DNA of 64,000 bases from Lachnospiraceae bacterium. Lineage in GTDB: Bacteria; Bacillota; Clostridia; Lachnospirales; Lachnospiraceae. A model generated the notes under the pieces. That model saw only the letters and a program-made list of their open reading frames with translations. It searched no databases and was not told the DNA's origin. Both the position numbers and the translations under genes were made by a program. Numbering within the stretch: position 1 is the first letter of the stretch; each line of letters starts with the position of its first letter. Positions 1 through 64,000 of this stretch are shown piece by piece. The stretch covers positions 55,114 through 119,113 of the forward strand of contig JAFQZU010000014.1 of assembly GCA_017405805.1 (NCBI GenBank), given 5' to 3'.

Positions 1-83
1 GCCGCAGTGCGGAGACAGTCTTACGGAGACTTCATTCTCTCATTTGATCTTCTCCCCTGCAGGACTCGATTTACGAATGACTG

Positions 84-1262
84 TCAAATCATCATGCGAT
101 AAATATTCATTACGTCTTGCTTGTCAAGTTTGACGAAACCGCTCAGATACCCGGGTCTCCCGTCTCCGTTCACGCAGACGTCCGCCATCTTCTCGATATC
201 CTCTTCTTTCGCCCCCAGCTCCGCAAAGGTCGTCGGCATGCCGATGGACTTGAGGAAGGATTTGAGCGCCTCGATGCCGGCAAGGGCCGTTCTCTCGGGA
301 TGGTAGAAATCCATCTTGCAGCCCCAGACGCGGTTGGCCACCTGGGCAAAGCGCGTGACATCGTTGTGCATGACATATTTGAAGACCGCCGGCATCGTGA
401 CCGCAAGGCCTGCGCCGTGCGCGCAGTCATACTGCGCGGAGAGCTCATGCTCGATGTTGTGGCTGTTCCAGTCCTGCCTGCGTCCGACGCCGCAGGAATT
501 GTTGTGGGCCATCATACCCGCCCACATAATGTTGGCGCGGGCGTCGTAGTTGTTGGGATCCTCGATGACGCGGGGTCCCTCGTGGATCATGGCCATCATC
601 AGGCCCTCGATCATGCGGTCCGTCACTTCCACTTCCTCGGTCGTGGTCAGATAGCGCTCATACAGATGCGCGATGATGTCCGTGATGCCCGCGGCGGTCT
701 GGTGCGGCGGGAGGGTCTGGGTGAGCTCCGGATTCAGGATGGAGAAACGGGGACGCAGCGCCTCGCCGGTCGCGCCTCTCTTGAACATGCCCTCTTCCTT
801 GGTGATGACCGAATCGGGGGAACCTTCACTCCCTGCAGCCGCGATGGTCAGAACGGTGCCCACGGGCAGCGCTTTTTTGATCCTTGCCTTCCCCTCGTAG
901 AAATCCCAGAAATCTCCGTCGTACAGCACGCCGGCAGCAATGGCTTTGGAGGAATCGATGGTGCTTCCGCCGCCGACGGCCAGAATCATGTCAATATTTT
1001 CCTTGCGGCAGATCTCGATCCCTTTGTATACGAGACCGCTCCTGGGGTTGGGCTGGACGCCGCCGAGAAGGACATAGGGGATCTCCTCGTAGTCCAGAGA
1101 TTCTTTGATCCTGTCCAGAAGACCGCTGCGCACGCAGGATCCTCCGCCGTAATGGATCAGGACTTTGGTCCCGCCAAAACGCTTAACATATCTTCCGGTC
1201 TGGTTCTCCTTGCCCTGGCCGAACACGAAATATGTGGGGGCATAAAAAGTAAAATTCTGCAT
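84..1262 (-). CDS. Iron-containing alcohol dehydrogenase (BdhA/YqhD-like)
   Basis: A 392-aa group III alcohol dehydrogenase, expected to reduce aldehydes such as butyraldehyde with NAD(P)H in the cytoplasm. The nucleotide-binding GGGS lies at residues 97-100. The metal ligands are in family positions: D195 and H199 in the TDIIAHLYE stretch, then H268 and H282 fourteen residues apart, as in YqhD/BdhA. The length is normal for the family. The ATG follows a GGAGGAGG ribosome-binding site. It lies 96 bp downstream of the MATE gene on the same strand and probably has its own promoter in that gap. Substrate cannot be read from sequence; a part in cobalamin metabolism is not implied by its position alone. 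Confidence 0.9.
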   Translation of the reverse strand: MQNFTFYAPTYFVFGQGKENQTGRYVKRFGGTKVLIHYGGGSCVRSGLLDRIKESLDYEEIPYVLLGGVQPNPRSGLVYKGIEICRKENIDMILAVGGGSTIDSSKAIAAGVLYDGDFWDFYEGKARIKKALPVGTVLTIAAAGSEGSPDSVITKEEGMFKRGATGEALRPRFSILNPELTQTLPPHQTAAGITDIIAHLYERYLTTTEEVEVTDRMIEGLMMAMIHEGPRVIEDPNNYDARANIMWAGMMAHNNSCGVGRRQDWNSHNIEHELSAQYDCAHGAGLAVTMPAVFKYVMHNDVTRFAQVANRVWGCKMDFYHPERTALAGIEALKSFLKSIGMPTTFAELGAKEEDIEKMADVCVNGDGRPGYLSGFVKLDKQDVMNIYRMMI

Positions 1263-1301
1263 ATTTCCTCCTCCGTTTATTTTTTTGGTATCATCAGCTT
1301 T

Positions 1302-1331
1302 ATTTTACCGCTCCGATCCGCCGTTTGTCCA
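1302..1331 (-). promoter_or_regulatory. Candidate promoter for the alcohol dehydrogenase
   Basis: Read on the minus strand: TGGACA, an 18-nt spacer, then TAAAAT, about 40 bp before the ATG. One -35 mismatch and a slightly long spacer make this only a moderate sigma-A match. Confidence 0.35.
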
Positions 1332-1358
1332 CTTGGAGCAGCGCATTTCCGGGCCGGC

Positions 1359-2741
1359 TCAGACCGTTATATCCCGGATCCAGATCCCCTTGTTCACCAG
1401 ACTGATCCCGATCACCATCTTGATTCCCTCCACGGCCAGAACGACCGCGTACATGGGAATGATCGGAACCGCCGTAAAGTGGGCGAGAAAGAAGGCCGTC
1501 GGGATCGACACCGCCCAGCAGAAGCAGGAGTCGAAGAGGAAGGTGATCATTGTTTTGCCGCCCGAGCGGATGATGAAGTAGGAACTGTTGTTGAAGGCGT
1601 GGACCGGCATGAACAGCGCCGCCGTGATGATCAGGCCGGTGGCCAGCCTGCGGATCTGGTCCGTGGTGTTGTAGATCCTGGGGAAGAGGCCCGAGACCGC
1701 CAGCATAAGTATCGCGGAGATCACGCACAAAAGGACCGAAAACAGCGTCAGCTTCCAGGCCTCTTCCTTCAGCTCCCTGGCGTGGCTCTCTCCCAGCTCT
1801 CCGAGCCTCTGCCCGATGATGATCGCCGTCGCCGAGCCCATGGCGATAAATGCCACGTTGAAGAGGTTCGTGATCGTCTGCGCGATGTTGAAGGCCGAGA
1901 CGACGGACAGTCCTCTCACGCTGTAGCACTGGACGAGGATGGCCTGTCCGCCCGCCCACAGAGCCTCGTTCAAAAGGAGCGGCATCCCCTTCTGAAAGCA
2001 GCTTACAATAAGTTCCGCGGGTGCGTACAGACTTCGGAAGGCGCCCTCGATAAAAGGCGTCCTGGCAGCGTGCCGGCTAGTCCAGACGACGATATAGACG
2101 AGCTCGACAAATCTCGAGAGGACGGTGGCCAGGGCCGCCCCGCGCACGCCCATCGCGGGCGCGCCGAGCTTCCCGTAGATCAGGATGTAGTTGCCCGCGA
2201 GATTGACCGCCACCGCGAGAAAGGACGCCGTCATCGGCGCGACGGTCTCCCCGTGCGAGCGCAGCGTCGTGCCGTAGGCCTGCGTGACGGCAAAAGGAAG
2301 GAAGCCCGCGCACATCATGGACAGATAGGACAGCGCGTACTCCATGGTCGCCGCCGCCGAGCCGCCGCCGCCGTCCTCGTGCAGGTAAAGCGTGATCAGC
2401 TGCGGGCCCGCCGCCATAAAGACGGCGATCCCGGCTGCCGTGAGCAGCACGGAAAGGATCATCTGCAGCCGGAAGGTCCACCGGACGCCCTCGTGATCGC
2501 CCTTGCCGCAGTACTGGGCCGTGAATATGCCGATCCCCGAAAGTCCGCCGAAAATGCACAGATTCCACACAAACAGCAGGGAATTGACGATGGAGACGCC
2601 GGTCATGGGATCCGTCCCGATCCGCCCGACCATGATGTTGTCCAGCATGTTCACGAAGTTGGTGATGAAATTCTGCAGCATGATCGGAAGGGCGATCAGC
2701 ATGGTGTGTTCTATAAATCTTCTGTCAAAATGTATTCTCAA
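1359..2741 (-). CDS. MATE family efflux transporter
   Basis: A 460-aa polytopic membrane protein of the MATE (MatE/NorM/DinF) family, which exports cationic organic compounds using Na+ or H+ gradients. The N-terminus has the family look (GTDPMTGVSIVNSLLF; IMLQNFITNFVNMLDNIMVG), and about twelve hydrophobic segments run in two similar halves. The start is TTG, preceded by AAGGAAA that overlaps the TAA of the CobU/CobC fusion gene; the gap is only 9 bp. It is therefore the last gene tightly linked to the corrinoid operon. A corrinoid-related substrate is possible by context but not shown. Confidence 0.88.
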   Translation of the reverse strand: MRIHFDRRFIEHTMLIALPIMLQNFITNFVNMLDNIMVGRIGTDPMTGVSIVNSLLFVWNLCIFGGLSGIGIFTAQYCGKGDHEGVRWTFRLQMILSVLLTAAGIAVFMAAGPQLITLYLHEDGGGGSAAATMEYALSYLSMMCAGFLPFAVTQAYGTTLRSHGETVAPMTASFLAVAVNLAGNYILIYGKLGAPAMGVRGAALATVLSRFVELVYIVVWTSRHAARTPFIEGAFRSLYAPAELIVSCFQKGMPLLLNEALWAGGQAILVQCYSVRGLSVVSAFNIAQTITNLFNVAFIAMGSATAIIIGQRLGELGESHARELKEEAWKLTLFSVLLCVISAILMLAVSGLFPRIYNTTDQIRRLATGLIITAALFMPVHAFNNSSYFIIRSGGKTMITFLFDSCFCWAVSIPTAFFLAHFTAVPIIPMYAVVLAVEGIKMVIGISLVNKGIWIRDITV

Positions 2742-2750
2742 TGTATTTCC

Positions 2751-4292
2751 TTATCCGAACGGTCTGTAACTGACGGCTCCCGGTCCCGGACCTGCCCCGC
2801 GGATCTTCAGAAGATATCCCTCTCCGCAGCCGGGCTGCCATTCGTACCTGTTTTTGTCTTCCTCCGGGAAAAAATGCCGCATCAAACCGGCGATCGGGCC
2901 GCCGTGGGTCACGATCACGATCCGCTGCGCGGGATCCTCCCGCAGGATCCTGTCAAAGGTCCTGCGCACTCTTTCCTCCATCTGCTCTCCGCTCTCCCCG
3001 CCGGGACAGCGGTTTCTCTCGTTGTCCCCGCAGATCCATCTCCGGTAATCGGGGTCCGGGCAGAGCTCCTCATAGGTCTTCCCCTCAAATCCGCCAAAAT
3101 CCATCTCCCGCAGGCCGGGTTCCCGCCTGTAGGTGCAGGCCGGCCCCGCAAGGATCTCCATCGTCCCGTCCGTGCGCCGCATACCGCTCGTATACAGGCT
3201 CCCCCGGAGCGGTCCGTAAAGCGCCGCTTTGTTTTCGATCTCTTCTCTTCCCTTAGCGCTCAGCGGCTGGTCCGTACTGCCGCAGTACTGCCGCTTCTCG
3301 TTAGCCTCCGTGCGGCCGTGGCGCAGCAGAAGCACTTCGCGCACCCGGACCGGCTGCGCGAGCCTTTGTCCGAAGCCGCAGACGACTCTCGTGACGCCGG
3401 CGCCTTCGCGCGCCAGCCGCTGCAGGTACCGGCCGGTCATCTCTCTCCACTTCCTGTCCAGGGGATCTACGGGCACGATTCCGCAGGTGATGTCTTCGCA
3501 TATGATCACGGCGTCCTCCCTGAAGGAAGCCGGCGGCGCCGGTTCGAGGTCCGCCGCGGCGCAGTGCCGCAGGTAGCGCTCCAGATGCCCGATGCACCTT
3601 GCGTTAAAATCCGGCGTGCCGTTCTCCGAACAGACAAAGATCTCCTCTTTCGAGATCCCGAAGTGCTGCGCGGCGTACTGTGTTTTGCCGGCATGCGCGC
3701 CGCCGACGATGACTTCCATCCCCCCGTTTTCCTCCCTTTCCACCAGCTCGACTTCCTCCGGCAGTGCGCCCTTAAGAAGGACCGCCCCGCCCGCCGAGCA
3801 CTCGACCACTGCGTCAGAAAGCGCAGCCAGATGCCGCTCCGCCGCGGCCAGTCCCTGCCGGTATCCCTCCGTCATCGGGTCATAGCGCAGGGCGTCGCTG
3901 TAAATGCCGTCCGAGACCGCGATAAAATGGCGCACTCTTCCCGAAAAGGTCTCCAGGTCCTTCTTTACCTGCTCCGCCGCGTCCGGCACATAGTGAAAGT
4001 CCGTGCTGCCGAACATGGCGTTGGACAAAAGCGCGGTGACGCTGTCCATCAGATACGTCCCCTCCGGATCGGCCTTGATATTGTCCGAAAGGCCCATCGG
4101 ACACTCCACCGTCTCAAAATCCATACCGCTCCGGTCCTCTATATGCCGCCGGATCCGGCGCCGGTCCTCCCCGTCCCGGGGGACCATGGCGGCCACGTAA
4201 TAGCGCGGCGCGTCCCCTGACAGCGCCAGTGCGAGTTCCTGCGCCAGTGCGGATTTACCGCTTCCGGCGCCGCCTGTGATCAAGATCTTCAC
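2751..4292 (-). CDS. cobU: CobU-CobU-CobC fusion: cobinamide kinase/guanylyltransferase domains plus phosphatase
   Basis: A 513-aa three-part protein for nucleotide-loop assembly of cobalamin. Residues 1-175 are a CobU-like adenosylcobinamide kinase/guanylyltransferase with P-loop GGAGSGKS (7-14). H50 in RIRRHIEDR aligns with the guanylylated His of CobU. Residues 192-312 are a second, shorter CobU-like domain with GGAHAGKT and CEDITCGIVP, resembling the CobU segment NEVGxGIVP. Residues 318-513 are a histidine phosphatase (CobC-like) with RHG at 324-326 and H463 in THGGP. The start is GTG at 4292, overlapping the cbiA stop as GTGA behind an AGAGAGG site. A longer in-frame reading upstream is overlap with cbiA, not protein. 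How kinase and guanylyltransferase work is shared between the two halves is unknown. Confidence 0.88.
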   Translation of the reverse strand: MKILITGGAGSGKSALAQELALALSGDAPRYYVAAMVPRDGEDRRRIRRHIEDRSGMDFETVECPMGLSDNIKADPEGTYLMDSVTALLSNAMFGSTDFHYVPDAAEQVKKDLETFSGRVRHFIAVSDGIYSDALRYDPMTEGYRQGLAAAERHLAALSDAVVECSAGGAVLLKGALPEEVELVEREENGGMEVIVGGAHAGKTQYAAQHFGISKEEIFVCSENGTPDFNARCIGHLERYLRHCAAADLEPAPPASFREDAVIICEDITCGIVPVDPLDRKWREMTGRYLQRLAREGAGVTRVVCGFGQRLAQPVRVREVLLLRHGRTEANEKRQYCGSTDQPLSAKGREEIENKAALYGPLRGSLYTSGMRRTDGTMEILAGPACTYRREPGLREMDFGGFEGKTYEELCPDPDYRRWICGDNERNRCPGGESGEQMEERVRRTFDRILREDPAQRIVIVTHGGPIAGLMRHFFPEEDKNRYEWQPGCGEGYLLKIRGAGPGPGAVSYRPFG

Positions 4293-5776
4293 ATCTGCCT
4301 CTCTTTTCTGTACGCTCTGCACGCCGCGGCAAACTGCTGCGCAAAAACAGGGTCCGACGGGTAGTACAGATGCGGATACCCCGCCATGATCCGTCCGCGC
4401 AAGGCCATGCAGTTCCAGGTCCTGCCGTTCGGTTTTGCGGCGCGGCATACTCTGCCGTTTGCCGTGCTGTCGCTGTAGTGAAACTCATGGCCGCGGATCG
4501 AGTGCCCGGGCTGAAGATAGCCGGCCCCCGCCTCCTGTGCGGGGGTAAATGCCGCGTAGCCGAACCGGACGAGGCGGTCCGTCATAAAGCTCCCGCCCTC
4601 CAGCACGCCCGCCATGGCAAAAGTCCGTCCCTGCGCGTCCTCCAGGGTCTTCTGCAGATACTGGAACCCGCCGCACTCGGCCAGGACCGGCATCCCGCGC
4701 CCGGCAGCAGTGCGGATCGATTCGCGCATACTGACATTGTCTTCCAGTTCCTTCCCCCACAGCTCGGGGTAGCCGCCGCCCAGAAGGAGTCCGTCGGCCC
4801 CGGGAAGCGCCGGGTCCCGCAGGGGCGAGAAAAAGACGATCTCCGCCCCCAGCCCGCGCAGAAGATCCAGGTTGTCCTCGTAATAAAAAGAAAAGGCCTC
4901 GTCCCGCGCCACGGCCAGGACGAACCGGTCCGCCCCGCCCGGGGCAGGGATCCCCGCCGCACGCAGAAGATCGGAAAAATCCGCATCCGGGCCGGCCGGA
5001 AGGGGCGGCGCGGCGTTTGCAATGTCCAGAAGGGCCTGCAGATCCAGCGTCTCCTCCAGCATGTCCGCGGCCAGGTCTATCCGGTTTAAAAAAGCGGGGA
5101 TCTCTGAGGGCTGCACGAGGCCGAGATGACGGCTCTCAAGGCTGATCTTCCCATCCCTGCGCAGGCTCCCCAGGACAGGGATCCCCGATTCCTCCAAAGT
5201 CCATCCGCCGATCATTTCCGCCATGGAGGGCGAAACCTTGTTGAGGATGGCGCCGCGGATCAGCCGCTCCTCTCCATATTCCGAAAAGCCCCGGATCAGG
5301 GCCGCTGCCGACCGGCTCATGCCGCGCGCGTCCGCTGCCAGGATCACCGGCGTCTTCGTCACTTTGGCGAGATGGTAGGAGGAACCCGTCATGCCGGAGG
5401 GGCCCGTCCCGTCGTAATAACCCATGACGCCCTCGATCACGGCGATGCCGTCCGCAGTGCCGCTCCATGCGCCGCGCTCTGCGCCATCCTTCTGCAGCAC
5501 GCCGGCCTCCCTGCACCCCGCCGCCAGGGAGCGCAGCACGCCCTCCTCACCGGCCAGATACAGATCCAGATTGCGGGAAGGCGTGTGCAGAACCTTTCTG
5601 TGAAACATGGGGTCGATATAGTCCGGCCCGCACTTGAAGGCCGCAGCCCTGATCCCCTTCCTCTGCAGGATGCGCAGAAGGGCGCAGGTGATTAGGGTTT
5701 TGCCGCTCCCGCTGGCGGGCGCCGCGATCATGATCCTGGGGAGACGGATCGTCTCCGTTTTGTCCGGTGCCTTCAT
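4289..5776 (-). CDS. cbiA: Cobyrinate a,c-diamide synthase
   Basis: A 495-aa ATP- and glutamine-dependent amidase that converts (cob)yrinate to its a,c-diamide. The N-terminal dethiobiotin-synthetase-like domain has P-loop APASGSGKT (19-27) and a KCGPDYIDP motif. The C-terminal class I glutamine amidotransferase domain has the nucleophile C368 in AECGG and a late FHY segment near the catalytic His. The length is usual for CbiA. The ATG sits 1 bp after the cbiG stop, and its GGAGG site lies inside the cbiG end, so translation is probably coupled. The 3' end overlaps the GTG of the next gene. Confidence 0.95.
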   Translation of the reverse strand: MKAPDKTETIRLPRIMIAAPASGSGKTLITCALLRILQRKGIRAAAFKCGPDYIDPMFHRKVLHTPSRNLDLYLAGEEGVLRSLAAGCREAGVLQKDGAERGAWSGTADGIAVIEGVMGYYDGTGPSGMTGSSYHLAKVTKTPVILAADARGMSRSAAALIRGFSEYGEERLIRGAILNKVSPSMAEMIGGWTLEESGIPVLGSLRRDGKISLESRHLGLVQPSEIPAFLNRIDLAADMLEETLDLQALLDIANAAPPLPAGPDADFSDLLRAAGIPAPGGADRFVLAVARDEAFSFYYEDNLDLLRGLGAEIVFFSPLRDPALPGADGLLLGGGYPELWGKELEDNVSMRESIRTAAGRGMPVLAECGGFQYLQKTLEDAQGRTFAMAGVLEGGSFMTDRLVRFGYAAFTPAQEAGAGYLQPGHSIRGHEFHYSDSTANGRVCRAAKPNGRTWNCMALRGRIMAGYPHLYYPSDPVFAQQFAAACRAYRKERQM

Positions 5777-5777
5777 T

Positions 5778-7145
5778 TTAATCCTCCGTCCCTTCTTCGC
5801 CCCACGAAAGGAACGTTTTTCTGATTCCCACGCAGATGGTCATGCCGTCGCACGCCGTCTTGCCCAGGAGAAACCTGTGTGCGCCCGCAGCCGCCGCCGC
5901 TCTCTCGCACACATTATCCACGCCTACGGCGTTTTGCACGCGTTCTGACGCCGCGTAGACATGGCCTTCCGGCGCCGGCGTCACCTGCAGGGTCTCCGCG
6001 CTGAAGGTCTCAAAAGGCACCCCCAGTTCCCGCGCCAGGGCGCACAGGCCGGGCTCGTCTTTTTTGACGTCAATGGAGGCCAGCGCGCAGACCGCCTCCC
6101 GCCGGATCCCCAGCTGCGAGAGCGTACGGTCCGCAAGATCCAGAAGGGCCGCAGGTTCCTTCCCTTTGCGGCAGCCCATGCCCAGAACGATGCAGGAAGG
6201 GATCAGCTGCAGCGGGGCCGGCTCCTCTCCCGTGTATACGGCGGGCGACAGAAGGATCTCATTCCCGCCGCCGGGCGCTTGTACAGCCCGCAGCTCTGCC
6301 GGCATAGTCCCGGCAAAAACCAGGTCCCCGGCAAAGGCAGCCGGTATGACCAATCTGCCGGTCTTTTCCCGCAAAAGCGCGGCGGTAAAGCCGGCGGCTC
6401 TCTTCAGATCGTCGATGATGAGGCTGTTTCTCTTTGCAAAGACGTCCACGGCGAAGACCCCGTTCACATCCGTCGCCGTCGTCAGGACCGCCTGTCCGCC
6501 CGTGATCTTGGCGATGCGCGCCGCCCACAGGTTGGCGCCTCCCAGGTGACCGGACAGGAGCGGGACCACATACCGCCCCCTCTCGTCGCAGACAAGGACG
6601 GCGGGATCCGTGTCCTTTCCCTGCAGATGGGGTGCGACGGCCCGCACGGCGATTCCGGCCGCCCCGATGAACAGGAGCACGTCCCCGGTCCGGAAATGGG
6701 CCTTTGTCCAGCTTCGGACGCGGCCCTTTCCGTGCGCCGCGCTGACGGGCGTGTTCCCTTCCTCCAGTCCGCCGCGGATCGCTCCGGCCAGTGCCTCTCC
6801 CCCGTCCGTGAAATACAGGATGTGCACGGCCGGCCCCTCTGCCTTGCGAGGCTCCCCGTCACCAGCGGCCCTCTCTGCCTTCCTTCGGCGGTTGGCGTCC
6901 CTGAGCTTCTCCATGATCCACGCGTAATTCTCGCGCCGGTGCGGCACAAGGCACCCCGTGCAGTCCTTGACCCCCGAGGCCGTGAACCGGTAATTTCCGC
7001 CGCAGTCCTCCCCGAGGCCGTAGAGCGGGCAGTAGCAGAACAGGCAGTTGAAGTTTTCCGTATCCTGTGTCGCGTGGCAGGGAAAATACTGACAGCCGCT
7101 GTTCCTGAAAAAAGTGCTGTCCCCGGATCCGCTGTTTCGATCCAT
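5778..7145 (-). CDS. cbiG: Cys-rich small domain fused to CbiG (cobalt-precorrin-5A hydrolase)
   Basis: A 455-aa fusion. Residues 1-85 form a cysteine-rich small domain with C18, C23, C34, C37, C39, C48, C62 and C65, in the pattern CxxCxC then CxxC, probably a metal or Fe-S site. Residues 107-455 are CbiG, which opens the delta-lactone of cobalt-precorrin-5A and releases acetaldehyde. Recognisable CbiG segments are GAAGIAVRAVAP, PLLSGHLGGANLWA and GMGCRKG. The ATG at 7145 has AAGGAG seven bases upstream. The open frame extends further upstream, but those residues are Arg/Gly-rich overlap with cobS. A Cys-rich unit joined to a cobalt-handling enzyme suggests cobalt or redox binding, which is inference. 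Confidence 0.9.
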   Translation of the reverse strand: MDRNSGSGDSTFFRNSGCQYFPCHATQDTENFNCLFCYCPLYGLGEDCGGNYRFTASGVKDCTGCLVPHRRENYAWIMEKLRDANRRRKAERAAGDGEPRKAEGPAVHILYFTDGGEALAGAIRGGLEEGNTPVSAAHGKGRVRSWTKAHFRTGDVLLFIGAAGIAVRAVAPHLQGKDTDPAVLVCDERGRYVVPLLSGHLGGANLWAARIAKITGGQAVLTTATDVNGVFAVDVFAKRNSLIIDDLKRAAGFTAALLREKTGRLVIPAAFAGDLVFAGTMPAELRAVQAPGGGNEILLSPAVYTGEEPAPLQLIPSCIVLGMGCRKGKEPAALLDLADRTLSQLGIRREAVCALASIDVKKDEPGLCALARELGVPFETFSAETLQVTPAPEGHVYAASERVQNAVGVDNVCERAAAAAGAHRFLLGKTACDGMTICVGIRKTFLSWGEEGTED

Positions 7146-7168
7146 TTTGCGCTCCTTTCCGCCCGTCC

Positions 7169-7909
7169 TCAGAGCAGTACGGCGACGGCCGCCGTCACCA
7201 GCTCGCAGACCTGCAGGAACCACCCGGCGAGATCGCCGGTCACCCCGCCGAACATATGCAGTGCCATGTGCCGGTAATAAAGAATGACAAGGACAGCCGC
7301 TGCCGGAACCGCCAGCATCTTCAGGCCGCCTGCCGCTACGATGCATACGGCCGCCGCCGCGCTGACGATCCCCATACAGAGGGCCGCCCCGCCGGGCACG
7401 GGATCCGTCTCCTGCCGCAGCATCCCGTCTCCCCGGGCTTTTGGCAGTGTGAGCGCCGTGAGTGCGCTGAGCCCGCGCGAGAGGACGAAGGTCAGGCACA
7501 GGGGCAGGATGGTCTCCTCAGCCGCCCCCGACCATACGCCCAGCGAGAGTGTGCAGTAGACCAGTCCGCCGATCACGGCAAAAGCGCCCGCGTGCGGGTC
7601 CTTCAGAATCCGCAGTCTCTCCTCCTTTCCCTTCCAGGAGTGCACGGCGTCACAGGTATCCAGAAAGCCGTCCATGTGGATCCCCCCGGACAGAAGGAGG
7701 GGAAGCGCCGACAGGACCGCGCCGGACAGGAGCACGCCCGTGCCCCTTCTGTACAGCACAAAGAAAGCGGCCAGCTGGACCGCACCGATCAGGCCCCCCA
7801 CAAGCGGCAGGAAGCAGATGCAGTATTTCATGGTCTTTTCCGTCCAGGGCCTTTGCGGCACCGGAAGGACCGAGTACATCCCGAAGGCTGCCAAAATGGA
7901 ATCAAGCAT
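7169..7909 (-). CDS. cobS: Cobalamin-5'-phosphate synthase CobS
   Basis: A 246-aa integral membrane enzyme joining adenosyl-GDP-cobinamide to alpha-ribazole (phosphate), the last major step of cobalamin assembly. The family signature is visible as LLSGGIHMDGFLDTCDAVHS, with its acidic metal-binding residues, followed by KDPHAGAFAV. Several hydrophobic helices fill the rest. I chose the ATG at 7909 (MLDSILAAF) because GAGGAGGTG lies about ten bases upstream; a start twelve codons earlier would sit over that site. Its partner CbiB, also a membrane protein, is encoded 22 bp upstream. Confidence 0.93.
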   Translation of the reverse strand: MLDSILAAFGMYSVLPVPQRPWTEKTMKYCICFLPLVGGLIGAVQLAAFFVLYRRGTGVLLSGAVLSALPLLLSGGIHMDGFLDTCDAVHSWKGKEERLRILKDPHAGAFAVIGGLVYCTLSLGVWSGAAEETILPLCLTFVLSRGLSALTALTLPKARGDGMLRQETDPVPGGAALCMGIVSAAAAVCIVAAGGLKMLAVPAAAVLVILYYRHMALHMFGGVTGDLAGWFLQVCELVTAAVAVLL

Positions 7910-7931
7910 ATGTATATCACACCTCCTCGCG

Positions 7932-8981
7932 CTATAGCAAGGCACACAAAATAAGCACCAGGATCCCCGCCGCTGCCGTCACCGCCCCGGTCCGCTCCAT
8001 CAGTCTGACCGCCAGCGTAATATCCTCCGGCCGCACCGGGCGATCGTCCTCCCCGATCGTCTGCTTTTTATGAAGCACGCCAAAATACCATGTATCCCCC
8101 AGGAGCTGCAGATGCAGCGCCCCCGCGCACACACTCTCCGTCTGGGCCGAATTGGGGCTCGGGCTCTTGTCCCGGTCCCGCCGCCAGATGCGGAGCGCCT
8201 CCTTTGCGTCCGGCAGGACAAAGGTCCTGCCGCCGTGGCTGCAGGATCCGTGCGGCGGCAGCAGGCAGGCGAAGATCATGAAAAGCGCCGTCAGCCTGGA
8301 GGGCAGAAAATTCATGAGGTCATCCAGCCTGGCCGCTGCAGTCCCGAAGAACCGGTAGCGGTCATTCACATAACCGAGCATGGAATCCATGGTGTTGGCC
8401 GCCTTGTAGAAAACGCCGCCGGCGCCCCCGAAAAGGATCATCCAAAAGAGCGGGGCCGTCACCCCGTCCGATGTGTTTTCCGCCACTGTCTCCACGGCCG
8501 CCCTTGCAATGCCGGCCGCGTCCAGGCGGTCCGTGTCCCGCCCGACGATCATGGAGACGGCTTTTCTGGCCCCCTCGACATCCCCTTTCAGGAGCGGATC
8601 GCGCACGGCGTACCCCGCCTCCCCGAGACTTCGCATGGCCAGAAGGCGCCCGCACAGAATGCTCTCCGCGAGGATGCCGGCAGGGACGCACAGACGGTAG
8701 AAAAGGGCGAGAAGCAAGAGACTCGCGCCCACACTGACGAGCAGGACAAAGAGCACTGTCAAAAAGCCCGCCGCGCGCTCTCTGGCTTTTGCCGTATGCG
8801 GCGTCCCCCTCCACGGCACGCCGCAGACAGACCGGAAGAGACCCTCGCAGGCGGTGATCAGGCGCCCGATCCCCTGCACCGGATGCCAGAGTCCCGGCGG
8901 ATCGCCGAGGAGGAGATCCACGGCCGCCGCGATCAGGAGCACCCATATTCTTCTCAGCGCAAAACCCGGTGTCACGATCAT
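7932..8981 (-). CDS. cbiB: Adenosylcobinamide-phosphate synthase CbiB
   Basis: A 349-aa membrane protein that attaches the aminopropanol arm (or its phosphate) to adenosylcobyric acid. Typical CbiB motifs are present: DLLLGDPPGLWHPVQ near the N-terminus, VGRDTDRLD, and ETVAENTSDGVTAPLFW. The ATG at 8981 overlaps the stop of the ABC ATPase gene as ATGA, which fixes the start. Within this operon CobD supplies (R)-1-amino-2-propanol phosphate, the substrate of this step. Confidence 0.94.
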   Translation of the reverse strand: MIVTPGFALRRIWVLLIAAAVDLLLGDPPGLWHPVQGIGRLITACEGLFRSVCGVPWRGTPHTAKARERAAGFLTVLFVLLVSVGASLLLLALFYRLCVPAGILAESILCGRLLAMRSLGEAGYAVRDPLLKGDVEGARKAVSMIVGRDTDRLDAAGIARAAVETVAENTSDGVTAPLFWMILFGGAGGVFYKAANTMDSMLGYVNDRYRFFGTAAARLDDLMNFLPSRLTALFMIFACLLPPHGSCSHGGRTFVLPDAKEALRIWRRDRDKSPSPNSAQTESVCAGALHLQLLGDTWYFGVLHKKQTIGEDDRPVRPEDITLAVRLMERTGAVTAAAGILVLILCALL

Positions 8982-10099
8982 ACCGTCCACACTTTCCCGG
9001 CAGTGCTCTCGAGTTTCCCCAATTCCTCCGCCCGCTGCAGAAGGTCCGCAAGGCGCCGGTTCCCGCCCTCCGTCACTAGTCCGGCATCGATGACGCGGCC
9101 GCACTTTTCCACCCATTCCATGGCCTCCGAATAGACGGCGTCGGAGACCGGCGCAAACGGCTCTGCCGTGATCACGTGGGCGGACAGGCGTACGGCGGCC
9201 GGATAGTCCAGATCGTTGGTGTACACGACGCCGGCCGCAAAGGGTTTTCCCTGCCTCTGGAGCCGCCTGTAAACGGGGATCCCCCTGCCGCAGGAGGACA
9301 GGACCAGGATCTGCGGCTGCCCTGCCGGCGCAGCCATTTCGACGCTCCCCGTAAGGGCGTCATAGGAAGCGCTCTCCAGATTGTAGAGATCGCGGATGGT
9401 CTCGTCCCGCAGCACTTCTTCAGGCGTCCCGCAGGCGTAGATCGAGGCCCCCTTGACGCAGATCACCCTGTCCGAGATCTTCATGGCCAGGTCGATCTCG
9501 TGCAGGGACATGACGACGGTGATCCCCTGCTCCCGCGCCATCCTCTGCAGGATGGACAAAAGGTCCAGCTTATGCCGGATATCCAGGAACGAAGTGGGTT
9601 CGTCCAGCACGATGATCTCGGGCTCCTGGCAGATGGCCCGCGCGAGCAGGATCCTCTGGCGTTCCCCGTCGCTGACCTCGCCGTAGGGACGCTCCGCCAG
9701 ATGCCCCGCGTTTACCATTTGCAGGGCGGCGTCCACTTTTCGTTCGTCCTCCCCCGAGAGGATCCCCAGGCGCCCGGTGTAAGGATAGCGCCCCATGGCA
9801 GCGACGTCCCGGCAGGTCATCAGCTCCGGCCGCATGCCGGCGGTCAGCACCACGGCCATTTTCTTTGCAAGTTCCTGCGGCGAATAGGCCGCAAGGGGCC
9901 TCCCGTCCAGAAGGACGTCGCCGCCGACCAGGGCCAGCTGCCTCGTAATACTTTTTAAGATCGTAGACTTGCCCGACCCGTTGGGGCCTGCCAGCGTCAC
10001 GATCTCCCCTTTTTTTACGCCGATCTCAATCCCGCTGATCAGTGCCTTCCCGGCGTATCCCACGGCAGCCTTTTCCAGCTGCAGATAGCTTTTTTCCAT
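8978..10099 (-). CDS. Corrinoid/iron-type ABC importer ATPase with C-terminal extension
   Basis: A 373-aa ATPase of the FecE/BtuD family. Walker A GPNGSGKST is at 38-46, the signature is SDGERQ (143-148) instead of the usual SGGQ, Walker B IIVLDEP is at 162-168, and the switch H200 is present. Residues about 251-373 are an extra domain beyond the usual ~255 residues, with LVLSSCGRGIPVYRRL and VVYTNDLDYP; I do not recognise its function. The ATG overlaps the permease stop (TGATG). Together with the next two genes it forms an importer, most likely for cobalamin or cobinamide given the operon. Confidence 0.9.
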   Translation of the reverse strand: MEKSYLQLEKAAVGYAGKALISGIEIGVKKGEIVTLAGPNGSGKSTILKSITRQLALVGGDVLLDGRPLAAYSPQELAKKMAVVLTAGMRPELMTCRDVAAMGRYPYTGRLGILSGEDERKVDAALQMVNAGHLAERPYGEVSDGERQRILLARAICQEPEIIVLDEPTSFLDIRHKLDLLSILQRMAREQGITVVMSLHEIDLAMKISDRVICVKGASIYACGTPEEVLRDETIRDLYNLESASYDALTGSVEMAAPAGQPQILVLSSCGRGIPVYRRLQRQGKPFAAGVVYTNDLDYPAAVRLSAHVITAEPFAPVSDAVYSEAMEWVEKCGRVIDAGLVTEGGNRRLADLLQRAEELGKLESTAGKVWTV

Positions 10100-11139
10100 C
10101 AGCGCCTCCTCCGTATCAGCATGTAGATCACCACCGGTGCGCCTAGCACGGATGTAACGGTGCTGATATTGAGCTCCGTGGGCGAGAAGGCCATCCGCGC
10201 GATCAGGTCGCTGACCGCACAGAAGACGGCGCCCCCCAAAAAGGCGGCGGGGATCACGACGACCGGCTTCGAGGTCCCGAGGGCCTGCTTGATGAGAAAC
10301 GGCACCGCGATCCCGACAAAAGAGACCGGCCCCGCAAAGGCCGTCACGCAGGCGGACAAGATGCCCGAAAGCACGATGAGCTCCATCCTGAAAAGGCGGA
10401 TATTGACGCCCATGCTCTGCGCGTACGCCTCCCCCATCAGATAGGCACCGATCGGCTTGGAGAGGAGAAACACGCACACGGAGGCAGCGCCCACGATCAG
10501 CGCCGCCGTGCCCACGGAAGGCCAGTCCGCCCCGGAAAAGCTGCCCTGGGACCAGCCGTGCAGGTTCACGATGTCGGCGTCCTCCGCGAAGGTCACGAGG
10601 AACTCCGTCACGGCGCTGCAGATATAGCCGATCATGATGCCCGCGACCAGAAGCCCCGCCATCTGCCGCACTGCCCGTGATACCGCCAGGATAAAGGCGG
10701 TGGAGAGCATGGCGCCGGCAAAAGCCGCCAGTACGAGCCCCAATGACGATACGGCGCCGAAGCGCCCGACCACCAGAATCAGGACGATGGCGACGCTCAT
10801 TTTGGCGCCCGAGGAGATTCCCAGCACGAAGGGCCCGGCGATGGGGTTGCCGAAAAAAGTCTGCAGAAGAAAACCAGACAGCGCCAGCGCGCCGCCCAGA
10901 ACTGCCGACATCATGATCCGCGGCATGCGGATCCTCCGGATGATATTCACCTCTTTGACTTCGCCCTGCCCCGTCAGTATGATCTTCAGGATCCTCCCGG
11001 GCGGGATGCGGACGCTTCCCGAATTGATATTGAGGATGACGACCAGCACCAGGGCCGCCGCAAGCACGGCAAAAACCGCCGCATACCTGAGCCGCCTCCC
11101 AAGGCGCCTTTTTCCGTCCCTGTCTTCCACCGCTCTCAA
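10099..11139 (-). CDS. FecCD/BtuC-type ABC importer permease
   Basis: A 346-aa membrane permease of the FecCD family with about ten transmembrane helices. Family features are RIPRxR-like RIRMPRIMMSAVLGGALALSG, GNPIAGPFVLGISSGA and GPVSFVGIAVPFL. The start is TTG at 11139 after GGGAG; an alternative GTG lies three codons in. It sits 14 bp after the binding-protein stop and overlaps the ATPase start by one base. Probably moves corrinoids into the cytoplasm with its neighbours; iron-siderophore transport is the other common role of this family. Confidence 0.92.
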   Translation of the reverse strand: MRAVEDRDGKRRLGRRLRYAAVFAVLAAALVLVVILNINSGSVRIPPGRILKIILTGQGEVKEVNIIRRIRMPRIMMSAVLGGALALSGFLLQTFFGNPIAGPFVLGISSGAKMSVAIVLILVVGRFGAVSSLGLVLAAFAGAMLSTAFILAVSRAVRQMAGLLVAGIMIGYICSAVTEFLVTFAEDADIVNLHGWSQGSFSGADWPSVGTAALIVGAASVCVFLLSKPIGAYLMGEAYAQSMGVNIRLFRMELIVLSGILSACVTAFAGPVSFVGIAVPFLIKQALGTSKPVVVIPAAFLGGAVFCAVSDLIARMAFSPTELNISTVTSVLGAPVVIYMLIRRRR

Positions 11140-11153
11140 CCTGTCACTCCCTG

Positions 11154-12773
11154 TTATTTCAGCGGATCCAGAAAGACCATTTTCTCCGGATCCTCTCCTG
11201 TCAGCATGCCGTGCAGATCGCCGATCAGCTGCACCGCGATGTCCGGCGACTGGTACAGGTTCCGCTCCACCTGCCAGACATGGTTTTCCTTTACCGCCTT
11301 AAAATCCGTAAGGAGCGGCTCCTTTTCGATCAGCTGCGCGACGTCGGCGGCGGGCTCCTCGATGGTGGCGTTGTACACAAGATAATCGGCGTCCGAGGCC
11401 TGATTGTAGAACTCTTCCATGGTCAGGCGCACGGACGCGCTGGTCCCCGTCTTCCCCGACAGGCCTTCCAGGGCGTACCTTCCGCCCGCCAGGCCGATCA
11501 TCTTCGGAATATAGTCATCCGCTGCACGCACGATCACGTTTCCGGAGGAGGAGACGGAGAAGAAGGCCACGGTCAGCCCGGTATCCTCATACTGCTTTGT
11601 CTTCTCGAACGCTACCTCCTGGGCGGCAAAAAAGGCGTCCGCCCGCTCCTCCTGCCCCGTGAGCACGCCGTACAGCCGCACCCACTCGGTTCTCCCGAGC
11701 GGATGGCTCTCGGTGCTGGATGTGTCGATGAAAACGGGGATGCCAAGCTCCTCGATCTTCTCCTTCACCTCAGGCGCATGCAGGATCATCATGGATTCCA
11801 CGGCCAGATCGCAGTCCGAGGACGTGAGCAGCTCGTAGTCCGGGGCGCTGTATTTGCCGGCGTAAACCATTTTGCCGGATTCCAGGGCTTTTTTGGGCCC
11901 GTCGATATACCAGCCCGACGCGTCCGTGCCCGTGAGCTTCACCCGGTCCAGGGACCCCGCCGCGTCGAAGAGCGCCATGGAGGAGGTCGCCGCGACATAG
12001 ATGGTATCAGGCGTCCTGCCTAGGACGGTAATGTCCTTCGGCAGATCCTCCGGCGCCGCTTCCGCCCCTTCTCCAAACAGCAGATATCTGCCGCTCCCGT
12101 GCACGTCGATCAGGCGGTACTGCGCGCCCTCCGCCGACTGATAGGTATAGATGTCAAAAGCCTCCGCGTAATGCAGTTCCTTCTCTTTTGTAAGCGTAAG
12201 CCCTTCGATCACGGGCGGTTCCGCGGGGCTCTCCGGCGTCACCTGCGCCGCGGCAGCCGACTCCGCTTCCGTCACGTCCTGTCCGGCGTCCGCATCCTCT
12301 GCCGACGCCCCCTGCTCCAGACTGACACGGATGGTATACCGGACCTCGTGGGGCTCCGACATGGCCGTGGTGAGGCCCGTGATCTCCATGTCCTCATCCA
12401 GCTGCACCGGAATCCGGAACAAGGAGGTGGTCCGTCCCTCTTCCGACGCGTTCTCCGGCTCGTACTGCCGGCCGTCCGCCTTCACCCATTCGTAGTGCGG
12501 ACTGCTGAAGCAGATGAGCGCCGTCGCGTTTTTGTCCTGTACCGTCACTTCCGGGCAGGTGATCTTCACTTTCCCGCTGCCGCCCTCCGCGGCAAAAGAT
12601 CCCGGCACATACGTGCCGTCCCGCAGCGCGTCCGCCTCTTCTGTCGCCGCAGCCGCCTCTTCCGTCGCCGCGCCCGCAGTCTCCTCACGATGAGCGGAGC
12701 AGGCCGTCACGGTGGCTGCCAGCATCAGGCACAGCGCCGCCTTATAAATGATTCTTGCGCAATTTCGTCTCAA
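11154..12773 (-). CDS. ABC importer substrate-binding lipoprotein with extra N-terminal domain
   Basis: A 539-aa secreted lipoprotein. The signal peptide ends in lipobox VTAC with lipidated C25. Residues about 52-153 form an extra beta-rich domain starting DGTYVPG and ending AMSEPHEVRYTIRV. Residues 195-539 are a FecB/BtuF-like class III binding protein. The extra domain type resembles the C-terminal domain of the CbiK lipoprotein from the same operon. The start is TTG overlapping the cbiJ-E-T stop (TTGA). By position this is the capture protein for corrinoids; ordinary BtuF proteins are about 270-350 residues, so this one is unusually long. Confidence 0.88.
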   Translation of the reverse strand: MRRNCARIIYKAALCLMLAATVTACSAHREETAGAATEEAAAATEEADALRDGTYVPGSFAAEGGSGKVKITCPEVTVQDKNATALICFSSPHYEWVKADGRQYEPENASEEGRTTSLFRIPVQLDEDMEITGLTTAMSEPHEVRYTIRVSLEQGASAEDADAGQDVTEAESAAAAQVTPESPAEPPVIEGLTLTKEKELHYAEAFDIYTYQSAEGAQYRLIDVHGSGRYLLFGEGAEAAPEDLPKDITVLGRTPDTIYVAATSSMALFDAAGSLDRVKLTGTDASGWYIDGPKKALESGKMVYAGKYSAPDYELLTSSDCDLAVESMMILHAPEVKEKIEELGIPVFIDTSSTESHPLGRTEWVRLYGVLTGQEERADAFFAAQEVAFEKTKQYEDTGLTVAFFSVSSSGNVIVRAADDYIPKMIGLAGGRYALEGLSGKTGTSASVRLTMEEFYNQASDADYLVYNATIEEPAADVAQLIEKEPLLTDFKAVKENHVWQVERNLYQSPDIAVQLIGDLHGMLTGEDPEKMVFLDPLK

Positions 12774-14809
12774 CTTGTTTTACCCGTTTTCCCGGCGCCT
12801 CTCATCGAAAAGAGAAAGACCGGATTTTGTGCTTTCAGGAAGTGATAGGTCCCGAGCTTTTCCAGCCGCTGCACGCTGACCTGCGCGCACCGGACATCCC
12901 GCACCGGGAGCTCTCTTACGGCGGCAGAGAGTGCCGCCACCGTCTCCGCTGTGATGCAGTTCACCGCGATCCGGACGGCAGGAGCTGCCTCCAGTACGGC
13001 TCGCAGGATCTCTCCGATCTCCCTTCCGCTGCCCCCGATAAAGACATGCGTGGGCGCGGGGAGGTCCCGGAGGACTTCCGGCGCTTTTCCCTCGACGATC
13101 TCCATGTTCTGCAGGCAGAATTTGTCCCGGTTTTCCTTCAGAAGGCGCACGGCCTCCGGATTTCTCTCGATCGCCCACACCTGTCCGTCCGGACAGGCCA
13201 TGGCCGCCTCCACGCTGACAGAGCCCGTCCCGGCGCCGACATCCCAGATCACCGCCCCCCTGGTGAGTCCCAGGCGGGACAGCGAGAGCGCCCTTACCTC
13301 GGAGGAGGTCATGGGAACCTTCCCGCGGAGGAAGGCGCTGTCCGGGAGCCCGGGCAGGATCGGCTGCAGCAGCGCGTCTTTATGCCGGATATAGAGCACA
13401 TAGAGCCCTTTTTCCGTCACCTGCAGCAGTCCTTCGGGCCCGCATTTTACGATCTGCTGGCCCGGTCTGGAGAGCTCGTATCCATAGATCAGCTCCAGTT
13501 GTCCCAGGACGCCCTTCTCCTGTGCTTCCTTCAGGCGCGCCCCCGTCCGCCGCAGATCCTCCGGGCCGGACAGAAGCAGGAAACACTCGGGGTGGACGCG
13601 CACCTGGCCCGTCACATTGCAGTCGCGCCCGTGGGAGCTGAGGATCTTCCAGTTCTGCCAGGGGATCCCCGCCTGCGCCGCAAAAAAGGAGACGCAGGAG
13701 ACGCCGCAGAGGACCCGCACGGCGGGTGCCTGCTCCATTTCCCGTACCCTTTCCAGCAGGGAGGACGCGCCGCTGTAGAAGCCGCTGTCGCCCGAGTAGG
13801 CTGCGGCGGCGCGCTCCAGCGCCGGGTGGTCCCCCAGATACGCCAGGATCGCCCCGGCCTCATAGAGCGGGACCGCGGTCTTTCCGGCCAGAAGGCCGTC
13901 CTCCTCCAAGAGCCGGAGCACGCCGGGCGCGCCAAAAACCGCCTGCGCCTCTTCCAGCGCCCGCGTCACCTCGGGCGTCCTCGTCTCCGCGTACCCCGTG
14001 CCGATCCCCACGAGGGAAAGCGTTCTTCCGATCCCCGCATACCGCATGGCTTCCCGCAGGACCTGCGCAAGGGACATGCCGTCATAACGGGCGCCCCCCT
14101 GATCCGGCGTCCGGATCACGACTGCGCCGGTCCCGCACCGCGCGGCGGCCAGGAGTTTTTCCGGATAGCCCCCCGCGGCGCCGGTCTCCTTGGTCAGGAG
14201 CCAGTCCGCCCCGGTGTGCCGGAGCAGCGCGCAGTTCATCTCCTCGTCAAAAGGTCCCTGCGCCGCAATGATCTGTCTCCCGGAAAGCCCCGCGCCGGCA
14301 CAGGCCTCCAGCGCCTCCGCCGTCGGCAGGACGCGCGCCGTCACTCTCGAGGGATCGCCCAGCGCCTGCACGAATTTGCCGAGGTCCTTGCTGCCTATGG
14401 TGGACAGGACGTGCCCCGGCCGCCCGGCAAGGAGCTTTCCGGCCTCCTCCGCGCTCTCTGTAAAAATGACGTTTCCCTGCGGCTGCCCCGGCAGGGCCGT
14501 CTCCCGCTCCAGGCGCAGATACGGCAGGCCGCAGACGGCGCAGGCCGCGCGGATCTCCCGCGAGACGGCCGCCGCGTGGGGATGGGTCGCGTCCACGGCG
14601 CAGACAAAGCTGCCGGCGCGGATCATATCCGCCATCTCCTCCCGGTCCATTCTTCCCGTGTGCAGGGTGAGCAGGGGATGCGGGTCCATGACCTCCGCCC
14701 CGTATCCCGTCGCCACGCAGACCGCGCAGGGGATTCCCTTCTCCAGGAGCGCTTCCGCCGCTTTCCTTCCTTCTGTCGTTCCGCCGTAAATCAGTACCGA
14801 TCCGTCCAT
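12770..14809 (-). CDS. cbiET: CbiJ-CbiE-CbiT triple fusion
   Basis: A 679-aa protein carrying three successive activities of corrin-ring synthesis. Residues 1-255 are precorrin-6A reductase (CbiJ/CobK: LIYGGTTEGR, ATHPHAA). Residues 264-475 are the C5-methyltransferase CbiE (LVGIGTG, CGVSCVSFFAAQAG, SSHGRD). Residues 488-672 are the C15-methyltransferase/decarboxylase CbiT, with the SAM-binding DVGAGTGS at 523-530 and VFIGGSGRE. CbiE-CbiT fusions are common (CobL), but adding the reductase at the front is much less usual. It abuts cbiH directly and overlaps the binding-protein start. Confidence 0.92.
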   Translation of the reverse strand: MDGSVLIYGGTTEGRKAAEALLEKGIPCAVCVATGYGAEVMDPHPLLTLHTGRMDREEMADMIRAGSFVCAVDATHPHAAAVSREIRAACAVCGLPYLRLERETALPGQPQGNVIFTESAEEAGKLLAGRPGHVLSTIGSKDLGKFVQALGDPSRVTARVLPTAEALEACAGAGLSGRQIIAAQGPFDEEMNCALLRHTGADWLLTKETGAAGGYPEKLLAAARCGTGAVVIRTPDQGGARYDGMSLAQVLREAMRYAGIGRTLSLVGIGTGYAETRTPEVTRALEEAQAVFGAPGVLRLLEEDGLLAGKTAVPLYEAGAILAYLGDHPALERAAAAYSGDSGFYSGASSLLERVREMEQAPAVRVLCGVSCVSFFAAQAGIPWQNWKILSSHGRDCNVTGQVRVHPECFLLLSGPEDLRRTGARLKEAQEKGVLGQLELIYGYELSRPGQQIVKCGPEGLLQVTEKGLYVLYIRHKDALLQPILPGLPDSAFLRGKVPMTSSEVRALSLSRLGLTRGAVIWDVGAGTGSVSVEAAMACPDGQVWAIERNPEAVRLLKENRDKFCLQNMEIVEGKAPEVLRDLPAPTHVFIGGSGREIGEILRAVLEAAPAVRIAVNCITAETVAALSAAVRELPVRDVRCAQVSVQRLEKLGTYHFLKAQNPVFLFSMRGAGKTGKTS

Positions 14810-15589
14810 CTACTCTCTCTCCGCCTCATACCCACGGAGCGTGACCATCCTGCCGCCGATCCTCCTGGTGGAGGAATTGCCGATGAACACCGTGGTAAAC
14901 ATATCGACCTGTCTGTTCCTGAGCTCCTTCAGCGTGCAGATCTCCTTCGTCTCCCCCTCGCGCCCGATGCTGCGCACAGTCCCGCACACCGTATCCGGGC
15001 TGCGGGATTCCAGGAGGATATCGCAGGCCCGGGCCAGATAATCCGCTCTTTTCCTGCTGGAGGGGTTATATATGACGACGGCAAAATCCGCTTCTCCCGC
15101 CGCCCGCAGACGCTTTTCGATCAGGGACCGGGGCGTCATCAGGTCGCTGAGGCTGATCACGGCAAAATCGTGGATCAGGGGTGCTCCCAGCCGGGCCGCG
15201 CCGCTCAGCGCAGCCGTTACGCCGGCGATCACCCGGACTTCGATCCTCTCCTCCTGCGAAAGCGGCGCCTTCTGTTCCCGCTCATACTTGTCCGTCATCT
15301 CCAGGAGCAGGCCGGCCATCCCGTAGACGCCGCTGTCCCCGCTGCAGATGAAAGCCACGTCTTTTCCGGCCGCCGCCTCACGGATGGCCATCTCACACCG
15401 TTCGGCTTCCCGCCGCATGGGCGTGGAGAGCATCTCCTTGTCCGGAAACATGTCTCTCACGAGATCCACATAAACATGATACCCGATGATGACGTCGCTC
15501 TCCTCCATGGCGCGCACCGCCTCAAAGGTCATCTGCTCCGCCGCGCCGGGCCCTATGCCCACCACGGTCAGCCTGCCGCTTTTTTTCAT
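14810..15589 (-). CDS. cbiH: Cobalt-precorrin-3B C17-methyltransferase
   Basis: A 259-aa SAM-dependent tetrapyrrole methyltransferase that also carries out ring contraction in the anaerobic route. It starts with LTVVGIGPGAAEQMT and has the family motif FICSGDSGVYGMAG, typical for CbiH/CobJ. The ATG overlaps the cbiF stop as ATGA, and its TAG directly precedes the cbiJ-E-T ATG. The length is that of a single-domain CbiH with no fused extension. Confidence 0.94.
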   Translation of the reverse strand: MKKSGRLTVVGIGPGAAEQMTFEAVRAMEESDVIIGYHVYVDLVRDMFPDKEMLSTPMRREAERCEMAIREAAAGKDVAFICSGDSGVYGMAGLLLEMTDKYEREQKAPLSQEERIEVRVIAGVTAALSGAARLGAPLIHDFAVISLSDLMTPRSLIEKRLRAAGEADFAVVIYNPSSRKRADYLARACDILLESRSPDTVCGTVRSIGREGETKEICTLKELRNRQVDMFTTVFIGNSSTRRIGGRMVTLRGYEAERE

Positions 15590-16347
15590 TGTTCTTTTCC
15601 CTTCCTGTAGCCCGTGGTAAAGGACGGGTCATATAGTTTTGACCGCTCGTATCCGCTGGCCTTCACCGCGTCCCCGACCAGGATCAGGGCCGTCCGGTCG
15701 ATCCCGTTCTCCGCGGCCGCCTGTGCCAGCGTCGCGACGGTACAGACGATCTTCTTCTCATCCGGCCAGCTCGCCTTGTAGACGATGGCCGCCGGCGTAT
15801 CAGGCCCGAAACCTCCCGCGATGAGGCGCTGTCCCAGCTCCCGCAGATGCCCCGCGCTCAGAAAAATTGCCATCGTCGCCCCGTGGGCGGCAAACGATTC
15901 GATGGATTCCCTGTCCGGGACCGGCGTCCTTCCCGCCATGCGGGTGATGACGACGCTCTGCGAGACCCCGGGAAGCGTATATTCCAGGTTCAGCGCGGCG
16001 GCCGCCCCGCACATGGAGCTGACGCCGGGCGTGGAGTCATAGGGGATGCCGGCTTCGTCCAGAAGATCCATCTGCTCGCGCACAGCCCCGTACAGGCTGG
16101 GATCCCCCGTGTGCAGGCGAACGGTCATAAGGCCCTCTTTCTCCGCCCCCCGCATGACGGCGACGACTTCCTCCAGCGTCATCACGGCGCTGTCATAGAT
16201 CCTGCAGGTTTTTTTTGCGCTCTCCATAAGGGCGGGGTTGACGAGCGACCCCGCATAGATGATCACATCCGCCGTCTCGATGAGGCGCTGTCCCCGCAGC
16301 GTGATCAGGTCCGGCGCTCCCGGTCCCGCTCCCACAAAATGTACCAT
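15586..16347 (-). CDS. cbiF: Cobalt-precorrin-4 C11-methyltransferase
   Basis: A 253-aa SAM-dependent methyltransferase acting at C11 of cobalt-precorrin-4. Family motifs are VHFVGAGPGAPDLITLRG at the N-terminus, RLHTGDPSLYGAVREQ, and TPGVSSMCGAAAAL. The ATG at 16347 was chosen because homology begins there; the 40 upstream in-frame residues are Arg/Gly-rich and overlap cbiD. It starts four bases after the cbiD stop, and its stop overlaps the cbiH start. Confidence 0.94.
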   Translation of the reverse strand: MVHFVGAGPGAPDLITLRGQRLIETADVIIYAGSLVNPALMESAKKTCRIYDSAVMTLEEVVAVMRGAEKEGLMTVRLHTGDPSLYGAVREQMDLLDEAGIPYDSTPGVSSMCGAAAALNLEYTLPGVSQSVVITRMAGRTPVPDRESIESFAAHGATMAIFLSAGHLRELGQRLIAGGFGPDTPAAIVYKASWPDEKKIVCTVATLAQAAAENGIDRTALILVGDAVKASGYERSKLYDPSFTTGYRKGKEQ

Positions 16348-16351
16348 ATCT

Positions 16352-17551
16352 CTACTCCTGTCTCCCGAAGGTCCGGACCTCCTCCATAAAGGCCCGCGCC
16401 CGGGCCGTCCTGCCCAGTTCCCCCCACTTGTTGGAAAAAACGATCGTCTCCGCCTGCACGCCGCCATGGGACCAGGCCTCCAGGACGGTCTTGATCCTTC
16501 CGGTCATCTCTTCCAGGACCGGCCCGTCCAGGCCGCGCTCCTTCAGAATCCCCACCGCCTCGTCCGTGGTGACGCAGGACAGAAGCGCCTCCCTCAGCCG
16601 GCCATACTCCTCCCGGCCGATCGCGGGGCCCCGCCCCGTTCTCACGATGCCGGCCGTGATCTCTTCGAGGATCTCCATCCTGCGGTCGCCGTACCGGGAA
16701 TGCGTGTTGCGCACGCCGCCCGCCACCTTGACGAGCTTTCCGATGTGCCCGATCAGGAGAAACTTCTTAAAACCTGCCTCTGCCGCCATCTGCAGCGCGT
16801 CGCAAATAAAGTTGGACGTCGTCACGCAGGTGTCAAGGGAAAACCCGTATTTTTCCAAAAAGAAATTCTTCCCGTAATTGCCCGGCGCGGCGGCCAGGAC
16901 CGGAAGCCCCTCGGACCGGCGCACGCTGATCTCCGCCCGGATCGTGGCAAGGAGTGCCTCGTCGCTCATCGGATTCACGATCCCGCTGGTGCCCAGAATG
17001 GAGATGCCTCCCACGATCCCCAGTTTGGGATTGAAGGTCTTTGCGGCCAGTTTTCCGCCTTCCGGCACGCTGATCGTGACATCCATGCCGGCGGGACTGT
17101 TTATTCCGCCGTACTCCCGCATCTCCAGGGACACCGCCTCCGCGATCATCCTCCGCGGCGTGCTGTTGATGGCGGCGGCCCCGACCGGCTGGTCCAGGCC
17201 GGGCCTCGTGACGCGCCCGACGCCCTCACCTCCTTCGATCCGGATCCCGGGCTGATCCGACCCTTTTACCAGTGCCGCAATGAGAGCCCCGTCCGTGACG
17301 TCCGGATCGTCCCCGCTGTCCTTTCGCACCGCGCACCGGACCCAGTTTTCCCCCCGGCGGATCTCTTCGATCTCCAGGACAAGCGCCGTTCCGGCGGGCG
17401 TCCCGATGCGTACCTGCCTGACTTCACTGCCCGTCAGCAGCATTCGCGCCGCCGCTGCCGAGGCGGCCGCCGCACAGCTCCCCGTGGTGTATCCCAGCCT
17501 GAGTTTTCTGCCGCCCTTTTCTATATATCCGATCTCTCCCATGCCGGTCAC
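16352..17551 (-). CDS. cbiD: Cobalt-precorrin-5B C1-methyltransferase
   Basis: A 399-aa enzyme that methylates C1 of cobalt-precorrin-5B. The diagnostic N-terminal LRLGYTTGSCAAAA is present, as are GTSGIVNPMSD and a GHIGKLVKVAGG stretch. Length fits CbiD. The listed start is GTG at 17551; ATG at 17542 is an equal alternative, as the GAGGAA site lies between the ideal distances for the two. cbiC ends 6 bp upstream. Confidence 0.93.
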   Translation of the reverse strand: MTGMGEIGYIEKGGRKLRLGYTTGSCAAAASAAAARMLLTGSEVRQVRIGTPAGTALVLEIEEIRRGENWVRCAVRKDSGDDPDVTDGALIAALVKGSDQPGIRIEGGEGVGRVTRPGLDQPVGAAAINSTPRRMIAEAVSLEMREYGGINSPAGMDVTISVPEGGKLAAKTFNPKLGIVGGISILGTSGIVNPMSDEALLATIRAEISVRRSEGLPVLAAAPGNYGKNFFLEKYGFSLDTCVTTSNFICDALQMAAEAGFKKFLLIGHIGKLVKVAGGVRNTHSRYGDRRMEILEEITAGIVRTGRGPAIGREEYGRLREALLSCVTTDEAVGILKERGLDGPVLEEMTGRIKTVLEAWSHGGVQAETIVFSNKWGELGRTARARAFMEEVRTFGRQE

Positions 17552-17557
17552 AGTTCC

Positions 17558-18196
17558 TCACATATGATACATGATCGCGTTGCAGATGGCGGCGGCCACG
17601 CTGCTCCCGCCCTTTCTGCCGCGATTGCAGATATAGGGGACGCCGCAGGTCATGATCCTCTCCTTGGCCTGCACGACATTGACAAAGCCCACCGGCACGG
17701 CGATTACCGCCTCCGGACAAAAGCCCGCCCTGATTTCCTCCTCCAGGGCCAGCAGGGCTGTCGGCGCGTTGCCGACGGCAAAAATGAGCGGCACGCCGGT
17801 CCTTTCGGCCATCAGAACCGCTTTTCTGACGGCTGCGGCGGAGCGCGTCGTCCCCGCGTCCCGCGCGGCTTCCGCCACGTCCGCATCTGCAATATAGCAG
17901 TGCGCCTCGCCTCCGAAGCGCGCGAGCAGTCTCTTGTTGATCCCCGCCATGGCCATCGTGGTGTCCGTGACGATATGGGCGCCCCGCCTGAGGGCTTCCT
18001 CCGCCCTGTCCAGCACGCCCTCGCTGAAGGTCAGCGTGTCAAAATACTCGAAATCTGCCGTGGTGTGGATGGCCCGCAGGATCACATGCCGGTAGCTCTC
18101 CGGGATCTTCCGTCCCGCCTGCAGGAGCTCTTTTTCAATGATCGAAAAGCTCGTCTTCTCAATGTCCTGCGGCAGTACATGCTCAAGTTCCGTCAC
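17558..18196 (-). CDS. cbiC: Precorrin-8X (cobalt-precorrin-8) methylmutase
   Basis: A 212-aa isomerase that moves a methyl group from C11 to C12 to give cobyrinate. The hallmark segment VILRAIHTTADFEYF carries the catalytic His, and GNAPTALLAL and VGFVNVVQAKE are typical. The start is GTG at 18196 with AAGGAG six bases upstream, giving a 14-bp overlap with the end of cobD. Confidence 0.94.
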   Translation of the reverse strand: MTELEHVLPQDIEKTSFSIIEKELLQAGRKIPESYRHVILRAIHTTADFEYFDTLTFSEGVLDRAEEALRRGAHIVTDTTMAMAGINKRLLARFGGEAHCYIADADVAEAARDAGTTRSAAAVRKAVLMAERTGVPLIFAVGNAPTALLALEEEIRAGFCPEAVIAVPVGFVNVVQAKERIMTCGVPYICNRGRKGGSSVAAAICNAIMYHM

Positions 18197-19274
18197 GTCC
18201 TTCTCCTTTCCGGGCCAAAACCGCCTTCAGCTGTTTCAGCAGTACTTCATTTTCCTCCGATCTTCTGACCGCGGCCCGGTAATCTCCCTGCCGCAGCCCG
18301 GGATATCCGCTGCAGTCCCGGATGAGGATCCCCTCCCGTAAAAGCGGCGCCGCCACTTCCGCCGGAGCCGAGAAAAACAGATAATTAGCGTCCCCGGGAT
18401 ACACGGTGCACCCCATTTCCGTCAGCGCCTTTTCCATCTGCCTGCGGCCGGCCGCCGTCATGATCCTCGCCTTTTCCAGGTAATCCCCCGCATTCTCCAG
18501 CGCCGCGCAGCCGGCGGTCTGGGCCGGAACGGAGACGGACCACTCGGGCTGGCGCAAGGCGATCGTTTCCAATATTTTCTCGTCCCCCGCCATGAGGTAG
18601 CCGAGCCTGATCCCGGGCATGGCGAATTTTTTCGTAAAGGCGTCCAGGACAAGGAGTCTCCTCCCGATCCCCTCCGCGTCGAGAAACCGGCGCATGGTGT
18701 GATCCTCCGGGGCCTGTGTCAGGTCCAGAAAACACTCGTCCGCCATGAGCCAGGTCCCCTGCGCCGCACACTGCGCGGCGATCCTGTGCATGAGCGCTGG
18801 CGGGATCCGGCTGCCCACGGGGTTCCCGGGAGAGCACAGGATCACCATGTCCGGCCGCCGGTCCAGATCCGCCAGAAAGCGATCTGTCAGCGCAAAATCC
18901 TCCTCCCGCCGGGTATAGTGGCGCAGCACCTGTGCCCCGGCGGCGCGCGCAGCCCGCTCGTATCCGGAAAAACAGGGCGCGCTAAGAAGGACCGTCCGCG
19001 GCGCGATCGCCTCCACGGCCGAAAGGAGCAGCTCCGAGGCCCCGTTCCCGCACAGGATCTTCCGTGCCGGCACGCCCGCAAAGTCCGAGATGGCCCGCCG
19101 GAGCGCGCGGCAATCCGGGTCCGGATACTGCGTGAGCGCGTCTTTGCTGCGCTCCAGCGCGGGGAACACTTCCTCCGGGATCCCCGCGGGACTGATATTG
19201 ACGGAGAAATCCAGCCGGATCTTCTCCGGTCCGTAGATATCGCCCCCATGCTTCATCGCCATCCGCTGTCTCAC
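18183..19274 (-). CDS. cobD: Threonine-phosphate decarboxylase CobD
   Basis: A 363-aa PLP enzyme of the histidinol-phosphate aminotransferase fold. It would decarboxylate L-threonine O-3-phosphate to aminopropanol phosphate, the linker used by CbiB. Motifs are KHGGDIYG at the N-terminus, NGASELL, SPGNPVG and TKKFAMPGIRLGY with the PLP lysine. The GTG at 19274 overlaps the cbiP stop (GTGA); ATG codons at 19262 and 19256 are alternatives. No separate threonine kinase (PduX-like) is encoded in this window. Confidence 0.85.
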   Translation of the reverse strand: MRQRMAMKHGGDIYGPEKIRLDFSVNISPAGIPEEVFPALERSKDALTQYPDPDCRALRRAISDFAGVPARKILCGNGASELLLSAVEAIAPRTVLLSAPCFSGYERAARAAGAQVLRHYTRREEDFALTDRFLADLDRRPDMVILCSPGNPVGSRIPPALMHRIAAQCAAQGTWLMADECFLDLTQAPEDHTMRRFLDAEGIGRRLLVLDAFTKKFAMPGIRLGYLMAGDEKILETIALRQPEWSVSVPAQTAGCAALENAGDYLEKARIMTAAGRRQMEKALTEMGCTVYPGDANYLFFSAPAEVAAPLLREGILIRDCSGYPGLRQGDYRAAVRRSEENEVLLKQLKAVLARKGEGRDGT

Positions 19275-20797
19275 ACTCCCTGTTCCAAAATGCGGTAGAT
19301 CCGGTCCATGTCCAGATGTGCCCGCAGTGTGTCGGCAAGAAGGTCATACTGAACCTCCTTGTAAGCTCTCTGTCCGCCGTCCTGCGGCGTCCCGGAAAGA
19401 ACGAGCCCGACTCCCTTGCGGGCCGCCAGGACCTCCACGACCCTTCGGGCGACGCCGGGCGCGTCAAAAACGCCGTGCACATAGGTCCCGTAGACATTTC
19501 CCGACGCCGCGCCGTCCGGCGCTTCATTCCCGTCCCGCTCCTGTCCGATCACGGAAAACGCCTTCTCTTCACTCTCCGTCCGCCCCATGTGGATCTCATA
19601 TCCCTCGACCGCCATGCCGCTGAGCGGTCCGAGCGTTCCTGGCAGCGCGCCGATCCTGCCCTGCACCCGGGTGCGCGTCTTCTGTGTGGCAAACACGGTC
19701 TCCGTATCCAGAAAGCCCAGCCCATGTGCCTCGCCCCCTGTCTCCGCGCCGCAGGGATCCGCAATCCTTCGTCCCAGCATCTGAAAACCGCCGCAGATGC
19801 CGAAGATCACCGCGCCGGAAGCTTCGCATCCGCGGACCGCGTCCGCCATGCCGCTCTCCCTGAGCCATCGAAGATCCTCCATCGTGTTCTTGGTCCCGGG
19901 CAGGATGACCATGTCCGGCCGTCCCAGCGCGTCGGGTTTTGACACGTACCTCAGATCCGCCTCCTGAATTCTGGAAAACACGCCAAAATCCGTGAAATTG
20001 GAAAGGTGAGGCAGACGCACCACCGCGATCTCCACCGGCTTTCCGGCGGGCGGCCGGTTGGTCCTTGTGAGCGCCGGCGCAAGGGAATCCTCCTCGTCGA
20101 GATCCAGCTGCATAAAGGGCACGACGCCCACCACCGGGACGCCGCTCTGCTCCTCCAGCATACGGACGCCCGGATCCAGGATGGACTTGTCCCCGCGGAA
20201 TTTGTTGACGATCAAGCCCTTCAGGAGCGCCTGCTCCGCGGGCTCCAGCAGCATCTGGGTTCCAAGAAGCTGGGCAAAGACGCCGCCGCGGTCGATATCC
20301 CCCGCCAGAAGCACCGGGGCGCCGACCCGCATGGCCAGCCCCATGTTGACGATGTCATCCTGCTTGAGGTTGATCTCGGCGGGACTTCCGGCCCCCTCGA
20401 TCACAATGATATCATATTCCGCCTCCAGGGAGCGATAGGCGTCCATGACTGTGGGAAAAAGCTCTTTTTTGCGGGCAAAATAGTGCCTGGCGTCCATGTC
20501 ACCCAGAACTTCGCCCATCACGATGACCTGCGAGCCCGTGTCGGTCGTGGGCTTGAGCAGGATCGGGTTCATGCGGACGTCGGGATCGGTCATGGCTGCC
20601 TCCGCCTGCATGACCTGAGCGCGGCCCATCTCCAGCCCGTCCGCCGTGATGCCGGAGTTGAGCGCCATATTCTGCGATTTAAAAGGTGCCGTCCTGTATC
20701 CGTCCCGGCGGAAGATCCGGCACAGCCCCGCCGCAAGAAGGCTCTTGCCGACGCCGGACATGGTTCCCTGGATCATGATAGGTCTTGCCATACGCAT
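19271..20797 (-). CDS. cbiP: Cobyric acid synthase
   Basis: A 508-aa glutamine-dependent amidase (CbiP/CobQ) that amidates side chains b, d, e and g of adenosylcobyrinic acid a,c-diamide. P-loop QGTMSGVGKS opens the protein, followed by APFKSQNMALNS, IEGAGSPAEINL and FGICGGFQMLG with the amidotransferase nucleophile Cys. ATGs at 20797 and 20791 are both possible; GGAAG is better spaced to the second. Located 72 bp after the cbiK stop, the largest gap inside the main operon. Confidence 0.95.
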   Translation of the reverse strand: MRMARPIMIQGTMSGVGKSLLAAGLCRIFRRDGYRTAPFKSQNMALNSGITADGLEMGRAQVMQAEAAMTDPDVRMNPILLKPTTDTGSQVIVMGEVLGDMDARHYFARKKELFPTVMDAYRSLEAEYDIIVIEGAGSPAEINLKQDDIVNMGLAMRVGAPVLLAGDIDRGGVFAQLLGTQMLLEPAEQALLKGLIVNKFRGDKSILDPGVRMLEEQSGVPVVGVVPFMQLDLDEEDSLAPALTRTNRPPAGKPVEIAVVRLPHLSNFTDFGVFSRIQEADLRYVSKPDALGRPDMVILPGTKNTMEDLRWLRESGMADAVRGCEASGAVIFGICGGFQMLGRRIADPCGAETGGEAHGLGFLDTETVFATQKTRTRVQGRIGALPGTLGPLSGMAVEGYEIHMGRTESEEKAFSVIGQERDGNEAPDGAASGNVYGTYVHGVFDAPGVARRVVEVLAARKGVGLVLSGTPQDGGQRAYKEVQYDLLADTLRAHLDMDRIYRILEQGV

Positions 20798-20869
20798 TCT
20801 TCCTTTTATTTAAAAACGGCTCCCGCGTGCCCGCGGGAGCCGGGAAACACTGATTGCTTCAGACCGTGG

Positions 20870-22543
20870 TCACTTCTTCACGGGATCGGAGACCATGACC
20901 TTGTGATCGTACCAGGTTCCCTTTGTACCGACCAGCGCACAGTCAAATTCCTCGCCGATGGCCGGTACGGGGATGTCAAAGCCGTTGACCTCCTCGATCG
21001 TCCCGTCGGAGTAGGTCACCTCGTCCGTCGTGGGCTGGAGCAGGACGGCGCCCTCTTTCTGTGCGTCCTCCGCCGTGCCCGGGAAGAGGTTGACGATATT
21101 CTTGGAAGCCAGAGAGACATGGATGGTCATCTGCCCGTCCTGCACCGTGAGAACGCCTTTGTCCTCATTGGCCTCGTTTACATGGAACATGCTGCTGTCC
21201 GTGGTAAACACGGCCTCATAGGTGCCGTCCTCCGGCACTGCCGCGGTCTGTGCAGCTTCCTGTGCCTCACCAGCCGCCGCAGGGGCGCCCGCAGCCTCCG
21301 ACGTATGGGCGACATAGAGCGCCTGCACGGCGGGGATCCTGCCGAGGCCCTCGATCTGGGTGTCGATCTTCTCAAAGCTTCCGTCCGCGGCAAACATGCT
21401 CTTCCAGGAATCCTCCTCGTCACCCGCCATATCGTTGTTGGCGTGGTCGCCGGCGACGACCATCAGGGGACGCAGCACGACCTTGGTATACCCTGCCGCC
21501 TTCACCTTCTCGATGATCTTGTCGCAGGCCGTCTCCTCGGGCTCGCCTTCCACGGTTCCGACAAAAACGTTGGTATATCCGAGCGCCTCCATCTGTGTCT
21601 GCATCTGGGAGTAGGTGACCTTGGCCACATGCGCGGTGCCGTGTCCCATGAATACGAAGGCAGTGCCGTCGTCGGCAGCAGCTTCGATGCTGTCATATCC
21701 GGCGCCTGCAACGGCAGCCTCCATCGCGGCTGCAGCCACGGCTTCCTTGTCCGCATTGATGACGGTCGCGTCTTTTCCGACTTCGCCCAGAAGCGGCTCC
21801 GCGATCTTCACGCTCTCAAAACTGTCTTTGACCGCATCCACAGCCAACATCAGTTCGTCATACTCTGCGCCGTGCATCAGGTGCGTGGGCTGGATGACCA
21901 GTTCCTTCACGCCGTTGTCGACAGCGCGCTGCAGGGCCTGCTCCATGTTGTCGATCACTTCGCCGTCGCGGGCCTGCACATGATTGAGGATGATCTGTGC
22001 GGTGAAAGCCCTGCGCACGGACCAGTCGGGGAAGGCCGCCTGGATGGCTTTCTCGATCCCGCCGATATCAGTCGCGCGGCTGTCGTTGAAGGATGTGCCG
22101 AAGCTCACCACAAGGATCTCCCTGTCGCCGATCTCATCCGCATTCAGCGGATCGTCCGCGGAGGCGTCGCCCGTATCCAGGCCAAAATAGTCCGCGTCCT
22201 CCACCAGCGCTTTCTGCGCGTCCGTCAGGGCGTCCCACGCTTCTTTCGCCGCAGCGATGTCCGCGTCCGTAGTCTCGGTGCGCTCCTGCACCTGTATCTT
22301 CTCGATCAGCGCCTGACACGTGTCGGCGGCCGCCTGATCCTCTTCACCGCCGGCTGCTTCAGCTTCTGCTTCTGCCGCGGGTTCCTCCGCTTCCTGCGTG
22401 CCTGCTTCTTCCGTCTCCTGCTCCTCTTTCGCAGTCTCTTCCGCCGCGGGTGCTGCACTTTGCGCGCCGGAACCGCCGCAGGCTGTCAGGAGTGCGCCCG
22501 CAAGGACTGCGGACATGACCATTGCTGTCATCTTTCTTTTCAT
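20870..22543 (-). CDS. cbiK: Lipoprotein sirohydrochlorin cobaltochelatase (CbiK-like) with C-terminal domain
   Basis: A 557-aa secreted protein. A signal peptide ends in lipobox LLTAC (C22), then an Ala/Glu-rich linker and a short helical segment (75-125, ALTDAQKALV). Residues 141-415 are CbiK: VVSFGTSFNDSR, MGHGTAH with H301, and GDHANNDMAGDEEDSW with H367, matching the metal-binding histidines of the family. Residues 438-553 are an added domain (DGTYEAVF, ending GTKGTWYDHKVMVSDP) like that in the binding lipoprotein at 11154-12773. It is first behind the cobalamin riboswitch; AAGGAGG precedes the ATG. Being anchored outside the membrane, it may handle cobalt, tetrapyrroles or haem externally, not insert cobalt in the cytoplasm. 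That is inference. Confidence 0.88.
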   Translation of the reverse strand: MKRKMTAMVMSAVLAGALLTACGGSGAQSAAPAAEETAKEEQETEEAGTQEAEEPAAEAEAEAAGGEEDQAAADTCQALIEKIQVQERTETTDADIAAAKEAWDALTDAQKALVEDADYFGLDTGDASADDPLNADEIGDREILVVSFGTSFNDSRATDIGGIEKAIQAAFPDWSVRRAFTAQIILNHVQARDGEVIDNMEQALQRAVDNGVKELVIQPTHLMHGAEYDELMLAVDAVKDSFESVKIAEPLLGEVGKDATVINADKEAVAAAAMEAAVAGAGYDSIEAAADDGTAFVFMGHGTAHVAKVTYSQMQTQMEALGYTNVFVGTVEGEPEETACDKIIEKVKAAGYTKVVLRPLMVVAGDHANNDMAGDEEDSWKSMFAADGSFEKIDTQIEGLGRIPAVQALYVAHTSEAAGAPAAAGEAQEAAQTAAVPEDGTYEAVFTTDSSMFHVNEANEDKGVLTVQDGQMTIHVSLASKNIVNLFPGTAEDAQKEGAVLLQPTTDEVTYSDGTIEEVNGFDIPVPAIGEEFDCALVGTKGTWYDHKVMVSDPVKK

Positions 22544-22555
22544 GACTTCCTCCTT

Positions 22556-22591
22556 AAAATAAAATCAGACCCCCTCCCGCGGAGACGGTCT
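22556..22591 (-). terminator. Riboswitch-linked intrinsic terminator before cbiK
   Basis: Minus-strand hairpin with AGACC and GGTCT as outer arms and an inner CTCC/GGAG pairing, followed by GATTTTATTTT. The ribosome-binding site of cbiK follows directly. It is well placed to be the expression platform of the cobalamin riboswitch upstream. Confidence 0.7.
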
Positions 22592-22681
22592 TGAAAAGCA
22601 GGCATGAAAAACAGCGGCAGAGACAGCTCGCTCCTGCCATTTTTCCGGCCGTGCAGGTCATACACCGTGACCGCAGGCTGA

Positions 22682-22866
22682 CGGTATGCAGGCAGGTCTC
22701 CTGGCTCATGGCGCTCATATGGGTCTCCCTCCCTTCCCGGCGGCAATGCCGCCAGTGGATCACGGGGACCCGCCACTTACAGTTGCGGGACAGCACAGGA
22801 TTTGCACCTGTTTCCCTTTTCACCCCTCGCAGCGGAGGGACACCTGCAACCACTCGGTATGTCACA
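22682..22866 (-). promoter_or_regulatory. Cobalamin (B12) riboswitch
   Basis: On the minus strand the aptamer shows GGTTGCAGGTG, GGGTGAAAAGGGAA, the B12 box core GCAAATCCTGTGCTGTCCC, GCAACTGTAAG, then CACTGG and finally GAGCCAGGAGACCTGCC at 22707-22690. These blocks are in the order of the Rfam cobalamin family. Adenosylcobalamin or another cobalamin binding should switch off the operon from cbiK onward through the terminator at 22556-22591. Confidence 0.96.
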
Positions 22867-22869
22867 ACT

Positions 22870-22897
22870 ATTATACTACTTAGTCCACCCTTAGCAA
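22870..22897 (-). promoter_or_regulatory. Promoter of the riboswitch-controlled cobalamin operon
   Basis: Minus strand: TTGCTA, 16-nt spacer, perfect TATAAT. It overlaps the last codons and stop of cobT, and predicted initiation falls just at the 5' end of the riboswitch. Confidence 0.7.
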
Positions 22898-23964
22898 AGA
22901 TTATTTCCGTTCCTGGCAAAATCTTCGTACTGCGGCACCCGGATCTCCTCGAAGGTCTCCATTTTGCGGTACACGTCGCACGCCATGTCCAGAAGCGGGA
23001 ACAGCGCCACCGCGCCGGTCCCTTCCCCCAGATGCATACCGGCGTCGATCACGGGTCTGAGGCCGAGCGAGGTCATCACCGCGCGCGTACCCGGCTCCCC
23101 GGAGATATGGGAGGCGAGCATGTACCCTTTGCAGGCGGGCGCCAGGCGGACAGCAGCCAGCGCCGCGACGGCCGAGATATAGCCGTCGATCACGACCGGC
23201 ACGCGGCAGGCGGCGCCGCCGATAAAAAGTCCCGTCAGTGCAGCGATGTCCAGACCACCCACCTTTGCCAGTACATCCAGCGGATCCTGGGGAGCGGGCC
23301 GGTTCAGGCCGATCGCGCGCCGCACGCAGCGGACTTTTTTCTCCACTCCCTCTCTCGGGAGTCCCGCCCCGCAGCCCGTCGCCTCGGCGGGGTCCATGGG
23401 AACGAGGACCGATGCGACCGCAGCGCTCGTGGTCGTATTGCCGATCCCCATCTCGCCGGAAGCAAGAATGCGATAGCCCGCATCGGCCAGCTCCACCGCC
23501 TTTTCTATGCCCGCTTCCAGCGCGAAAACAGCCTCTTCCCTGGTCATGGCCGGCCCCTTTGCGATGTTGGAGGTCCCGTATCTACATTTGCGCTTCTCTA
23601 TGCGGGGGGTATCGACCGCGATCCCCACATCCACCGGAAACAGGTCTGCCCCGGCCCTTTTGCACATGATAGCCGCACAGGAGATGCCGTCCGGGAAATT
23701 CTCCGCCACGATGGCAGTGGTCTCCTGTCCCGTCTGGCTCACGCCCTCTTCCACCACTCCGTTGTCGGCGCAGAAGATGACGAGGCCCTTCCTGCTTATA
23801 TCCACGTCGTCAGTCCCCTGCGCGGCAGCGATACTCACCACCATATCCTCCAGGGCGCCCAGCCCGTAAAGCGGCTTTGCGATCCGGTTCCACCGCGCTC
23901 TGCACCGCGCGGCGGCCGCCTGGTCCGGCGGCGTGATCCTCCCGATGATTTCTCTGTAGTCCAT
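22891..23964 (-). CDS. cobT: Nicotinate-nucleotide:dimethylbenzimidazole phosphoribosyltransferase
   Basis: A 357-aa enzyme that activates the lower-ligand base to alpha-ribazole phosphate. Family motifs are KPLYGLGALEDM, FCADNGVVEEGVSQT, GEMGIGNTTTSAA, KVGGLDIAALTG and a C-terminal GEGTGAVALFPLLDMA with the catalytic Glu. It lies in front of the riboswitch, so it seems to be transcribed from the RACE promoter and escapes direct B12 control, although read-through into the riboswitch is likely. Confidence 0.94.
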   Translation of the reverse strand: MDYREIIGRITPPDQAAAARCRARWNRIAKPLYGLGALEDMVVSIAAAQGTDDVDISRKGLVIFCADNGVVEEGVSQTGQETTAIVAENFPDGISCAAIMCKRAGADLFPVDVGIAVDTPRIEKRKCRYGTSNIAKGPAMTREEAVFALEAGIEKAVELADAGYRILASGEMGIGNTTTSAAVASVLVPMDPAEATGCGAGLPREGVEKKVRCVRRAIGLNRPAPQDPLDVLAKVGGLDIAALTGLFIGGAACRVPVVIDGYISAVAALAAVRLAPACKGYMLASHISGEPGTRAVMTSLGLRPVIDAGMHLGEGTGAVALFPLLDMACDVYRKMETFEEIRVPQYEDFARNGNNLC

Positions 23965-24009
23965 AAGTCTGCGGGTACTCCCTGTCCCGTGCGTAAAAGT
24001 GCTGCCTTT

Positions 24010-24552
24010 TCAATGAAACAGCACACAGCTCGTAAATGTTACCGTGTTTCTCCCGTAATAATACGGCGTGCCGGCGCTTTTGCACACATCCGTCACCAAA
24101 AGCCCGTATGCCTCCATGGAGATAAAAGCCTTGTCCGGAAAACGGCACGGCGCGTCCGGATAAGTGCAGGCCGCGCACTCGCCGCAGCCGCCGCTCCCCA
24201 TGGGAAGAAAGTCCTCCCCCGCCGCGCGCAGCTTTTCACAGTAGGTCTGAAACCGCTCTCTCTGCAGGTTCTGCGCCTCTTCTATGGCCTCTCCGTCGAA
24301 CTCGTCCTCCATGTCCGCCGTGGTCTGCAGGACGATCCCCCAGCGATATGCCGACGCCCTCTCCCTGCTCTCCTCCAGCGTGCCGCAGGCAGGCGGGCAG
24401 GTCCATGTTTTTGCGTATTTTCCGCACCGGTCCGCCTCGCACATCTGCCGCACCTCCGGCATAAAGACCAGATCGTCCGCGGCAAAAATCCCTCTCCCGC
24501 CAAGGCCGATCTCCTGCGCCAGGGCGGCCGCCTCCTGTTTCGTCATGATCAC
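24010..24552 (-). CDS. DUF2284 cysteine-rich metal-binding protein
   Basis: A 180-aa predicted metal-binding protein. Cysteines come in clusters: CEADRCGKYAKTWTCPPACG in the first third and GCGECAACTYPDAPCRFP in the last, the pattern of the DUF2284 family, probably Fe-S or another metal. The ATG overlaps the stop of the upstream RACE-like gene as ATGA, so the two are co-translated. DUF2284 proteins are often found beside corrinoid or methyltransferase genes; no function is established. cobT starts 45 bp downstream. Confidence 0.82.
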   Translation of the reverse strand: MIMTKQEAAALAQEIGLGGRGIFAADDLVFMPEVRQMCEADRCGKYAKTWTCPPACGTLEESRERASAYRWGIVLQTTADMEDEFDGEAIEEAQNLQRERFQTYCEKLRAAGEDFLPMGSGGCGECAACTYPDAPCRFPDKAFISMEAYGLLVTDVCKSAGTPYYYGRNTVTFTSCVLFH

Positions 24553-26039
24553 TCTCCATCCTGTTCCGGAAAGAACATACAGTCCATATACAGCTCGCTG
24601 AAAACCGCGCTCCCGGACAGCGGCGTCTCCCTGGCCGCCCGCGCCGTCTTCTCCATGCGCTCCGCCGCCGCCGGGTCCCGCAGCGCCATGACCGCCCCCG
24701 CCAGAGAGCTGTTGCCCACCGGCTCCATGCGGTCCATGAGCTCCTCAGGCAGAAGGCCTATGCCGACGGCCTTTTCGAGGTTGAGCTTCTGCCCGAACCC
24801 GCCCGCGATCCAGACCTTCTTTATGTGGTCATAGTCTGTCCCGTACTCCTTTATGAGTACCTCCAGGCCGGCCCGCACGGCCGCCTTGGCCAGCTGGACT
24901 TCACGGATATCCTTGCCCGTAAACACGACCCCCGGCGCCAGCGGGAATCCGTCGTCGCAGTATTCGTCCTCCAGAAGCCCCGTCTCGTCCATCAGGCCCT
25001 CTTTGAGCAGCTCGTAGACCGTCTCCACTACGCCCGTTCCGCAGATCCCCGCGGGGGGCGCGCCGCCGATGGTCTCGACCATGGCCTTCCCATCCCGGAT
25101 CTCTACGCCGCAGACGGCACCGGGAATGCCGGCCGTCCCGCAGCTTATATTTCCGCCCTCAAAGGCGGGCCCGGCAGCCGTGGAGGCGCACAGGATCCCG
25201 TCCCTGCAGCCGATGGCCATCTCGCCGTTGGTGCCCAGGTCCACGAGGACGCAGATCTCCTCGCTCCGGTCCATTCCGCAGGCGACGATCCCGCTGACGA
25301 TGTCCGCCCCGACATACGTGCTGATGCCCGGCAGGATCGTCATCTCCCCGTACCGGTGCAGGGAGATGTCGACCGGCGTATAGGGAGCCGTCCCAAGCGT
25401 CCGGCAGGACAGCCCCTGCAGCAGATGCTGCATAGTGGTGTTGCCGCTTATGACCATCGGAAGACTGCCCGGATGCCCGAGCTTACCGCGCAAAAGCGCC
25501 AGATCGCGGAAAACGCTCTCCTGCATGGCCCCGCCTTTTCCATTGCAGGCGGCGCTGATCCGGCTGATCACGTCCGCCCCCCAGGCCCTCTGGTGGTTTA
25601 CGCCTGCCGCCGTGCCGATCACGCGGCCCGAGGGCAGCTCCACAAGCGACATGGCGATGGTGGTCGTGCCCAGATCCACCGCGGCGGCGGTGCCTGTCAC
25701 GAGACCGGAAGCGCCCGGGGTATCTTCCGGACCCCCCAGGGCGATCAGCGTCTGCGCCTCGATTGCATCCTCATCCCCGGAGAGAAGCTCCAGCAGGGCT
25801 CCGGCGGGCGCATGGGTCCTGCAGGCCAGCCGCACGCCGTCCCCGATCTCCTGCGGCGTCAGCAGCGCTCTCTCCGCCTCTTCCGGCGCCGGCGCATCCC
25901 CGGTAAAACGCACCCTGCACTTTCCGCAGGTGCCCATTCCGCCGCAGAAGGCGGGCATATATATCCCCTGCTCCTGCAGGGAGGCCAGAACGGTCTGTCC
26001 CTTCGATGTCTCTGATATTCTGATCCTGCGGCGCTCCAT
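24549..26039 (-). CDS. RACE-like corrinoid activation protein (2Fe-2S + ASKHA ATPase)
   Basis: A 496-aa protein of the reductive activator of corrinoid enzymes type. The N-terminal [2Fe-2S] ferredoxin domain has C32, C38, C41 and C73 in the CX5CX2C...C pattern. After a short linker, AVDLGTTTIAM (about 119-129) begins the C-terminal actin-like ATPase domain (DUF4445), with VDLGTNGEMAIG and IAGGFGQKLNLEKA. RACE proteins use ATP to force Co(II) to Co(I) reduction in methyltransferase corrinoids. At 496 residues it is shorter than characterised members of about 600 or more, so the linker/middle region is reduced. No corrinoid methyltransferase lies nearby. Confidence 0.87.
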   Translation of the reverse strand: MERRRIRISETSKGQTVLASLQEQGIYMPAFCGGMGTCGKCRVRFTGDAPAPEEAERALLTPQEIGDGVRLACRTHAPAGALLELLSGDEDAIEAQTLIALGGPEDTPGASGLVTGTAAAVDLGTTTIAMSLVELPSGRVIGTAAGVNHQRAWGADVISRISAACNGKGGAMQESVFRDLALLRGKLGHPGSLPMVISGNTTMQHLLQGLSCRTLGTAPYTPVDISLHRYGEMTILPGISTYVGADIVSGIVACGMDRSEEICVLVDLGTNGEMAIGCRDGILCASTAAGPAFEGGNISCGTAGIPGAVCGVEIRDGKAMVETIGGAPPAGICGTGVVETVYELLKEGLMDETGLLEDEYCDDGFPLAPGVVFTGKDIREVQLAKAAVRAGLEVLIKEYGTDYDHIKKVWIAGGFGQKLNLEKAVGIGLLPEELMDRMEPVGNSSLAGAVMALRDPAAAERMEKTARAARETPLSGSAVFSELYMDCMFFPEQDGE

Positions 26040-26077
26040 GCCCCCTCCCTTCGTCCGAAAGCATTTTCTATGATTTT

Positions 26078-26107
26078 ACTATAATTCATCTTTCCCTTCC
26101 ATCTCAA
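26078..26107 (-). promoter_or_regulatory. Promoter of the RACE-DUF2284-cobT unit
   Basis: Minus strand: TTGAGA, 18-nt spacer, TATAGT, about 40 bp before the RACE start. No B12 aptamer is seen in this leader. Confidence 0.55.
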
Positions 26108-26141
26108 ATGCGGGATCCTCCTTCCCATACCCCTTCATTCG

Positions 26142-26170
26142 TTGACACTTCAACATTTCAGTGTTACAAT
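26142..26170 (+). promoter_or_regulatory. Promoter of degV
   Basis: Perfect TTGACA, 17-nt spacer, TACAAT, about 75 bp before the start codon and divergent from the RACE promoter. Confidence 0.75.
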
Positions 26171-26245
26171 TTTCAGACGTTGATTTATCAACTTATGCAC
26201 TACTTATGCCGGTCCCCGTGACCGGAAATCGGAGGTTACAAAAAA

Positions 26246-27094
26246 TTGGAAAAGAAAAAGATCCGCCTTGTCCTTGATTCAGCCGTCGACATCCCTGAAC
26301 GCCTGCGGGAGCGCGTGCGCATCGTGCCGCTTACCGTCTCTTTTGGCGAGAAGGAGTATCAGGACGGCATTGACATAAGCAAGGAGGAATTTTATCAGCA
26401 GCTGGAAACAGCCAAAACGCTGCCCCGCACGGGGCAGGCGACCCCCGCGGCCTTCGGGGCGGTATTCGATCAGATCCGGCGCAGCGGTGAACAGGCGCTG
26501 GTGATCACCGTCTCCTCCGTCCTCTCCGGGACCTGGCAGAGCGCCTGCATCGCCGGGCAGGATGATCCGGACATCCGGATCGTGGACAGCCGCAATGTTT
26601 CGATCGGTTCCGGTGTCCTTGCGGAGCTGGCCCTGCGCTGCCTCGACGAGGGCATGGGCCTGGAGGAGACTGCCGCCCTTTTGGAAGAGAAACGGGACGA
26701 CGTCTGTCTTCTTGCCAAGCTGGACACGCTGGAATATCTCAGAAGAGGCGGCCGGATCTCCGGCGCGGCTGCCCTGGCCGGAGGCCTTTTGCGCATTAAG
26801 CCCGTGATCACGTTCATAGACGGCGCCACTGTCCTTCTGGGCAAAGCGAGAGGCTCCAGGAGCGCCCACAGTTTTCTGATCGCCAAAATCAAGGAATACG
26901 GCCTGGATTACGACATGCCCGTGCTGCTGGGATATACGGGCACGTCCGACGCCGGCCTGCAGGATTATATAAAGGACAGCCGCTGCATCTGGGAGAACAG
27001 GATCGATCCGCTCGAGCGGGTGCAGCTGTGCAGCGTGATCGGGACCCACGGCGGACCCGGCGCCGTAGTGGCCGCCTTCTTCAGGAAGAACTGA
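26246..27094 (+). CDS. DegV family fatty-acid-binding protein
   Basis: A 282-aa member of the DegV (FakB-like) family, which binds fatty acids for phosphorylation by FakA. Typical segments are LVLDSAVDIP at the N-terminus, TGQATPAAF, a Ser-containing VSSVLSGTWQSA and the GGRISGAAALAGGLLRIKPV stretch. The start is TTG after GGAGGTTAC, eleven bases away. No fakA is in the window. The downstream MarR gene starts 30 bp later and may be co-transcribed. Confidence 0.9.
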   Translation: MEKKKIRLVLDSAVDIPERLRERVRIVPLTVSFGEKEYQDGIDISKEEFYQQLETAKTLPRTGQATPAAFGAVFDQIRRSGEQALVITVSSVLSGTWQSACIAGQDDPDIRIVDSRNVSIGSGVLAELALRCLDEGMGLEETAALLEEKRDDVCLLAKLDTLEYLRRGGRISGAAALAGGLLRIKPVITFIDGATVLLGKARGSRSAHSFLIAKIKEYGLDYDMPVLLGYTGTSDAGLQDYIKDSRCIWENRIDPLERVQLCSVIGTHGGPGAVVAAFFRKN

Positions 27095-27124
27095 CCCGCG
27101 GCTGAAGCAGCGAAAGGATAGACC

Positions 27125-27571
27125 ATGGACCGATTCGAACGTTTCACCATCTCCATCTTCAACATCTCCCACTACTGGAACCGCATCGCTGCGGAAGAGA
27201 TGAAAAAGCATGATCTGAAGGGGACTTACGCTCTCTATCTTCTGACCCTGTACAGCGCGCAGGAAGAAAACGAGCGTATCACGGCTGCCCGCCTCGCTGA
27301 GCTCTGCCAGCGCGACAAGGCGGACGTCTCCCGGGCTGTCTCCATGCTGCAGAAACGCGGGATCATAGAGCCTTACGGGGCGAACCGGTACCGTGTACCG
27401 CTCATTCTGACGCCGCAGGGGCGGGAACTGGGCAGCCATCTGCGGCAGCGGGCCTCCCTGGCGCTGCAGACGGCGGGACAGGGGATCTCCGAGGAAATGC
27501 GGAGCAATATGTACCGCTGCCTGGACATCATCGCCCGCAACATGCGCAGCATCAGCGAAGAGGGCCTGTGA
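27125..27571 (+). CDS. MarR family transcriptional regulator
   Basis: A 148-aa winged-helix regulator. The recognition region ITAARLAELCQRDKADVSRAVSMLQKRGII is typical of MarR, followed by a wing (NRYRVPLILTPQGRELG) and dimerising helices at both ends. The AAGGAT site precedes the ATG. It ends 17 bp before the -35 of the Phe-leader promoter, so the paaK operon is a candidate target along with degV. Confidence 0.88.
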   Translation: MDRFERFTISIFNISHYWNRIAAEEMKKHDLKGTYALYLLTLYSAQEENERITAARLAELCQRDKADVSRAVSMLQKRGIIEPYGANRYRVPLILTPQGRELGSHLRQRASLALQTAGQGISEEMRSNMYRCLDIIARNMRSISEEGL

Positions 27572-27588
27572 AAGGCGCAAAAAAGTGT

Positions 27589-27617
27589 TTGACATCAATG
27601 CGTTAAAGTGCTAATAT
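27589..27617 (+). promoter_or_regulatory. Promoter of the Phe-leader/paaK/ACT operon
   Basis: Perfect TTGACA at 27589-27594, 17-nt spacer, TAATAT at 27612-27617. The leader RNA would start near 27624 and run about 300 nt before paaK. Confidence 0.82.
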
Positions 27618-27693
27618 GCTCCATAGTTAATTTTTACGGTTTAACATTTACTAATCCGTTGTTTTTTGAAAGTTTTACAAAAGGATCTTTACA

Positions 27694-27786
27694 ATGAAAC
27701 GCAGCCCCTTCAACAACTACTTTTACTTCTTTAGCTTTACCTTTAGCTTTACTGACGAATCCAGTAAGGCCGGTTTGCTATGCTGA
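27694..27786 (+). CDS. Phe-rich leader peptide (30 aa)
   Basis: A 30-codon reading frame with an excellent ribosome-binding site (AAAAGGA, eight bases before the ATG). It opens MKRSPFNNYFYFFSFTFSF, so residues 6-19 hold seven Phe and two Tyr; it ends in TGA at 27784-27786. The pattern closely resembles the enterobacterial pheA leader peptide. A 9-bp hairpin at 27746-27770 overlaps the last Phe codons, and a strong terminator follows at 27822-27858. Together they form a classical ribosome-mediated attenuator that would sense charged tRNA-Phe. The peptide itself needs no function. Confidence 0.8.
   Translation: MKRSPFNNYFYFFSFTFSFTDESSKAGLLC
27746..27770 (+). promoter_or_regulatory. Attenuator pause/anti-antiterminator hairpin
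   Basis: GCTTTACTG pairs with CAGTAAGGC (one G-T) around a 7-nt loop. It begins within the last Phe codons of the leader. Just after it, CCGGTT (27770-27775) is complementary to AACCGG (27836-27841) in the loop and 3' arm of the terminator, a possible antiterminator pairing. Confidence 0.5.
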
Positions 27787-27821
27787 AGATGTGAAGGGCT
27801 GATCGAAAAATCGTTCGCATT

Positions 27822-27858
27822 GGGTGTGGCACATGAACCGGTGCCGCACCCTTTTTTT
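27822..27858 (+). terminator. Intrinsic terminator of the Phe attenuator
   Basis: GGGTGTGGCAC pairs with GTGCCGCACCC (11 bp, one G-T) around an 8-nt loop and is followed by seven T. It lies between the leader peptide and paaK in the sense direction, which only makes sense if it is conditional. Confidence 0.9.
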
Positions 27859-27870
27859 ATTGCACTGCGA

Positions 27871-27891
27871 AAAAAAAGCCCGCGTGCGGGC
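27871..27891. terminator. Second hairpin, likely acting against antisense transcription
   Basis: GCCCGC and GCGGGC form a tight hairpin at 27878-27891, preceded by a run of A. Read on the minus strand this is a hairpin followed by seven T, an intrinsic terminator pointing out of the paaK gene. On the plus strand there is no T run. Confidence 0.5.
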
Positions 27892-27925
27892 CAACATCTG
27901 ATTTAGAGGGAAAGGAGCAGCAACT

Positions 27926-29233
27926 ATGAAAAACTATTACCAGAAGGAGATCGAAACCGCCTCACGGGAAGAGATCCTGAAGATCCAGAACGAGAAGATC
28001 GTCAAGCAGGTCAGGCACGTTTACGACAACGTCCCCTACTACCGCGACCTCATGGACAAAAAGGGTGTGAAGCCGGAAGATATAAAGAGTGTAGACGATA
28101 TCAAAAAGCTTCCCTTCCTCACCAAGGACGACCTGCGCGAGGCGTATCCCTACGGCCTTCTCGGCACGGATCTGAAGAACTGCGTCCGCATACAGTCCAC
28201 CTCCGGCACCACCGGAAAGCGCGTCGTGGCCTTCTATACCCAGAAGGACATCGACCTGTGGGAGGAGTGCTGCGCGAGAGCGATCGTCGCCGCGGGCGGC
28301 ACCGATGAGGACGTCTGCCAGGTCTGCTACGGCTACGGCCTGTTCACCGGCGGCCCCGGCCTCAATGGCGGCTCCCACAAGGTCGGCTGCCTCACGCTGC
28401 CCATGTCTTCGGGCAATACCGACCGCCAGATCCAGTTCATGATGGACCTGAATGCCACCATCCTCTGCTGCACGCCTTCCTATGCCGCTTTCATCGGCGA
28501 GTCCCTCGCCGAGCAGGGATATAAGCCTGAGGACAACAAGCTCAAGGCCGGTATTTTCGGCGCCGAGCCCTGGACCGAGGAGATGCGCCGCTCCATCGAA
28601 AATAGCCTCGGCATTAAGGCATACGATATCTACGGCCTCACCGAGACCTCCGGCCCCGGCGTCTCCTTCGAGTGCGAGGAGCAGACCGGCATGCACATCA
28701 ACGAGGACCACTTCTACGCCGAGATCATCAATCCCGAGACCGGAGAGGTGCTCCCCGAAGGCGAGAAGGGCGAACTGGTCTTCACTTCCCTCGACAAGGA
28801 AGCATTCCCGCTCCTGCGCTACCGCACCAAGGATATCTGCATCCTGTCCCGCAAGCCCTGCTCCTGCGGCCGCACCCACGTCAAAATGACCAAGCCCCTT
28901 GGCAGAAGCGACGACATGATGATCATCCGCGGCGTCAATGTGTTCCCCAGCCAGATCGAGACCGTTCTCCTCAACGAGGGCTATACGCCCAACTACCAGA
29001 TCGTCGTCGACCGCGAGAACAACACGGATACTTTTGACGTCTACGTCGAGTTCTCCCCCGAACAGTTCTCCGATAAGATCGCGGACGTCCAGGCGCGCGA
29101 GAAGGCTCTCAACGCCGCCATGCGCTCCATGCTGGGCATCGGCCCCAAGATCCACCTCATGGCGCCCAAGTCCATCCAGCGCTCGGAGGGCAAGGCCGTG
29201 CGCGTCATCGACAAGAGAAAGCTGCACGACTGA
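27926..29233 (+). CDS. paaK: Phenylacetate-CoA ligase (PaaK-like)
   Basis: A 435-aa adenylate-forming ligase of the PaaK family, which makes aryl-acetyl-CoA from an arylacetate, ATP and CoA. The AMP/phosphate loop STSGTTGKR lies near residue 92, YGLTETSGPG is the adenine-binding motif, and LLRYRTKD and GRSDDMMIIRGVNVFPSQIE are PaaK hallmarks; the C-terminal KAVRVIDKR supplies the catalytic Lys region. In gut Clostridia such ligases usually sit with an ACT protein and indolepyruvate ferredoxin oxidoreductase. The ACT gene is here, iorAB is not. The Phe leader supports an aromatic amino-acid substrate. Confidence 0.9.
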   Translation: MKNYYQKEIETASREEILKIQNEKIVKQVRHVYDNVPYYRDLMDKKGVKPEDIKSVDDIKKLPFLTKDDLREAYPYGLLGTDLKNCVRIQSTSGTTGKRVVAFYTQKDIDLWEECCARAIVAAGGTDEDVCQVCYGYGLFTGGPGLNGGSHKVGCLTLPMSSGNTDRQIQFMMDLNATILCCTPSYAAFIGESLAEQGYKPEDNKLKAGIFGAEPWTEEMRRSIENSLGIKAYDIYGLTETSGPGVSFECEEQTGMHINEDHFYAEIINPETGEVLPEGEKGELVFTSLDKEAFPLLRYRTKDICILSRKPCSCGRTHVKMTKPLGRSDDMMIIRGVNVFPSQIETVLLNEGYTPNYQIVVDRENNTDTFDVYVEFSPEQFSDKIADVQAREKALNAAMRSMLGIGPKIHLMAPKSIQRSEGKAVRVIDKRKLHD

Positions 29234-29332
29234 GCCGGCAGGCATGCCTTTATGCGCTCAGTCCGCTTAGTTCGTTAATACGTGCGGCAGGCGCACTGCC
29301 GCGCGGACAATCCATCACAGGAGGTAACCATT

Positions 29333-29767
29333 ATGGCGATCACACAGTTATCCGCTTTTCTTGAAAACACACCGGGCACGCTCTCCCAGGCCGTCACGGC
29401 CATTTCCGACGCCGGCATCAACATCCGCGCGCTCTCCGTCGCGGACACCCGTGACTTCGGCATCCTTCGCGTCATCGTTTCCGACGTCGAAAAGACCAAG
29501 GAAGTCCTGAGCCAGTACACTCTTGCCAGCGAGACCAAGGTCATCGCTGTCAAAATGAGCGACGAGGCCGGCTCCCTCAAAAAGATCCTCAACATCCTGG
29601 AGAACGCCCGCATCAACGTGGAATACGTCTACGCCTTCACTTCCGCCATCGCAGGCTCTGCCTACGTGGTGCTTCGCATCAATGACCTGGACGTGGCGGA
29701 GTCCGTGCTCATGGGACACGGCATTGAGATGCTCTCCGATGAAGATATGAAGGATATGCTCGGGTAA
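29333..29767 (+). CDS. Tandem ACT-domain protein
   Basis: A 144-aa protein made of two ACT domains (about 1-70 and 71-144), the small ligand-binding fold that senses amino acids. Each begins with the usual ACT pattern: LSAFLENTPGTLSQAVTAIS and VKMSDEAGSLKKILNILE. A strong GGAGGT precedes the ATG. Located 99 bp after paaK in the same transcription unit, it probably senses an aromatic amino acid and modulates the pathway. No catalytic domain is attached. Confidence 0.9.
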   Translation: MAITQLSAFLENTPGTLSQAVTAISDAGINIRALSVADTRDFGILRVIVSDVEKTKEVLSQYTLASETKVIAVKMSDEAGSLKKILNILENARINVEYVYAFTSAIAGSAYVVLRINDLDVAESVLMGHGIEMLSDEDMKDMLG

Positions 29768-29780
29768 TCCAAATCCAGGC

Positions 29781-29917
29781 GCAGCCGGATATAAGCCTCC
29801 TGGCAAGGCGGAATTTCCTCGCCCATGTATAAGCACCTTGGACCGTCTGCACTTAAAGTCCTGCGGTGCTTATACATGGACTTGGTACCGCCTTGCCAGG
29901 AGGCTTATTTCGGCTGC
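29781..29917. repeat. Long imperfect inverted repeat, 137 bp
   Basis: The left arm (29781 to about 29843) and right arm (about 29858 to 29917) are near-complementary. Shared blocks are GCAGCCG, ATAAGCCTCCTGGCAAGGCGG and CATGTATAAGCACC, read inverted, with small internal loops. The right arm runs into GTTTTTGG. It lies between the ACT gene and the aminotransferase gene and can fold as one long hairpin, so it may end the upstream transcript. It could also be a miniature inverted-repeat element; no target-site duplication or second copy was seen. Confidence 0.85.
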
Positions 29918-30001
29918 GTTTTTGGTTTGTTTTACAAATTGCATTTTCGGATCTATAATAATATCTCTTATTATTTAACAAGCGGGAAGAGAGACTGAAT
30001 T

Positions 30002-30841
30002 ATGAAGAACCTCGGCTACTACAACGGAAAATACGGGCTTTTGGAAGAGATGACCGTCCCCATGGACGACAGGGTGTGCTGGTTCGGCGACGGCGTCTAC
30101 GACGCGGGGCCCTGCAGAAATTATCATCCTTTTGCAATAGATGAACACCTGGATCGTTTTTTCGGAAATGCGGCAAAACTGGATATCCGGATCCCCATGG
30201 AAATAGAAGAATTCAGGGCGCTGCTTCTTGACCTGGTCTCCAAACTGGATTCGGGCGACCAGTTCGTCTACTATCAGGTGACCCGCGGGACAGCCCCCAG
30301 AAATCATGCCTACGAACCCGGCCCCGGAAACCTCTGGGTCATGCTGCGCGAGAATTCCATCAACGACGGCACGCGGCCCATCCGGCTGATCACCTGCGAG
30401 GACACGAGATATTTTCACTGCAATATCAAGACCCTCAATCTGATCCCCAACGTGATGGCCTCGCAGAAGGCAAAAGCGGCCGGCTGCCAGGAGGCGGTCT
30501 TCTTCAGGCCGGGCGGCAGGGTGACGGAGTGCGCCCACAGCAATGTCCATATCCTGAAAGACGGCGTTCTGGTCACCGCGCCCACGGACGAACTGATCCT
30601 GCCCGGCATCGCGAGGGCACATCTGCTCAAAGCCTGCGAAAAGCTCGGAATCCCGGTGCGGGAGGAGCCTTTCTTCCTTTCCGACCTGTTCGATGCGGAT
30701 GAAGTTCTGGTGACAAGCTCGAGCAACCTGTGCCTGCGGGCCGATATGGTAGACGGCAGACATGCCGGCTTCCGTGCGGGAGACCTCTACGAGAAGATCC
30801 GGCGGGAACTGCTCGATGAATTTTTCGCGCAGACGGCCTGA
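30002..30841 (+). CDS. dat: D-amino-acid aminotransferase (class IV)
   Basis: A 279-aa fold-type IV PLP aminotransferase. The PLP lysine is K143 in IKTLNLIPNVMASQKA, which matches the D-alanine aminotransferase consensus better than the branched-chain one. TECAHSNVHI and VTSSSNLCLRA are further family segments. It probably interconverts D-alanine and D-glutamate for peptidoglycan. The ATG follows GGGAAGAGAG, and the gene stands alone after the inverted repeat, converging on thiE. An aminotransferase working with the paaK operon cannot be excluded. Confidence 0.85.
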   Translation: MKNLGYYNGKYGLLEEMTVPMDDRVCWFGDGVYDAGPCRNYHPFAIDEHLDRFFGNAAKLDIRIPMEIEEFRALLLDLVSKLDSGDQFVYYQVTRGTAPRNHAYEPGPGNLWVMLRENSINDGTRPIRLITCEDTRYFHCNIKTLNLIPNVMASQKAKAAGCQEAVFFRPGGRVTECAHSNVHILKDGVLVTAPTDELILPGIARAHLLKACEKLGIPVREEPFFLSDLFDADEVLVTSSSNLCLRADMVDGRHAGFRAGDLYEKIRRELLDEFFAQTA

Positions 30842-30862
30842 CGGACAGCCGTTCCGGCATGA

Positions 30863-31468
30863 TCACCGCCCCAGCGCCCCCATATACTCCTCCACATCCT
30901 CACACATCATCAAACTGCTCATCAGGCAGGCCCCGGCTGCGCCTGCCTCCCGCACCTGCTCTATGTTCTCCGGCCCGATCCCTCCGATGCCGTACACCGG
31001 AAGATCGGACGCAGCGCAGACCTCTCTTAAAAAGGACAGACCGCGCCCCGGCAGCCCCTTCTTGCAATCCGTATCAAAGACATGACCCGCCGTGATGCAG
31101 GTACAGCCCAGGCGCTGTGCTTCCAGCGCCTCCTCCACGCTGTGGCAGGAAGCTCCCAGGCGGGCAAACTGCTTCTTCTGCGCATCGGGCATGGCGCGCA
31201 GAAGGGGAAGCGGGACGTGCAGCGCCTGCGCGCCGAGAAGGCGCGCTGTATCCGCAAAGGAATGCAGCACGCAGGGCACGCCGTATTCCATGCAGATCTG
31301 CATGACCTGCCGCGCCAGCGCCTCGTATTCGGAAGGGGAAAGATCCTTCTCCCGCAGGATCACCGCCGCCGGCCGGCAGGCCGCGACGCGTCCGATCCTG
31401 GTCAGGAAATCTTCCCGGCACAGCTTACGGTTGGTCACGCAGATGATGTCAGACGTAGACATAGTCAT
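30863..31468 (-). CDS. thiE: Thiamine-phosphate synthase
   Basis: A 201-aa TIM-barrel enzyme (ThiE/TenI) joining HMP-pyrophosphate to thiazole phosphate. REKDLSPSEY, a Ser/His-containing HSFADTA and the phosphate-binding VYGIGGIGPENI are present. It overlaps the end of thiH by 14 to 20 bp; ATG codons at 31468 and 31462 are both possible. It is the last gene of the thi operon and converges with the aminotransferase gene 21 bp away. Confidence 0.88.
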   Translation of the reverse strand: MTMSTSDIICVTNRKLCREDFLTRIGRVAACRPAAVILREKDLSPSEYEALARQVMQICMEYGVPCVLHSFADTARLLGAQALHVPLPLLRAMPDAQKKQFARLGASCHSVEEALEAQRLGCTCITAGHVFDTDCKKGLPGRGLSFLREVCAASDLPVYGIGGIGPENIEQVREAGAAGACLMSSLMMCEDVEEYMGALGR

Positions 31469-32702
31469 TCAGGACCGGCTGCAGGCCCTCCCCCGACATA
31501 TCCTGATACATGGTTTCCAGACTCCGGGCGTCGTCGATCTCGAACTGCTCGTCGCCCTTTTGGGCGCCGTCCTCTTTGCCCGTGTACTTGGTCTCGTGGT
31601 CCCCGATCCCGGTGGAGACGCCGGCCGAGATCTTGGTGGCCGCAATTTTGACGATGCCGTTGCGGAAGCGCGCGCTCTCGCGGGAGGACACGGTGATGCC
31701 GACGTAGGGCAGGAAGATCCGGTAGGCGCACAGGATCTGGCACAGCTGCCGCTCGCCCACATCCAGCGGATTGATCTTATCGTTGTTGATAATGGGACGA
31801 AGGCGCGGGCAGGACAGGGACATCTCCGCATAGGGATATTTGCGCTGCAGGTAGTAAACGTGCAGGGCGCTGGCCAGGGCGTCCTTGCGGAAATCGGAAA
31901 GTCCCAGGAGCGCCGAGAAAGCCACGCCGCGCATGCCGCCCAAAAGGGCTCTCTCCTGCGCGTCAAAACGGTACGGCCACACCCTCTTGTGCCCCAGAAG
32001 ATGGAGCGTCTCGTACTTAGCTTGGTCGTAGGTCTCCTGGAAGACCGTCACATAGTCCGCCCCGCACTCGTGCAGGTAGCGGTACTCGTCCGTGTTGACC
32101 GGATAGATCTCGAGGCCCACCATGCGGAAATATTTTCGCGCGAGCTTACAGGCCTCCCCAATATACTGCACGTCGCTCTGCGCGCGGCTCTCCCCGGTGA
32201 GGATCAGGATCTCCTCCATGCCGGATCCGGCAATGACCGCCATCTCGTGCTCGATCTGCTCCATATCCAGCTTCATGCGGCTGATGTGGTTGTAGCAGTT
32301 GAAGCCGCAGTAAACGCAGTAGTTTTCGCAGTAATTGGCTATGTACAGGGGCGTAAAAAGATACACCGTATTGCCGAAGTGCCTGCTGGTCTCCCTCCTC
32401 GCCCGCTCGGCCATGCGCTCGAGAAAAGGCTCGGCCGCAGGGGACAGGAGCGCCTTGAAGTCCTCGATGCTGCAGGTCTCGTGATCAAGGGCCGCACGCA
32501 CGTCCCGCGCGGTGTACTTTGTGTAGTCGTACGCTTCCATCTGGGACATCACTTTTTCGCAGACGTCGGAGGAGATGACCTCCATGCCCGGCAGATATGC
32601 CATGTGGTCTGCGCGGCTGGAGGGGTCGGTCTCCAGGCGGTGTTTTCTCGCGAGCGCTTCCGGGCTCAGGTACTTGGAATCGACATAAAACTGGTTTTCC
32701 AT
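31449..32702 (-). CDS. thiH: 2-iminoacetate synthase ThiH
   Basis: A 417-aa radical SAM enzyme that splits tyrosine to give dehydroglycine for thiazole synthesis, releasing p-cresol. The [4Fe-4S] motif CENYCVYC (C125, C129, C132) is in the right place, followed by GFNCYNHI and LTGESRAQSDVQYI. The C-terminal part matches the biotin and thiamin synthesis-associated domain. Use of ThiH rather than ThiO (glycine oxidase) fits an anaerobe. Confidence 0.94.
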   Translation of the reverse strand: MENQFYVDSKYLSPEALARKHRLETDPSSRADHMAYLPGMEVISSDVCEKVMSQMEAYDYTKYTARDVRAALDHETCSIEDFKALLSPAAEPFLERMAERARRETSRHFGNTVYLFTPLYIANYCENYCVYCGFNCYNHISRMKLDMEQIEHEMAVIAGSGMEEILILTGESRAQSDVQYIGEACKLARKYFRMVGLEIYPVNTDEYRYLHECGADYVTVFQETYDQAKYETLHLLGHKRVWPYRFDAQERALLGGMRGVAFSALLGLSDFRKDALASALHVYYLQRKYPYAEMSLSCPRLRPIINNDKINPLDVGERQLCQILCAYRIFLPYVGITVSSRESARFRNGIVKIAATKISAGVSTGIGDHETKYTGKEDGAQKGDEQFEIDDARSLETMYQDMSGEGLQPVLNDYVYV

Positions 32703-32720
32703 CCTGTCCTCCTCTCCCTG

Positions 32721-33494
32721 TCAGTTCCTGAGAAAACCGGTGAGCGGATCGGAGGCAGAAGCCCCGCGGGTCAGCACACGTCCGAGGCCGGACAGATACG
32801 CTTTGCGGCCCGCCTCGATCGCCTGGCGGAAGGCCGCCGCCATCAGCGGAAGGTCGCCCGCCGTCGCCAGCGCCGTGTTGGCCATGATGGCCGCCGCCCC
32901 CATCTCCATGGCTTCACAGGCCTGGGAGGGGCGCCCGATCCCGGCGTCCACGATGATGGGGAGATCGATCTCGTCGATCAGGATCTGGATGAATTCCCTG
33001 GTCGCCAGGCCCTTGTTGGAGCCGATGGGGGAAGCCAGCGGCATGACGGCGGCCGCTCCGGCGTTGACCAGGTCTCTCGCGGTATTCAGGTCGGGATACA
33101 TATAGGGCATCACGACAAAACCCTCCTTCGCCAGGATCTCGGTCGCCCGGACCGTCTCCTGGTTGTCGGGAAGCAGATATTTCGTGTCGCGCATGATCTC
33201 GATCTTGACGAAATCACCGCAGCCCAATTCCCTGGCTAGCCGCGCGATCCGCACGGCCTCCTCGGCATTGCGCGCGCCGGATGTGTTGGGCAGCAGGGTG
33301 ACGCCCTCGGGAATGTAGTCCAGGATGCTCTCCTGCTCTTTCGTGTTGGCCCTGCGCACCGCCAGCGTGATGATCTGGGCGCCCGCGTCGCGGACCGCCG
33401 CCTCGATCAGCTTCATGGAGTATTTGCCGGATCCCAGAATAAAGCGGGATGTAAAAGTGTGTCCTCCGATCACCAGTCTGTCTTGTTCCATCAT
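32721..33494 (-). CDS. thiG: Thiazole synthase ThiG
   Basis: A 257-aa TIM-barrel enzyme that assembles the thiazole ring from deoxyxylulose phosphate, dehydroglycine and ThiS thiocarboxylate. Features are [42 protein letters not shown] and the phosphate-binding [12 protein letters not shown]. It lies between thiF (39 bp upstream) and thiH (18 bp downstream). Confidence 0.95.
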
Positions 33495-33533
33495 GTCAAT
33501 CTTCCTCTGTGTTTATTATTCCTTTGCTGTTTT

Positions 33534-34166
33534 TTATTCATTCTCCCCTGCGAGGATCCGCAGCACCGTGAGCGCCTGATGGGCCGCGCACAGCATGACG
33601 CGCGGCGCGACGAGGCTCTGTGCCGTCTGCACTTCGCTTATCCCGTCCCCGCACAGGTAAAACCGGTCCGTGATCTTTCTGGTCCGAACGCTGTTGGGCG
33701 TGCCCAGTCCGGCCATGCCGGACGCCGCGACGACGACCGTCCCGGGGAGCTCCTCCAGGACGCCGTTCACCAGCATGGCTTTGCTCTGCGCATTGTCAAA
33801 CGCCTCGCACACAATATCCGCGCCCCGCAGCAGTTCCTGCAGGTTTTCTTCCGTGATCCGCACCGCGTGCGTTTCCAGCTCCGTGTAAGGCGCGATCTCC
33901 CGCAGGTTGTCCTGCATCGCCTGCGTCTTGTACTGACCGATCTGAGACGCCTTGTACTGCTGGCGGTGGAGGTTGGTCAGGTCCACCCTGTCAAAATCGA
34001 TCAGGATGAGCTTTCCCACGCCCGCTCTCGCCAGGGCGATCGCGATGTTGGAGCCGAGGCCGCCGAGGCCGCAGACCGCCGCGACCGCGCTCTGAAAGCG
34101 CCGGTGACACGCTTCTCCGTGCCGCTCGATCAGCGCCCGCATCCACTCTTCTCTGCCCGGAATCAT
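33534..34166 (-). CDS. thiF: ThiF family adenylyltransferase
   Basis: A 210-aa E1-like enzyme that adenylates the C-terminal Gly of ThiS. The nucleotide-binding GLGGLGSN and LILIDFDRVDLTNLHRQQY with the conserved Arg are clear. No CxxC zinc pairs are seen, which fits the shorter clostridial ThiF subtype. The ATG directly follows the thiS stop. Confidence 0.92.
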   Translation of the reverse strand: MIPGREEWMRALIERHGEACHRRFQSAVAAVCGLGGLGSNIAIALARAGVGKLILIDFDRVDLTNLHRQQYKASQIGQYKTQAMQDNLREIAPYTELETHAVRITEENLQELLRGADIVCEAFDNAQSKAMLVNGVLEELPGTVVVAASGMAGLGTPNSVRTRKITDRFYLCGDGISEVQTAQSLVAPRVMLCAAHQALTVLRILAGENE

Positions 34167-34361
34167 TCAGCCGCCCCCCACGAAACTCACGATCTCCACC
34201 GTATCGCCGTCCTCCAGCACTGTTTCGCCGTACCTGGATTTGAAGACGATCTCGCCGTTGCGCTCCACCGCGATCCGCCCCGGATCATACCGGGTCGCGG
34301 AGAGGTAGTCCGCGATCGTTTTTCCTGCCAAATCCGTTTCCACGCCGTTGATCGTAATCAC
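34167..34361 (-). CDS. thiS: Sulfur carrier protein ThiS
   Basis: A 64-aa ubiquitin-like sulfur carrier starting ITINGVETDL and ending in SFVGGG; the terminal Gly-Gly is adenylated by ThiF and then thiocarboxylated. The start is GTG at 34361, with AAGGAGG seven bases upstream; a longer frame to 34400 would run into the riboswitch terminator. First gene of the thi operon. Confidence 0.92.
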   Translation of the reverse strand: MITINGVETDLAGKTIADYLSATRYDPGRIAVERNGEIVFKSRYGETVLEDGDTVEIVSFVGGG

Positions 34362-34398
34362 AAAAACGCCTCCTTCCCTCTGTCGTCCATACATACGC

Positions 34399-34428
34399 AA
34401 AAAGGGGATTCCCTTTCAGGAAATCCCC
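34399..34428 (-). terminator. TPP-riboswitch terminator
   Basis: Minus-strand hairpin GGGGATT...AATCCCC followed by TTTTTG, between the aptamer and thiS. It fits a transcription-terminating expression platform. Confidence 0.85.
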
Positions 34429-34447
34429 ATCTGAACAAAACCATGAT

Positions 34448-34531
34448 GACTTCCTACGGCGGCATTATCCGCATCAGGTAAAGGGTCGAAGGTCTCACCT
34501 TCCTCTCAGCCTGTTCACAAGCTCCCCTGTT
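34448..34531 (-). promoter_or_regulatory. TPP (Thi-box) riboswitch
   Basis: Minus strand: ACAGGGGAGC, GGCTGAGAGGA, GACCCTTTACCTGAT and GGATAATGCC, ending near GTAGGAAG. All core blocks of the thiamine pyrophosphate aptamer are in order. TPP binding should repress thiSFGHE. Confidence 0.97.
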
Positions 34532-34545
34532 TTTTATGCACCATT

Positions 34546-34574
34546 ATTGTATACCCGTCGAAGGACATTTGCAA
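34546..34574 (-). promoter_or_regulatory. Promoter of the thi operon
   Basis: Minus strand: TTGCAA, 17-nt spacer, TACAAT, just upstream of the TPP aptamer. Confidence 0.75.
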
Positions 34575-34580
34575 GTGCGC

Positions 34581-35555
34581 TCACAGCAGCGCCGCGTATT
34601 CCTCCAGCTTTTTCTTCGCCTGCGGGCTCAGATTCCGGGGCACCGCGACCCGGATCTCCACGTACTCGTCTCCCTTTTTGGGATTTCTCCCGGTCGTCTG
34701 AATGCCCTTTTCCCTCAGCCGGATCTTATTGCCGGGCTGGATCCCCGCGGGGATCTTGCAGGTGACCGGTCCGTAGAGGGTAGGAAGCTTAGCCTCGCCT
34801 CCCAGCACCGCCACGTGATAAGGGACCTGCGCCGCCACGTACAGGTCGAGGCCGTCGCGCGTGTACTCGCTGTCGGGATCGATGTGGATCTCGATCAGGA
34901 GGTCGCCCTTTTTGCCGTTCGCGCCGATCATGCCCTTGCCGCGCAGACGGATCTTCTTGCCCTCCTCGATCCCCGCCGGGATCTTGATCTCCAGCGTGGA
35001 GACGCCCTTGCCGTCAGGGGACTGGAGCTGAATGCGCTTTGTGGAGCCGAGCGCCGCCTCGCGAAAGCTTACCGTCAGGCTGCTCGTGACGTCCAGCGAC
35101 TGCTCTCTGGCCGCGCCGCCCGTGCCGAAGCCCCTGCCGAAATCTCCGCCAAAAAAGCTGCTCCCGGAAAAGCCGCTCCGCCGGCCGCCCCCGCCGCCGA
35201 ACATATCGCCGAACATGCTGCGGAAGAGGTCCTCCGCGTCCTCCCCGCTGAAGTGGAAGGACTGGTAGCCGTTTCCGTTCCCGTAATACTGGTAGCCGCC
35301 CTGGCCGGCGCCGCCGTGACCCGCGCCGCTCCCGTCAAAAGCCGCATAGCCGAACTGGTCGTACAGCTTGCGCTTTTCGGGATCGCTGAGGATCGCGTAG
35401 GCCTCGCCGACGTCCTTGAACTTCTGCTCGGCCTCCTTGTCGCCGGGATTGGCGTCGGGATGGTATTTTTTGGCCAGCTTCCGGTAGGCGGATTTGAGTT
35501 TTTTATCATCTGCGGTGCGGTCGACGCCGAGCACCTGGTAAAGATCTTTTTTCAT
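34581..35555 (-). CDS. DnaJ-like co-chaperone (CbpA type)
   Basis: A 324-aa J-domain protein. The J domain (1-70) has HPD at 32-34, followed by a Gly/Phe-rich region to about residue 150 and a DnaJ C-terminal peptide-binding region. The CxxCxGxG zinc-finger repeats of true DnaJ are absent, as in CbpA. It would stimulate DnaK ATPase; no dnaK is in the window. Good promoter 40 bp upstream; no CIRCE element seen. Confidence 0.92.
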
Positions 35556-35595
35556 GATGGATTACCTCCAGCTTTATTATATCTGTTATATTTAG

Positions 35596-35624
35596 AGTAT
35601 AACAAGTATATAACCCTTTCGCAA
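35596..35624 (-). promoter_or_regulatory. Promoter of the DnaJ-like gene
   Basis: Minus strand: TTGCGA, 17-nt spacer, TATACT. Confidence 0.65.
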
Positions 35625-35663
35625 GAAGTATGTCTTTTTATATTATTAAAATTCTATAAACAA

Positions 35664-36383
35664 TCAGACGGTAAACTTCTCCCCCTGGAAGGCAATCGGC
35701 TGAAATCTCTCATACCAGTCCGGATGCAGGAGTTTCAAAGACTCATGATACGTCGCGCACAGATCATATTTCTCCCAGAAATGCATGGGAAAGACATGGT
35801 CCGCATCCAGCGTCTCCAGGCAGTAGTCCATGCAGTAACGGTAGGCGTACTCCTGCCGGGGATCCAGCGGCGCGAAGGCGGCGTCGATATGAACGCCCTT
35901 CATGCGGTCGATCTCCCGCTTGAAGTTGACGGCCCGCTCCCGGTTGCGCTCGGCAGGATCCACGTTCCAGTGCCACCAGTTCAGATCGCCCGCGTGATAG
36001 ATGGTCTCGTTCTTTGTCCTGATGAGGAAGGCGACGCCCTCGTCGGTCGAGAGGATCGGCGTGCAGGTAAAGTCCCCGGTCCGGATCTCCTGCAGCGGGT
36101 ACGCCCATGTGAGCGGGATCTGCGTGAGAAAAGGATATCTGCAGGTCATCCCGGCAAAAGTCTCCCTGATGTCAAACCCGAGGATATACATCGCCGCGTC
36201 CCGGAGTCTCTCATCCTCGTAAAGATCGGGCTTCCAGTGGTCCTGATGCGCATGGCTGACGAAAATATAGATCTTTTTATCCTTGTCGAATTCGGGGAGC
36301 TCCCCGCGTATATAGTCGAAAATATAATAGGCGTCGGATGTCTCCACCGAAAAGCCGCTGTGTCCAAGATAGGTAATGTTCAT
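35664..36383 (-). CDS. Metallo-beta-lactamase-fold hydrolase
   Basis: A 239-aa MBL-fold protein with the metal motif SHAHQDH (H44, H46, D48, H49) and later candidate ligands in YHAGDLNWWHW and near FPMHFW. It belongs to the broad UlaG/RomA-like group of soluble hydrolases whose substrates are usually unknown. The protein begins MNITYLGHSGF, typical for the family. Not obviously linked to its neighbours. Confidence 0.85.
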   Translation of the reverse strand: MNITYLGHSGFSVETSDAYYIFDYIRGELPEFDKDKKIYIFVSHAHQDHWKPDLYEDERLRDAAMYILGFDIRETFAGMTCRYPFLTQIPLTWAYPLQEIRTGDFTCTPILSTDEGVAFLIRTKNETIYHAGDLNWWHWNVDPAERNRERAVNFKREIDRMKGVHIDAAFAPLDPRQEYAYRYCMDYCLETLDADHVFPMHFWEKYDLCATYHESLKLLHPDWYERFQPIAFQGEKFTV

Positions 36384-36509
36384 TTTTCTCTCGTCTCCTT
36401 CTGCACTTTCTTATACAATATGAATATGAGATCACTGGTCCGAGACGTAAGTGCGGCTCCGTTTCATAAGACAAATTCTCCTCTTTCTGTATCATTTTAC
36501 AAAATGTTA

Positions 36510-36562
36510 TTGCATTCAATACAGTTTCCCTAGTAGGATAACAAAATGAGACGGTTTGTCTC
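36510..36562 (+). promoter_or_regulatory. Candidate promoter and small operator upstream of the ABC fusion
   Basis: TTGCAT, 18-nt spacer, TAGGAT (36534-36539), followed at 36548-36562 by the inverted repeat GAGAC-N5-GTCTC in the early leader. A regulator site is possible but not identified. Confidence 0.35.
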
Positions 36563-36618
36563 TCTCATTAACCTATTTCATTCCCCCTTTGTCAACCCCT
36601 TCGGAGGAAGTAAGATAT

Positions 36619-39600
36619 ATGCTGCAGCTCAAAGATATAAAGAAAAAATACGTCACCGGCGGCTACGAGCAGATCGCCCTGGGCGGCGTCTCACTCAATC
36701 TGAGGGACAACGAATTCGTGGCGATCCTCGGGCCCAGCGGATCCGGCAAGACTACCCTTCTCAACATCATCGGCGGCCTGGACCGCTACGACAGCGGCGA
36801 CCTGATCATCGACGGCGTATCCACGAAAAAATACCGTGACCGCGACTGGGATTCCTACCGCAACCACACGGTCGGTTTCGTCTTCCAGTCCTACAATCTC
36901 ATCCCTCACCAGACCGTTCTGCAGAACGTGGAGCTGGCCCTGACCATCGGCGGCATCACCAGCGCAAAGCGCCGGCAGATGGCGCTGGACGCCCTGGACA
37001 AGGTCGGCCTGAAGGAACAGGCCCACAAGCGGCCCAACCAGATGTCCGGCGGCCAGATGCAGCGTGTGGCCATCGCCAGGGCCCTGGTCAACGACCCCAA
37101 GATCCTGCTCGCTGACGAACCTACGGGCGCCCTTGACACCAAGACGTCCGTCCAGGTCATGGAGCTGCTCAAGGAGGTGGCTGCCGACCGCCTGGTCGTC
37201 ATGGTCACTCACAACCCCGAGCTGGCGGACCAGTACGCCAACCGGATCGTCCGCCTCAAGGACGGCAGCATCATCAGCGACACCAACCCCCTGACGATCG
37301 AGGAGGAGGTCCCCGCGGTACACAAAAACCTCGGCAAGGCGTCCATGTCCATCCTCACTTCCTTCGGACTGAGCCTGAACAACCTCATGACCAAGAAGGG
37401 GCGCACGATCCTCACCGCTTTTGCCGGATCCATCGGAATCATCGGCATCGCGCTGATTCTCGCCCTCTCCACCGGTTTCCAGAACTACATCGACCAGGTG
37501 CAGGAGGAGACCATGAACAGCTATCCCCTGACCATCTCCTCGGAGACCGGCGATTTCACCAGCGCCATCCTCTCCATGCAGTCGGGGAGAGACGCTGAGC
37601 CCAACGGGAACAAGCTGGTGGAGCAGCAGTTTATCTCCTCCATCACCAATTCCTTTACCACCAACGATCTCAAGAGCTTTCGGGATTATCTGGACGCCCA
37701 TCCAGAGGAGTATCAGGATGACGTGCAGTTGATCAAGTACAACTACGCGGTCACGCCCCTGATCTATACCATCGACGCCGCGGACAACATCGCCAAGCTC
37801 AACCCCAGCGATATGTCCTCCGGTTCGGCGGGACAGGCCACCTTTTTGTCCAATTTCGGCGGCTCCTCCATGAGCTCCTACTCGGAGATCACCAACTACG
37901 AGTCCCTCAAGGAGGACTACACCCTGCTCGCGGGCAAATGGCCGGAAAAATACAACGAGATGATCGTGGCCCTCTCCTCCCCCAACCAGATCTCCGACCT
38001 CCTGATCTACTCCCTCGGGCTTCGTGACACAAAAGAACTCTCGGACCTGATGAAGAGCTTCTACCTGGGCGAGAAAGCCACCATCGACAACGAGCCGATG
38101 ACCATCACCTACGAAGATCTTATGAACCTGGATCTGCGTCTGGTCGATCCCACCGACCTCTACCGGTACGACGGCGAGTACGATATCTATGAGGATATGT
38201 CGGACGACAAGGATTTCATGGAGGACGTATACGAAAAGTCCGAGCCGCTCCGCATCGTCGGCATCATTTACCAGCCGGAAAAAAACAGGTCCGGTTCCTC
38301 CAACGTCGGCGTTCTGTATCTGCCCGACCTGACCCGCCATGTCATGGACAAGGCGGCCGGATCGGAGATCGTGCGCAAGCAGCTGGCCTCCAAGGACATC
38401 GACGTCTTCTCCGGCAAAGAGTTTGACAGCGACGACGATGACGACGAACTCGATTTTCAGGACATGATCACCGTCGACGAGGACCTTCTGAGCGAAGCCT
38501 TTGTCTTCAACGGTGATTTCAGCGATATCTCCATTGACCAGGACAGCATGGCGGAGATCGTAAAGGCCACCTCCGAATCCGTCGCCAAAAACATCGACGA
38601 CGTCACCAAATCCATGGTATCCGCCGTCACACAGGCCGATTCCGCCTACGCTTCCGCCATCATCGACGGCTATAAACAGATCGCGGTCGTATCCATGAAC
38701 GACTCCGACGCGCCGGAGACGAAACCTGACGTCTCCGCCGTCACCGGCATTCTGGAGCAGCAGCGCGACGCGGCTGCCGCCCAGGCTAAAGAATCCGCCA
38801 GAAGCGCCGTTGAGGAGAATATCGATACCTCCATCTCCAATATCCAGACCGCCCTCGAGGAGGCTTCGACCGCCGAGGAGGCGAGAAGCATCATCAATGC
38901 CCTCAATATGCTCGGACTGGACGAAACCATGGCAGAACAGCTCCGAAGCGGGATCAAGGAAACGGGCGGTCAGACCGGTGATGATTCCGGTGATGATTCC
39001 GGAGAAGTCCCCCCGGCAGATACGGGGGAAGGCTCTGACTCGGGCGAAGGCTCCGATACAGGCGAAGGCTCCGATACGGGCGAAAGCTCCGATGCGGGGG
39101 AAGGCTCTGACTCGGGCGAAGGCTCCGATGCGGGTGAAGGCTCTGACGCGGGCGAAGGCTCCGACGCGGGCGAAGGTGCATCCGGTGAGTCCGGCGAGAG
39201 CTCCGATTCCGGTTCCTCCGAGAGCAAGCCTGACGTCAGCGAGACTGTGGCCATGCTCGATTCCATGAAGGGAACCCTGACTGAGGCTGCGCTGGACGCA
39301 GCCGCGGACGCAGCCACACAGACCATCCAGTCCCGGATCGACGCCCTGAACAACGCGAATACCAAGGCGGAAGCCGACGCCGTCATCGATGAGATGGGCC
39401 TGGACGAGAGCCAGTCCTCCATGATGAAGACCCTGATCGTCAAGCAGTTTGAGGAGGGCGGCAACACCACCTCCGCCCAGTACCTGTCCCTCGCCTATCT
39501 GGATATGTACAAGTCCCAGGCCATTACCGAGGAGAGCATCGCCGCAGTGACGGACCAGATCAAGGAGATCTCCATCAATCCTGCCAACACCCGCAAGATC

Positions 39601-40572
39601 GCGGAGGATGCTTTTGACATTTACTACGGGAGCCTCATGCCGGACGAGAACGGCATGGTCCGCGTGTCCGACCTTCCCGCCAACGACGAAGCCATTAATC
39701 AGGCTGTCGCAAAGAACAGTGAACTCCTCTTCCAGGAGGGCTATGAGCTAGCCAAAAACTATATGGCGCTTCTGGTGGCGCAGGGCACGGCAGAGGCCCT
39801 TGGCAAGGCCATGGAGCCGCTGAGCGCGCTGAGTGACCTTTTTGGCGGGGAAGATTTGCTTACCGTCGACACGGACAAGTTTGCGGAGGCCTTCCAGTTC
39901 GACAAGAACGAGGATGAGCTCTCCCGCCTGATGACGACCCTCCTGTCGGGCAAGCGCTCCTCCTACACCAGCAACCTCCTCGACCTCGGATACCAGAATG
40001 AGAGAGAGCCTTCCAGCATCTCCTTCTATTTCAAGGATTTCGAGTCCAAAAACCGCTTCGTGGAATTTTTGGACCGCTACAACAGCATTGTCGACGAGGA
40101 GCAGGAACTGAGCTACACCGACCTCACGGGACTCCTGATGGGATCCGTGGAGACCATTATCAACGCGGTCACCTACGTGCTGATCGCCTTCGTCTCCATC
40201 TCCCTGATCGTCTCCTCCATCATGATCGGGATCATCACCTATATCTCCGTTCTGGAGCGGACCAAGGAGATCGGCATCCTGCGTGCGATCGGCGCCTCCA
40301 AGCGCAATATCTCCTCCATCTTCAACGCGGAGACCTTCATCATCGGTTTTTTGTCCGGCGTGATCGGCGTGGTGACGACAAGACTCCTTCTCTTCCCGAT
40401 CAACGACCTGATCCACAAGGTGACGGAGATCGACGACATCACCGCCGTGCTGGATCCGATCCCGGCGCTGGCCCTGGTAGCGATCGCGACCATCCTTACC
40501 ATGATCGGCGGTCTCATTCCTTCGCAGTCGGCCTCCAAGAAGGATCCGGTCATTGCACTCAGAACCGAATAA
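36619..40572 (+). CDS. MacB-like ABC transporter: ATPase fused to giant FtsX-type permease
   Basis: A 1317-aa protein. Residues 1-230 are an ATPase of the LolD/MacB class: Walker A GPSGSGKT (38-45), signature SGGQMQR, Walker B LLADEPTGALD. A first membrane helix near 262-285 is followed by an extracytoplasmic region of about 890 residues, then three helices from about 1178 with FtsX-like VLERTKEIGILRAIGASK. The outer part has coiled Ala-rich stretches and a Gly-Glu-Ser-Asp repeat (about 803-856). One FtsX unit implies a homodimer. The start follows CGGAGGAAG. Such fusions in Clostridia move peptides or act mechanically on cell-wall enzymes; the substrate is unknown. Confidence 0.88.
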   Translation: MLQLKDIKKKYVTGGYEQIALGGVSLNLRDNEFVAILGPSGSGKTTLLNIIGGLDRYDSGDLIIDGVSTKKYRDRDWDSYRNHTVGFVFQSYNLIPHQTVLQNVELALTIGGITSAKRRQMALDALDKVGLKEQAHKRPNQMSGGQMQRVAIARALVNDPKILLADEPTGALDTKTSVQVMELLKEVAADRLVVMVTHNPELADQYANRIVRLKDGSIISDTNPLTIEEEVPAVHKNLGKASMSILTSFGLSLNNLMTKKGRTILTAFAGSIGIIGIALILALSTGFQNYIDQVQEETMNSYPLTISSETGDFTSAILSMQSGRDAEPNGNKLVEQQFISSITNSFTTNDLKSFRDYLDAHPEEYQDDVQLIKYNYAVTPLIYTIDAADNIAKLNPSDMSSGSAGQATFLSNFGGSSMSSYSEITNYESLKEDYTLLAGKWPEKYNEMIVALSSPNQISDLLIYSLGLRDTKELSDLMKSFYLGEKATIDNEPMTITYEDLMNLDLRLVDPTDLYRYDGEYDIYEDMSDDKDFMEDVYEKSEPLRIVGIIYQPEKNRSGSSNVGVLYLPDLTRHVMDKAAGSEIVRKQLASKDIDVFSGKEFDSDDDDDELDFQDMITVDEDLLSEAFVFNGDFSDISIDQDSMAEIVKATSESVAKNIDDVTKSMVSAVTQADSAYASAIIDGYKQIAVVSMNDSDAPETKPDVSAVTGILEQQRDAAAAQAKESARSAVEENIDTSISNIQTALEEASTAEEARSIINALNMLGLDETMAEQLRSGIKETGGQTGDDSGDDSGEVPPADTGEGSDSGEGSDTGEGSDTGESSDAGEGSDSGEGSDAGEGSDAGEGSDAGEGASGESGESSDSGSSESKPDVSETVAMLDSMKGTLTEAALDAAADAATQTIQSRIDALNNANTKAEADAVIDEMGLDESQSSMMKTLIVKQFEEGGNTTSAQYLSLAYLDMYKSQAITEESIAAVTDQIKEISINPANTRKIAEDAFDIYYGSLMPDENGMVRVSDLPANDEAINQAVAKNSELLFQEGYELAKNYMALLVAQGTAEALGKAMEPLSALSDLFGGEDLLTVDTDKFAEAFQFDKNEDELSRLMTTLLSGKRSSYTSNLLDLGYQNEREPSSISFYFKDFESKNRFVEFLDRYNSIVDEEQELSYTDLTGLLMGSVETIINAVTYVLIAFVSISLIVSSIMIGIITYISVLERTKEIGILRAIGASKRNISSIFNAETFIIGFLSGVIGVVTTRLLLFPINDLIHKVTEIDDITAVLDPIPALALVAIATILTMIGGLIPSQSASKKDPVIALRTE
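39021..39190 (+). repeat. Gly-Glu-Gly/Ser-Ser-Asp hexapeptide repeat inside the permease
   Basis: About nine tandem 18-bp units code GEGSDS, GEGSDT, GESSDA or GEGSDA inside the outer loop of the ABC fusion protein. It is a low-complexity acidic linker, likely variable in copy number. Confidence 0.9.
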
Positions 40573-40584
40573 CCGTAAAGCAGC

Positions 40585-40624
40585 AAGGAGCTGCCGCATT
40601 TGATGACAAATGCGGCAGCTCCTT
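40585..40624. terminator. Bidirectional terminator between convergent genes
   Basis: A perfect 18-bp stem (AAGGAGCTGCCGCATTTG and its complement) with a 4-nt ATGA loop, between the ABC fusion and the M29 peptidase. T runs are weak on both sides, so efficiency is uncertain. Confidence 0.75.
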
Positions 40625-40664
40625 CGCTGTTAAAGCACTCTCATAATAACTAACCAGCCAATTC

Positions 40665-41903
40665 TCAGGCCCACGTCCCCTCCCGGAAGACCGGCACCAG
40701 CGTCCCGTCCGGCCGCACGCCGTCGATCGACAGATCGTCCGCGCCGACCATGAAGTCCACATGGATGATGGAATCATTGATGCCCTGCTCTTTTGCCTGC
40801 TCCATGGTCAGATCGTCTCCGCCCGGCAGGACCTCTTTAAATCCCATGCCGACTGCGCAGTGGCAGCACGCATTCTCGTCAAAAAGCGTCTCGTAGAAGA
40901 GGAACCCGCACTGGTTGACCGGGCTCTCCTTGGGTACCAGCGCGACTTCACCCAGCATCGAGGCGCCCTCGTCCATATGGATCATCTGTTCCAGAAGCGC
41001 CTGCCCCTTCTCAGCGCGGCAGGAGACTGCCTTTCCGTTCTCAAACGTAATGGAAAAACCGTCAATGATCTGGCTGTTCCAGGAAAGCGGCTTGACGGCC
41101 ACCAGTGTGCCCTCGCATTTTCCCGCGATCGGGGAGGTAAAGATCTCCTCCGTGGGCATGTTGGGGATGTAGAAAGCGCCGTTTACGGAATTGACGGTAC
41201 CAGCTCCTTCCCACCTTGCGCCGGGGATCAGATCGACCGTAAAATCCGTACCGTTCGCACTCTTATAGCGAAGGGAAGAGAAGCCCTGCGCGTTGAGCCA
41301 GGCTGCCTTTTCCTCGATAAAATCCGTGTGCGCCTTCCAGTCGGCCACCGGATCGTTTTCCTCGTTTACGCGCACCGTTTTCAGGATCGCGTTCCAGAGC
41401 TGTTCCACCGCATCCTCTGCGTCTGCCGCTTCCGGGAAGCACTTCATAGCCCACTTAACGGAAGGGTACGCCGCGATGACCCACTGGTGTTTCCCCTCGA
41501 TCGCGTTGCGGTAAGGCTTGAGCACCGTAGCGCGGCTCTGCATGACGGAGGAAAGCTTCTGCGGGTCGACGCCGGCCATGGCGTCCGGATCCTCCGAAAC
41601 GATAAAAATGCGGCAGGGCAGATCCTCCACCATCTGTTTCATCTTTCCCTCCTCCCAGGGAAGGACTTTGGCGAGCACCTCCTGCTCCGCATACAGATAA
41701 TTCAGCCGGCTCTGGGTGTCGAAGGTCCAGTCGACGTTTACTTTTTTGGCGCCCACTTTGTAGCATTCCTCCATGAGCATGGCTGCGAAAGCATGCTGTT
41801 CCACCGAGATCGTCAGCTGTACGACCTGTCCGGGCTGCACGTTCGCGCCGGTGCGCACGATCAGCCGGGCATATTTACCTAGGATCGAATCTGTAATTTT
41901 CAT
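40665..41903 (-). CDS. M29 family aminopeptidase
   Basis: A 412-aa metal-dependent aminopeptidase of family M29 (AmpS/PepS/aminopeptidase T). Family segments include PNMPTEEIFTSP, with a metal-binding Glu, HCAVGMGF, and the C-terminal IIHVDFMVG carrying metal ligands. It removes N-terminal residues from peptides in the cytoplasm. The length is normal. A monocistronic gene converging with the ABC fusion gene. Confidence 0.9.
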   Translation of the reverse strand: MKITDSILGKYARLIVRTGANVQPGQVVQLTISVEQHAFAAMLMEECYKVGAKKVNVDWTFDTQSRLNYLYAEQEVLAKVLPWEEGKMKQMVEDLPCRIFIVSEDPDAMAGVDPQKLSSVMQSRATVLKPYRNAIEGKHQWVIAAYPSVKWAMKCFPEAADAEDAVEQLWNAILKTVRVNEENDPVADWKAHTDFIEEKAAWLNAQGFSSLRYKSANGTDFTVDLIPGARWEGAGTVNSVNGAFYIPNMPTEEIFTSPIAGKCEGTLVAVKPLSWNSQIIDGFSITFENGKAVSCRAEKGQALLEQMIHMDEGASMLGEVALVPKESPVNQCGFLFYETLFDENACCHCAVGMGFKEVLPGGDDLTMEQAKEQGINDSIIHVDFMVGADDLSIDGVRPDGTLVPVFREGTWA

Positions 41904-41927
41904 AATGTCTCTGTTACTCCTTCATTT

Positions 41928-43139
41928 TTACAAGTAATACAGCAGTGTCATCCCGCCGTACAAAACTACCATGCCGCCCAGGATCAAGGCCTGTTTGACC
42001 CTGTGCTCCGTCAGGATCCCGACAAATTCGCGCACGGTCGCGTTGGGCCAGAAATACCATTTTGTCCTTGCGCCGATCCCGACGGCCCGCATTCCCACGC
42101 GTCTGGCCATCAGTCCGCTCCGGAACACGTGGTAATTGGTGGTGGCGAACAGGATCTTCTTATTCCTGACGTCTCCGATCACTTTCCTGGAAAACAGCAT
42201 ATTTTCATAGGTACTCCCGGAGCGGTCCTCCAACAGGATCCTTTCTGCCGGGACGCCTTTTTGCGCCAGTCTCGCAGCGATGCACGACGCCTCGGAGATC
42301 ACTTCGTCCGGCCCTTTGCCGCCCGAAGCGACATAGACCGGCTTTTTCCCCGTCTCTCTCTCCTGCTTCCCGCCAAAATCCTCAGCGATCCCGATCCTCC
42401 CGTCCAGGAGCGGTGTGGGCGTGCCGTCCTTTCGCATCCCGCAGCCCAGAATGATGATAAAGTCCTTGTCAAAGGCCGGCTTATAGCGCAGGATGACCGC
42501 GTTGGCCAGGATCGTGCCGATCAGCATGCACTCAAAATACAGGTAGAAGGCGGCAAAAAGATTGGTCAGGAAATTGTGAAGCACATGGACCTCCCACTCC
42601 TCTGCGGTGACGCGGGTGCTCCAGTACAGAAGGAGCTCTCCCCCGATCAGCAGAATGGAGAGGATAATGCCCAGGACGTTCACAAGTCTTTTCCCCTCGT
42701 GACGGATCAGCGCGATGTTGGACACGCACAGAGCAATGGAAAACAGCGTGATGAAAGGCATGGTCACCGCCATATATCTCCTGGCCGAGCTCAAAAAGAC
42801 ATAGAGAAGATACAGAAGATCTTCCGTCCCCGCCTCCCGGGCAGGCCATGTCCGGACCATGATCACGATCTGCGAGACCAGCATAAAACACGCGAACAGC
42901 GCAAAGCCGGAGTAATAGATCGTGTTGTAGGAATACGGATTGTAGCGGAGCTGCCTTACAAAAGCCCTTATGAGAAAAAAGACCGTCAGCAGCAGGTACA
43001 GACAGATCAGTCCTTCCACCGCACGGAGGGAAATCGTTTCAAAGCTGAGAAGGATCGCCATGAGGACCGCTGTGACAGCTGTCAGCACGGCAATGTTCCA
43101 GACCTTCGGCTTTTTATCCAATGTATCAAATGCAGGCAT
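41928..43139 (-). CDS. YdcF-like (DUF218) membrane protein
   Basis: A 403-aa protein: about six to seven hydrophobic helices in the first 220 residues, then a DUF218 domain (FIIILGCGMRKDG, PVYVASGGKG, LEDRSGSTYENMLFS, FATTNYHVFRSGLMAR), and one or two final helices. DUF218 proteins such as SanA, ElyC and YdcF act in envelope processes. I chose the ATG at 43139, because AAGGA lies eight bases upstream; an ATG 13 codons earlier falls in the pfp terminator hairpin. Confidence 0.87.
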   Translation of the reverse strand: MPAFDTLDKKPKVWNIAVLTAVTAVLMAILLSFETISLRAVEGLICLYLLLTVFFLIRAFVRQLRYNPYSYNTIYYSGFALFACFMLVSQIVIMVRTWPAREAGTEDLLYLLYVFLSSARRYMAVTMPFITLFSIALCVSNIALIRHEGKRLVNVLGIILSILLIGGELLLYWSTRVTAEEWEVHVLHNFLTNLFAAFYLYFECMLIGTILANAVILRYKPAFDKDFIIILGCGMRKDGTPTPLLDGRIGIAEDFGGKQERETGKKPVYVASGGKGPDEVISEASCIAARLAQKGVPAERILLEDRSGSTYENMLFSRKVIGDVRNKKILFATTNYHVFRSGLMARRVGMRAVGIGARTKWYFWPNATVREFVGILTEHRVKQALILGGMVVLYGGMTLLYYL

Positions 43140-43157
43140 AAGACTGTTCCTTTTAAA

Positions 43158-43209
43158 AGCCAAGCCAACGATAGTCATCGGATACAGAAATGACTATGTT
43201 GGCTTGGCT
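43158..43209 (-). terminator. Hairpin terminator after pfp
   Basis: Arms of 21 and 20 nt (AGCCAAGCCAAC.ATAGTCAT and its inverse) form a long stem with an 11-nt loop. On the minus strand it is followed by TTTTAAAA. It separates pfp from the YdcF-like gene. Confidence 0.8.
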
Positions 43210-43258
43210 GTAGACATACGCTTATAAAATAGACGTTACCGGATACAAAGGGCCGGTT

Positions 43259-44920
43259 TTACTTCTGCTGCTCCAGGGCCAGCGTCTTTGTCGTGATGTC
43301 GCAGACCTCTGCGGGCCCATAGTACTGGATCGCGCCCGGATAAGTATAGGAGGTCTCCACTGCCCACTTCGCTCTGTTCGCTGCGAAGAATTTGAAGGGT
43401 GCGCCGTCAAGCTCGACGAGTGCCTTTCTGATGACCGGCTTGTCCTCGCCGTTTCTGCGCTCGATGTTCATCATCTTGGTGATCGGCATGCCGCCTGCTT
43501 TCCACTCTTCTGCCGGTGCGGACAGGTTGGAGATCTTGGACAGATATCCGGTGAAGCCGTACTGGATCAGCATGAATGCATTGTAGCCGAGGGAGTAGCA
43601 GTAGTCGCTGTCGAAGTTGGACGGGAATGCGCATCTGCCTTCATAGCCGAAGAAGTGCGTCAGAGGGGAGAATTTGCCCTTGTAGGTTCCCGCCGCCGCG
43701 CGTGCTGCCAGCTTATTCTTAACCAGTTCCGCAAAGAGCTTTTCGGACTCGATCAGGGAAACCTGTACGTTGCCGTGCGGGTCTCTCTCGAGGAAGAGCT
43801 GCTGCTGGATGCCGGTCGGAAGGATCGCGAATACCGCCATGGACTCCGCGGTAAGGCCTTTTTCGATGAAGGCATACTTCTCATCCCAGGAGGGAAGCGC
43901 GTTGAAGGCCTCTGTCTTCTCGCCCGCAAGGAGCTCGTTGATCTCGGCGATCAGCTTGGAGAACTCGGGAACAAATTCCACGATGCCTTCGGGAATGATC
44001 GCGACGCCAAAATTCTCGCCGTTATTCCCGCGCGTCTCCACCGCGTCCGCGATCTGATCCGCGATCTCGGAAAGGGACTGCTTCTTAGCTGCGACTTCCT
44101 CGCCGATCAGGCAGATGTTCGCCTGTGTCTCCAGTGCGCACTCCAGTGCGACGTGGGAAGCGGAGCGGCCCATGACCTTGATGAAGTGCCAGTACTTCTT
44201 GGCGGAATTGCAGTCGCGCTCGATGTTTCCGATCAGTTCGCTATATGTCTTGGTTGCGGTATCGAAACCGAAGGAGATCTCGATGTCCTCGTTCTTCAGG
44301 TCGCCGTCGATGGTCTTGGGGCATCCGATGACCTGCACGCCGGTCTTATTCTTCGCCATGTACTCTGCGAGGACCGCCGCGTTGGTGTTGGAATCGTCGC
44401 CGCCGATGATGACGATTGCGGTAATGCCGTGCTTTTTGCAGACTTCCGTCGCGACTTCAAACTGGGGAACGGTCTCGAGCTTTGTTCTGCCGGAACCGAT
44501 GATATCGAAACCGCCGGTATTTCTGTACTGATTGATAAAGTCGTCCGTCATCTCGATATAGTCATCCTCAAGGAGTCCGCTCGGGCCGCCCTTGAAGCCG
44601 AGAAGGACGTTGTCCTTATCCGATGCCTTCAGCGCGTCATACAGACCGCACACGACGTTGTGTCCGCCAGGTGCCTGACCGCCGGAAAGGATCACGCCGA
44701 CGACCTGCTTTTTGGTCTCTGCCGTGTTCGCGCCCTTCTGGAAAGTGATCTCGTTCTTTCCATAGGTGTTGGGGAACAGCGCCTTGATCTTATCCTGATC
44801 TGCCACGCTCTCCGTGGGGGCGCCCATTTTGACGCAGATTTCGGAAATGCCGTTTCTCAGCATGCCCGGAAGCTTGGGTGCATAGCTGTATCTTGCTTTC
44901 TGAAGGGGTGAAATACTCAT
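43259..44920 (-). CDS. pfp: Pyrophosphate-dependent 6-phosphofructokinase
   Basis: A 553-aa long-form (plant beta-like) PPi-PFK that phosphorylates fructose-6-phosphate with PPi, reversibly. The phosphoryl-donor site [21 protein letters not shown] and the catalytic [10 protein letters not shown] are present; the Asp following Gly-Gly (GGDDS) is the residue type that marks PPi use. The ATG at 44920 has GGAG nine bases upstream; the ATG three codons earlier lies inside that site. It points to PPi-based glycolysis. Confidence 0.94.
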
Positions 44921-44999
44921 GATAACCATCTCCTTTTCAAAATATACTGTGTAGGCAATACTATATTAAGGTATTTGGACCTTATTTTAAATGCTTTTT

Positions 45000-45464
45000 T
45001 TACTTTTTCTTTTTCTTCGATGCGACGGCGATGAGTCCCAGTCCCAGTAAAGCGCCCGCCAGCACGCCGAACCACAGCATCACATTGCTGTCGTCACCCG
45101 TCCCGGGATCTTCTGCCTCAGAGCCTTTATTGTCTCCCGGTTTTGTATCGCTCTTCTGATTGCCGCCTCCGGGCGTCGGATCCGTCTTCTGATCGTCGTC
45201 TCCCGGCGTCGGATCGTCCTGATCATCCTTCTTCCCGTCGTCATCGGCTGCCAGTACAGTAAACATGGCGTCCGGATCATTTCCGTCGTCAAACATCGCT
45301 GTGATGGTATGATCACCGACAGACAGTGTTTCAAGGTAGGACGGCTTCAGGGAAATGATGACGCTTCCGGATATTGAATCATAATTGGAAGCCCCGACCG
45401 GACTGCCGTCGATCAGAATGCCTTCAAAGTGCGTAATTATGCATTGATAAAGGCCAGAATATCC
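45000..45464 (-). pseudogene. C-terminal remnant of a surface-anchored protein
   Basis: An open frame of about 154 codons from a TGA at 45465-45467, with no good start codon before an internal ATG at 45296. It encodes FEGILIDGSPVGASNYDSIS, SVIISLKPSYLETLSVGDHT, an Asp/Pro/Gly-rich spacer, then DDSNVMLWFGVLAGALLGLG and a Lys tail: the wall-anchor end seen in many Lachnospiraceae surface proteins. The N-terminal part is missing and its place is taken by the hydrolase gene, whose end overlaps it by 28 bp. Probably not translated, unless from the internal ATG as a 98-aa anchor fragment. Confidence 0.75.
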
Positions 45465-46339
45465 TCATATACTCTCTCTTTATCCTTCTCATTGAGGATC
45501 TCGTGGCGCATGCCGGAATAGATCTTCAATTCCACATCCTTCACGCCCAGCTCGCGATAGGTCTTTGCAAGCCATTTCGGCCCTTCTCCCATCTGTCCCA
45601 CGGGATCGTCCTCTCCCGCGATGATCAGGATCGTCTCCTCTTTCGAGATCCGCCGCAGATTTTTCTTTTTCCAAATCTGTGCCATCCCCCGCAGGAATTC
45701 TCTCCAGAAGCCGCCCGTGTTGGGGTGTCCGCAGTACGGGTCGTCGATGTAGCGTTTTACATTATCCTCATCATAAGAGAGCCAGTCATAGTCTGTCCGC
45801 CGGTCCGGGACCGCGGACGCATAACCGCCCAGTCCCAGCTGCTGCAGAAATCCGCTCGGTTTGTCCCGGTTTTCTTTATTGACCAGAACACGGGAGAGAC
45901 CATAGGCGATCTGCATCAGGGTATTCTGTCCGCCGTTGGAGCCGCAGAGGATCACCTTGTCCGTTCCCTTCGGATACATCTCGATCAGCGCCTGCGTCAT
46001 AAAGGACCCCATCGAATGTCCCATCTGGACAGTGGGAAGGCCGTTCGACGCGGCGAGAAGGTTCATCCTGTGAATCGCTTTCAAAGTCTTTTTAAACGCA
46101 TCCTCGGGCCACTTCTCCTGTTCCTCGGGCGAGGAGACGTTCAGACCCTGTCCGAAAGCATCCAGTACCCACACATTTATGCTGTGTGCGTTCATCCACT
46201 CCGCAAAGTCATGATATCTGTATGCATATTCGTTCATGCCGGTGATGACGCACAGATTGGCCTTTGCCTCCTGCGCCTCCCAGTGATATCCCTTCAGCAT
46301 CTCATCCGCTGATGCTTTTACTTCAAATACAACCGCCAT
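45437..46339 (-). CDS. Alpha/beta hydrolase, lysophospholipase-like
   Basis: A 300-aa serine hydrolase of the monoacylglycerol lipase/lysophospholipase (PldB-like) group. The nucleophile elbow is GHSMGS, the acid is likely in AGEDDPVG and the catalytic His in GMRHEIL near the end. The ATG at 46339 follows GGGAGG by nine bases; a longer frame to 46468 crosses the promoter region. It would hydrolyse lysophospholipids or monoacylglycerols. No signal peptide. Confidence 0.88.
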   Translation of the reverse strand: MAVVFEVKASADEMLKGYHWEAQEAKANLCVITGMNEYAYRYHDFAEWMNAHSINVWVLDAFGQGLNVSSPEEQEKWPEDAFKKTLKAIHRMNLLAASNGLPTVQMGHSMGSFMTQALIEMYPKGTDKVILCGSNGGQNTLMQIAYGLSRVLVNKENRDKPSGFLQQLGLGGYASAVPDRRTDYDWLSYDEDNVKRYIDDPYCGHPNTGGFWREFLRGMAQIWKKKNLRRISKEETILIIAGEDDPVGQMGEGPKWLAKTYRELGVKDVELKIYSGMRHEILNEKDKERVYEDILAFINA

Positions 46340-46526
46340 CTTCCTGACCCTCCCGTATTTTTCAGGATCTGCTGTCGGATTATTTTTATGATATAGCGTC
46401 CGCAGCATATCATTCACACAATATATTGATAATTTTATCATACAAATTAACAAAAGGACATCCCGCACATACTATATTGGAGACATCAGAAGAAACTTCC
46501 TACAGACCGGGAAAGGAGCATGATTT

Positions 46527-47300
46527 ATGAAAATACATCTGAAGAATAATCTGAGACGAACTGCTGCGGTCATCCTTATGATCTGCACTTTCGGCGCTTC
46601 CGGCATTTTTGCGGCGGCGGCGGGATGGCCTTCCTACGCACGCAATGTAACTGTCAACAAGGCTTTTACTGAAATGGGGACGCAGACAGATCCTTACTCT
46701 CTGATGGACGCCTGCTACATGGATGTTTTCCGTTTCCAGGTTCCTGCGGGCGGAAAGATCACTGTCAAAATGAAAGGAAATACAGACTCGGTTCCCTGTT
46801 TCCGGCTGTACAGGACATCCGACACGGAGAACTATCTGTGGTTCGGATATTCCGGCAACCGGGACGGGTATGATTACTCGTCCGGCGGGTTCTGGTCCAA
46901 GTGGTCGTTCAATCTCGGAAAAGGCAATTACTATCTGCAGGTACTTCACAGCGCCGGCACGATGAACATCCGCTATACCTATACGATCGGATACGCGCCG
47001 AAGTTTTCAAACAGTGCGGTCACGGGCGCGACCGGATATTCAAAAGCTATGCAGGTCCGCTGGAAGAAGGCAAGCGGAGCGACCGGTTATCAGATCCAGT
47101 ACAGCCTGTACTCCAACATGAAAAACGCCAGAACTGTCATGATCGGCAGCGCCGCGGCGACTTCCAGGACCATCCGCGGCCTTAAGAGCGGCAGACGATA
47201 CTATATCCGGATCCGGGCCTACAAAAAAGTGAAGGAAGGAGGAAGTACAAAGACTTATACCAAGGGCTGGTCCGCCGTGAAAAGAGTCACCGTGAGATAA
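46527..47300 (+). CDS. Secreted protein with fibronectin-like domain
   Basis: A 257-aa exported protein. The signal peptide covers about residues 1-33 (RRTAAVILMICTFGASGIFAAAA). The middle (about 45-150) resembles a bacterial pre-peptidase-type beta-sandwich (YMDVFRFQVPAGGKITVKMK, NYYLQVLHSAG). The C-terminal 90 residues are fibronectin III-like (MQVRWKKASGATGYQIQYSL, YYIRIRAYK), common in Lachnospiraceae extracellular proteins. No anchor motif, so it is probably released or bound non-covalently. Function unknown. An AAAGGAG site precedes the ATG. Confidence 0.83.
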   Translation: MKIHLKNNLRRTAAVILMICTFGASGIFAAAAGWPSYARNVTVNKAFTEMGTQTDPYSLMDACYMDVFRFQVPAGGKITVKMKGNTDSVPCFRLYRTSDTENYLWFGYSGNRDGYDYSSGGFWSKWSFNLGKGNYYLQVLHSAGTMNIRYTYTIGYAPKFSNSAVTGATGYSKAMQVRWKKASGATGYQIQYSLYSNMKNARTVMIGSAAATSRTIRGLKSGRRYYIRIRAYKKVKEGGSTKTYTKGWSAVKRVTVR

Positions 47301-47344
47301 TGCCCTTTTCCCGAGCCGCACACCGACTGTCTGAAAAGAAAAAG

Positions 47345-47370
47345 AAGGAGCAGGATTTTTCCTGCCCCTT
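47345..47370. terminator. Bidirectional terminator
   Basis: AAGGAGCAGGA pairs with TCCTGCCCCTT (one mismatch). On the minus strand it is followed by TTCTTTTTCTTTT, so it serves the rubrerythrin gene best, and possibly the convergent secreted-protein gene. Confidence 0.7.
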
Positions 47371-47394
47371 CAAATATTTATGAGGATGCCGTCA

Positions 47395-47970
47395 TTATTT
47401 GCCGAAGTATCTCTTCAGAAGACCTTCGAAGCCCTGACCGTGTCTTGCCTCGTCGCGGGCCATCTCGTGGATGCTGTCATGCAGGGCGTCGAGACCCATA
47501 TCTTTGCACTTCTTGGCAAATTTGGTCTTTCCGGCACAGGCGCCGTTCTCAGCCGCCACTCTTGCCTCGAGATTTGCCTTTGTGGAAGAGGAGACGACTT
47601 CTCCGAGCATCTCCGCATAGCGGGACGCATGATCAGCCTCCTCGAAAGCGGCCTGGCGGTAGAATGCGCCGACCTCCGGATAGCCCTCGCGGATGGCCGC
47701 TCTGGACATAGCCAGATACATGCCGACCTCGGAACATTCGCCTGCGAACTCCGCGCGAAGGAAGTCCTTCATCTCATCGTCAAGATCAGACGCAATGCCG
47801 ATCTTGTGCTCCGATGCCCATGTCAGCTCAGCTGTCTCGTCAACGGGTTCGAATTTGGACTTGGGCTGCTTGCAGATCGGGCACTTCCAATCCTCGGGAA
47901 GATCCGCGAACTTTACGCCTTCCTTCTCCTCATCATAGACATGGCCGCAAACCGTGCACTTGTATTTCAT
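47395..47970 (-). CDS. Reverse rubrerythrin
   Basis: A 191-aa peroxide-reducing protein with an N-terminal rubredoxin (C5, C8, C30, C33 in CTVCG and CPICK) and a C-terminal four-helix diiron domain with [25 protein letters not shown] and DEARHGQGF supplying the iron ligands. This order (rubredoxin first) defines reverse rubrerythrin, the NADH-linked H2O2/O2 scavenger of clostridia. Monocistronic. Confidence 0.93.
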
Positions 47971-48048
47971 ACCGATTTCCTCCTGAAAATATAATTTATA
48001 TAAAGATTTATATATAGAAGTTTATCATTTTCAGCCACTTACGAAAAG

Positions 48049-48804
48049 TCACTTATAGGAAAAATAATACCATCCCGGTATGATCACCGCCCCGCCGATC
48101 AGATTGCCGATGGTCACCGGCAGAAGATTCCCGATGAGGAACTGTCCGAGGCTGACCTCCGCGCCCAGGAACATTCCGAGCGGGATATAGGTCATATTGG
48201 CCACGCTGTGTTCAAAGCCTGCGAACACGAACATCATGATCGGGAACCAGATCGCGAAGATCTTCCCGGTCATCTCTTTCGCGCCGGCCTGGAACCACAC
48301 GGCCAGAACGACCAGGACATTGCACCAGATTCCTCTGATCACCATCTCAAGGAAGGGCGCGCTGACCTTGGCTGTCGCCACCGCTATGGCTCTCTCCCCC
48401 GCCGCGCCGCCGTAGAGACCGCTGCCCGCAAGAAGAAGCGCCAGGACAACACTGCCGAAAAAATTGGCCAGATAGACGACCACCCAGCTTTTCAAAAGCT
48501 GCGCGGGCGTGATCTTTTTGTCGAGCAGCGCCAGCGCCAGCAGGTTATTGCCGGTAAAAAGTTCGCCGCCGCACAGGACGACCAGCATCAGTCCCACAGG
48601 AAAGAGCGCAGCGCCGACCAGCTTTGCGATCCCGGCCTCAAAAACCGTCTCCGCCGCCGCCGTCGACAGCAGGAACACGTGCGCGCCGAGCCCGATGTAT
48701 ACGCCCGCCGCCATGCCCAGCAGGACCATCTTGAAGACCGGCAGATTTGCCTTCTTTATTCCGTTTCCTATCCAAATCTGCAGTATTTCAGCCGGTGTAT
48801 TCAT
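48049..48804 (-). CDS. focA: Formate/nitrite transporter family channel
   Basis: A 251-aa six-helix FNT channel protein. GGELFTGNN and the FAGFEHSVANMTYIP segment carry the pore residues of the FocA family. The ATG overlaps the folD stop (ATGA), and the upstream genes all deal with formate and folate, so formate is the likely substrate. Confidence 0.92.
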   Translation of the reverse strand: MNTPAEILQIWIGNGIKKANLPVFKMVLLGMAAGVYIGLGAHVFLLSTAAAETVFEAGIAKLVGAALFPVGLMLVVLCGGELFTGNNLLALALLDKKITPAQLLKSWVVVYLANFFGSVVLALLLAGSGLYGGAAGERAIAVATAKVSAPFLEMVIRGIWCNVLVVLAVWFQAGAKEMTGKIFAIWFPIMMFVFAGFEHSVANMTYIPLGMFLGAEVSLGQFLIGNLLPVTIGNLIGGAVIIPGWYYFSYK

Positions 48805-49655
48805 GAAAGACTCCTTTTTGCGGCTTCTGCCACATGTTCGATCAGCACGCAGGTAGTAACACTGCCCACGCCGCCCGGAACAGGTGTTATGGCCGCTACA
48901 TTCGGCTCCACGTCCTCAAAATCAACGTCGCCGGAGATGCCGCCTTTGGCCTCATCCCAGTTGATGCCCACATCGATGACGACCTGGTCAGGGTTGGTGA
49001 ACTCCTTTGTGACGCTGTGAAGCCGGCCCGACGCCGCGATCAGGATATCCGCTTTCCTCGTAATGGAAGGCACGTCCACCGTGCGCGTGTGACAGTTGAC
49101 CACGGTCGCGTTCTCATGCATCAGCATCATGGCCACAGGGCGCCCGATGACCAGTGAGCGGCCGATCACGGCGGCCTTTTTGCCCTTGACCGCAATGCCG
49201 AAGTGATGCAGGATCTCCATGGCCGCCTGTGCCGTGCAGGGCGGAAAGCCCGTCTTCGTGTTCGTGAAGACGCCGGCCAGCGAAAGGTCCGTGCAGCCGT
49301 CGATGTCTTTGGCCGGATCCAGCATCTGTCTTGCCTTCTCGCTGTCCAGCTGTCCCGGCAGAGGAAGGAACAGAAGGATCCCGTGGATGCTGTCATCCTC
49401 GTTGACCTTCTTAAATTCCTTCTCGAATACTTCCTGCGAGACATGGGCGGGAAGTACCACGTTCTTCACTTCTATTCCCACGGTCTGCGCCCGTTTTGTC
49501 GCGCCTCGCTCATAGAAAAGGTCGTCCGGCCTCTCTCCCACTCTGAAGGTACAGAGAGTCGGCTTCACGCCCTGTGCCTTTAACTGCTCCACATCCTGCT
49601 TTATCCGCGCGGTCAGCGCGTCCGCCACTTCCCTGCCCTTCAGAATTCTGGCCAT
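48801..49655 (-). CDS. folD: Methylene-THF dehydrogenase/cyclohydrolase FolD
   Basis: A 284-aa bifunctional enzyme interconverting methylene-, methenyl- and formyl-THF. It has LFLPLPGQLD, DIDGCTDLSLAG, the NAD(P)-binding GRSLVIGRPVAMML and the C-terminal TPVPGGVGSVTTCVL. The usual catalytic segment YxxxK seems altered: the family YVRNKxKACE position reads LFYERGATKRAQ. The dehydrogenase activity is likely; cyclohydrolase may be shared with FchA, encoded 3 bp upstream. Confidence 0.93.
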   Translation of the reverse strand: MARILKGREVADALTARIKQDVEQLKAQGVKPTLCTFRVGERPDDLFYERGATKRAQTVGIEVKNVVLPAHVSQEVFEKEFKKVNEDDSIHGILLFLPLPGQLDSEKARQMLDPAKDIDGCTDLSLAGVFTNTKTGFPPCTAQAAMEILHHFGIAVKGKKAAVIGRSLVIGRPVAMMLMHENATVVNCHTRTVDVPSITRKADILIAASGRLHSVTKEFTNPDQVVIDVGINWDEAKGGISGDVDFEDVEPNVAAITPVPGGVGSVTTCVLIEHVAEAAKRSLS

Positions 49656-49658
49656 GGA

Positions 49659-50279
49659 TTACCCCTTTATCTTATCTGTAACGACGCCGAAGATCTCGTC
49701 TCCCATCGCCGTATACTTCGTCAAAAGTTCGTTTGCCTCCCTCTCCAGCGTCTCCGCACACGCCCTGTCCTTCATGGACTTCGTGTTGATAAAGACGTTG
49801 AGCGAGGCGGCCTGCATTGCGGCCTTGCATAAGACCGCGCCGCAGCCCGCGTCGGAGATGGCAAGTTTGGAGCCCTTTGCGGCGAACGCCCCGATGATGT
49901 CCAGTGCTTCCCCGCAGGTCCGCATGATGTCCATGGGCACGCCGCAAGCGACTTTCAGGGCCTTCTCCATCACCTGGTCCCTGTCGGGATCGTCCTTGGG
50001 GATCCCGTACGCTTTCGCGAGCGGTGCAAACGCTTCCGCGTCCCCATCGATCAGCTCCAGAAGCCTTACGCGCACCTTTTGCGCGCGCGCCATCAGAGCC
50101 TTGATGTCCTCTTCGACATCCGCATATTTCTTTTTGCCGACCGTCAATTCGCCCACCATATCGCCGAGCGCGATCCCGACCGCGCCGACCAGTGCGCTGG
50201 CTCCCCCGCCGCCCGGTACGGGTGCGGGAGAGGCAAGCTCCTGTGTGAAAGCAGAAACCGACTTATCGATCAATCTCAT
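49659..50279 (-). CDS. fchA: Methenyl-THF cyclohydrolase/cyclodeaminase FchA
   Basis: A 206-aa protein of the formiminotransferase-cyclodeaminase family, with SPAPVPGGGGASALVGAVG at the N-terminus and all-helical remainder. In acetogens and purinolytic clostridia this is the dedicated methenyl-THF cyclohydrolase. The start at 50279 has AAGGAG six bases before the ATG; it begins 10 bp after fhs. Confidence 0.91.
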   Translation of the reverse strand: MRLIDKSVSAFTQELASPAPVPGGGGASALVGAVGIALGDMVGELTVGKKKYADVEEDIKALMARAQKVRVRLLELIDGDAEAFAPLAKAYGIPKDDPDRDQVMEKALKVACGVPMDIMRTCGEALDIIGAFAAKGSKLAISDAGCGAVLCKAAMQAASLNVFINTKSMKDRACAETLEREANELLTKYTAMGDEIFGVVTDKIKG

Positions 50280-50289
50280 CTTCAACTCC

Positions 50290-51966
50290 TTAGAACAGAC
50301 CGCTGATGACGCCGTTCTCATCCACGTCGATCCTCTCGGCAGCGGGGACCTTGGGCAGACCGGGCATGGTCATGATGTCGCCGGTAAGGGCCACGATAAA
50401 GCCTGCGCCGGCACTTACCTTCAGGTTGCGTACGGAGACCGTGAAGCCCTTGGGCGCGCCAAGCTTCGTAGCGTCATCGGAGAAGGAGTACTGGGTCTTG
50501 GCCATGCAGATGGGCATCTTGTCGAAGCCCAGCTCTGTCAGCTGCCTGACCTGCTTGACCGCGTTGCCGACCAGCTGCACGCCGTCTGCGTGATAGATCT
50601 TCTTGCAGATCGCATCCAGCTTCTCCTCGATGGACAGATCCAGTTCATAGGACTGGCGGAAATCATTGGGCTCCTCGCACAGACGCACGACTTCCTCTGC
50701 CAGTGCCTTGCCGCCTTCGCCGCCCTTGGCCCAGACTTCGGACAGCGCCACGTTGACGCCCAGCTCCCTGCACTTGGCCTCTACCATGTCAAGTTCCGCC
50801 TTGGTATCGGTCGGGAACGCGTTGATCGCGACCACACAGGGAAGACCAAACACATCCTTGATGTTGCCCACGTGCTGCAGCAGGTTCGGAAGACCCTTCT
50901 CCAGTGCGTCGAGGTTCTCATTGTTCAGATCTGCCTTCGGCACGCCGCCGTGATATTTCAGTGCGCGTACTGTAGCGACAATAACGACTGCGCTGGGATG
51001 AAGATCCGCGAGACGGCACTTGATATCCAGGAACTTCTCCGCTCCCAGATCCGCAGCGAAGCCTGCCTCCGTGACGATATAATCGCCGAACTTAAGGGCC
51101 ATCCTGGTCGCAGTTACGGAGTTGCAGCCGTGTGCGATATTGGCGAAGGGGCCGCCGTGGATAAAGGCGGGCGTGTGCTCGAGGGTCTGCACCAGATTGG
51201 GCTTGAGCGCATCCTTAAGAAGCGCCGCCATAGCGCCTTCTGCCTTGAGATCGTGAGCGGTAACGGGCTTGCCGTCATAGGTGTATGCCACGATGATCCG
51301 GCCAAGTCTCGCCTTCAGGTCGGAGATGTCGCTGGCCAGACAGAGCACTGCCATGACCTCGGATGCGACGGTGATGTCGAAGCCGTCCTCGCGCGGAACG
51401 CCCTGCATTTTGCCGCCGAGACCGTCGACGATATTGCGGAGCTGACGGTCGTTCATGTCGACCGCGCGCTTCCAGGTGATCTGCTTGACATCGATGCCGA
51501 GCGCGTTGCCCTGCTGGATGTGGTTGTCGAGCATGGCCGCGAGCAGGTTGTTGGCTGCGCCGATGGCGTGGAAGTCACCGGTGAAGTGCAGGTTGATGTC
51601 CTCCATGGGGATGACCTGTGCATAACCGCCGCCGGCCGCACCGCCCTTGATGCCGAAGACCGGGCCGAGGGAAGGCTCGCGGAGCGCAACGATGGATTTC
51701 TTGCCGATCTTGCGGAGGCCGTCTGCCAGACCTACGCTGGTGGTCGTCTTGCCTTCACCCGCCGGCGTGGGTGTGATGGCAGTCACGAGAATCAGTTTGC
51801 CGTCGGGGGCATCTGCATGATCCTTCAGGTAATTGTAGTCGATCTTTGCCTTGTAGTTGCCGTACTGTTCAATATACTTCTCATCGATGCCGAGAGAAGC
51901 GGCAATCTCCGTGATCTTCTTCGGTGCTGCTTCCTGTGCGATTTCAATATCAGATTTGAATCCCAT
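50290..51966 (-). CDS. fhs: Formate-tetrahydrofolate ligase
   Basis: A 558-aa ATP-dependent ligase making 10-formyl-THF. P-loop [33 protein letters not shown], and [14 protein letters not shown] are strictly typical. The AGAGGT site precedes the ATG. First gene of fhs-fchA-folD-focA: formate to methylene-THF plus a formate channel. This is the methyl-branch front end, also used for purine and serine metabolism; acetogenesis is not proven, as no CO dehydrogenase genes are here. Confidence 0.96.
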
Positions 51967-52137
51967 GACTTTGTACCTCTTTCTCTCTGAATTGATATTT
52001 TTAACTGAAAAGACGGAAAAACCGCATCCTTCCTGATTTACAGTATAACCTTACCACATTCCCTGCGAATTCCATATTCACAAATTTAGGCATCTTTCCC
52101 TCTTTTAAGGAAGAATTATTATATAAAAATGATACTT

Positions 52138-52731
52138 TCAGTCCGGCTGCTGCCCGTCGTGGGCCTTCCATGCGCATTCCGTAATCGCCATGTCCGTAAA
52201 CACGGCTTTAAAGCTCGACTCCTCCGGGCTGCAGGCATAGATCCCGAAGCGGATCTTCCCTGCGCCTTCCCACATATGGCAGACCCGCATCTGCGCAAAC
52301 TTTACGCCGTCCGCAGAGCACTCAATGCAGTAATCGTCCTCCCGCCGGCTGAAGCGGTACCACATGGTCCTGACATCTGCGGGTATTTCCGTCGTCGCCC
52401 AGTCGGAATATCCGTGATTGGTCACAACAGACCCCAGATGCTGAAACGTCTCATTCTCGTACTCCACCGAGGCCTTCAGCCAGTTCTCCGAATCCAGATA
52501 CATGACGATGCCGCACTGATCGAAGCGGTGATGGCTCTGTGTGAAATCTGTCTTCACAACAAAGCTGAAGAATTTTTCCTCTGTCTCCGCCTGCAGGACC
52601 GGCGCATTGTCATTGCGGAAATGGTAATACGTCCTCTGCCAGAGATCCGTGTGCGGCTGCGTCACGATTTCGATCCTGTCCTGTTCGATGCTGTACTTTT
52701 CCGGTTCTCTTGTCCATTCCATTTTCATCAT
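52138..52731 (-). CDS. DUF1349 (concanavalin-like) protein
   Basis: A 197-aa cytoplasmic protein of the DUF1349 family, a beta-jellyroll related to yeast Ree1. Typical segments are TDLWQRTYYHFRNDNAP, FDQCGIVMYLDSENWLKASVEY and KIRFGIYACSPEESSFKAVF. The family is thought to bind carbohydrates or regulate enzymes; no activity is known. The start ATG follows AAGGA that overlaps the stop of the small acidic protein, so it is the end of the AmmeMemoRadiSam operon. Confidence 0.85.
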   Translation of the reverse strand: MMKMEWTREPEKYSIEQDRIEIVTQPHTDLWQRTYYHFRNDNAPVLQAETEEKFFSFVVKTDFTQSHHRFDQCGIVMYLDSENWLKASVEYENETFQHLGSVVTNHGYSDWATTEIPADVRTMWYRFSRREDDYCIECSADGVKFAQMRVCHMWEGAGKIRFGIYACSPEESSFKAVFTDMAITECAWKAHDGQQPD

Positions 52732-52737
52732 ACTGTC

Positions 52738-52992
52738 TTATCCTTCCACGATCAAAAACCGGCCGTCGCCGACGTCAAAGACCTCGGCCGCTTCCATCAC
52801 ATCTCCGTCCTTGTAATCGGCGCCGGTCTCTTTAAAGTAAGCTTTGACGCCTTTTGCCCCCTTGACGACGACCGCCATGACATCCTCCAGAAAATCCTGT
52901 GCCTCTTCCGGCGTGGAAGCGACCTCCTCCGGGAACAGCTGCAGCTGTCTCTCCAAAAAGCAGTCAATGACTTTCTTATCATATACAGACAT
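52738..52992 (-). CDS. Small acidic conserved protein (84 aa)
   Basis: An 84-aa acidic protein: SVYDKKVIDCFLERQLQLF, TPEEAQDFLEDVMAVV, and a final EVFDVGDGRFLIVEG. I recall similar small proteins in clostridial genomes, sometimes loosely named glyoxalase, but no function. The ATG at 52992 has GGAGGT eight bases upstream. It lies between the AmmeMemoRadiSam radical SAM gene and the DUF1349 gene and is probably co-transcribed. Confidence 0.8.
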   Translation of the reverse strand: MSVYDKKVIDCFLERQLQLFPEEVASTPEEAQDFLEDVMAVVVKGAKGVKAYFKETGADYKDGDVMEAAEVFDVGDGRFLIVEG

Positions 52993-53008
52993 ACAGGTAC
53001 CTCCATTT

Positions 53009-53839
53009 CTATACTGTATATACATATGGCAGTTTTTCCCGGGCCACTTCCGCCAGTCTTCTCAGAAGTCTGACGGATGTAGCTTCCCTGTCTGTCATAT
53101 GGAAGCGCGGATAAAATCTCGTGATATGCAGCGGAATATTGCCGGGCAGCTCTGCCACCCATCCGCTGAGCGCCCGCATCTCCTCTTCCGAGTCGTTTTC
53201 CCCCGGAATGATCAGAGTCGTCAGTTCCACATGGCAGCCCTGCGCTGCCCGTTCGATGAAGCGCATCACCGCTCCGCGGTCTCCGGAAAGCAAATCCTTA
53301 TAATATGCGTCCGTAAATCCTTTGAGATCGATGTTCATGGCATCGATATAGGGGAGGATCTCTTCCAGGACCGGCAATTCGGCCGTACCGTTGCTGACAA
53401 GCACATTCACCATTCCCGCCTTATGGATCAGTCTTGCAGTGTCCCTGACAAACTCATATCCCACAAGCGGTTCATTGTAGGTGAAGGCGGCGCCGATATT
53501 TCCGCGCCCTCTGTACCGCAGAGCCGTTTCCGCAAGCAGCTCCGGCGCAACATATTCCGCCTCGTCCCGGAAGCGCTCCGCCTCCTTTGACCAGGAGAGC
53601 TGATAATTCTGGCAGAAAGGACACCGCAGATTACATCCATAGCTCCCCGCAGACAGGATCATGCTTCCGGGATGAAAGCGCCGCAGAGGCTTTTTCTCGA
53701 TCGGGTCGAGGGCCAGCGAAGTAATCCTGCCGTAGTTTTCCGCCCTGACGACGCCGCCGGCACAGATCCGCGCACCGCAGAAACCTCTCTCCCCTTCCTT
53801 GATCTCACAGTGCCTGAAACACACCTCACAGCGAGCCAT
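53009..53839 (-). CDS. amrS: AmmeMemoRadiSam system radical SAM enzyme
   Basis: A 276-aa radical SAM protein. The cluster motif CNLRCPFC has C69, C73 and C76. An N-terminal Cys-rich start (C4, C7, C11, C21) could bind a further metal site. FTYNEPLVGYEF, NIDLKGFTDAYY and ITRFYPRFHM are typical of this family, related to pyruvate formate-lyase activases. It sits 13 bp after its fused AMMECR1/MEMO partner. The substrate of the AmmeMemoRadiSam system is not established. Confidence 0.92.
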   Translation of the reverse strand: MARCEVCFRHCEIKEGERGFCGARICAGGVVRAENYGRITSLALDPIEKKPLRRFHPGSMILSAGSYGCNLRCPFCQNYQLSWSKEAERFRDEAEYVAPELLAETALRYRGRGNIGAAFTYNEPLVGYEFVRDTARLIHKAGMVNVLVSNGTAELPVLEEILPYIDAMNIDLKGFTDAYYKDLLSGDRGAVMRFIERAAQGCHVELTTLIIPGENDSEEEMRALSGWVAELPGNIPLHITRFYPRFHMTDREATSVRLLRRLAEVAREKLPYVYTV

Positions 53840-53852
53840 TTTCTTTCTCCCC

Positions 53853-55238
53853 TCAGTGATGCCGCACCACTTCGAAACGCTCCAGCTTCACCCTGGAGCC
53901 CGGCGTGATGCCGGCCTTTCGACAGGCGATTTCCACCTGCTGCTCTACAGTATCCACGCCGTCGAGATCCGGCAGCAAAAGTCCGCGCTTACGCCCCTGT
54001 GTCACGATGACGCCGTAGCGTTTCACGTCGAGTTCATCCTGTGACGCGATCGGCTCCGGGACTCCCAGCACGTCCACACTGATCTCCAGCCACGGCAGTT
54101 CCCGCGGGGTGATCGGATCAAATCTCGGATCCCGCAGCGAAGCACTCACCGCATTGCCCATGATCTCCTCGGCCAGACAGTCCGTCACAGGCTGGATCGT
54201 GCCGATACAGCCGCGGAGCCTGCCGTGCTCATGGATGGAGACAAAGGCGCCGGCTTTTCTGCTCAGAAGCTCCTCCGGCAGTCCGTCGGGTATCGTCAGC
54301 CGTCTTCCTCCCCGCACGGCGTTTTCTACAGAGGCGCGGGCCAGACGGACGAAAGCGTCTTCCGCCTCTCTTCTTTCCTTAAGCTTTGCTTCTTCCTCCT
54401 GCAGATGCTTCTGCAAAAAGTGCCTGCCCGGATCCTCCCCCTTCGGATAAAAGGTGCAGATCCCGTATCCCACGCCGGTCACATCCTCGTGGGAGAGACG
54501 GTGCGCCTCCACCGCCAGTCCGTCAAAGGCGCCGGCCATGATCACAAAGGACCGGTGTCCGCACTCCGCCGCCCTGTCGCAGAAGGTCTCGTCAAAATCG
54601 AAGAGTTCGCCGAAGGACGCCCTGCCGCAGACATCCATGATCCTCTCGTCGTACTGCGGCCCTTCCGGTGCAAAGCCGTAAGGTCCGTAGGACTGGAGCT
54701 TATGGGAGAGATCGCCGCTGGCCACGATGACTGCGCGTCTTCCCAGCTCTTCCACTGCTTCGCGCAGCAGCATTCCCAGCTCGTAATGCCGGGTGAGCGG
54801 CAGGCCCGAGAGCCCGATCCGGACAATCCGGCCTCCTGCATACTTTTCCCTGATGAAATACAGGGGCACCATAGTCCCGTGGTCCAGCCTGCGGTCCCTC
54901 TCTCCCAGTGTTCCGGCAGGGAAATCCCGCTCCTGTGCAAGACGCTCGAGGCGGTCCACGAACTCCTCATCATAGGTTTCCTCAAAGCGCACTTCTCCGG
55001 CCCGGAAATCCGCAAAAGAACCCTTTGCCCTCTTTCCCGGAGAAATATGAAAATAATCGGAATACATCACAGAATGGGGACTGGTGATCAGGATGACATC
55101 CGGCTCCAGAGCCGCGATCTGTTCAGCGGCCTGTTCATATGCTTCTGTCGTGCTGCGGATCTTCGCTTCACTCCCTTTTCCCACCTGCGGGACGATCATT
55201 GGCGGATGAGGAACCATAAAAGCTGCGAGAACAGACAT
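53853..55238 (-). CDS. MEMO-AMMECR1 fusion (AmmeMemoRadiSam proteins B and A)
   Basis: A 461-aa fusion. Residues 1-265 are MEMO (LigB-dioxygenase fold: MVPHPPMIVPQVGKG, ITSPHSVMYSDYF, VASGDLSHKL, with metal-type histidines). Residues about 300-461 are AMMECR1, containing the invariant LRGCIGTIQP. The ATG at 55238 follows AAGGAGG by seven bases. Human homologues of both halves are known (MEMO1, AMMECR1), but the joint function with the radical SAM enzyme is undetermined. Confidence 0.93.
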   Translation of the reverse strand: MSVLAAFMVPHPPMIVPQVGKGSEAKIRSTTEAYEQAAEQIAALEPDVILITSPHSVMYSDYFHISPGKRAKGSFADFRAGEVRFEETYDEEFVDRLERLAQERDFPAGTLGERDRRLDHGTMVPLYFIREKYAGGRIVRIGLSGLPLTRHYELGMLLREAVEELGRRAVIVASGDLSHKLQSYGPYGFAPEGPQYDERIMDVCGRASFGELFDFDETFCDRAAECGHRSFVIMAGAFDGLAVEAHRLSHEDVTGVGYGICTFYPKGEDPGRHFLQKHLQEEEAKLKERREAEDAFVRLARASVENAVRGGRRLTIPDGLPEELLSRKAGAFVSIHEHGRLRGCIGTIQPVTDCLAEEIMGNAVSASLRDPRFDPITPRELPWLEISVDVLGVPEPIASQDELDVKRYGVIVTQGRKRGLLLPDLDGVDTVEQQVEIACRKAGITPGSRVKLERFEVVRHH

Positions 55239-55309
55239 GATAATACCTCCTTCCCTCCATACCATTATAGCGCATTGGGAAGAAGAGAAATAAATGTTAT
55301 GATAATAAT

Positions 55310-56317
55310 ATGATGAGTACTTTTTATTATCTGGAGAGCCGCTCCACCGATCCGTTTTATAATCTGGCGCTGGAACAGTATATTTTTGATCTTCTCCCGC
55401 AGGGCACCAGGTGCTTTATGCTTTGGCAGAATGATAACGCCGTGATCATCGGCAAATTTCAGAATGCCATAAGAGAGATCAACGCCGAATATGTGCGCGA
55501 AAACAATATCAAAGTGGCAAGACGCCTTTCCGGCGGCGGCGCTGTGTATCATGACATGGGGAACCTGAATTTCACGTTCATTGATGATGCAGAAAACGCG
55601 CAGCTGGATTTTTCACCATACTGCAAACCGGTCATATCCATGCTGGAGCGCATGGGAGTACCTGCGAAGATGACCGGCCGAAATGACATGGCGGTTGACG
55701 GGAAGAAGTTTTCCGGCAATGCGCAGTACATTGAGAGAGACCGCATCATGCATCACGGAACGATCCTCTTCGACTCCGACCTGACGGTCCTGTCTAAAGC
55801 GCTGAACGTTAAGCCGGACAAATTTACCGGCAAAGGGATCCGGTCCGTAGAGAGCCGGGTCACCAACCTCAAGCCGTATCTCCCTGACTGCAGAGATATA
55901 CGGGATTTCATGGCTGCTTTAAGAAAAGAGATCCACACGATTTATGATGTGACGCCCCTGGTCCTGTCCGGGGAAGACAATGCGAAGATCCTCTCCCTGA
56001 GAGACCGTGTATACAGTCAATGGGATTGGAATTATGGCTTTTCCCCGGAATACGGCATCACAAAAGAACGCTATATAGAAGGGTGCGGGACGATCCGGGT
56101 CAGCATGGATGTCGCTAGCGGCGGCGCCATCCGGGATCTTTGTTTTTACGGCGATTATTTTGCCGTCAGAAACCCGGAAATACTCGCGGAAATGCTCAAG
56201 GGCTGCCTGCTGGAAAATAGCGCGCTCCGCGCGCGCCTTGCGGAAACAGGTACGGATCCCGGACTCTATTTCCGGAATCTTTCCCTGGACCGGTTTGTTC
56301 AGCTGCTGACGGAATGA
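55310..56317 (+). CDS. lplA: Lipoate-protein ligase A
   Basis: A 335-aa ligase attaching free lipoate to lipoyl domains via lipoyl-AMP. RRLSGGGAVYHDMGNLNFTF, GRNDMAVDGKKFSGNAQ and the catalytic Lys in that segment are diagnostic; a C-terminal accessory domain is present. Divergent from the AmmeMemoRadiSam operon across 71 bp, and convergent with the permease gene only 4 bp away. Confidence 0.93.
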   Translation: MMSTFYYLESRSTDPFYNLALEQYIFDLLPQGTRCFMLWQNDNAVIIGKFQNAIREINAEYVRENNIKVARRLSGGGAVYHDMGNLNFTFIDDAENAQLDFSPYCKPVISMLERMGVPAKMTGRNDMAVDGKKFSGNAQYIERDRIMHHGTILFDSDLTVLSKALNVKPDKFTGKGIRSVESRVTNLKPYLPDCRDIRDFMAALRKEIHTIYDVTPLVLSGEDNAKILSLRDRVYSQWDWNYGFSPEYGITKERYIEGCGTIRVSMDVASGGAIRDLCFYGDYFAVRNPEILAEMLKGCLLENSALRARLAETGTDPGLYFRNLSLDRFVQLLTE

Positions 56318-56321
56318 GCGA

Positions 56322-57590
56322 TTACGACCAGATAAGCCAGATATATATATATCCGGTCATCACGGCAACCAGGGTGTAAGGAATGCCTATCCGCATGAAC
56401 TCCGGAAACGACACCTGATACCCTTCTTTCCGAAGCATTCCCACAGCCGTGATATTGGCTGACGCACCGATTGGGGTAATGTTGCCGCCCAAAGTCGCGC
56501 CGGACAGCAGCCCGAAGTATAAAAGATACGGCTCAATTCCCAGCGTGGCTGTTACAGCCGTCAGAACCGGCAGCATCGTCGCCACATACGGAATATTGTC
56601 GACGAATGCAGAGATCAGCACGGATCCCCAGACTACGATCGTGTATAACAGGAAGACATTATTTCCGCCGAATTTTACGATCAGACCTGCAAAATCATCG
56701 ATGATGCCGACGTTTGTCAGTCCGCCGATCACGATGAACAGACCCGTAAGAAGCCCCAGTGTTTCAACGTCCAGATTCTTTATGGCAGCGACGGCATTAT
56801 TTTTATTTTTTTCCCGCTTATAATCGAGCAGGATCGTTACAGCTGCCAGCGTGCAGCAGATAATGCCGTTTATCATCTGCGGCGTGTCCGGAATAAATGA
56901 AGCGATGATCAGGGCGGCAACCATAAGGAGCAGCATGACTGTCGGCACATAGTTGCTGACTGCGGTCCGCTCCTTGGATGAAACCGGCGCTGTATCTTTA
57001 CGAAACAGGTACATCATGACGGGAATGGTTGCCAGCGCGCCGAGCTCTACGGCAAAAAAGATCCCGGGCCGCCCTTTCATCCAGAAGAAATCCATGAAAT
57101 TCATGTTTGCATAATCGCCCAGCATGATGGATGTAGTATCCCCGACAAGCGTCGCGGCGCCCTGCAGATTAGAGGACACTGCAATAGAGAGGATCATCCC
57201 GACGGGGCTCATCTTCAGCTTTTTGCAGATGGCTATCCCCACGGGCGCAACCATCAGTACCGTAGCGACATTGTCGATGAAAGCCGAGATCACGCCGGCA
57301 AACAGAGACATCAGTATGGTCACCCACATAACGTTCTTAGCTTTTCCCAGCAGAATGTCCGCCAGAAGATTCGGCATGCGGGAATCAATGAAGTAATAGA
57401 CGATGATCATGGTTCCCGCGATCATCAGTAAAACATTCCAGTTGATCGTTGATGCCAGGCTATTCAGCGGCAGTATGCCTGATATCAAAAAGATCGCCGC
57501 AACGGCCAGGGCGTAAAGCGGCCTGTATTTTGGCTTGGCGATCATAAGGACATACATCAGGACAAACAATACCATCGCAATAATTTTCAT
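56322..57590 (-). CDS. ArsB/NhaD/SLC13-type ion permease
   Basis: A 422-aa membrane protein with ten to twelve helices of the ion transporter superfamily. The two inverted-repeat motifs are AFIDNVATVLMVAPVG with SSNLQGAATLVGDTTS, and AFVDNIPYVATMLPVL with GATLGGNITPIGASAN. The start ATG at 57590 has GGAGG six bases upstream. Related proteins carry arsenite, Na+/H+, citrate or unknown ions. The putative yybP-ykoY riboswitch in its leader suggests manganese-linked expression. Confidence 0.9.
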   Translation of the reverse strand: MKIIAMVLFVLMYVLMIAKPKYRPLYALAVAAIFLISGILPLNSLASTINWNVLLMIAGTMIIVYYFIDSRMPNLLADILLGKAKNVMWVTILMSLFAGVISAFIDNVATVLMVAPVGIAICKKLKMSPVGMILSIAVSSNLQGAATLVGDTTSIMLGDYANMNFMDFFWMKGRPGIFFAVELGALATIPVMMYLFRKDTAPVSSKERTAVSNYVPTVMLLLMVAALIIASFIPDTPQMINGIICCTLAAVTILLDYKREKNKNNAVAAIKNLDVETLGLLTGLFIVIGGLTNVGIIDDFAGLIVKFGGNNVFLLYTIVVWGSVLISAFVDNIPYVATMLPVLTAVTATLGIEPYLLYFGLLSGATLGGNITPIGASANITAVGMLRKEGYQVSFPEFMRIGIPYTLVAVMTGYIYIWLIWS

Positions 57591-57619
57591 CGCATTCCTC
57601 CGACTGCAAAACAAGAGCA

Positions 57620-57752
57620 CAAAAAAAGACTTTTACCACAAGCAAAGCTGTAGTAAAAGTCTCGCCGCTTCGAACAAATCCCGGGGATCATCATAACTCC
57701 CGTACTGACGGAATATGTTGCGCATATGCGCCAGCTACTCCCTAATACCTCG
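57620..57752 (-). promoter_or_regulatory. Putative yybP-ykoY (Mn2+) riboswitch with terminator
   Basis: Minus strand: TTAGGGAGTAGC, a GGCGCATATGCGC stem, CCGTCAGTACGGG, then GAAGCGGCGAGACTTTTAC. These match what I know of the yybP-ykoY aptamer (GGGGAGUAG, GUCAGUACG, GGCGAGACC). Its last arm GACTTTTACTAC also pairs with GTGGTAAAAGTC to form a terminator (57627-57662) followed by seven T. Mn2+ binding should prevent the terminator and turn the permease on. Confidence 0.78.
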
Positions 57753-57755
57753 ATC

Positions 57756-57785
57756 ATAATATAGGATAAAAAGGCATTTTGTCAA
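57756..57785 (-). promoter_or_regulatory. Promoter of the riboswitch/permease transcript
   Basis: Minus strand: perfect TTGACA (57785-57780), then TATATT after 16 nt or TATTAT after 18 nt, right in front of the aptamer. Confidence 0.65.
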
Positions 57786-57789
57786 CCAC

Positions 57790-58956
57790 TCACTTATTCT
57801 GTGAGCCAACGCTCTCGATAAAAGCAACCGCCTCCGGGATGCCGCCGCTGTTCCTGAAGCTCTCAGCCACTTTTTCGGCGCTCTGCCTGAACTGCTTCTC
57901 TTCGATCACCCGCGTGACCGCCCCAAGGATATCCTCTTCTCTGATCGATGAGAGCCTGATCCCGGCGCCGAGTTCCTCCGCTCTTCTTGCCACCGCGTCC
58001 TGCTCCGATGTCTGCGGAAACAGTACGAGCGGAACGCCGAAATACAGGCCTTCCGAAGCCGAATTCATTCCGCAGTGCGTGATGAATGCGTCCGCTTTCT
58101 CCAGCACCGCTATCTGATCCACACTCTGATAAATCTCGATATTATCGGGCACCGCATCGAAATGATCCGTATTGGTCCCCATCGATATGATGACCTGATA
58201 GTCCGTTTTCCCGAAGGCCCCGATGCAGCTGCGGTAAAACTCCCTGTTCTGATTGATCGTCCCCATAGAGATATATACCGTCTTCTCCGCCTTCTTTGCG
58301 AAAGGCTCCCGGACCGGACGGATCGAGGGGCCGATGAAATGATACTTGCCGGAGAAGGTATCCGCACAGGGCTGGAAATATCTCGAAGTATACACCACCG
58401 TGTTCGTATCATTGTCATTCTGTACGATATCCAGGAACCCCTTCACGGGATATCCCTTTTCCCGGAGCCGCCCTATCTGCCTGTTCATCCCCGGCATGGA
58501 GAGCAGCATTTTCAGCGTCTCCCCGATCCCGCGCTTCATATATCCGGCAGAATATCTGTTAAAAGCAAAGGTCGTCGTGGATGAGATGAACGGGATCCCG
58601 TGCTTCATGGCAGCCAGTTTGCCCCAATAGGCAACGGAATCAGCCACAATGACATCCGGCGCGAGCTCCGCAATCTTCTCCGTGACCATCCCGTCCAGCG
58701 CGAGGGTCGATGAGACCACCAGCTCCATCGCGAATGCCGGATCTTTTCCGACCCGGTCCGCATTTTCCTTATCCTTCATCTCGAAATCATATGCGTCGCA
58801 CGGAATGAAGAGCACACCGGCCTCTTCTATCTTGTCCCTGAACATCTCAAAAGAAAAGTAGCAGACGGTATGCCCGGCATCGGTCAGCGCCTTCACAAGT
58901 CCGAGCGTGGGATTGGTGTGGCCATGAGCGGGAATGCAGAACCATGCAATCTTCAT
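57790..58956 (-). CDS. Macrolide-type glycosyltransferase (GT1/UGT-like)
   Basis: A 388-aa GT-B enzyme. The N-terminus IAWFCIPAHGHTNPTLGLVKAL and the sugar-nucleotide motif FITHCGMNSASEGLYFGVPL place it with the macrolide/MGT family of bacterial UGTs that glycosylate small molecules. The ATG overlaps the TetR stop as ATGA, so regulator and enzyme are coupled. A role in detoxifying a foreign compound sensed by the TetR protein is likely, but the substrate is unknown. Confidence 0.9.
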   Translation of the reverse strand: MKIAWFCIPAHGHTNPTLGLVKALTDAGHTVCYFSFEMFRDKIEEAGVLFIPCDAYDFEMKDKENADRVGKDPAFAMELVVSSTLALDGMVTEKIAELAPDVIVADSVAYWGKLAAMKHGIPFISSTTTFAFNRYSAGYMKRGIGETLKMLLSMPGMNRQIGRLREKGYPVKGFLDIVQNDNDTNTVVYTSRYFQPCADTFSGKYHFIGPSIRPVREPFAKKAEKTVYISMGTINQNREFYRSCIGAFGKTDYQVIISMGTNTDHFDAVPDNIEIYQSVDQIAVLEKADAFITHCGMNSASEGLYFGVPLVLFPQTSEQDAVARRAEELGAGIRLSSIREEDILGAVTRVIEEKQFRQSAEKVAESFRNSGGIPEAVAFIESVGSQNK

Positions 58957-59654
58957 TTTTCATCCTCCTCAAATACCGTGCCTGTTTGGGGATCACGATC
59001 TGACCCTTCTCGCCCACAGTAACGGTCCAGGCATATTTTCCTGATACTGTCGTAGATCGACCGCATATACAGATATCCGAAATAGAACAGCTCCTCCATG
59101 GGCATTCCCTTACTCGTGCAGTATTCTACGGGGACCACCTCCGTAAGGGCCAGGAGATAACCGTAATAGTCGTGATTGATGTCCCTGCGCACGTTTTTGT
59201 CCGTCCGCAGTTCCTGTGCAAGGACCGGAGCAATCCGGCTCCTGGCCGCCTGCATCTGCACATGATTTCTGATGTGGGGAGGCGCCGCCAGCATGTTCTC
59301 AAAGAGCCTGAAATCCTCTTCGGACAGATACTTCTTCAGGTCGCCGGCAAACCGCCGGTAGCCCTCATCATACCCCAGTTCCTTCATGCGGAGCATTCCG
59401 GATTCGAGCAGCCGCTCCCCGCTCTGTCTTCTCCCGGCGATCAGCTTTTCATAGACGGCACAGATGCACAGGCAGAACAGGTCGGATTTGTCGTCAAAAT
59501 ACTGGTAAAAACTCCCCTTGGGAATGCCCGCCTCCGCAAGGATCCGGTTGATGCTGGTCTTTTCATATGGCAATCGGATGAATTCGGCCCGGGCAGACCG
59601 AAGGATTCTGTCTTTCTTTTCCTGCGGCAGCCGTTCGAATGTAGTATGGACCAT
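58953..59654 (-). CDS. TetR family transcriptional regulator
   Basis: A 233-aa regulator. The helix-turn-helix is TSINRILAEAGIPKGSFYQYFDDKSDL within residues about 30-60; the remainder is the ligand-binding helical domain. It heads a two-gene operon with the glycosyltransferase and faces a divergent promoter whose gene is truncated. The promoters overlap, so it probably represses both directions. Confidence 0.9.
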   Translation of the reverse strand: MVHTTFERLPQEKKDRILRSARAEFIRLPYEKTSINRILAEAGIPKGSFYQYFDDKSDLFCLCICAVYEKLIAGRRQSGERLLESGMLRMKELGYDEGYRRFAGDLKKYLSEEDFRLFENMLAAPPHIRNHVQMQAARSRIAPVLAQELRTDKNVRRDINHDYYGYLLALTEVVPVEYCTSKGMPMEELFYFGYLYMRSIYDSIRKICLDRYCGREGSDRDPQTGTVFEEDEK

Positions 59655-59687
59655 GGGCGTCTCCTTTTCCTTCTTGATTTCTTTCCC

Positions 59688-59723
59688 AGTTTACTTGTAA
59701 TACACGTCTGAGTCAAGTATAAT
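59688..59723. promoter_or_regulatory. Overlapping divergent promoters, TetR operator region
   Basis: Plus strand: TTGTAA (59695-59700), 17 nt, TATAAT (59718-59723). Minus strand: TTGACT (59716-59711), 17 nt, TAAACT (59693-59688). The two share most of their bases. A related pair CGTATTATACTTG and CGTGTATTACAAG may be regulator half sites. Confidence 0.65.
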
Positions 59724-59781
59724 ACGACTAAAGTCATATTCGCTGCAGCCTGACGGCACAGTCAAAAAAAGGGAAAAGACA

Positions 59782-59866
59782 ATGGTCATCACAGATATCC
59801 AGTTCCGGATCATGAACTTCCGCTTTGAGGAACCAGCACAGACATATGCAATTCATCCCAGCCACC
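59782..59866 (+). pseudogene. Truncated 5' end of a TetR-divergent gene
   Basis: A plus-strand frame begins with AAAGGGAAAAG then ATG and reads VITDIQFRIMNFRFEEPAQ. It has a real promoter 60 bp upstream and a beginning like that of an enolase-superfamily or similar enzyme. After about 25 codons it runs into the 3' end of the opposite ABC permease gene, so only the head survives. The exact break lies between about 59855 and 59911. The identity of the lost gene is not known. Confidence 0.5.
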
Positions 59867-60580
59867 TTAGAGGATGGGGAAATTCTTGCCATCGTACGTT
59901 AAAGAGCACATCAATCCCCAAAGCCTGCATACCGAAGCCTCCTTTCCAAGAAACCTCCGAGTGCGGAGACCGGAAGCAGAATGATCAGGTAGAAAAAAAA
60001 GCAGCAGTGTCAGACATTCCAGCGTCTTGTAATAAAGTCCGATCAGGTCTTTGGCCGTGAACATAAGGTCCATCAGGCTGATAGCTGAGAAAACACTGGT
60101 CTCCTTGAGCAGGAAGATCACGTTGGCAACGAACGCGGGCACACTGATCGATACCGCCTGAGGCAGTATGACGTGCAGGACAGCCTGCTGCCTGGTCATT
60201 CCCAGCGACAGCGCGCTCTCCATCTGGATCGGCTCCACAGCTTCCAAACCGCTCCGGAAGGTCTCAGCCATATAAGCTCCGCCCAGGAGGGCAAGACCCA
60301 ATATTCCGCAGGGTTCTGCCGGGATCTCCAGCCCTATCTTGGGCAGGCCAAAATACAGAAAGAACAGCTGCACGAGCAGCGGCGTATTCCTGAAGAGCTC
60401 AATGTAGAGGCTGACAACAGTATCCAGGATCGGAATCCTGAAATGCCGGATCAGCGCGCACACAAAGCCGAGTCCGATTGCAGTGAAAATCCCGGCCCAT
60501 CCGATCCGAAGTGTCAGAAACATCGCGTCCCGATATAGCGGCAGGTAAGATTGAATGATGTCCCATCGCAGTAGTTCCAT
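59867..60580 (-). pseudogene. Polar amino-acid ABC permease, frameshifted near the C-terminus
   Basis: A HisM/GlnP-type permease, as written 237 aa. ELFRNTPLLVQLFFLYFGLP and the EAA loop GALxxG-like SLGMTRQQAVLHVILPQAV are present. After LTLLLFF the reading frame changes at a run of eight T (59993-60000). With seven T the protein would continue YLIILLPVSALGG and LERRLRYAGFGD to a TGA at 59913-59911, the normal family ending. So the true gene would be 59911-60580 with one base removed. A sequencing error, decay or slippage are all possible. No ATPase gene follows. Confidence 0.8.
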
Positions 60581-60607
60581 AGTTGTTTTTCACTCCTTTT
60601 ACGCAGA

Positions 60608-60639
60608 GTATCCTCAGGCGGAGAAACACCTGAGGATAC
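60608..60639. terminator. Hairpin between binding-protein remnant and permease
   Basis: GTATCCTCAGG pairs perfectly with CCTGAGGATAC around a 10-nt loop. No T run follows. Such hairpins after binding-protein genes often protect mRNA or lower downstream expression. Confidence 0.55.
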
Positions 60640-60672
60640 CTTCTTTGTGTGTGAAATTGCCTTTTCCTGTCG

Positions 60673-61140
60673 CTATTTTGCCTGGCCTCCGCCCTCAATA
60701 ACAAGAGTGTCCTCAAATTCGATGCCATATGTATCTACGAGCGTGGCCTCATAGTCCGCGTGGAAGAACTTCTCTTCCCCGAGCTTTACGATCTCTTCGT
60801 TGAGCCAGTTCAGCAGCGTCTCATTTCCCTTGGTTACCGCCGGTGCGATAGTATCCGCACTGCCCAGCGAATCAATTCCTACCGTGTATCCTTCGTTCTC
60901 CGCCGCGAACGCAATGACCTCTGTGTTGTCATTAGCCCATGCCACGCCGGTTCCGTTCTCGAAAGCACTCTTTGCCGCTGCATAAGTATCAAACTTCTGC
61001 AGCTTAATTTCCGGGTTGTTTTTGGTCAGATAGGTCTCCGCCGTCGTTCCCGAGATGACAATGATCTGGTCATCCGATCCTACCTGTGAGAGATCCGTGA
61101 TCACCCTGTCGTCGCTTCCTTTTACAGGAGCAAGATTCAC
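60673..61140 (-). pseudogene. Amino-acid ABC binding protein, N-terminal half missing
   Basis: The frame encodes 155 aa that match only the C-terminal half of a family 3 solute-binding protein: VISGTTAETYLTKNNPEIKL, FENGTGVAWANDNTEV, TKGNETLLNWLNEEIVKLGE and the final YEATLVDTYGIEFEDTLV. No signal peptide or lipobox remains; full proteins are about 270 residues. A GTG overlaps the stop of the HTH gene (GTGA), so it might still be translated, but it could not be exported. It looks cut off by insertion or deletion upstream. Confidence 0.82.
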
Positions 61141-61985
61141 TCTTCTAATTCACTCCTCAAAAACAGAAAATTGTTCCTGAGTGTCACCACAGGCTTAATT
61201 CTCCCGCGTCTGACCAGGTCCTGTATATTCTGCCTGGTGCAGTCCATGATCCTTGCCGCTTCGGCAGTGTCGATCAGTTCCTGCTGCAGGTATGCCTTAA
61301 AATCAGTGACTGCAACCGGAATCGGCGTCGCACATTTGCGAAGTACACCGACAGGAATATGACCGTCCTCCGCCACCGTAACTCCGTGCCCTCCTGCCTG
61401 CATTGTAAGGCCGGCCAGGCGTTCCCGGTAAAGACGAAGGCGTTTCTCAAGGCGGTCGCGGTCAGAATCCACAGCGCAGAAATCCTCGCTGTCCCGTGAG
61501 TAAGGAAGCTCCTGCAGAACAGTATCAGAAATACTCCCGACCAGTCCGTCCCGGTAAAAGAGGAGTGTCCTGTCGGAAGTCGGCACTATACACGAGAGAG
61601 TCACAGCAAGTCTCCTTCTTAATTCCGGCGGGAAGGATTCCGCTTTGAGCGGCACAATAAAGCATTCATCCTGCGCACATCTTCCGTTCGCTAATATCAG
61701 AAGGCGGTGTGTATCATATTCCTTAAGCCCGTTATTCTTCAAGATCATTCCCAGATTCTGGCGGTCCCTGGGAACGATCCTCTGCTCCACCCATAGTCTG
61801 CTCCAATAGGGATCCAATGCCCACACGCCGCGCTTCACGAACGAAGACAAGATCAGCGGTGCTTCCCACTCATCGACACTCTCGCTGATCTCAATGTGAA
61901 ATGTGTCATCTCTTTCATAGTAAAGAAGCCACGCGAGATCGCGGCTCTTATCAATGGATGCGTCACGAATCGCATAAGCTCTCAT
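61137..61985 (-). CDS. Uncharacterised protein with C-terminal excisionase-like HTH
   Basis: A 282-aa protein. Residues 1-230 are not recognised; they include a segment VPLKAESFPPELRRRLAVTLSC. The last 45 residues (LIDTAEAARIMDCTRQNIQ, LVRRGRIKPVV) form a MerR/excisionase-type helix-turn-helix, so it likely binds DNA. Its start overlaps the end of the HipA-like kinase gene by 23 bp, an arrangement typical of a two-component toxin-antitoxin or regulatory pair. Its stop overlaps the GTG of the beheaded binding-protein remnant. Confidence 0.7.
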   Translation of the reverse strand: MRAYAIRDASIDKSRDLAWLLYYERDDTFHIEISESVDEWEAPLILSSFVKRGVWALDPYWSRLWVEQRIVPRDRQNLGMILKNNGLKEYDTHRLLILANGRCAQDECFIVPLKAESFPPELRRRLAVTLSCIVPTSDRTLLFYRDGLVGSISDTVLQELPYSRDSEDFCAVDSDRDRLEKRLRLYRERLAGLTMQAGGHGVTVAEDGHIPVGVLRKCATPIPVAVTDFKAYLQQELIDTAEAARIMDCTRQNIQDLVRRGRIKPVVTLRNNFLFLRSELEE

Positions 61986-62784
61986 AATATTCCCATCTCC
62001 TCCATATCATCTCCCAGATTGCATCCTGGTACGCCGGCGTCAGTGCAGCCGAAAGATCCTTGAACAGATACTCCCTGTCCGTTTCCTGAAGCCTGCCCGG
62101 CAGCCGAAGATATTCTCTCGGAATCAGCCCGAGGTTCCGGACGGCGGAGCCGGATCCCACAAAACATTGCACTCTGCGGTCTGCCATAGGATCGGAATTC
62201 TCCAGGTCTTTCTCGTTGTGAATGGAGCAAAATAGAGAAAGCCCATGGTCAAACAGCGGCGCCAGGCGATAAGACTTCCCTGTGCGGCTTCGCAAAACCT
62301 CCATATTGGCGCCATGCCGGTCACGATTAAGGATCAGGAAGTCAATGACCAGCATTTGATACACGTATTTAGCCCATCCTTGCCGTATGCAGAAATCCAG
62401 GGGGCTCTCCGAAGGCAGCCTTTCCATCTGATAAAAAGTATCCAGCGCTATTTTGCTCTCATCCGGACGCTTGTAATCTTTGGACCGGCAAAGCCATGTG
62501 ACCATCTCCTTTTCTTCAATCTGAATTCCGGCGTGAATCAGCTGATACGGCAAGTGAGGGATCTGAAGAATCGTAAGAAGGCGGTCCGCGATCAGCTCGT
62601 TAATACATTCATGTCCGACGATCCCTCTAAACGCATCGAAATCAGATAGTTTGTAGTACCATTTCACGCCTCGTATCATTTCACGGGACTTCAGAAAGGA
62701 CCCGGCCGTTCCGGAAGAATGCCGGACTTTACTCCAGTCAAGACGCCGCAAGTCCTGTATTTCCGTTATAACCTGTTTGTACAT
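61963..62784 (-). CDS. HipA-like protein kinase
   Basis: A 273-aa kinase of the HipA/CtkA type. The catalytic loop LNRDRHGAN (D155, N160) and metal-binding FDHGLSL (D179) are clear. SSGTAGSFLK may be the ATP loop and the Lys in KWYYKLS the ATP-binding lysine. It lacks the N-terminal HipA domain, like HipT/short HipA variants. It precedes and overlaps the HTH protein gene. Unlike hipBA, the DNA-binding partner comes second and is large. HipA kinases phosphorylate tRNA synthetases or other proteins; the target here is unknown. Confidence 0.78.
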   Translation of the reverse strand: MYKQVITEIQDLRRLDWSKVRHSSGTAGSFLKSREMIRGVKWYYKLSDFDAFRGIVGHECINELIADRLLTILQIPHLPYQLIHAGIQIEEKEMVTWLCRSKDYKRPDESKIALDTFYQMERLPSESPLDFCIRQGWAKYVYQMLVIDFLILNRDRHGANMEVLRSRTGKSYRLAPLFDHGLSLFCSIHNEKDLENSDPMADRRVQCFVGSGSAVRNLGLIPREYLRLPGRLQETDREYLFKDLSAALTPAYQDAIWEMIWRRWEYYESLCDS

Positions 62785-62838
62785 GCCGCCTCTCTCTGCT
62801 TTTATACTATGCTGTAAGTACGTCTTCCTTTATTGTGT

Positions 62839-63150
62839 TTATTTTACTACGTTTCTTGTCATACGACAAGTTATGCAGGCATATATGAAATGGCGTTTCA
62901 CGCAAGGTGCATAGGTGTGAAAAAGCCTCATGCCGCTGGAAATGATCCTGTTTTTCTTACCAATCCGGACACTGGCAAATCCGCTGAAATCGCCCTTCAG
63001 CATTTCTACTTTACCATAGGAGCACTCATAACCATTTCGCATGATATCTTTCAACAATTTGTTGACCTTTTTCAAAGTTGCCTTCTCCGCCTGTAAGCTT
63101 TCATACTCTTTCCAGGCCTCTGACTGCCATAAAAGATTCCGCATAATCAA
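62839..63150 (-). CDS. Txe/YoeB-like mRNA endonuclease toxin
   Basis: A 103-aa RelE-superfamily toxin. LLWQSEAWKEYESLQAEK, LKKVNKLLKDIMRNGY and the block KVEMLKGDFSGFASVRIGKKNRII follow the YoeB/Txe consensus. The usual C-terminal GHY reads KRHF here and about 15 extra residues follow, so the end is atypical and may be degraded. The ATG overlaps the antitoxin stop (ATGA). It would cleave mRNA at the ribosome. Confidence 0.8.
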   Translation of the reverse strand: MIMRNLLWQSEAWKEYESLQAEKATLKKVNKLLKDIMRNGYECSYGKVEMLKGDFSGFASVRIGKKNRIISSGMRLFHTYAPCVKRHFIYACITCRMTRNVVK

Positions 63151-63416
63151 GCCTCAATAATGCTGTGTGCAGTAACATTTCCTGCTGTGACATCGTCAAT
63201 GCGGCGCTTCAGTTCAGCAGCCTCTGCAGGTGTAAAACCATTTGCATCTCGCATGGAAAACGTCATGGACTGGGAACGAACCGCCTGCCTCACAAGTGCC
63301 AGAGTGGCAGCAGACATGGAGAGGCCAAATGCATCACAGAGAGCACTATAACTTTCTCTGGTTTTTCTATCCATCTTAAAAGTGAAATTGGTCATTTCTT
63401 CTGTAGTCCCGATCAT
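63147..63416 (-). CDS. RelB/DinJ family antitoxin
   Basis: An 89-aa antitoxin with an N-terminal ribbon-helix-helix (MTNFTFKMDRKTRESYSALCDAFGLSMSAA) and a C-terminal helix for toxin binding. The ATG at 63416 is nine bases from AAGGAG; another ATG three codons earlier lies too close to it. A RelB-type antitoxin with a YoeB-type toxin is a mixed pairing. Promoter and a perfect palindrome lie directly upstream. Confidence 0.83.
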   Translation of the reverse strand: MIGTTEEMTNFTFKMDRKTRESYSALCDAFGLSMSAATLALVRQAVRSQSMTFSMRDANGFTPAEAAELKRRIDDVTAGNVTAHSIIEA

Positions 63417-63440
63417 TCTAATCATCTCCTTCCTGCTTTT

Positions 63441-63469
63441 AATATGCCAGATTCCGCTTGCTTTGTCAA
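63441..63469 (-). promoter_or_regulatory. Promoter of the toxin-antitoxin operon
   Basis: Minus strand: perfect TTGACA (63469-63464), 17-nt spacer, CATATT (63446-63441). Confidence 0.7.
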
Positions 63470-63479
63470 GTGCTTTTCA

Positions 63480-63493
63480 TGTGCTATAGCACA
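63480..63493. promoter_or_regulatory. Palindromic operator candidate
   Basis: TGTGCTATAGCACA is a perfect 14-bp palindrome ten bases upstream of the -35. It suits a ribbon-helix-helix dimer, such as the adjacent antitoxin. Confidence 0.55.
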
Positions 63494-63589
63494 CGTTATT
63501 AATAAGAGCCGATGTTCCAATGAAGCGGATTGGCATCGCATCATTGGTTTCCGCTGATTGGTTTCCGCGTCGGTTTTCCGGGGGAAAAG

Positions 63590-64000
63590 TCAGTTTACAA
63601 CGGCCTTGGCACACAGAATGAATTCCTCAATCACGCTCCACTGATAGGACTGCGCCTGATATCCGAATTGAATGCAGCCCACGGTCTCCGCCCCAAACGG
63701 GAAGAGCCATACTGATTCCATCTGTTGCGGCGTCAGCACACTCTGGACGATTTTTTGCGGGCAGACGCACGCTCCGACTCCGTAAAGACTGAGCCGCAGC
63801 AACATTCCCACATTATGCGAGACCGCTGTGACGATGGGATTGTCAACGCCTGCCCGCCTTAAAATATCACGACTGATCCTGCCGTCTATATCTTCCATGC
63901 CGCCCAACACAAAGGGGCATTCCTTTAACGCACTGTAATCCCCCGCAAGTAAATGTCTCTTACACTCCTCAGCGCTGTAGGTAAAGCGCTTGGCAAAAAG
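63590..64000 (-). CDS. LysR family regulator, 3' part only
   Basis: The frame stays open to the window edge and gives the last 136 residues of a LysR substrate-binding domain: LKECPFVLGGMEDIDGRISR, then NPIVTAVSHNVGMLLRLSLYG, VGACVCPQKIVQSVL. The N-terminal helix-turn-helix lies outside the window. No target can be assigned from what is visible. The 173 bp between it and the antitoxin gene hold only the toxin-antitoxin promoter and palindrome. Confidence 0.82.
   Translation of the reverse strand, partial: LFAKRFTYSAEECKRHLLAGDYSALKECPFVLGGMEDIDGRISRDILRRAGVDNPIVTAVSHNVGMLLRLSLYGVGACVCPQKIVQSVLTPQQMESVWLFPFGAETVGCIQFGYQAQSYQWSVIEEFILCAKAVVN

Follow-up and report, generated by a model that had tools for sequence, protein, structure and literature searches.

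Positions 27589-27860 of the window, that is, of the whole 64-kb stretch of DNA analysed here, very probably constitute a ribosome-mediated transcription attenuator which, as read from the sequence, would sense charged tRNA-Phe and control a paaK-ACT operon likely to raise the supply of phenylalanine. E. coli pheA is preceded by a leader peptide rich in Phe, by hairpins that exclude one another, and by an intrinsic terminator. In its layout, the leader of the window has the same parts and presumably the same signal, charged tRNA-Phe, but its target is an arylacetate-CoA ligase together with an ACT protein. A sequence-only reading of this DNA had already likened it to the E. coli layout; the likeness holds for the logic and does not extend to the sequence, as no Rfam family matches the leader.

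All parts of the leader lie on the forward strand. The promoter (27589-27617) consists of TTGACA (6/6 consensus positions), a 17-nt spacer, and the -10 box TAATAT (4/6) with TG upstream, and with 10/12 matches it is good, though not the perfect promoter first described. The ribosome-binding site of the leader peptide, AAGGA at 27681-27685, is likewise moderate rather than strong; Shine-Dalgarno-like sequences also occur before the ORF in relatives, with AAGGAG or CAGGAG in 10 of the 19 aligned ones. The leader ORF (27694-27786) encodes a peptide of 30 residues, MKRSPFNNYFYFFSFTFSFTDESSKAGLLC, whose residues 6-19 (27709-27750) comprise seven Phe and two Tyr, exactly as first described. Also present are the hairpin predicted to overlap the Phe codons, the CCGGTT/AACCGG pair, and the terminator, and the fold of 27624-27868 has a z-score of -4.4. 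Aligning 20 leaders, 19 from the genus plus L036, yields four stems. In the outer 1:2 stem, segment 1 (TCTTTAGC, 27728-27735), located in the Phe codons, pairs with GCTGAAGA (27782-27789) over the stop codon. The inner hairpin CTTTACTG/CAGTAAGG (27747-27769) carries the last Phe codon in its 5' arm. Segment 2 (CCGGTT-TGCTATGC, 27770-27783) is the 5' half of the antiterminator, and its partner, segment 3 (27824-27841), is made up of GTGTGGCA at 27824-27831 and AACCGG at 27836-27841, within the 5' arm and loop of the terminator. The intrinsic terminator (27822-27858) has the stem 27822-27832/27841-27851 followed by T7. Across the alignment, segment 2 mostly reads GGTTRAT-T-TGCTATGC, segment 3 mostly GYGTGGCA-C-WTYAAC, and the terminator GGGTGTGGCAC/GTGCCRCACCC plus a T run. 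The upper part of the window's own antiterminator is in a shifted register, CCGGTT at 27770-27775 pairing with AACCGG at 27836-27841, so an in-register count scores three antiterminator pairs as broken. In several relatives, a palindromic repeat (AATGAGCCATG...CATGGCTCATT or similar) is found between terminator and paaK, for example at 1281-1500 of L007, 1280-1500 of L012, and 1285-1500 of L019.

Covariation is strong for the terminator and 1:2 stems and modest for the antiterminator. In the 20 leaders, 97.9% of the cells of the terminator and 1:2 stems are paired, compared with 34-48% for slid partners, and seven pairs are altered on both sides, a number reached by none of 500 shuffles; the further pair types were matched by 65 of 500. 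A larger set of 28 matches gave 97.5% paired cells and 10 pairs altered on both sides (0/500 shuffles), although its alignment was fitted to these same stems; it represents 27 distinct leaders, L128 being the window's own site, and omits the aroF leader L137 and the family hits L141-L146. For the antiterminator, 92.5% of cells are paired in the 20 leaders (25-49% slid) and 93.2% in the 28 (25-50% slid), and one position alternates between G-C (11) and A-U (8). Its changes on both sides and its further pair types are not distinct from shuffles in either set: two pairs in the 20 leaders (88/500 shuffles had as many; pair types 380/500), and three pairs with 14 further types in the 28 (30/500 and 36/500, respectively). 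An antiterminator and a terminator that are conserved and mutually exclusive, as expected of a leader-peptide attenuator, are therefore found in the aligned leaders. The earlier reading had proposed looking for a Phe-rich upstream ORF with covarying hairpins in the leaders of orthologous paaK-ACT operons, and had staked itself in part on finding a conserved small ORF with its Phe codons. Both the ORF and the codons are conserved there, along with the hairpins, whose covariation is clear for the terminator and 1:2 stems.

The proposed mechanism is that of a classical attenuator. With ample Phe, the ribosome would reach the stop codon at 27784-27786 and cover segment 2, and the terminator would form. 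With scarce Phe-tRNA, the ribosome would stall in the Phe run and mask segment 1; segment 3 would then be taken up by segment 2 while the 3' arm of the terminator is still to be transcribed, and RNA polymerase would enter paaK. Without translation, the 1:2 structure would form and transcription would stop. We infer translation of the leader, stalling, and read-through from these parts and from folding with ribosome masks, in which everything up to the front edge of the ribosome was kept unpaired and the nascent transcript ended in the terminator loop. In such in silico folds of the nascent transcript, the position of the ribosome selects between two folds. A ribosome placed on the Phe run gave a mean antiterminator pair probability of 0.51-0.99 in all 20 leaders; one placed at the stop codon gave 0 in all 20, by construction, as the mask covers segment 2. 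Without a ribosome, this probability was at most 0.19 in 17 leaders, and the antiterminator still formed in the other three (L008, 0.63; L017, 0.50; L019, 0.87). In the full transcript at equilibrium, the terminator prevails almost everywhere, the exceptions being L022 (0.76 antiterminator) and partly L010 (0.20) at a late stall, and thus the choice between the two structures must be kinetic. The stalled value of the window is the lowest of the 20, in part because the register shift goes uncounted and the helix is incomplete at that length. The modelled folds are consistent with classical attenuation operating as a kinetic switch.

Among 62 genus genomes, 42 of which have a paaK-like match, every one of the 20 near-complete paaK genes with 90% identity or more belongs to an operon headed by the leader, which lies directly upstream of paaK in 19 cases and before trpB2-paaK-ACT in one (G059). 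Model R1 found 25 sites in 23 of the 62 genomes, followed by paaK (20), trpB2-paaK-ACT (1), aroF-tyrA-aroB (1), or a sodium:solute symporter (1), the remaining two being cut by contig ends (G005, G054); it found no second leader in the window's own genome. Judged by Phe count, no leader of this type stands directly before paaK at 10 genus loci of 69-76% identity (L023-L032) or in 76 relatives of at most 88% identity (L037-L112), where L027, L094, and L112 offer less than 400 bases of upstream sequence; Phe-rich ORFs before paaK in L048, L067, and L068 were discarded by eye. With E up to 0.01 allowed, hits were obtained in 11 of the 299 genomes of the family: the own site, two paaK leaders (G114, G228), one trpB2 leader (G215), four aroF leaders (G178, G280, G290, G302), and three hits without an aromatic ORF (G105, G106, G357; E 0.003-0.01), which were rejected. 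The matches in G178 and G290 are equally weak by E-value and were retained for their aromatic ORF before aroF. A search of 392 genomes of the order with strict filters found the window's own site alone, and of 97 matched plasmid records none covered more than 80% of the query.

The first gene downstream of the leader, paaK (27926-29233, forward strand), encodes a putative AMP-forming arylacetate-CoA ligase of the PaaK type, 435 aa long. It matches TIGR02155 over the whole profile (E 8e-155), with 515.5 bits against an equivalog cut-off of 646.3, and solved PaaK structures with E 3.6e-125. The probable second gene of the operon (29327-29767, forward strand) encodes a double ACT domain protein (PF19571). 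Two double-ACT genes lie downstream of paaK in G114 (L160, 2070-2504 and 3420-3851, minus strand). Between the ACT gene of the window and the next gene, nested inverted repeats (24 nt, 96%; 15 nt, 100%) at 29788-29911 look like a small mobile or REP-type element.

As to function, PaaK would yield phenylacetyl-CoA, the indolepyruvate:ferredoxin oxidoreductase IOR, encoded elsewhere in the genome, would convert it to phenylpyruvate by reductive carboxylation, and a transaminase would then give Phe. The substrate and direction of the enzyme are presumed to be those of a synthetic step, and a role of the ACT protein in sensing Phe may be envisaged. The two enzymes go together: among the 62 genomes, paaK (at least 65% identity) and IOR alpha (E up to 1e-50) are both present in 34, paaK only in four, IOR only in two, and neither in 22 (Fisher p 1e-10, ignoring kinship and incomplete genomes). 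For the leader and IOR, the corresponding numbers are 21, two (leader only), 15 (IOR only), and 24. Moreover, iorA-iorB lies upstream of the orthologous paaK in 32 of the best 80 of 593 matched relatives, some stretches being short and a distant iorA hit of 38% in L044 being uncounted; in 30 of these 32 loci, the iorB hit starts less than 1 kb before paaK. The order iorA-iorB-paaK-ACT is also seen in G049 of the genus. In the own genome, iorAB and a second paaK are on contig C7, another contig than the leader. Before iorA, no leader of this type was detected in 32 loci (L051 has no upstream sequence and L110 only 33 bases), and aromatic-rich ORFs there in L048, L080, and L082 were discarded by eye.

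Related leaders on other operons carry different codons, given here as counts of Phe/Tyr/Trp. The paaK-ACT leaders have 5-7/0-2/0 in 19 cases, five Phe and one Trp in L036, and 7/0/0 in L160 and L161. Before trpB2-paaK-ACT the counts are 4/0/1 (L156) and 5/1/2 (L044), and before trpB2, where no paaK occurs within the stretch examined, 2/0/3 (L162). The aroF-pheA leaders have 10/2/0 (L164), 6/1/1 (L178), and 5/1/0 (L179), the terminators of L178 and L179 differing from those of other leaders. The aroF-tyrA-aroB leaders have 2/5/0 (L158), 4/5/0 (L163), 5/4/0 (L165), and 5/2/1 (L167), and an aroF-aroB leader, where tyrA was not seen, has 2/4/0 (L175). Trp codons go with trpB2, and Phe codons go with paaK or pheA; for Tyr codons and tyrA the match is mixed and only a tendency. 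The amino acid of the leader hence agrees well with the operon product for trpB2 and aroF-pheA and in part for aroF-tyrA, and for paaK-ACT the product would be Phe. The more distant leaders may share a common ancestry. Within the genus, a leader of this type was found at one of 30 trpB2 loci (L180), with less than 130 bases of upstream sequence at L182 and L186; chance ORFs before trpB2 in L183, L201, L202, L204, L206, L207, and L209 were discarded by eye. At aroF, four of seven genus loci have an aromatic leader (L173, L175, L178, L179), L177 has none, L174 has only 100 bases upstream, and the candidate in L176 was discarded by eye.

The strongest alternative accepts the attenuator as real and takes paaK-ACT to serve catabolism or fermentation of aromatic acids, with low Phe-tRNA acting as a general starvation signal; we consider it improbable. 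The name PaaK refers to catabolism, a catabolic or fermentative role is the usual reading of PaaK and IOR, and the own genome has its own prephenate dehydratase. Additionally, according to excerpts of a 2026 paper, an IOR of Bacteroides was shown to take part in phenylacetate formation from Phe (PMC13285125). However, related leaders head aroF-pheA, aroF-tyrA, and trpB2 genes, and a fermentation gene under this switch would be off at plentiful Phe, which is the wrong way round. The same excerpts describe acyl-CoA synthesis as the direction that AMP-forming ligases typically favour, argue that an IOR paired with a ligase of this kind may be biosynthetic, and leave the direction of PaaK/IOR in Bacteroides open (PMC13285125). 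Prephenate dehydratase occurs in 54 of the 62 genus genomes, the own genome included, so a phenylacetate route would add to the shikimate route. The evidence suggests that the paaK-ACT operon contributes to Phe synthesis from phenylacetate and not to the degradation of aromatic acids. The biosynthetic direction hinted at by the sequence-only reading gains support from the related leaders on aromatic amino acid operons and from the iorAB link.

A Phe-starvation switch before paaK would be independent evidence for the biosynthetic direction, and it points to genes for rumen Phe synthesis from phenylacetate. Synthesis of Phe from phenylacetate in rumen cultures is mentioned in a passage of PMC7356843, citing Allison 1965. 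To judge by their titles, several of the closest named relatives were obtained from ruminants (reindeer, red deer, goat rumen), and the host bacterium is probably from an animal gut. More broadly, the attenuators of these Clostridia could be one terminator/antiterminator core re-specified by swaps of Phe, Trp, and Tyr codons, which would mark PaaK-ACT, IOR, and TrpB2 as genes of the long-known rumen route from phenylacetate to Phe, perhaps also of a Trp synthesis that starts from indole or indoleacetate; the ACT protein would be a second sensor of Phe, acting by feedback. We hold this reading with evenly balanced confidence, lowered slightly because the Tyr match is mixed. The codon run of a leader may furthermore serve as a sequence-readable hint to the substrate of ambiguous genes. 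For example, a leader of this kind (L157, 749-949) precedes a sodium:solute symporter gene (PF00474; 1059-2426, running off the stretch), perhaps a transporter of Phe or phenylacetate.

The leader peptide itself is conserved in its Phe codons, with 5-7 Phe in the ORF of all 20 aligned leaders. Gaps within the aligned ORFs are multiples of three with a single exception, L004, in which the frame shifts after the Phe run and the RNA segment is kept. Codon positions 1, 2, and 3 differ 1314, 1579, and 1232 times in 5618 comparisons, so silent changes are not in excess and a generic coding signature is absent from these comparisons. The C-terminal part (SKV-LLC) is well conserved, which could indicate nascent-peptide arrest, the conserved C-terminus and not hungry Phe codons halting the ribosome. 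This is very unlikely, since the SKV-LLC codons are antiterminator segment 2 (TTTGCTATGC) and RNA pairing accounts for the conservation, and since L004 loses the C-terminal frame and retains the RNA. In the window, the leader ORF is alone among ORFs of 12-60 aa in having at least seven Phe per 14 residues; such an ORF appeared in none of 100 dinucleotide-shuffled windows and in 5 of 5000 shuffles of 27590-27930. An ordinary terminator of the upstream gene combined with a chance ORF is scarcely credible: a weakly MarR-like gene (PF12802, 25.4 bits against a cut-off of 27) does end at 27571, just upstream of the leader, but a promoter-like site separates the two, this gene accompanies the leader at one of 23 sites, the window's own (28 entries, five being second copies of the same site), and the ORF and stems are conserved, such an ORF being very improbable by chance.

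A ribosome-stalling Phe attenuator before a catabolic ligase had been called unexpected, given that Firmicutes mostly use T-boxes for this job. This part of the claim is weaker than it was put, as leader-peptide attenuators are already described in Firmicutes in two papers, before hisS/hisZ in bacilli, in place of a T-box (PMC2965389), and before ilv-leu in Staphylococcus aureus (PMC5794164). They resemble the leader of the window in being ribosome-mediated attenuation in Gram-positive bacteria and differ in amino acid and host, the leaders related to the window having Phe, Trp, or Tyr codons. By its description in PMC8632094, the uORFC-13-1 motif before aroF in Acholeplasma is similar in having an upstream ORF with Phe codon(s) and a terminator, whereas it belongs to other organisms and the target in the window is paaK. 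No report of a Phe leader before paaK was recognised in the open-licence PubMed Central literature searched. The mechanism is of a known kind; within that literature, what is new is paaK as its target, together with the group of related leaders whose codons differ.

T-box riboswitches (RF00230) share with such a leader an uncharged-tRNA input and a terminator output, but the leader of the window has no T-box match. No Rfam family reached its gathering score in the leader, the seven weak hits (E 0.29-9.4) being all far below cut-off. The Rfam family of the enterobacterial Phe leader gave no match, and among leader families only Trp_leader was hit, on the opposite strand and with 17.8 bits where the cut-off is 41. 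Two T-box matches in the own genome fall below gathering score (E 8.6e-18 and 7.8e-16), one just upstream of trpB2 and one upstream of trpD, both presumably reading UGG at the specifier. At gathering score, no T-box was found in 18 sources. At E up to 0.001, a match, always below gathering score, lies upstream of trpB2 in seven of seven leaderless loci scanned (L001, L181, L184, L187, L194, L195, L205), and both trpB2 loci that carry Trp-codon leaders (L180, L162) lack such a match; from these sequences, T-box and leader seem to replace one another at trpB2. With the same threshold, none was found in five paaK loci (L037, L039, L041, L044, L045), of which L044 has the trpB2 leader. Elsewhere in the window, a cobalamin riboswitch lies at 22674-22862 and a TPP riboswitch at 34434-34538, both on the minus strand, the latter near thiamin genes.
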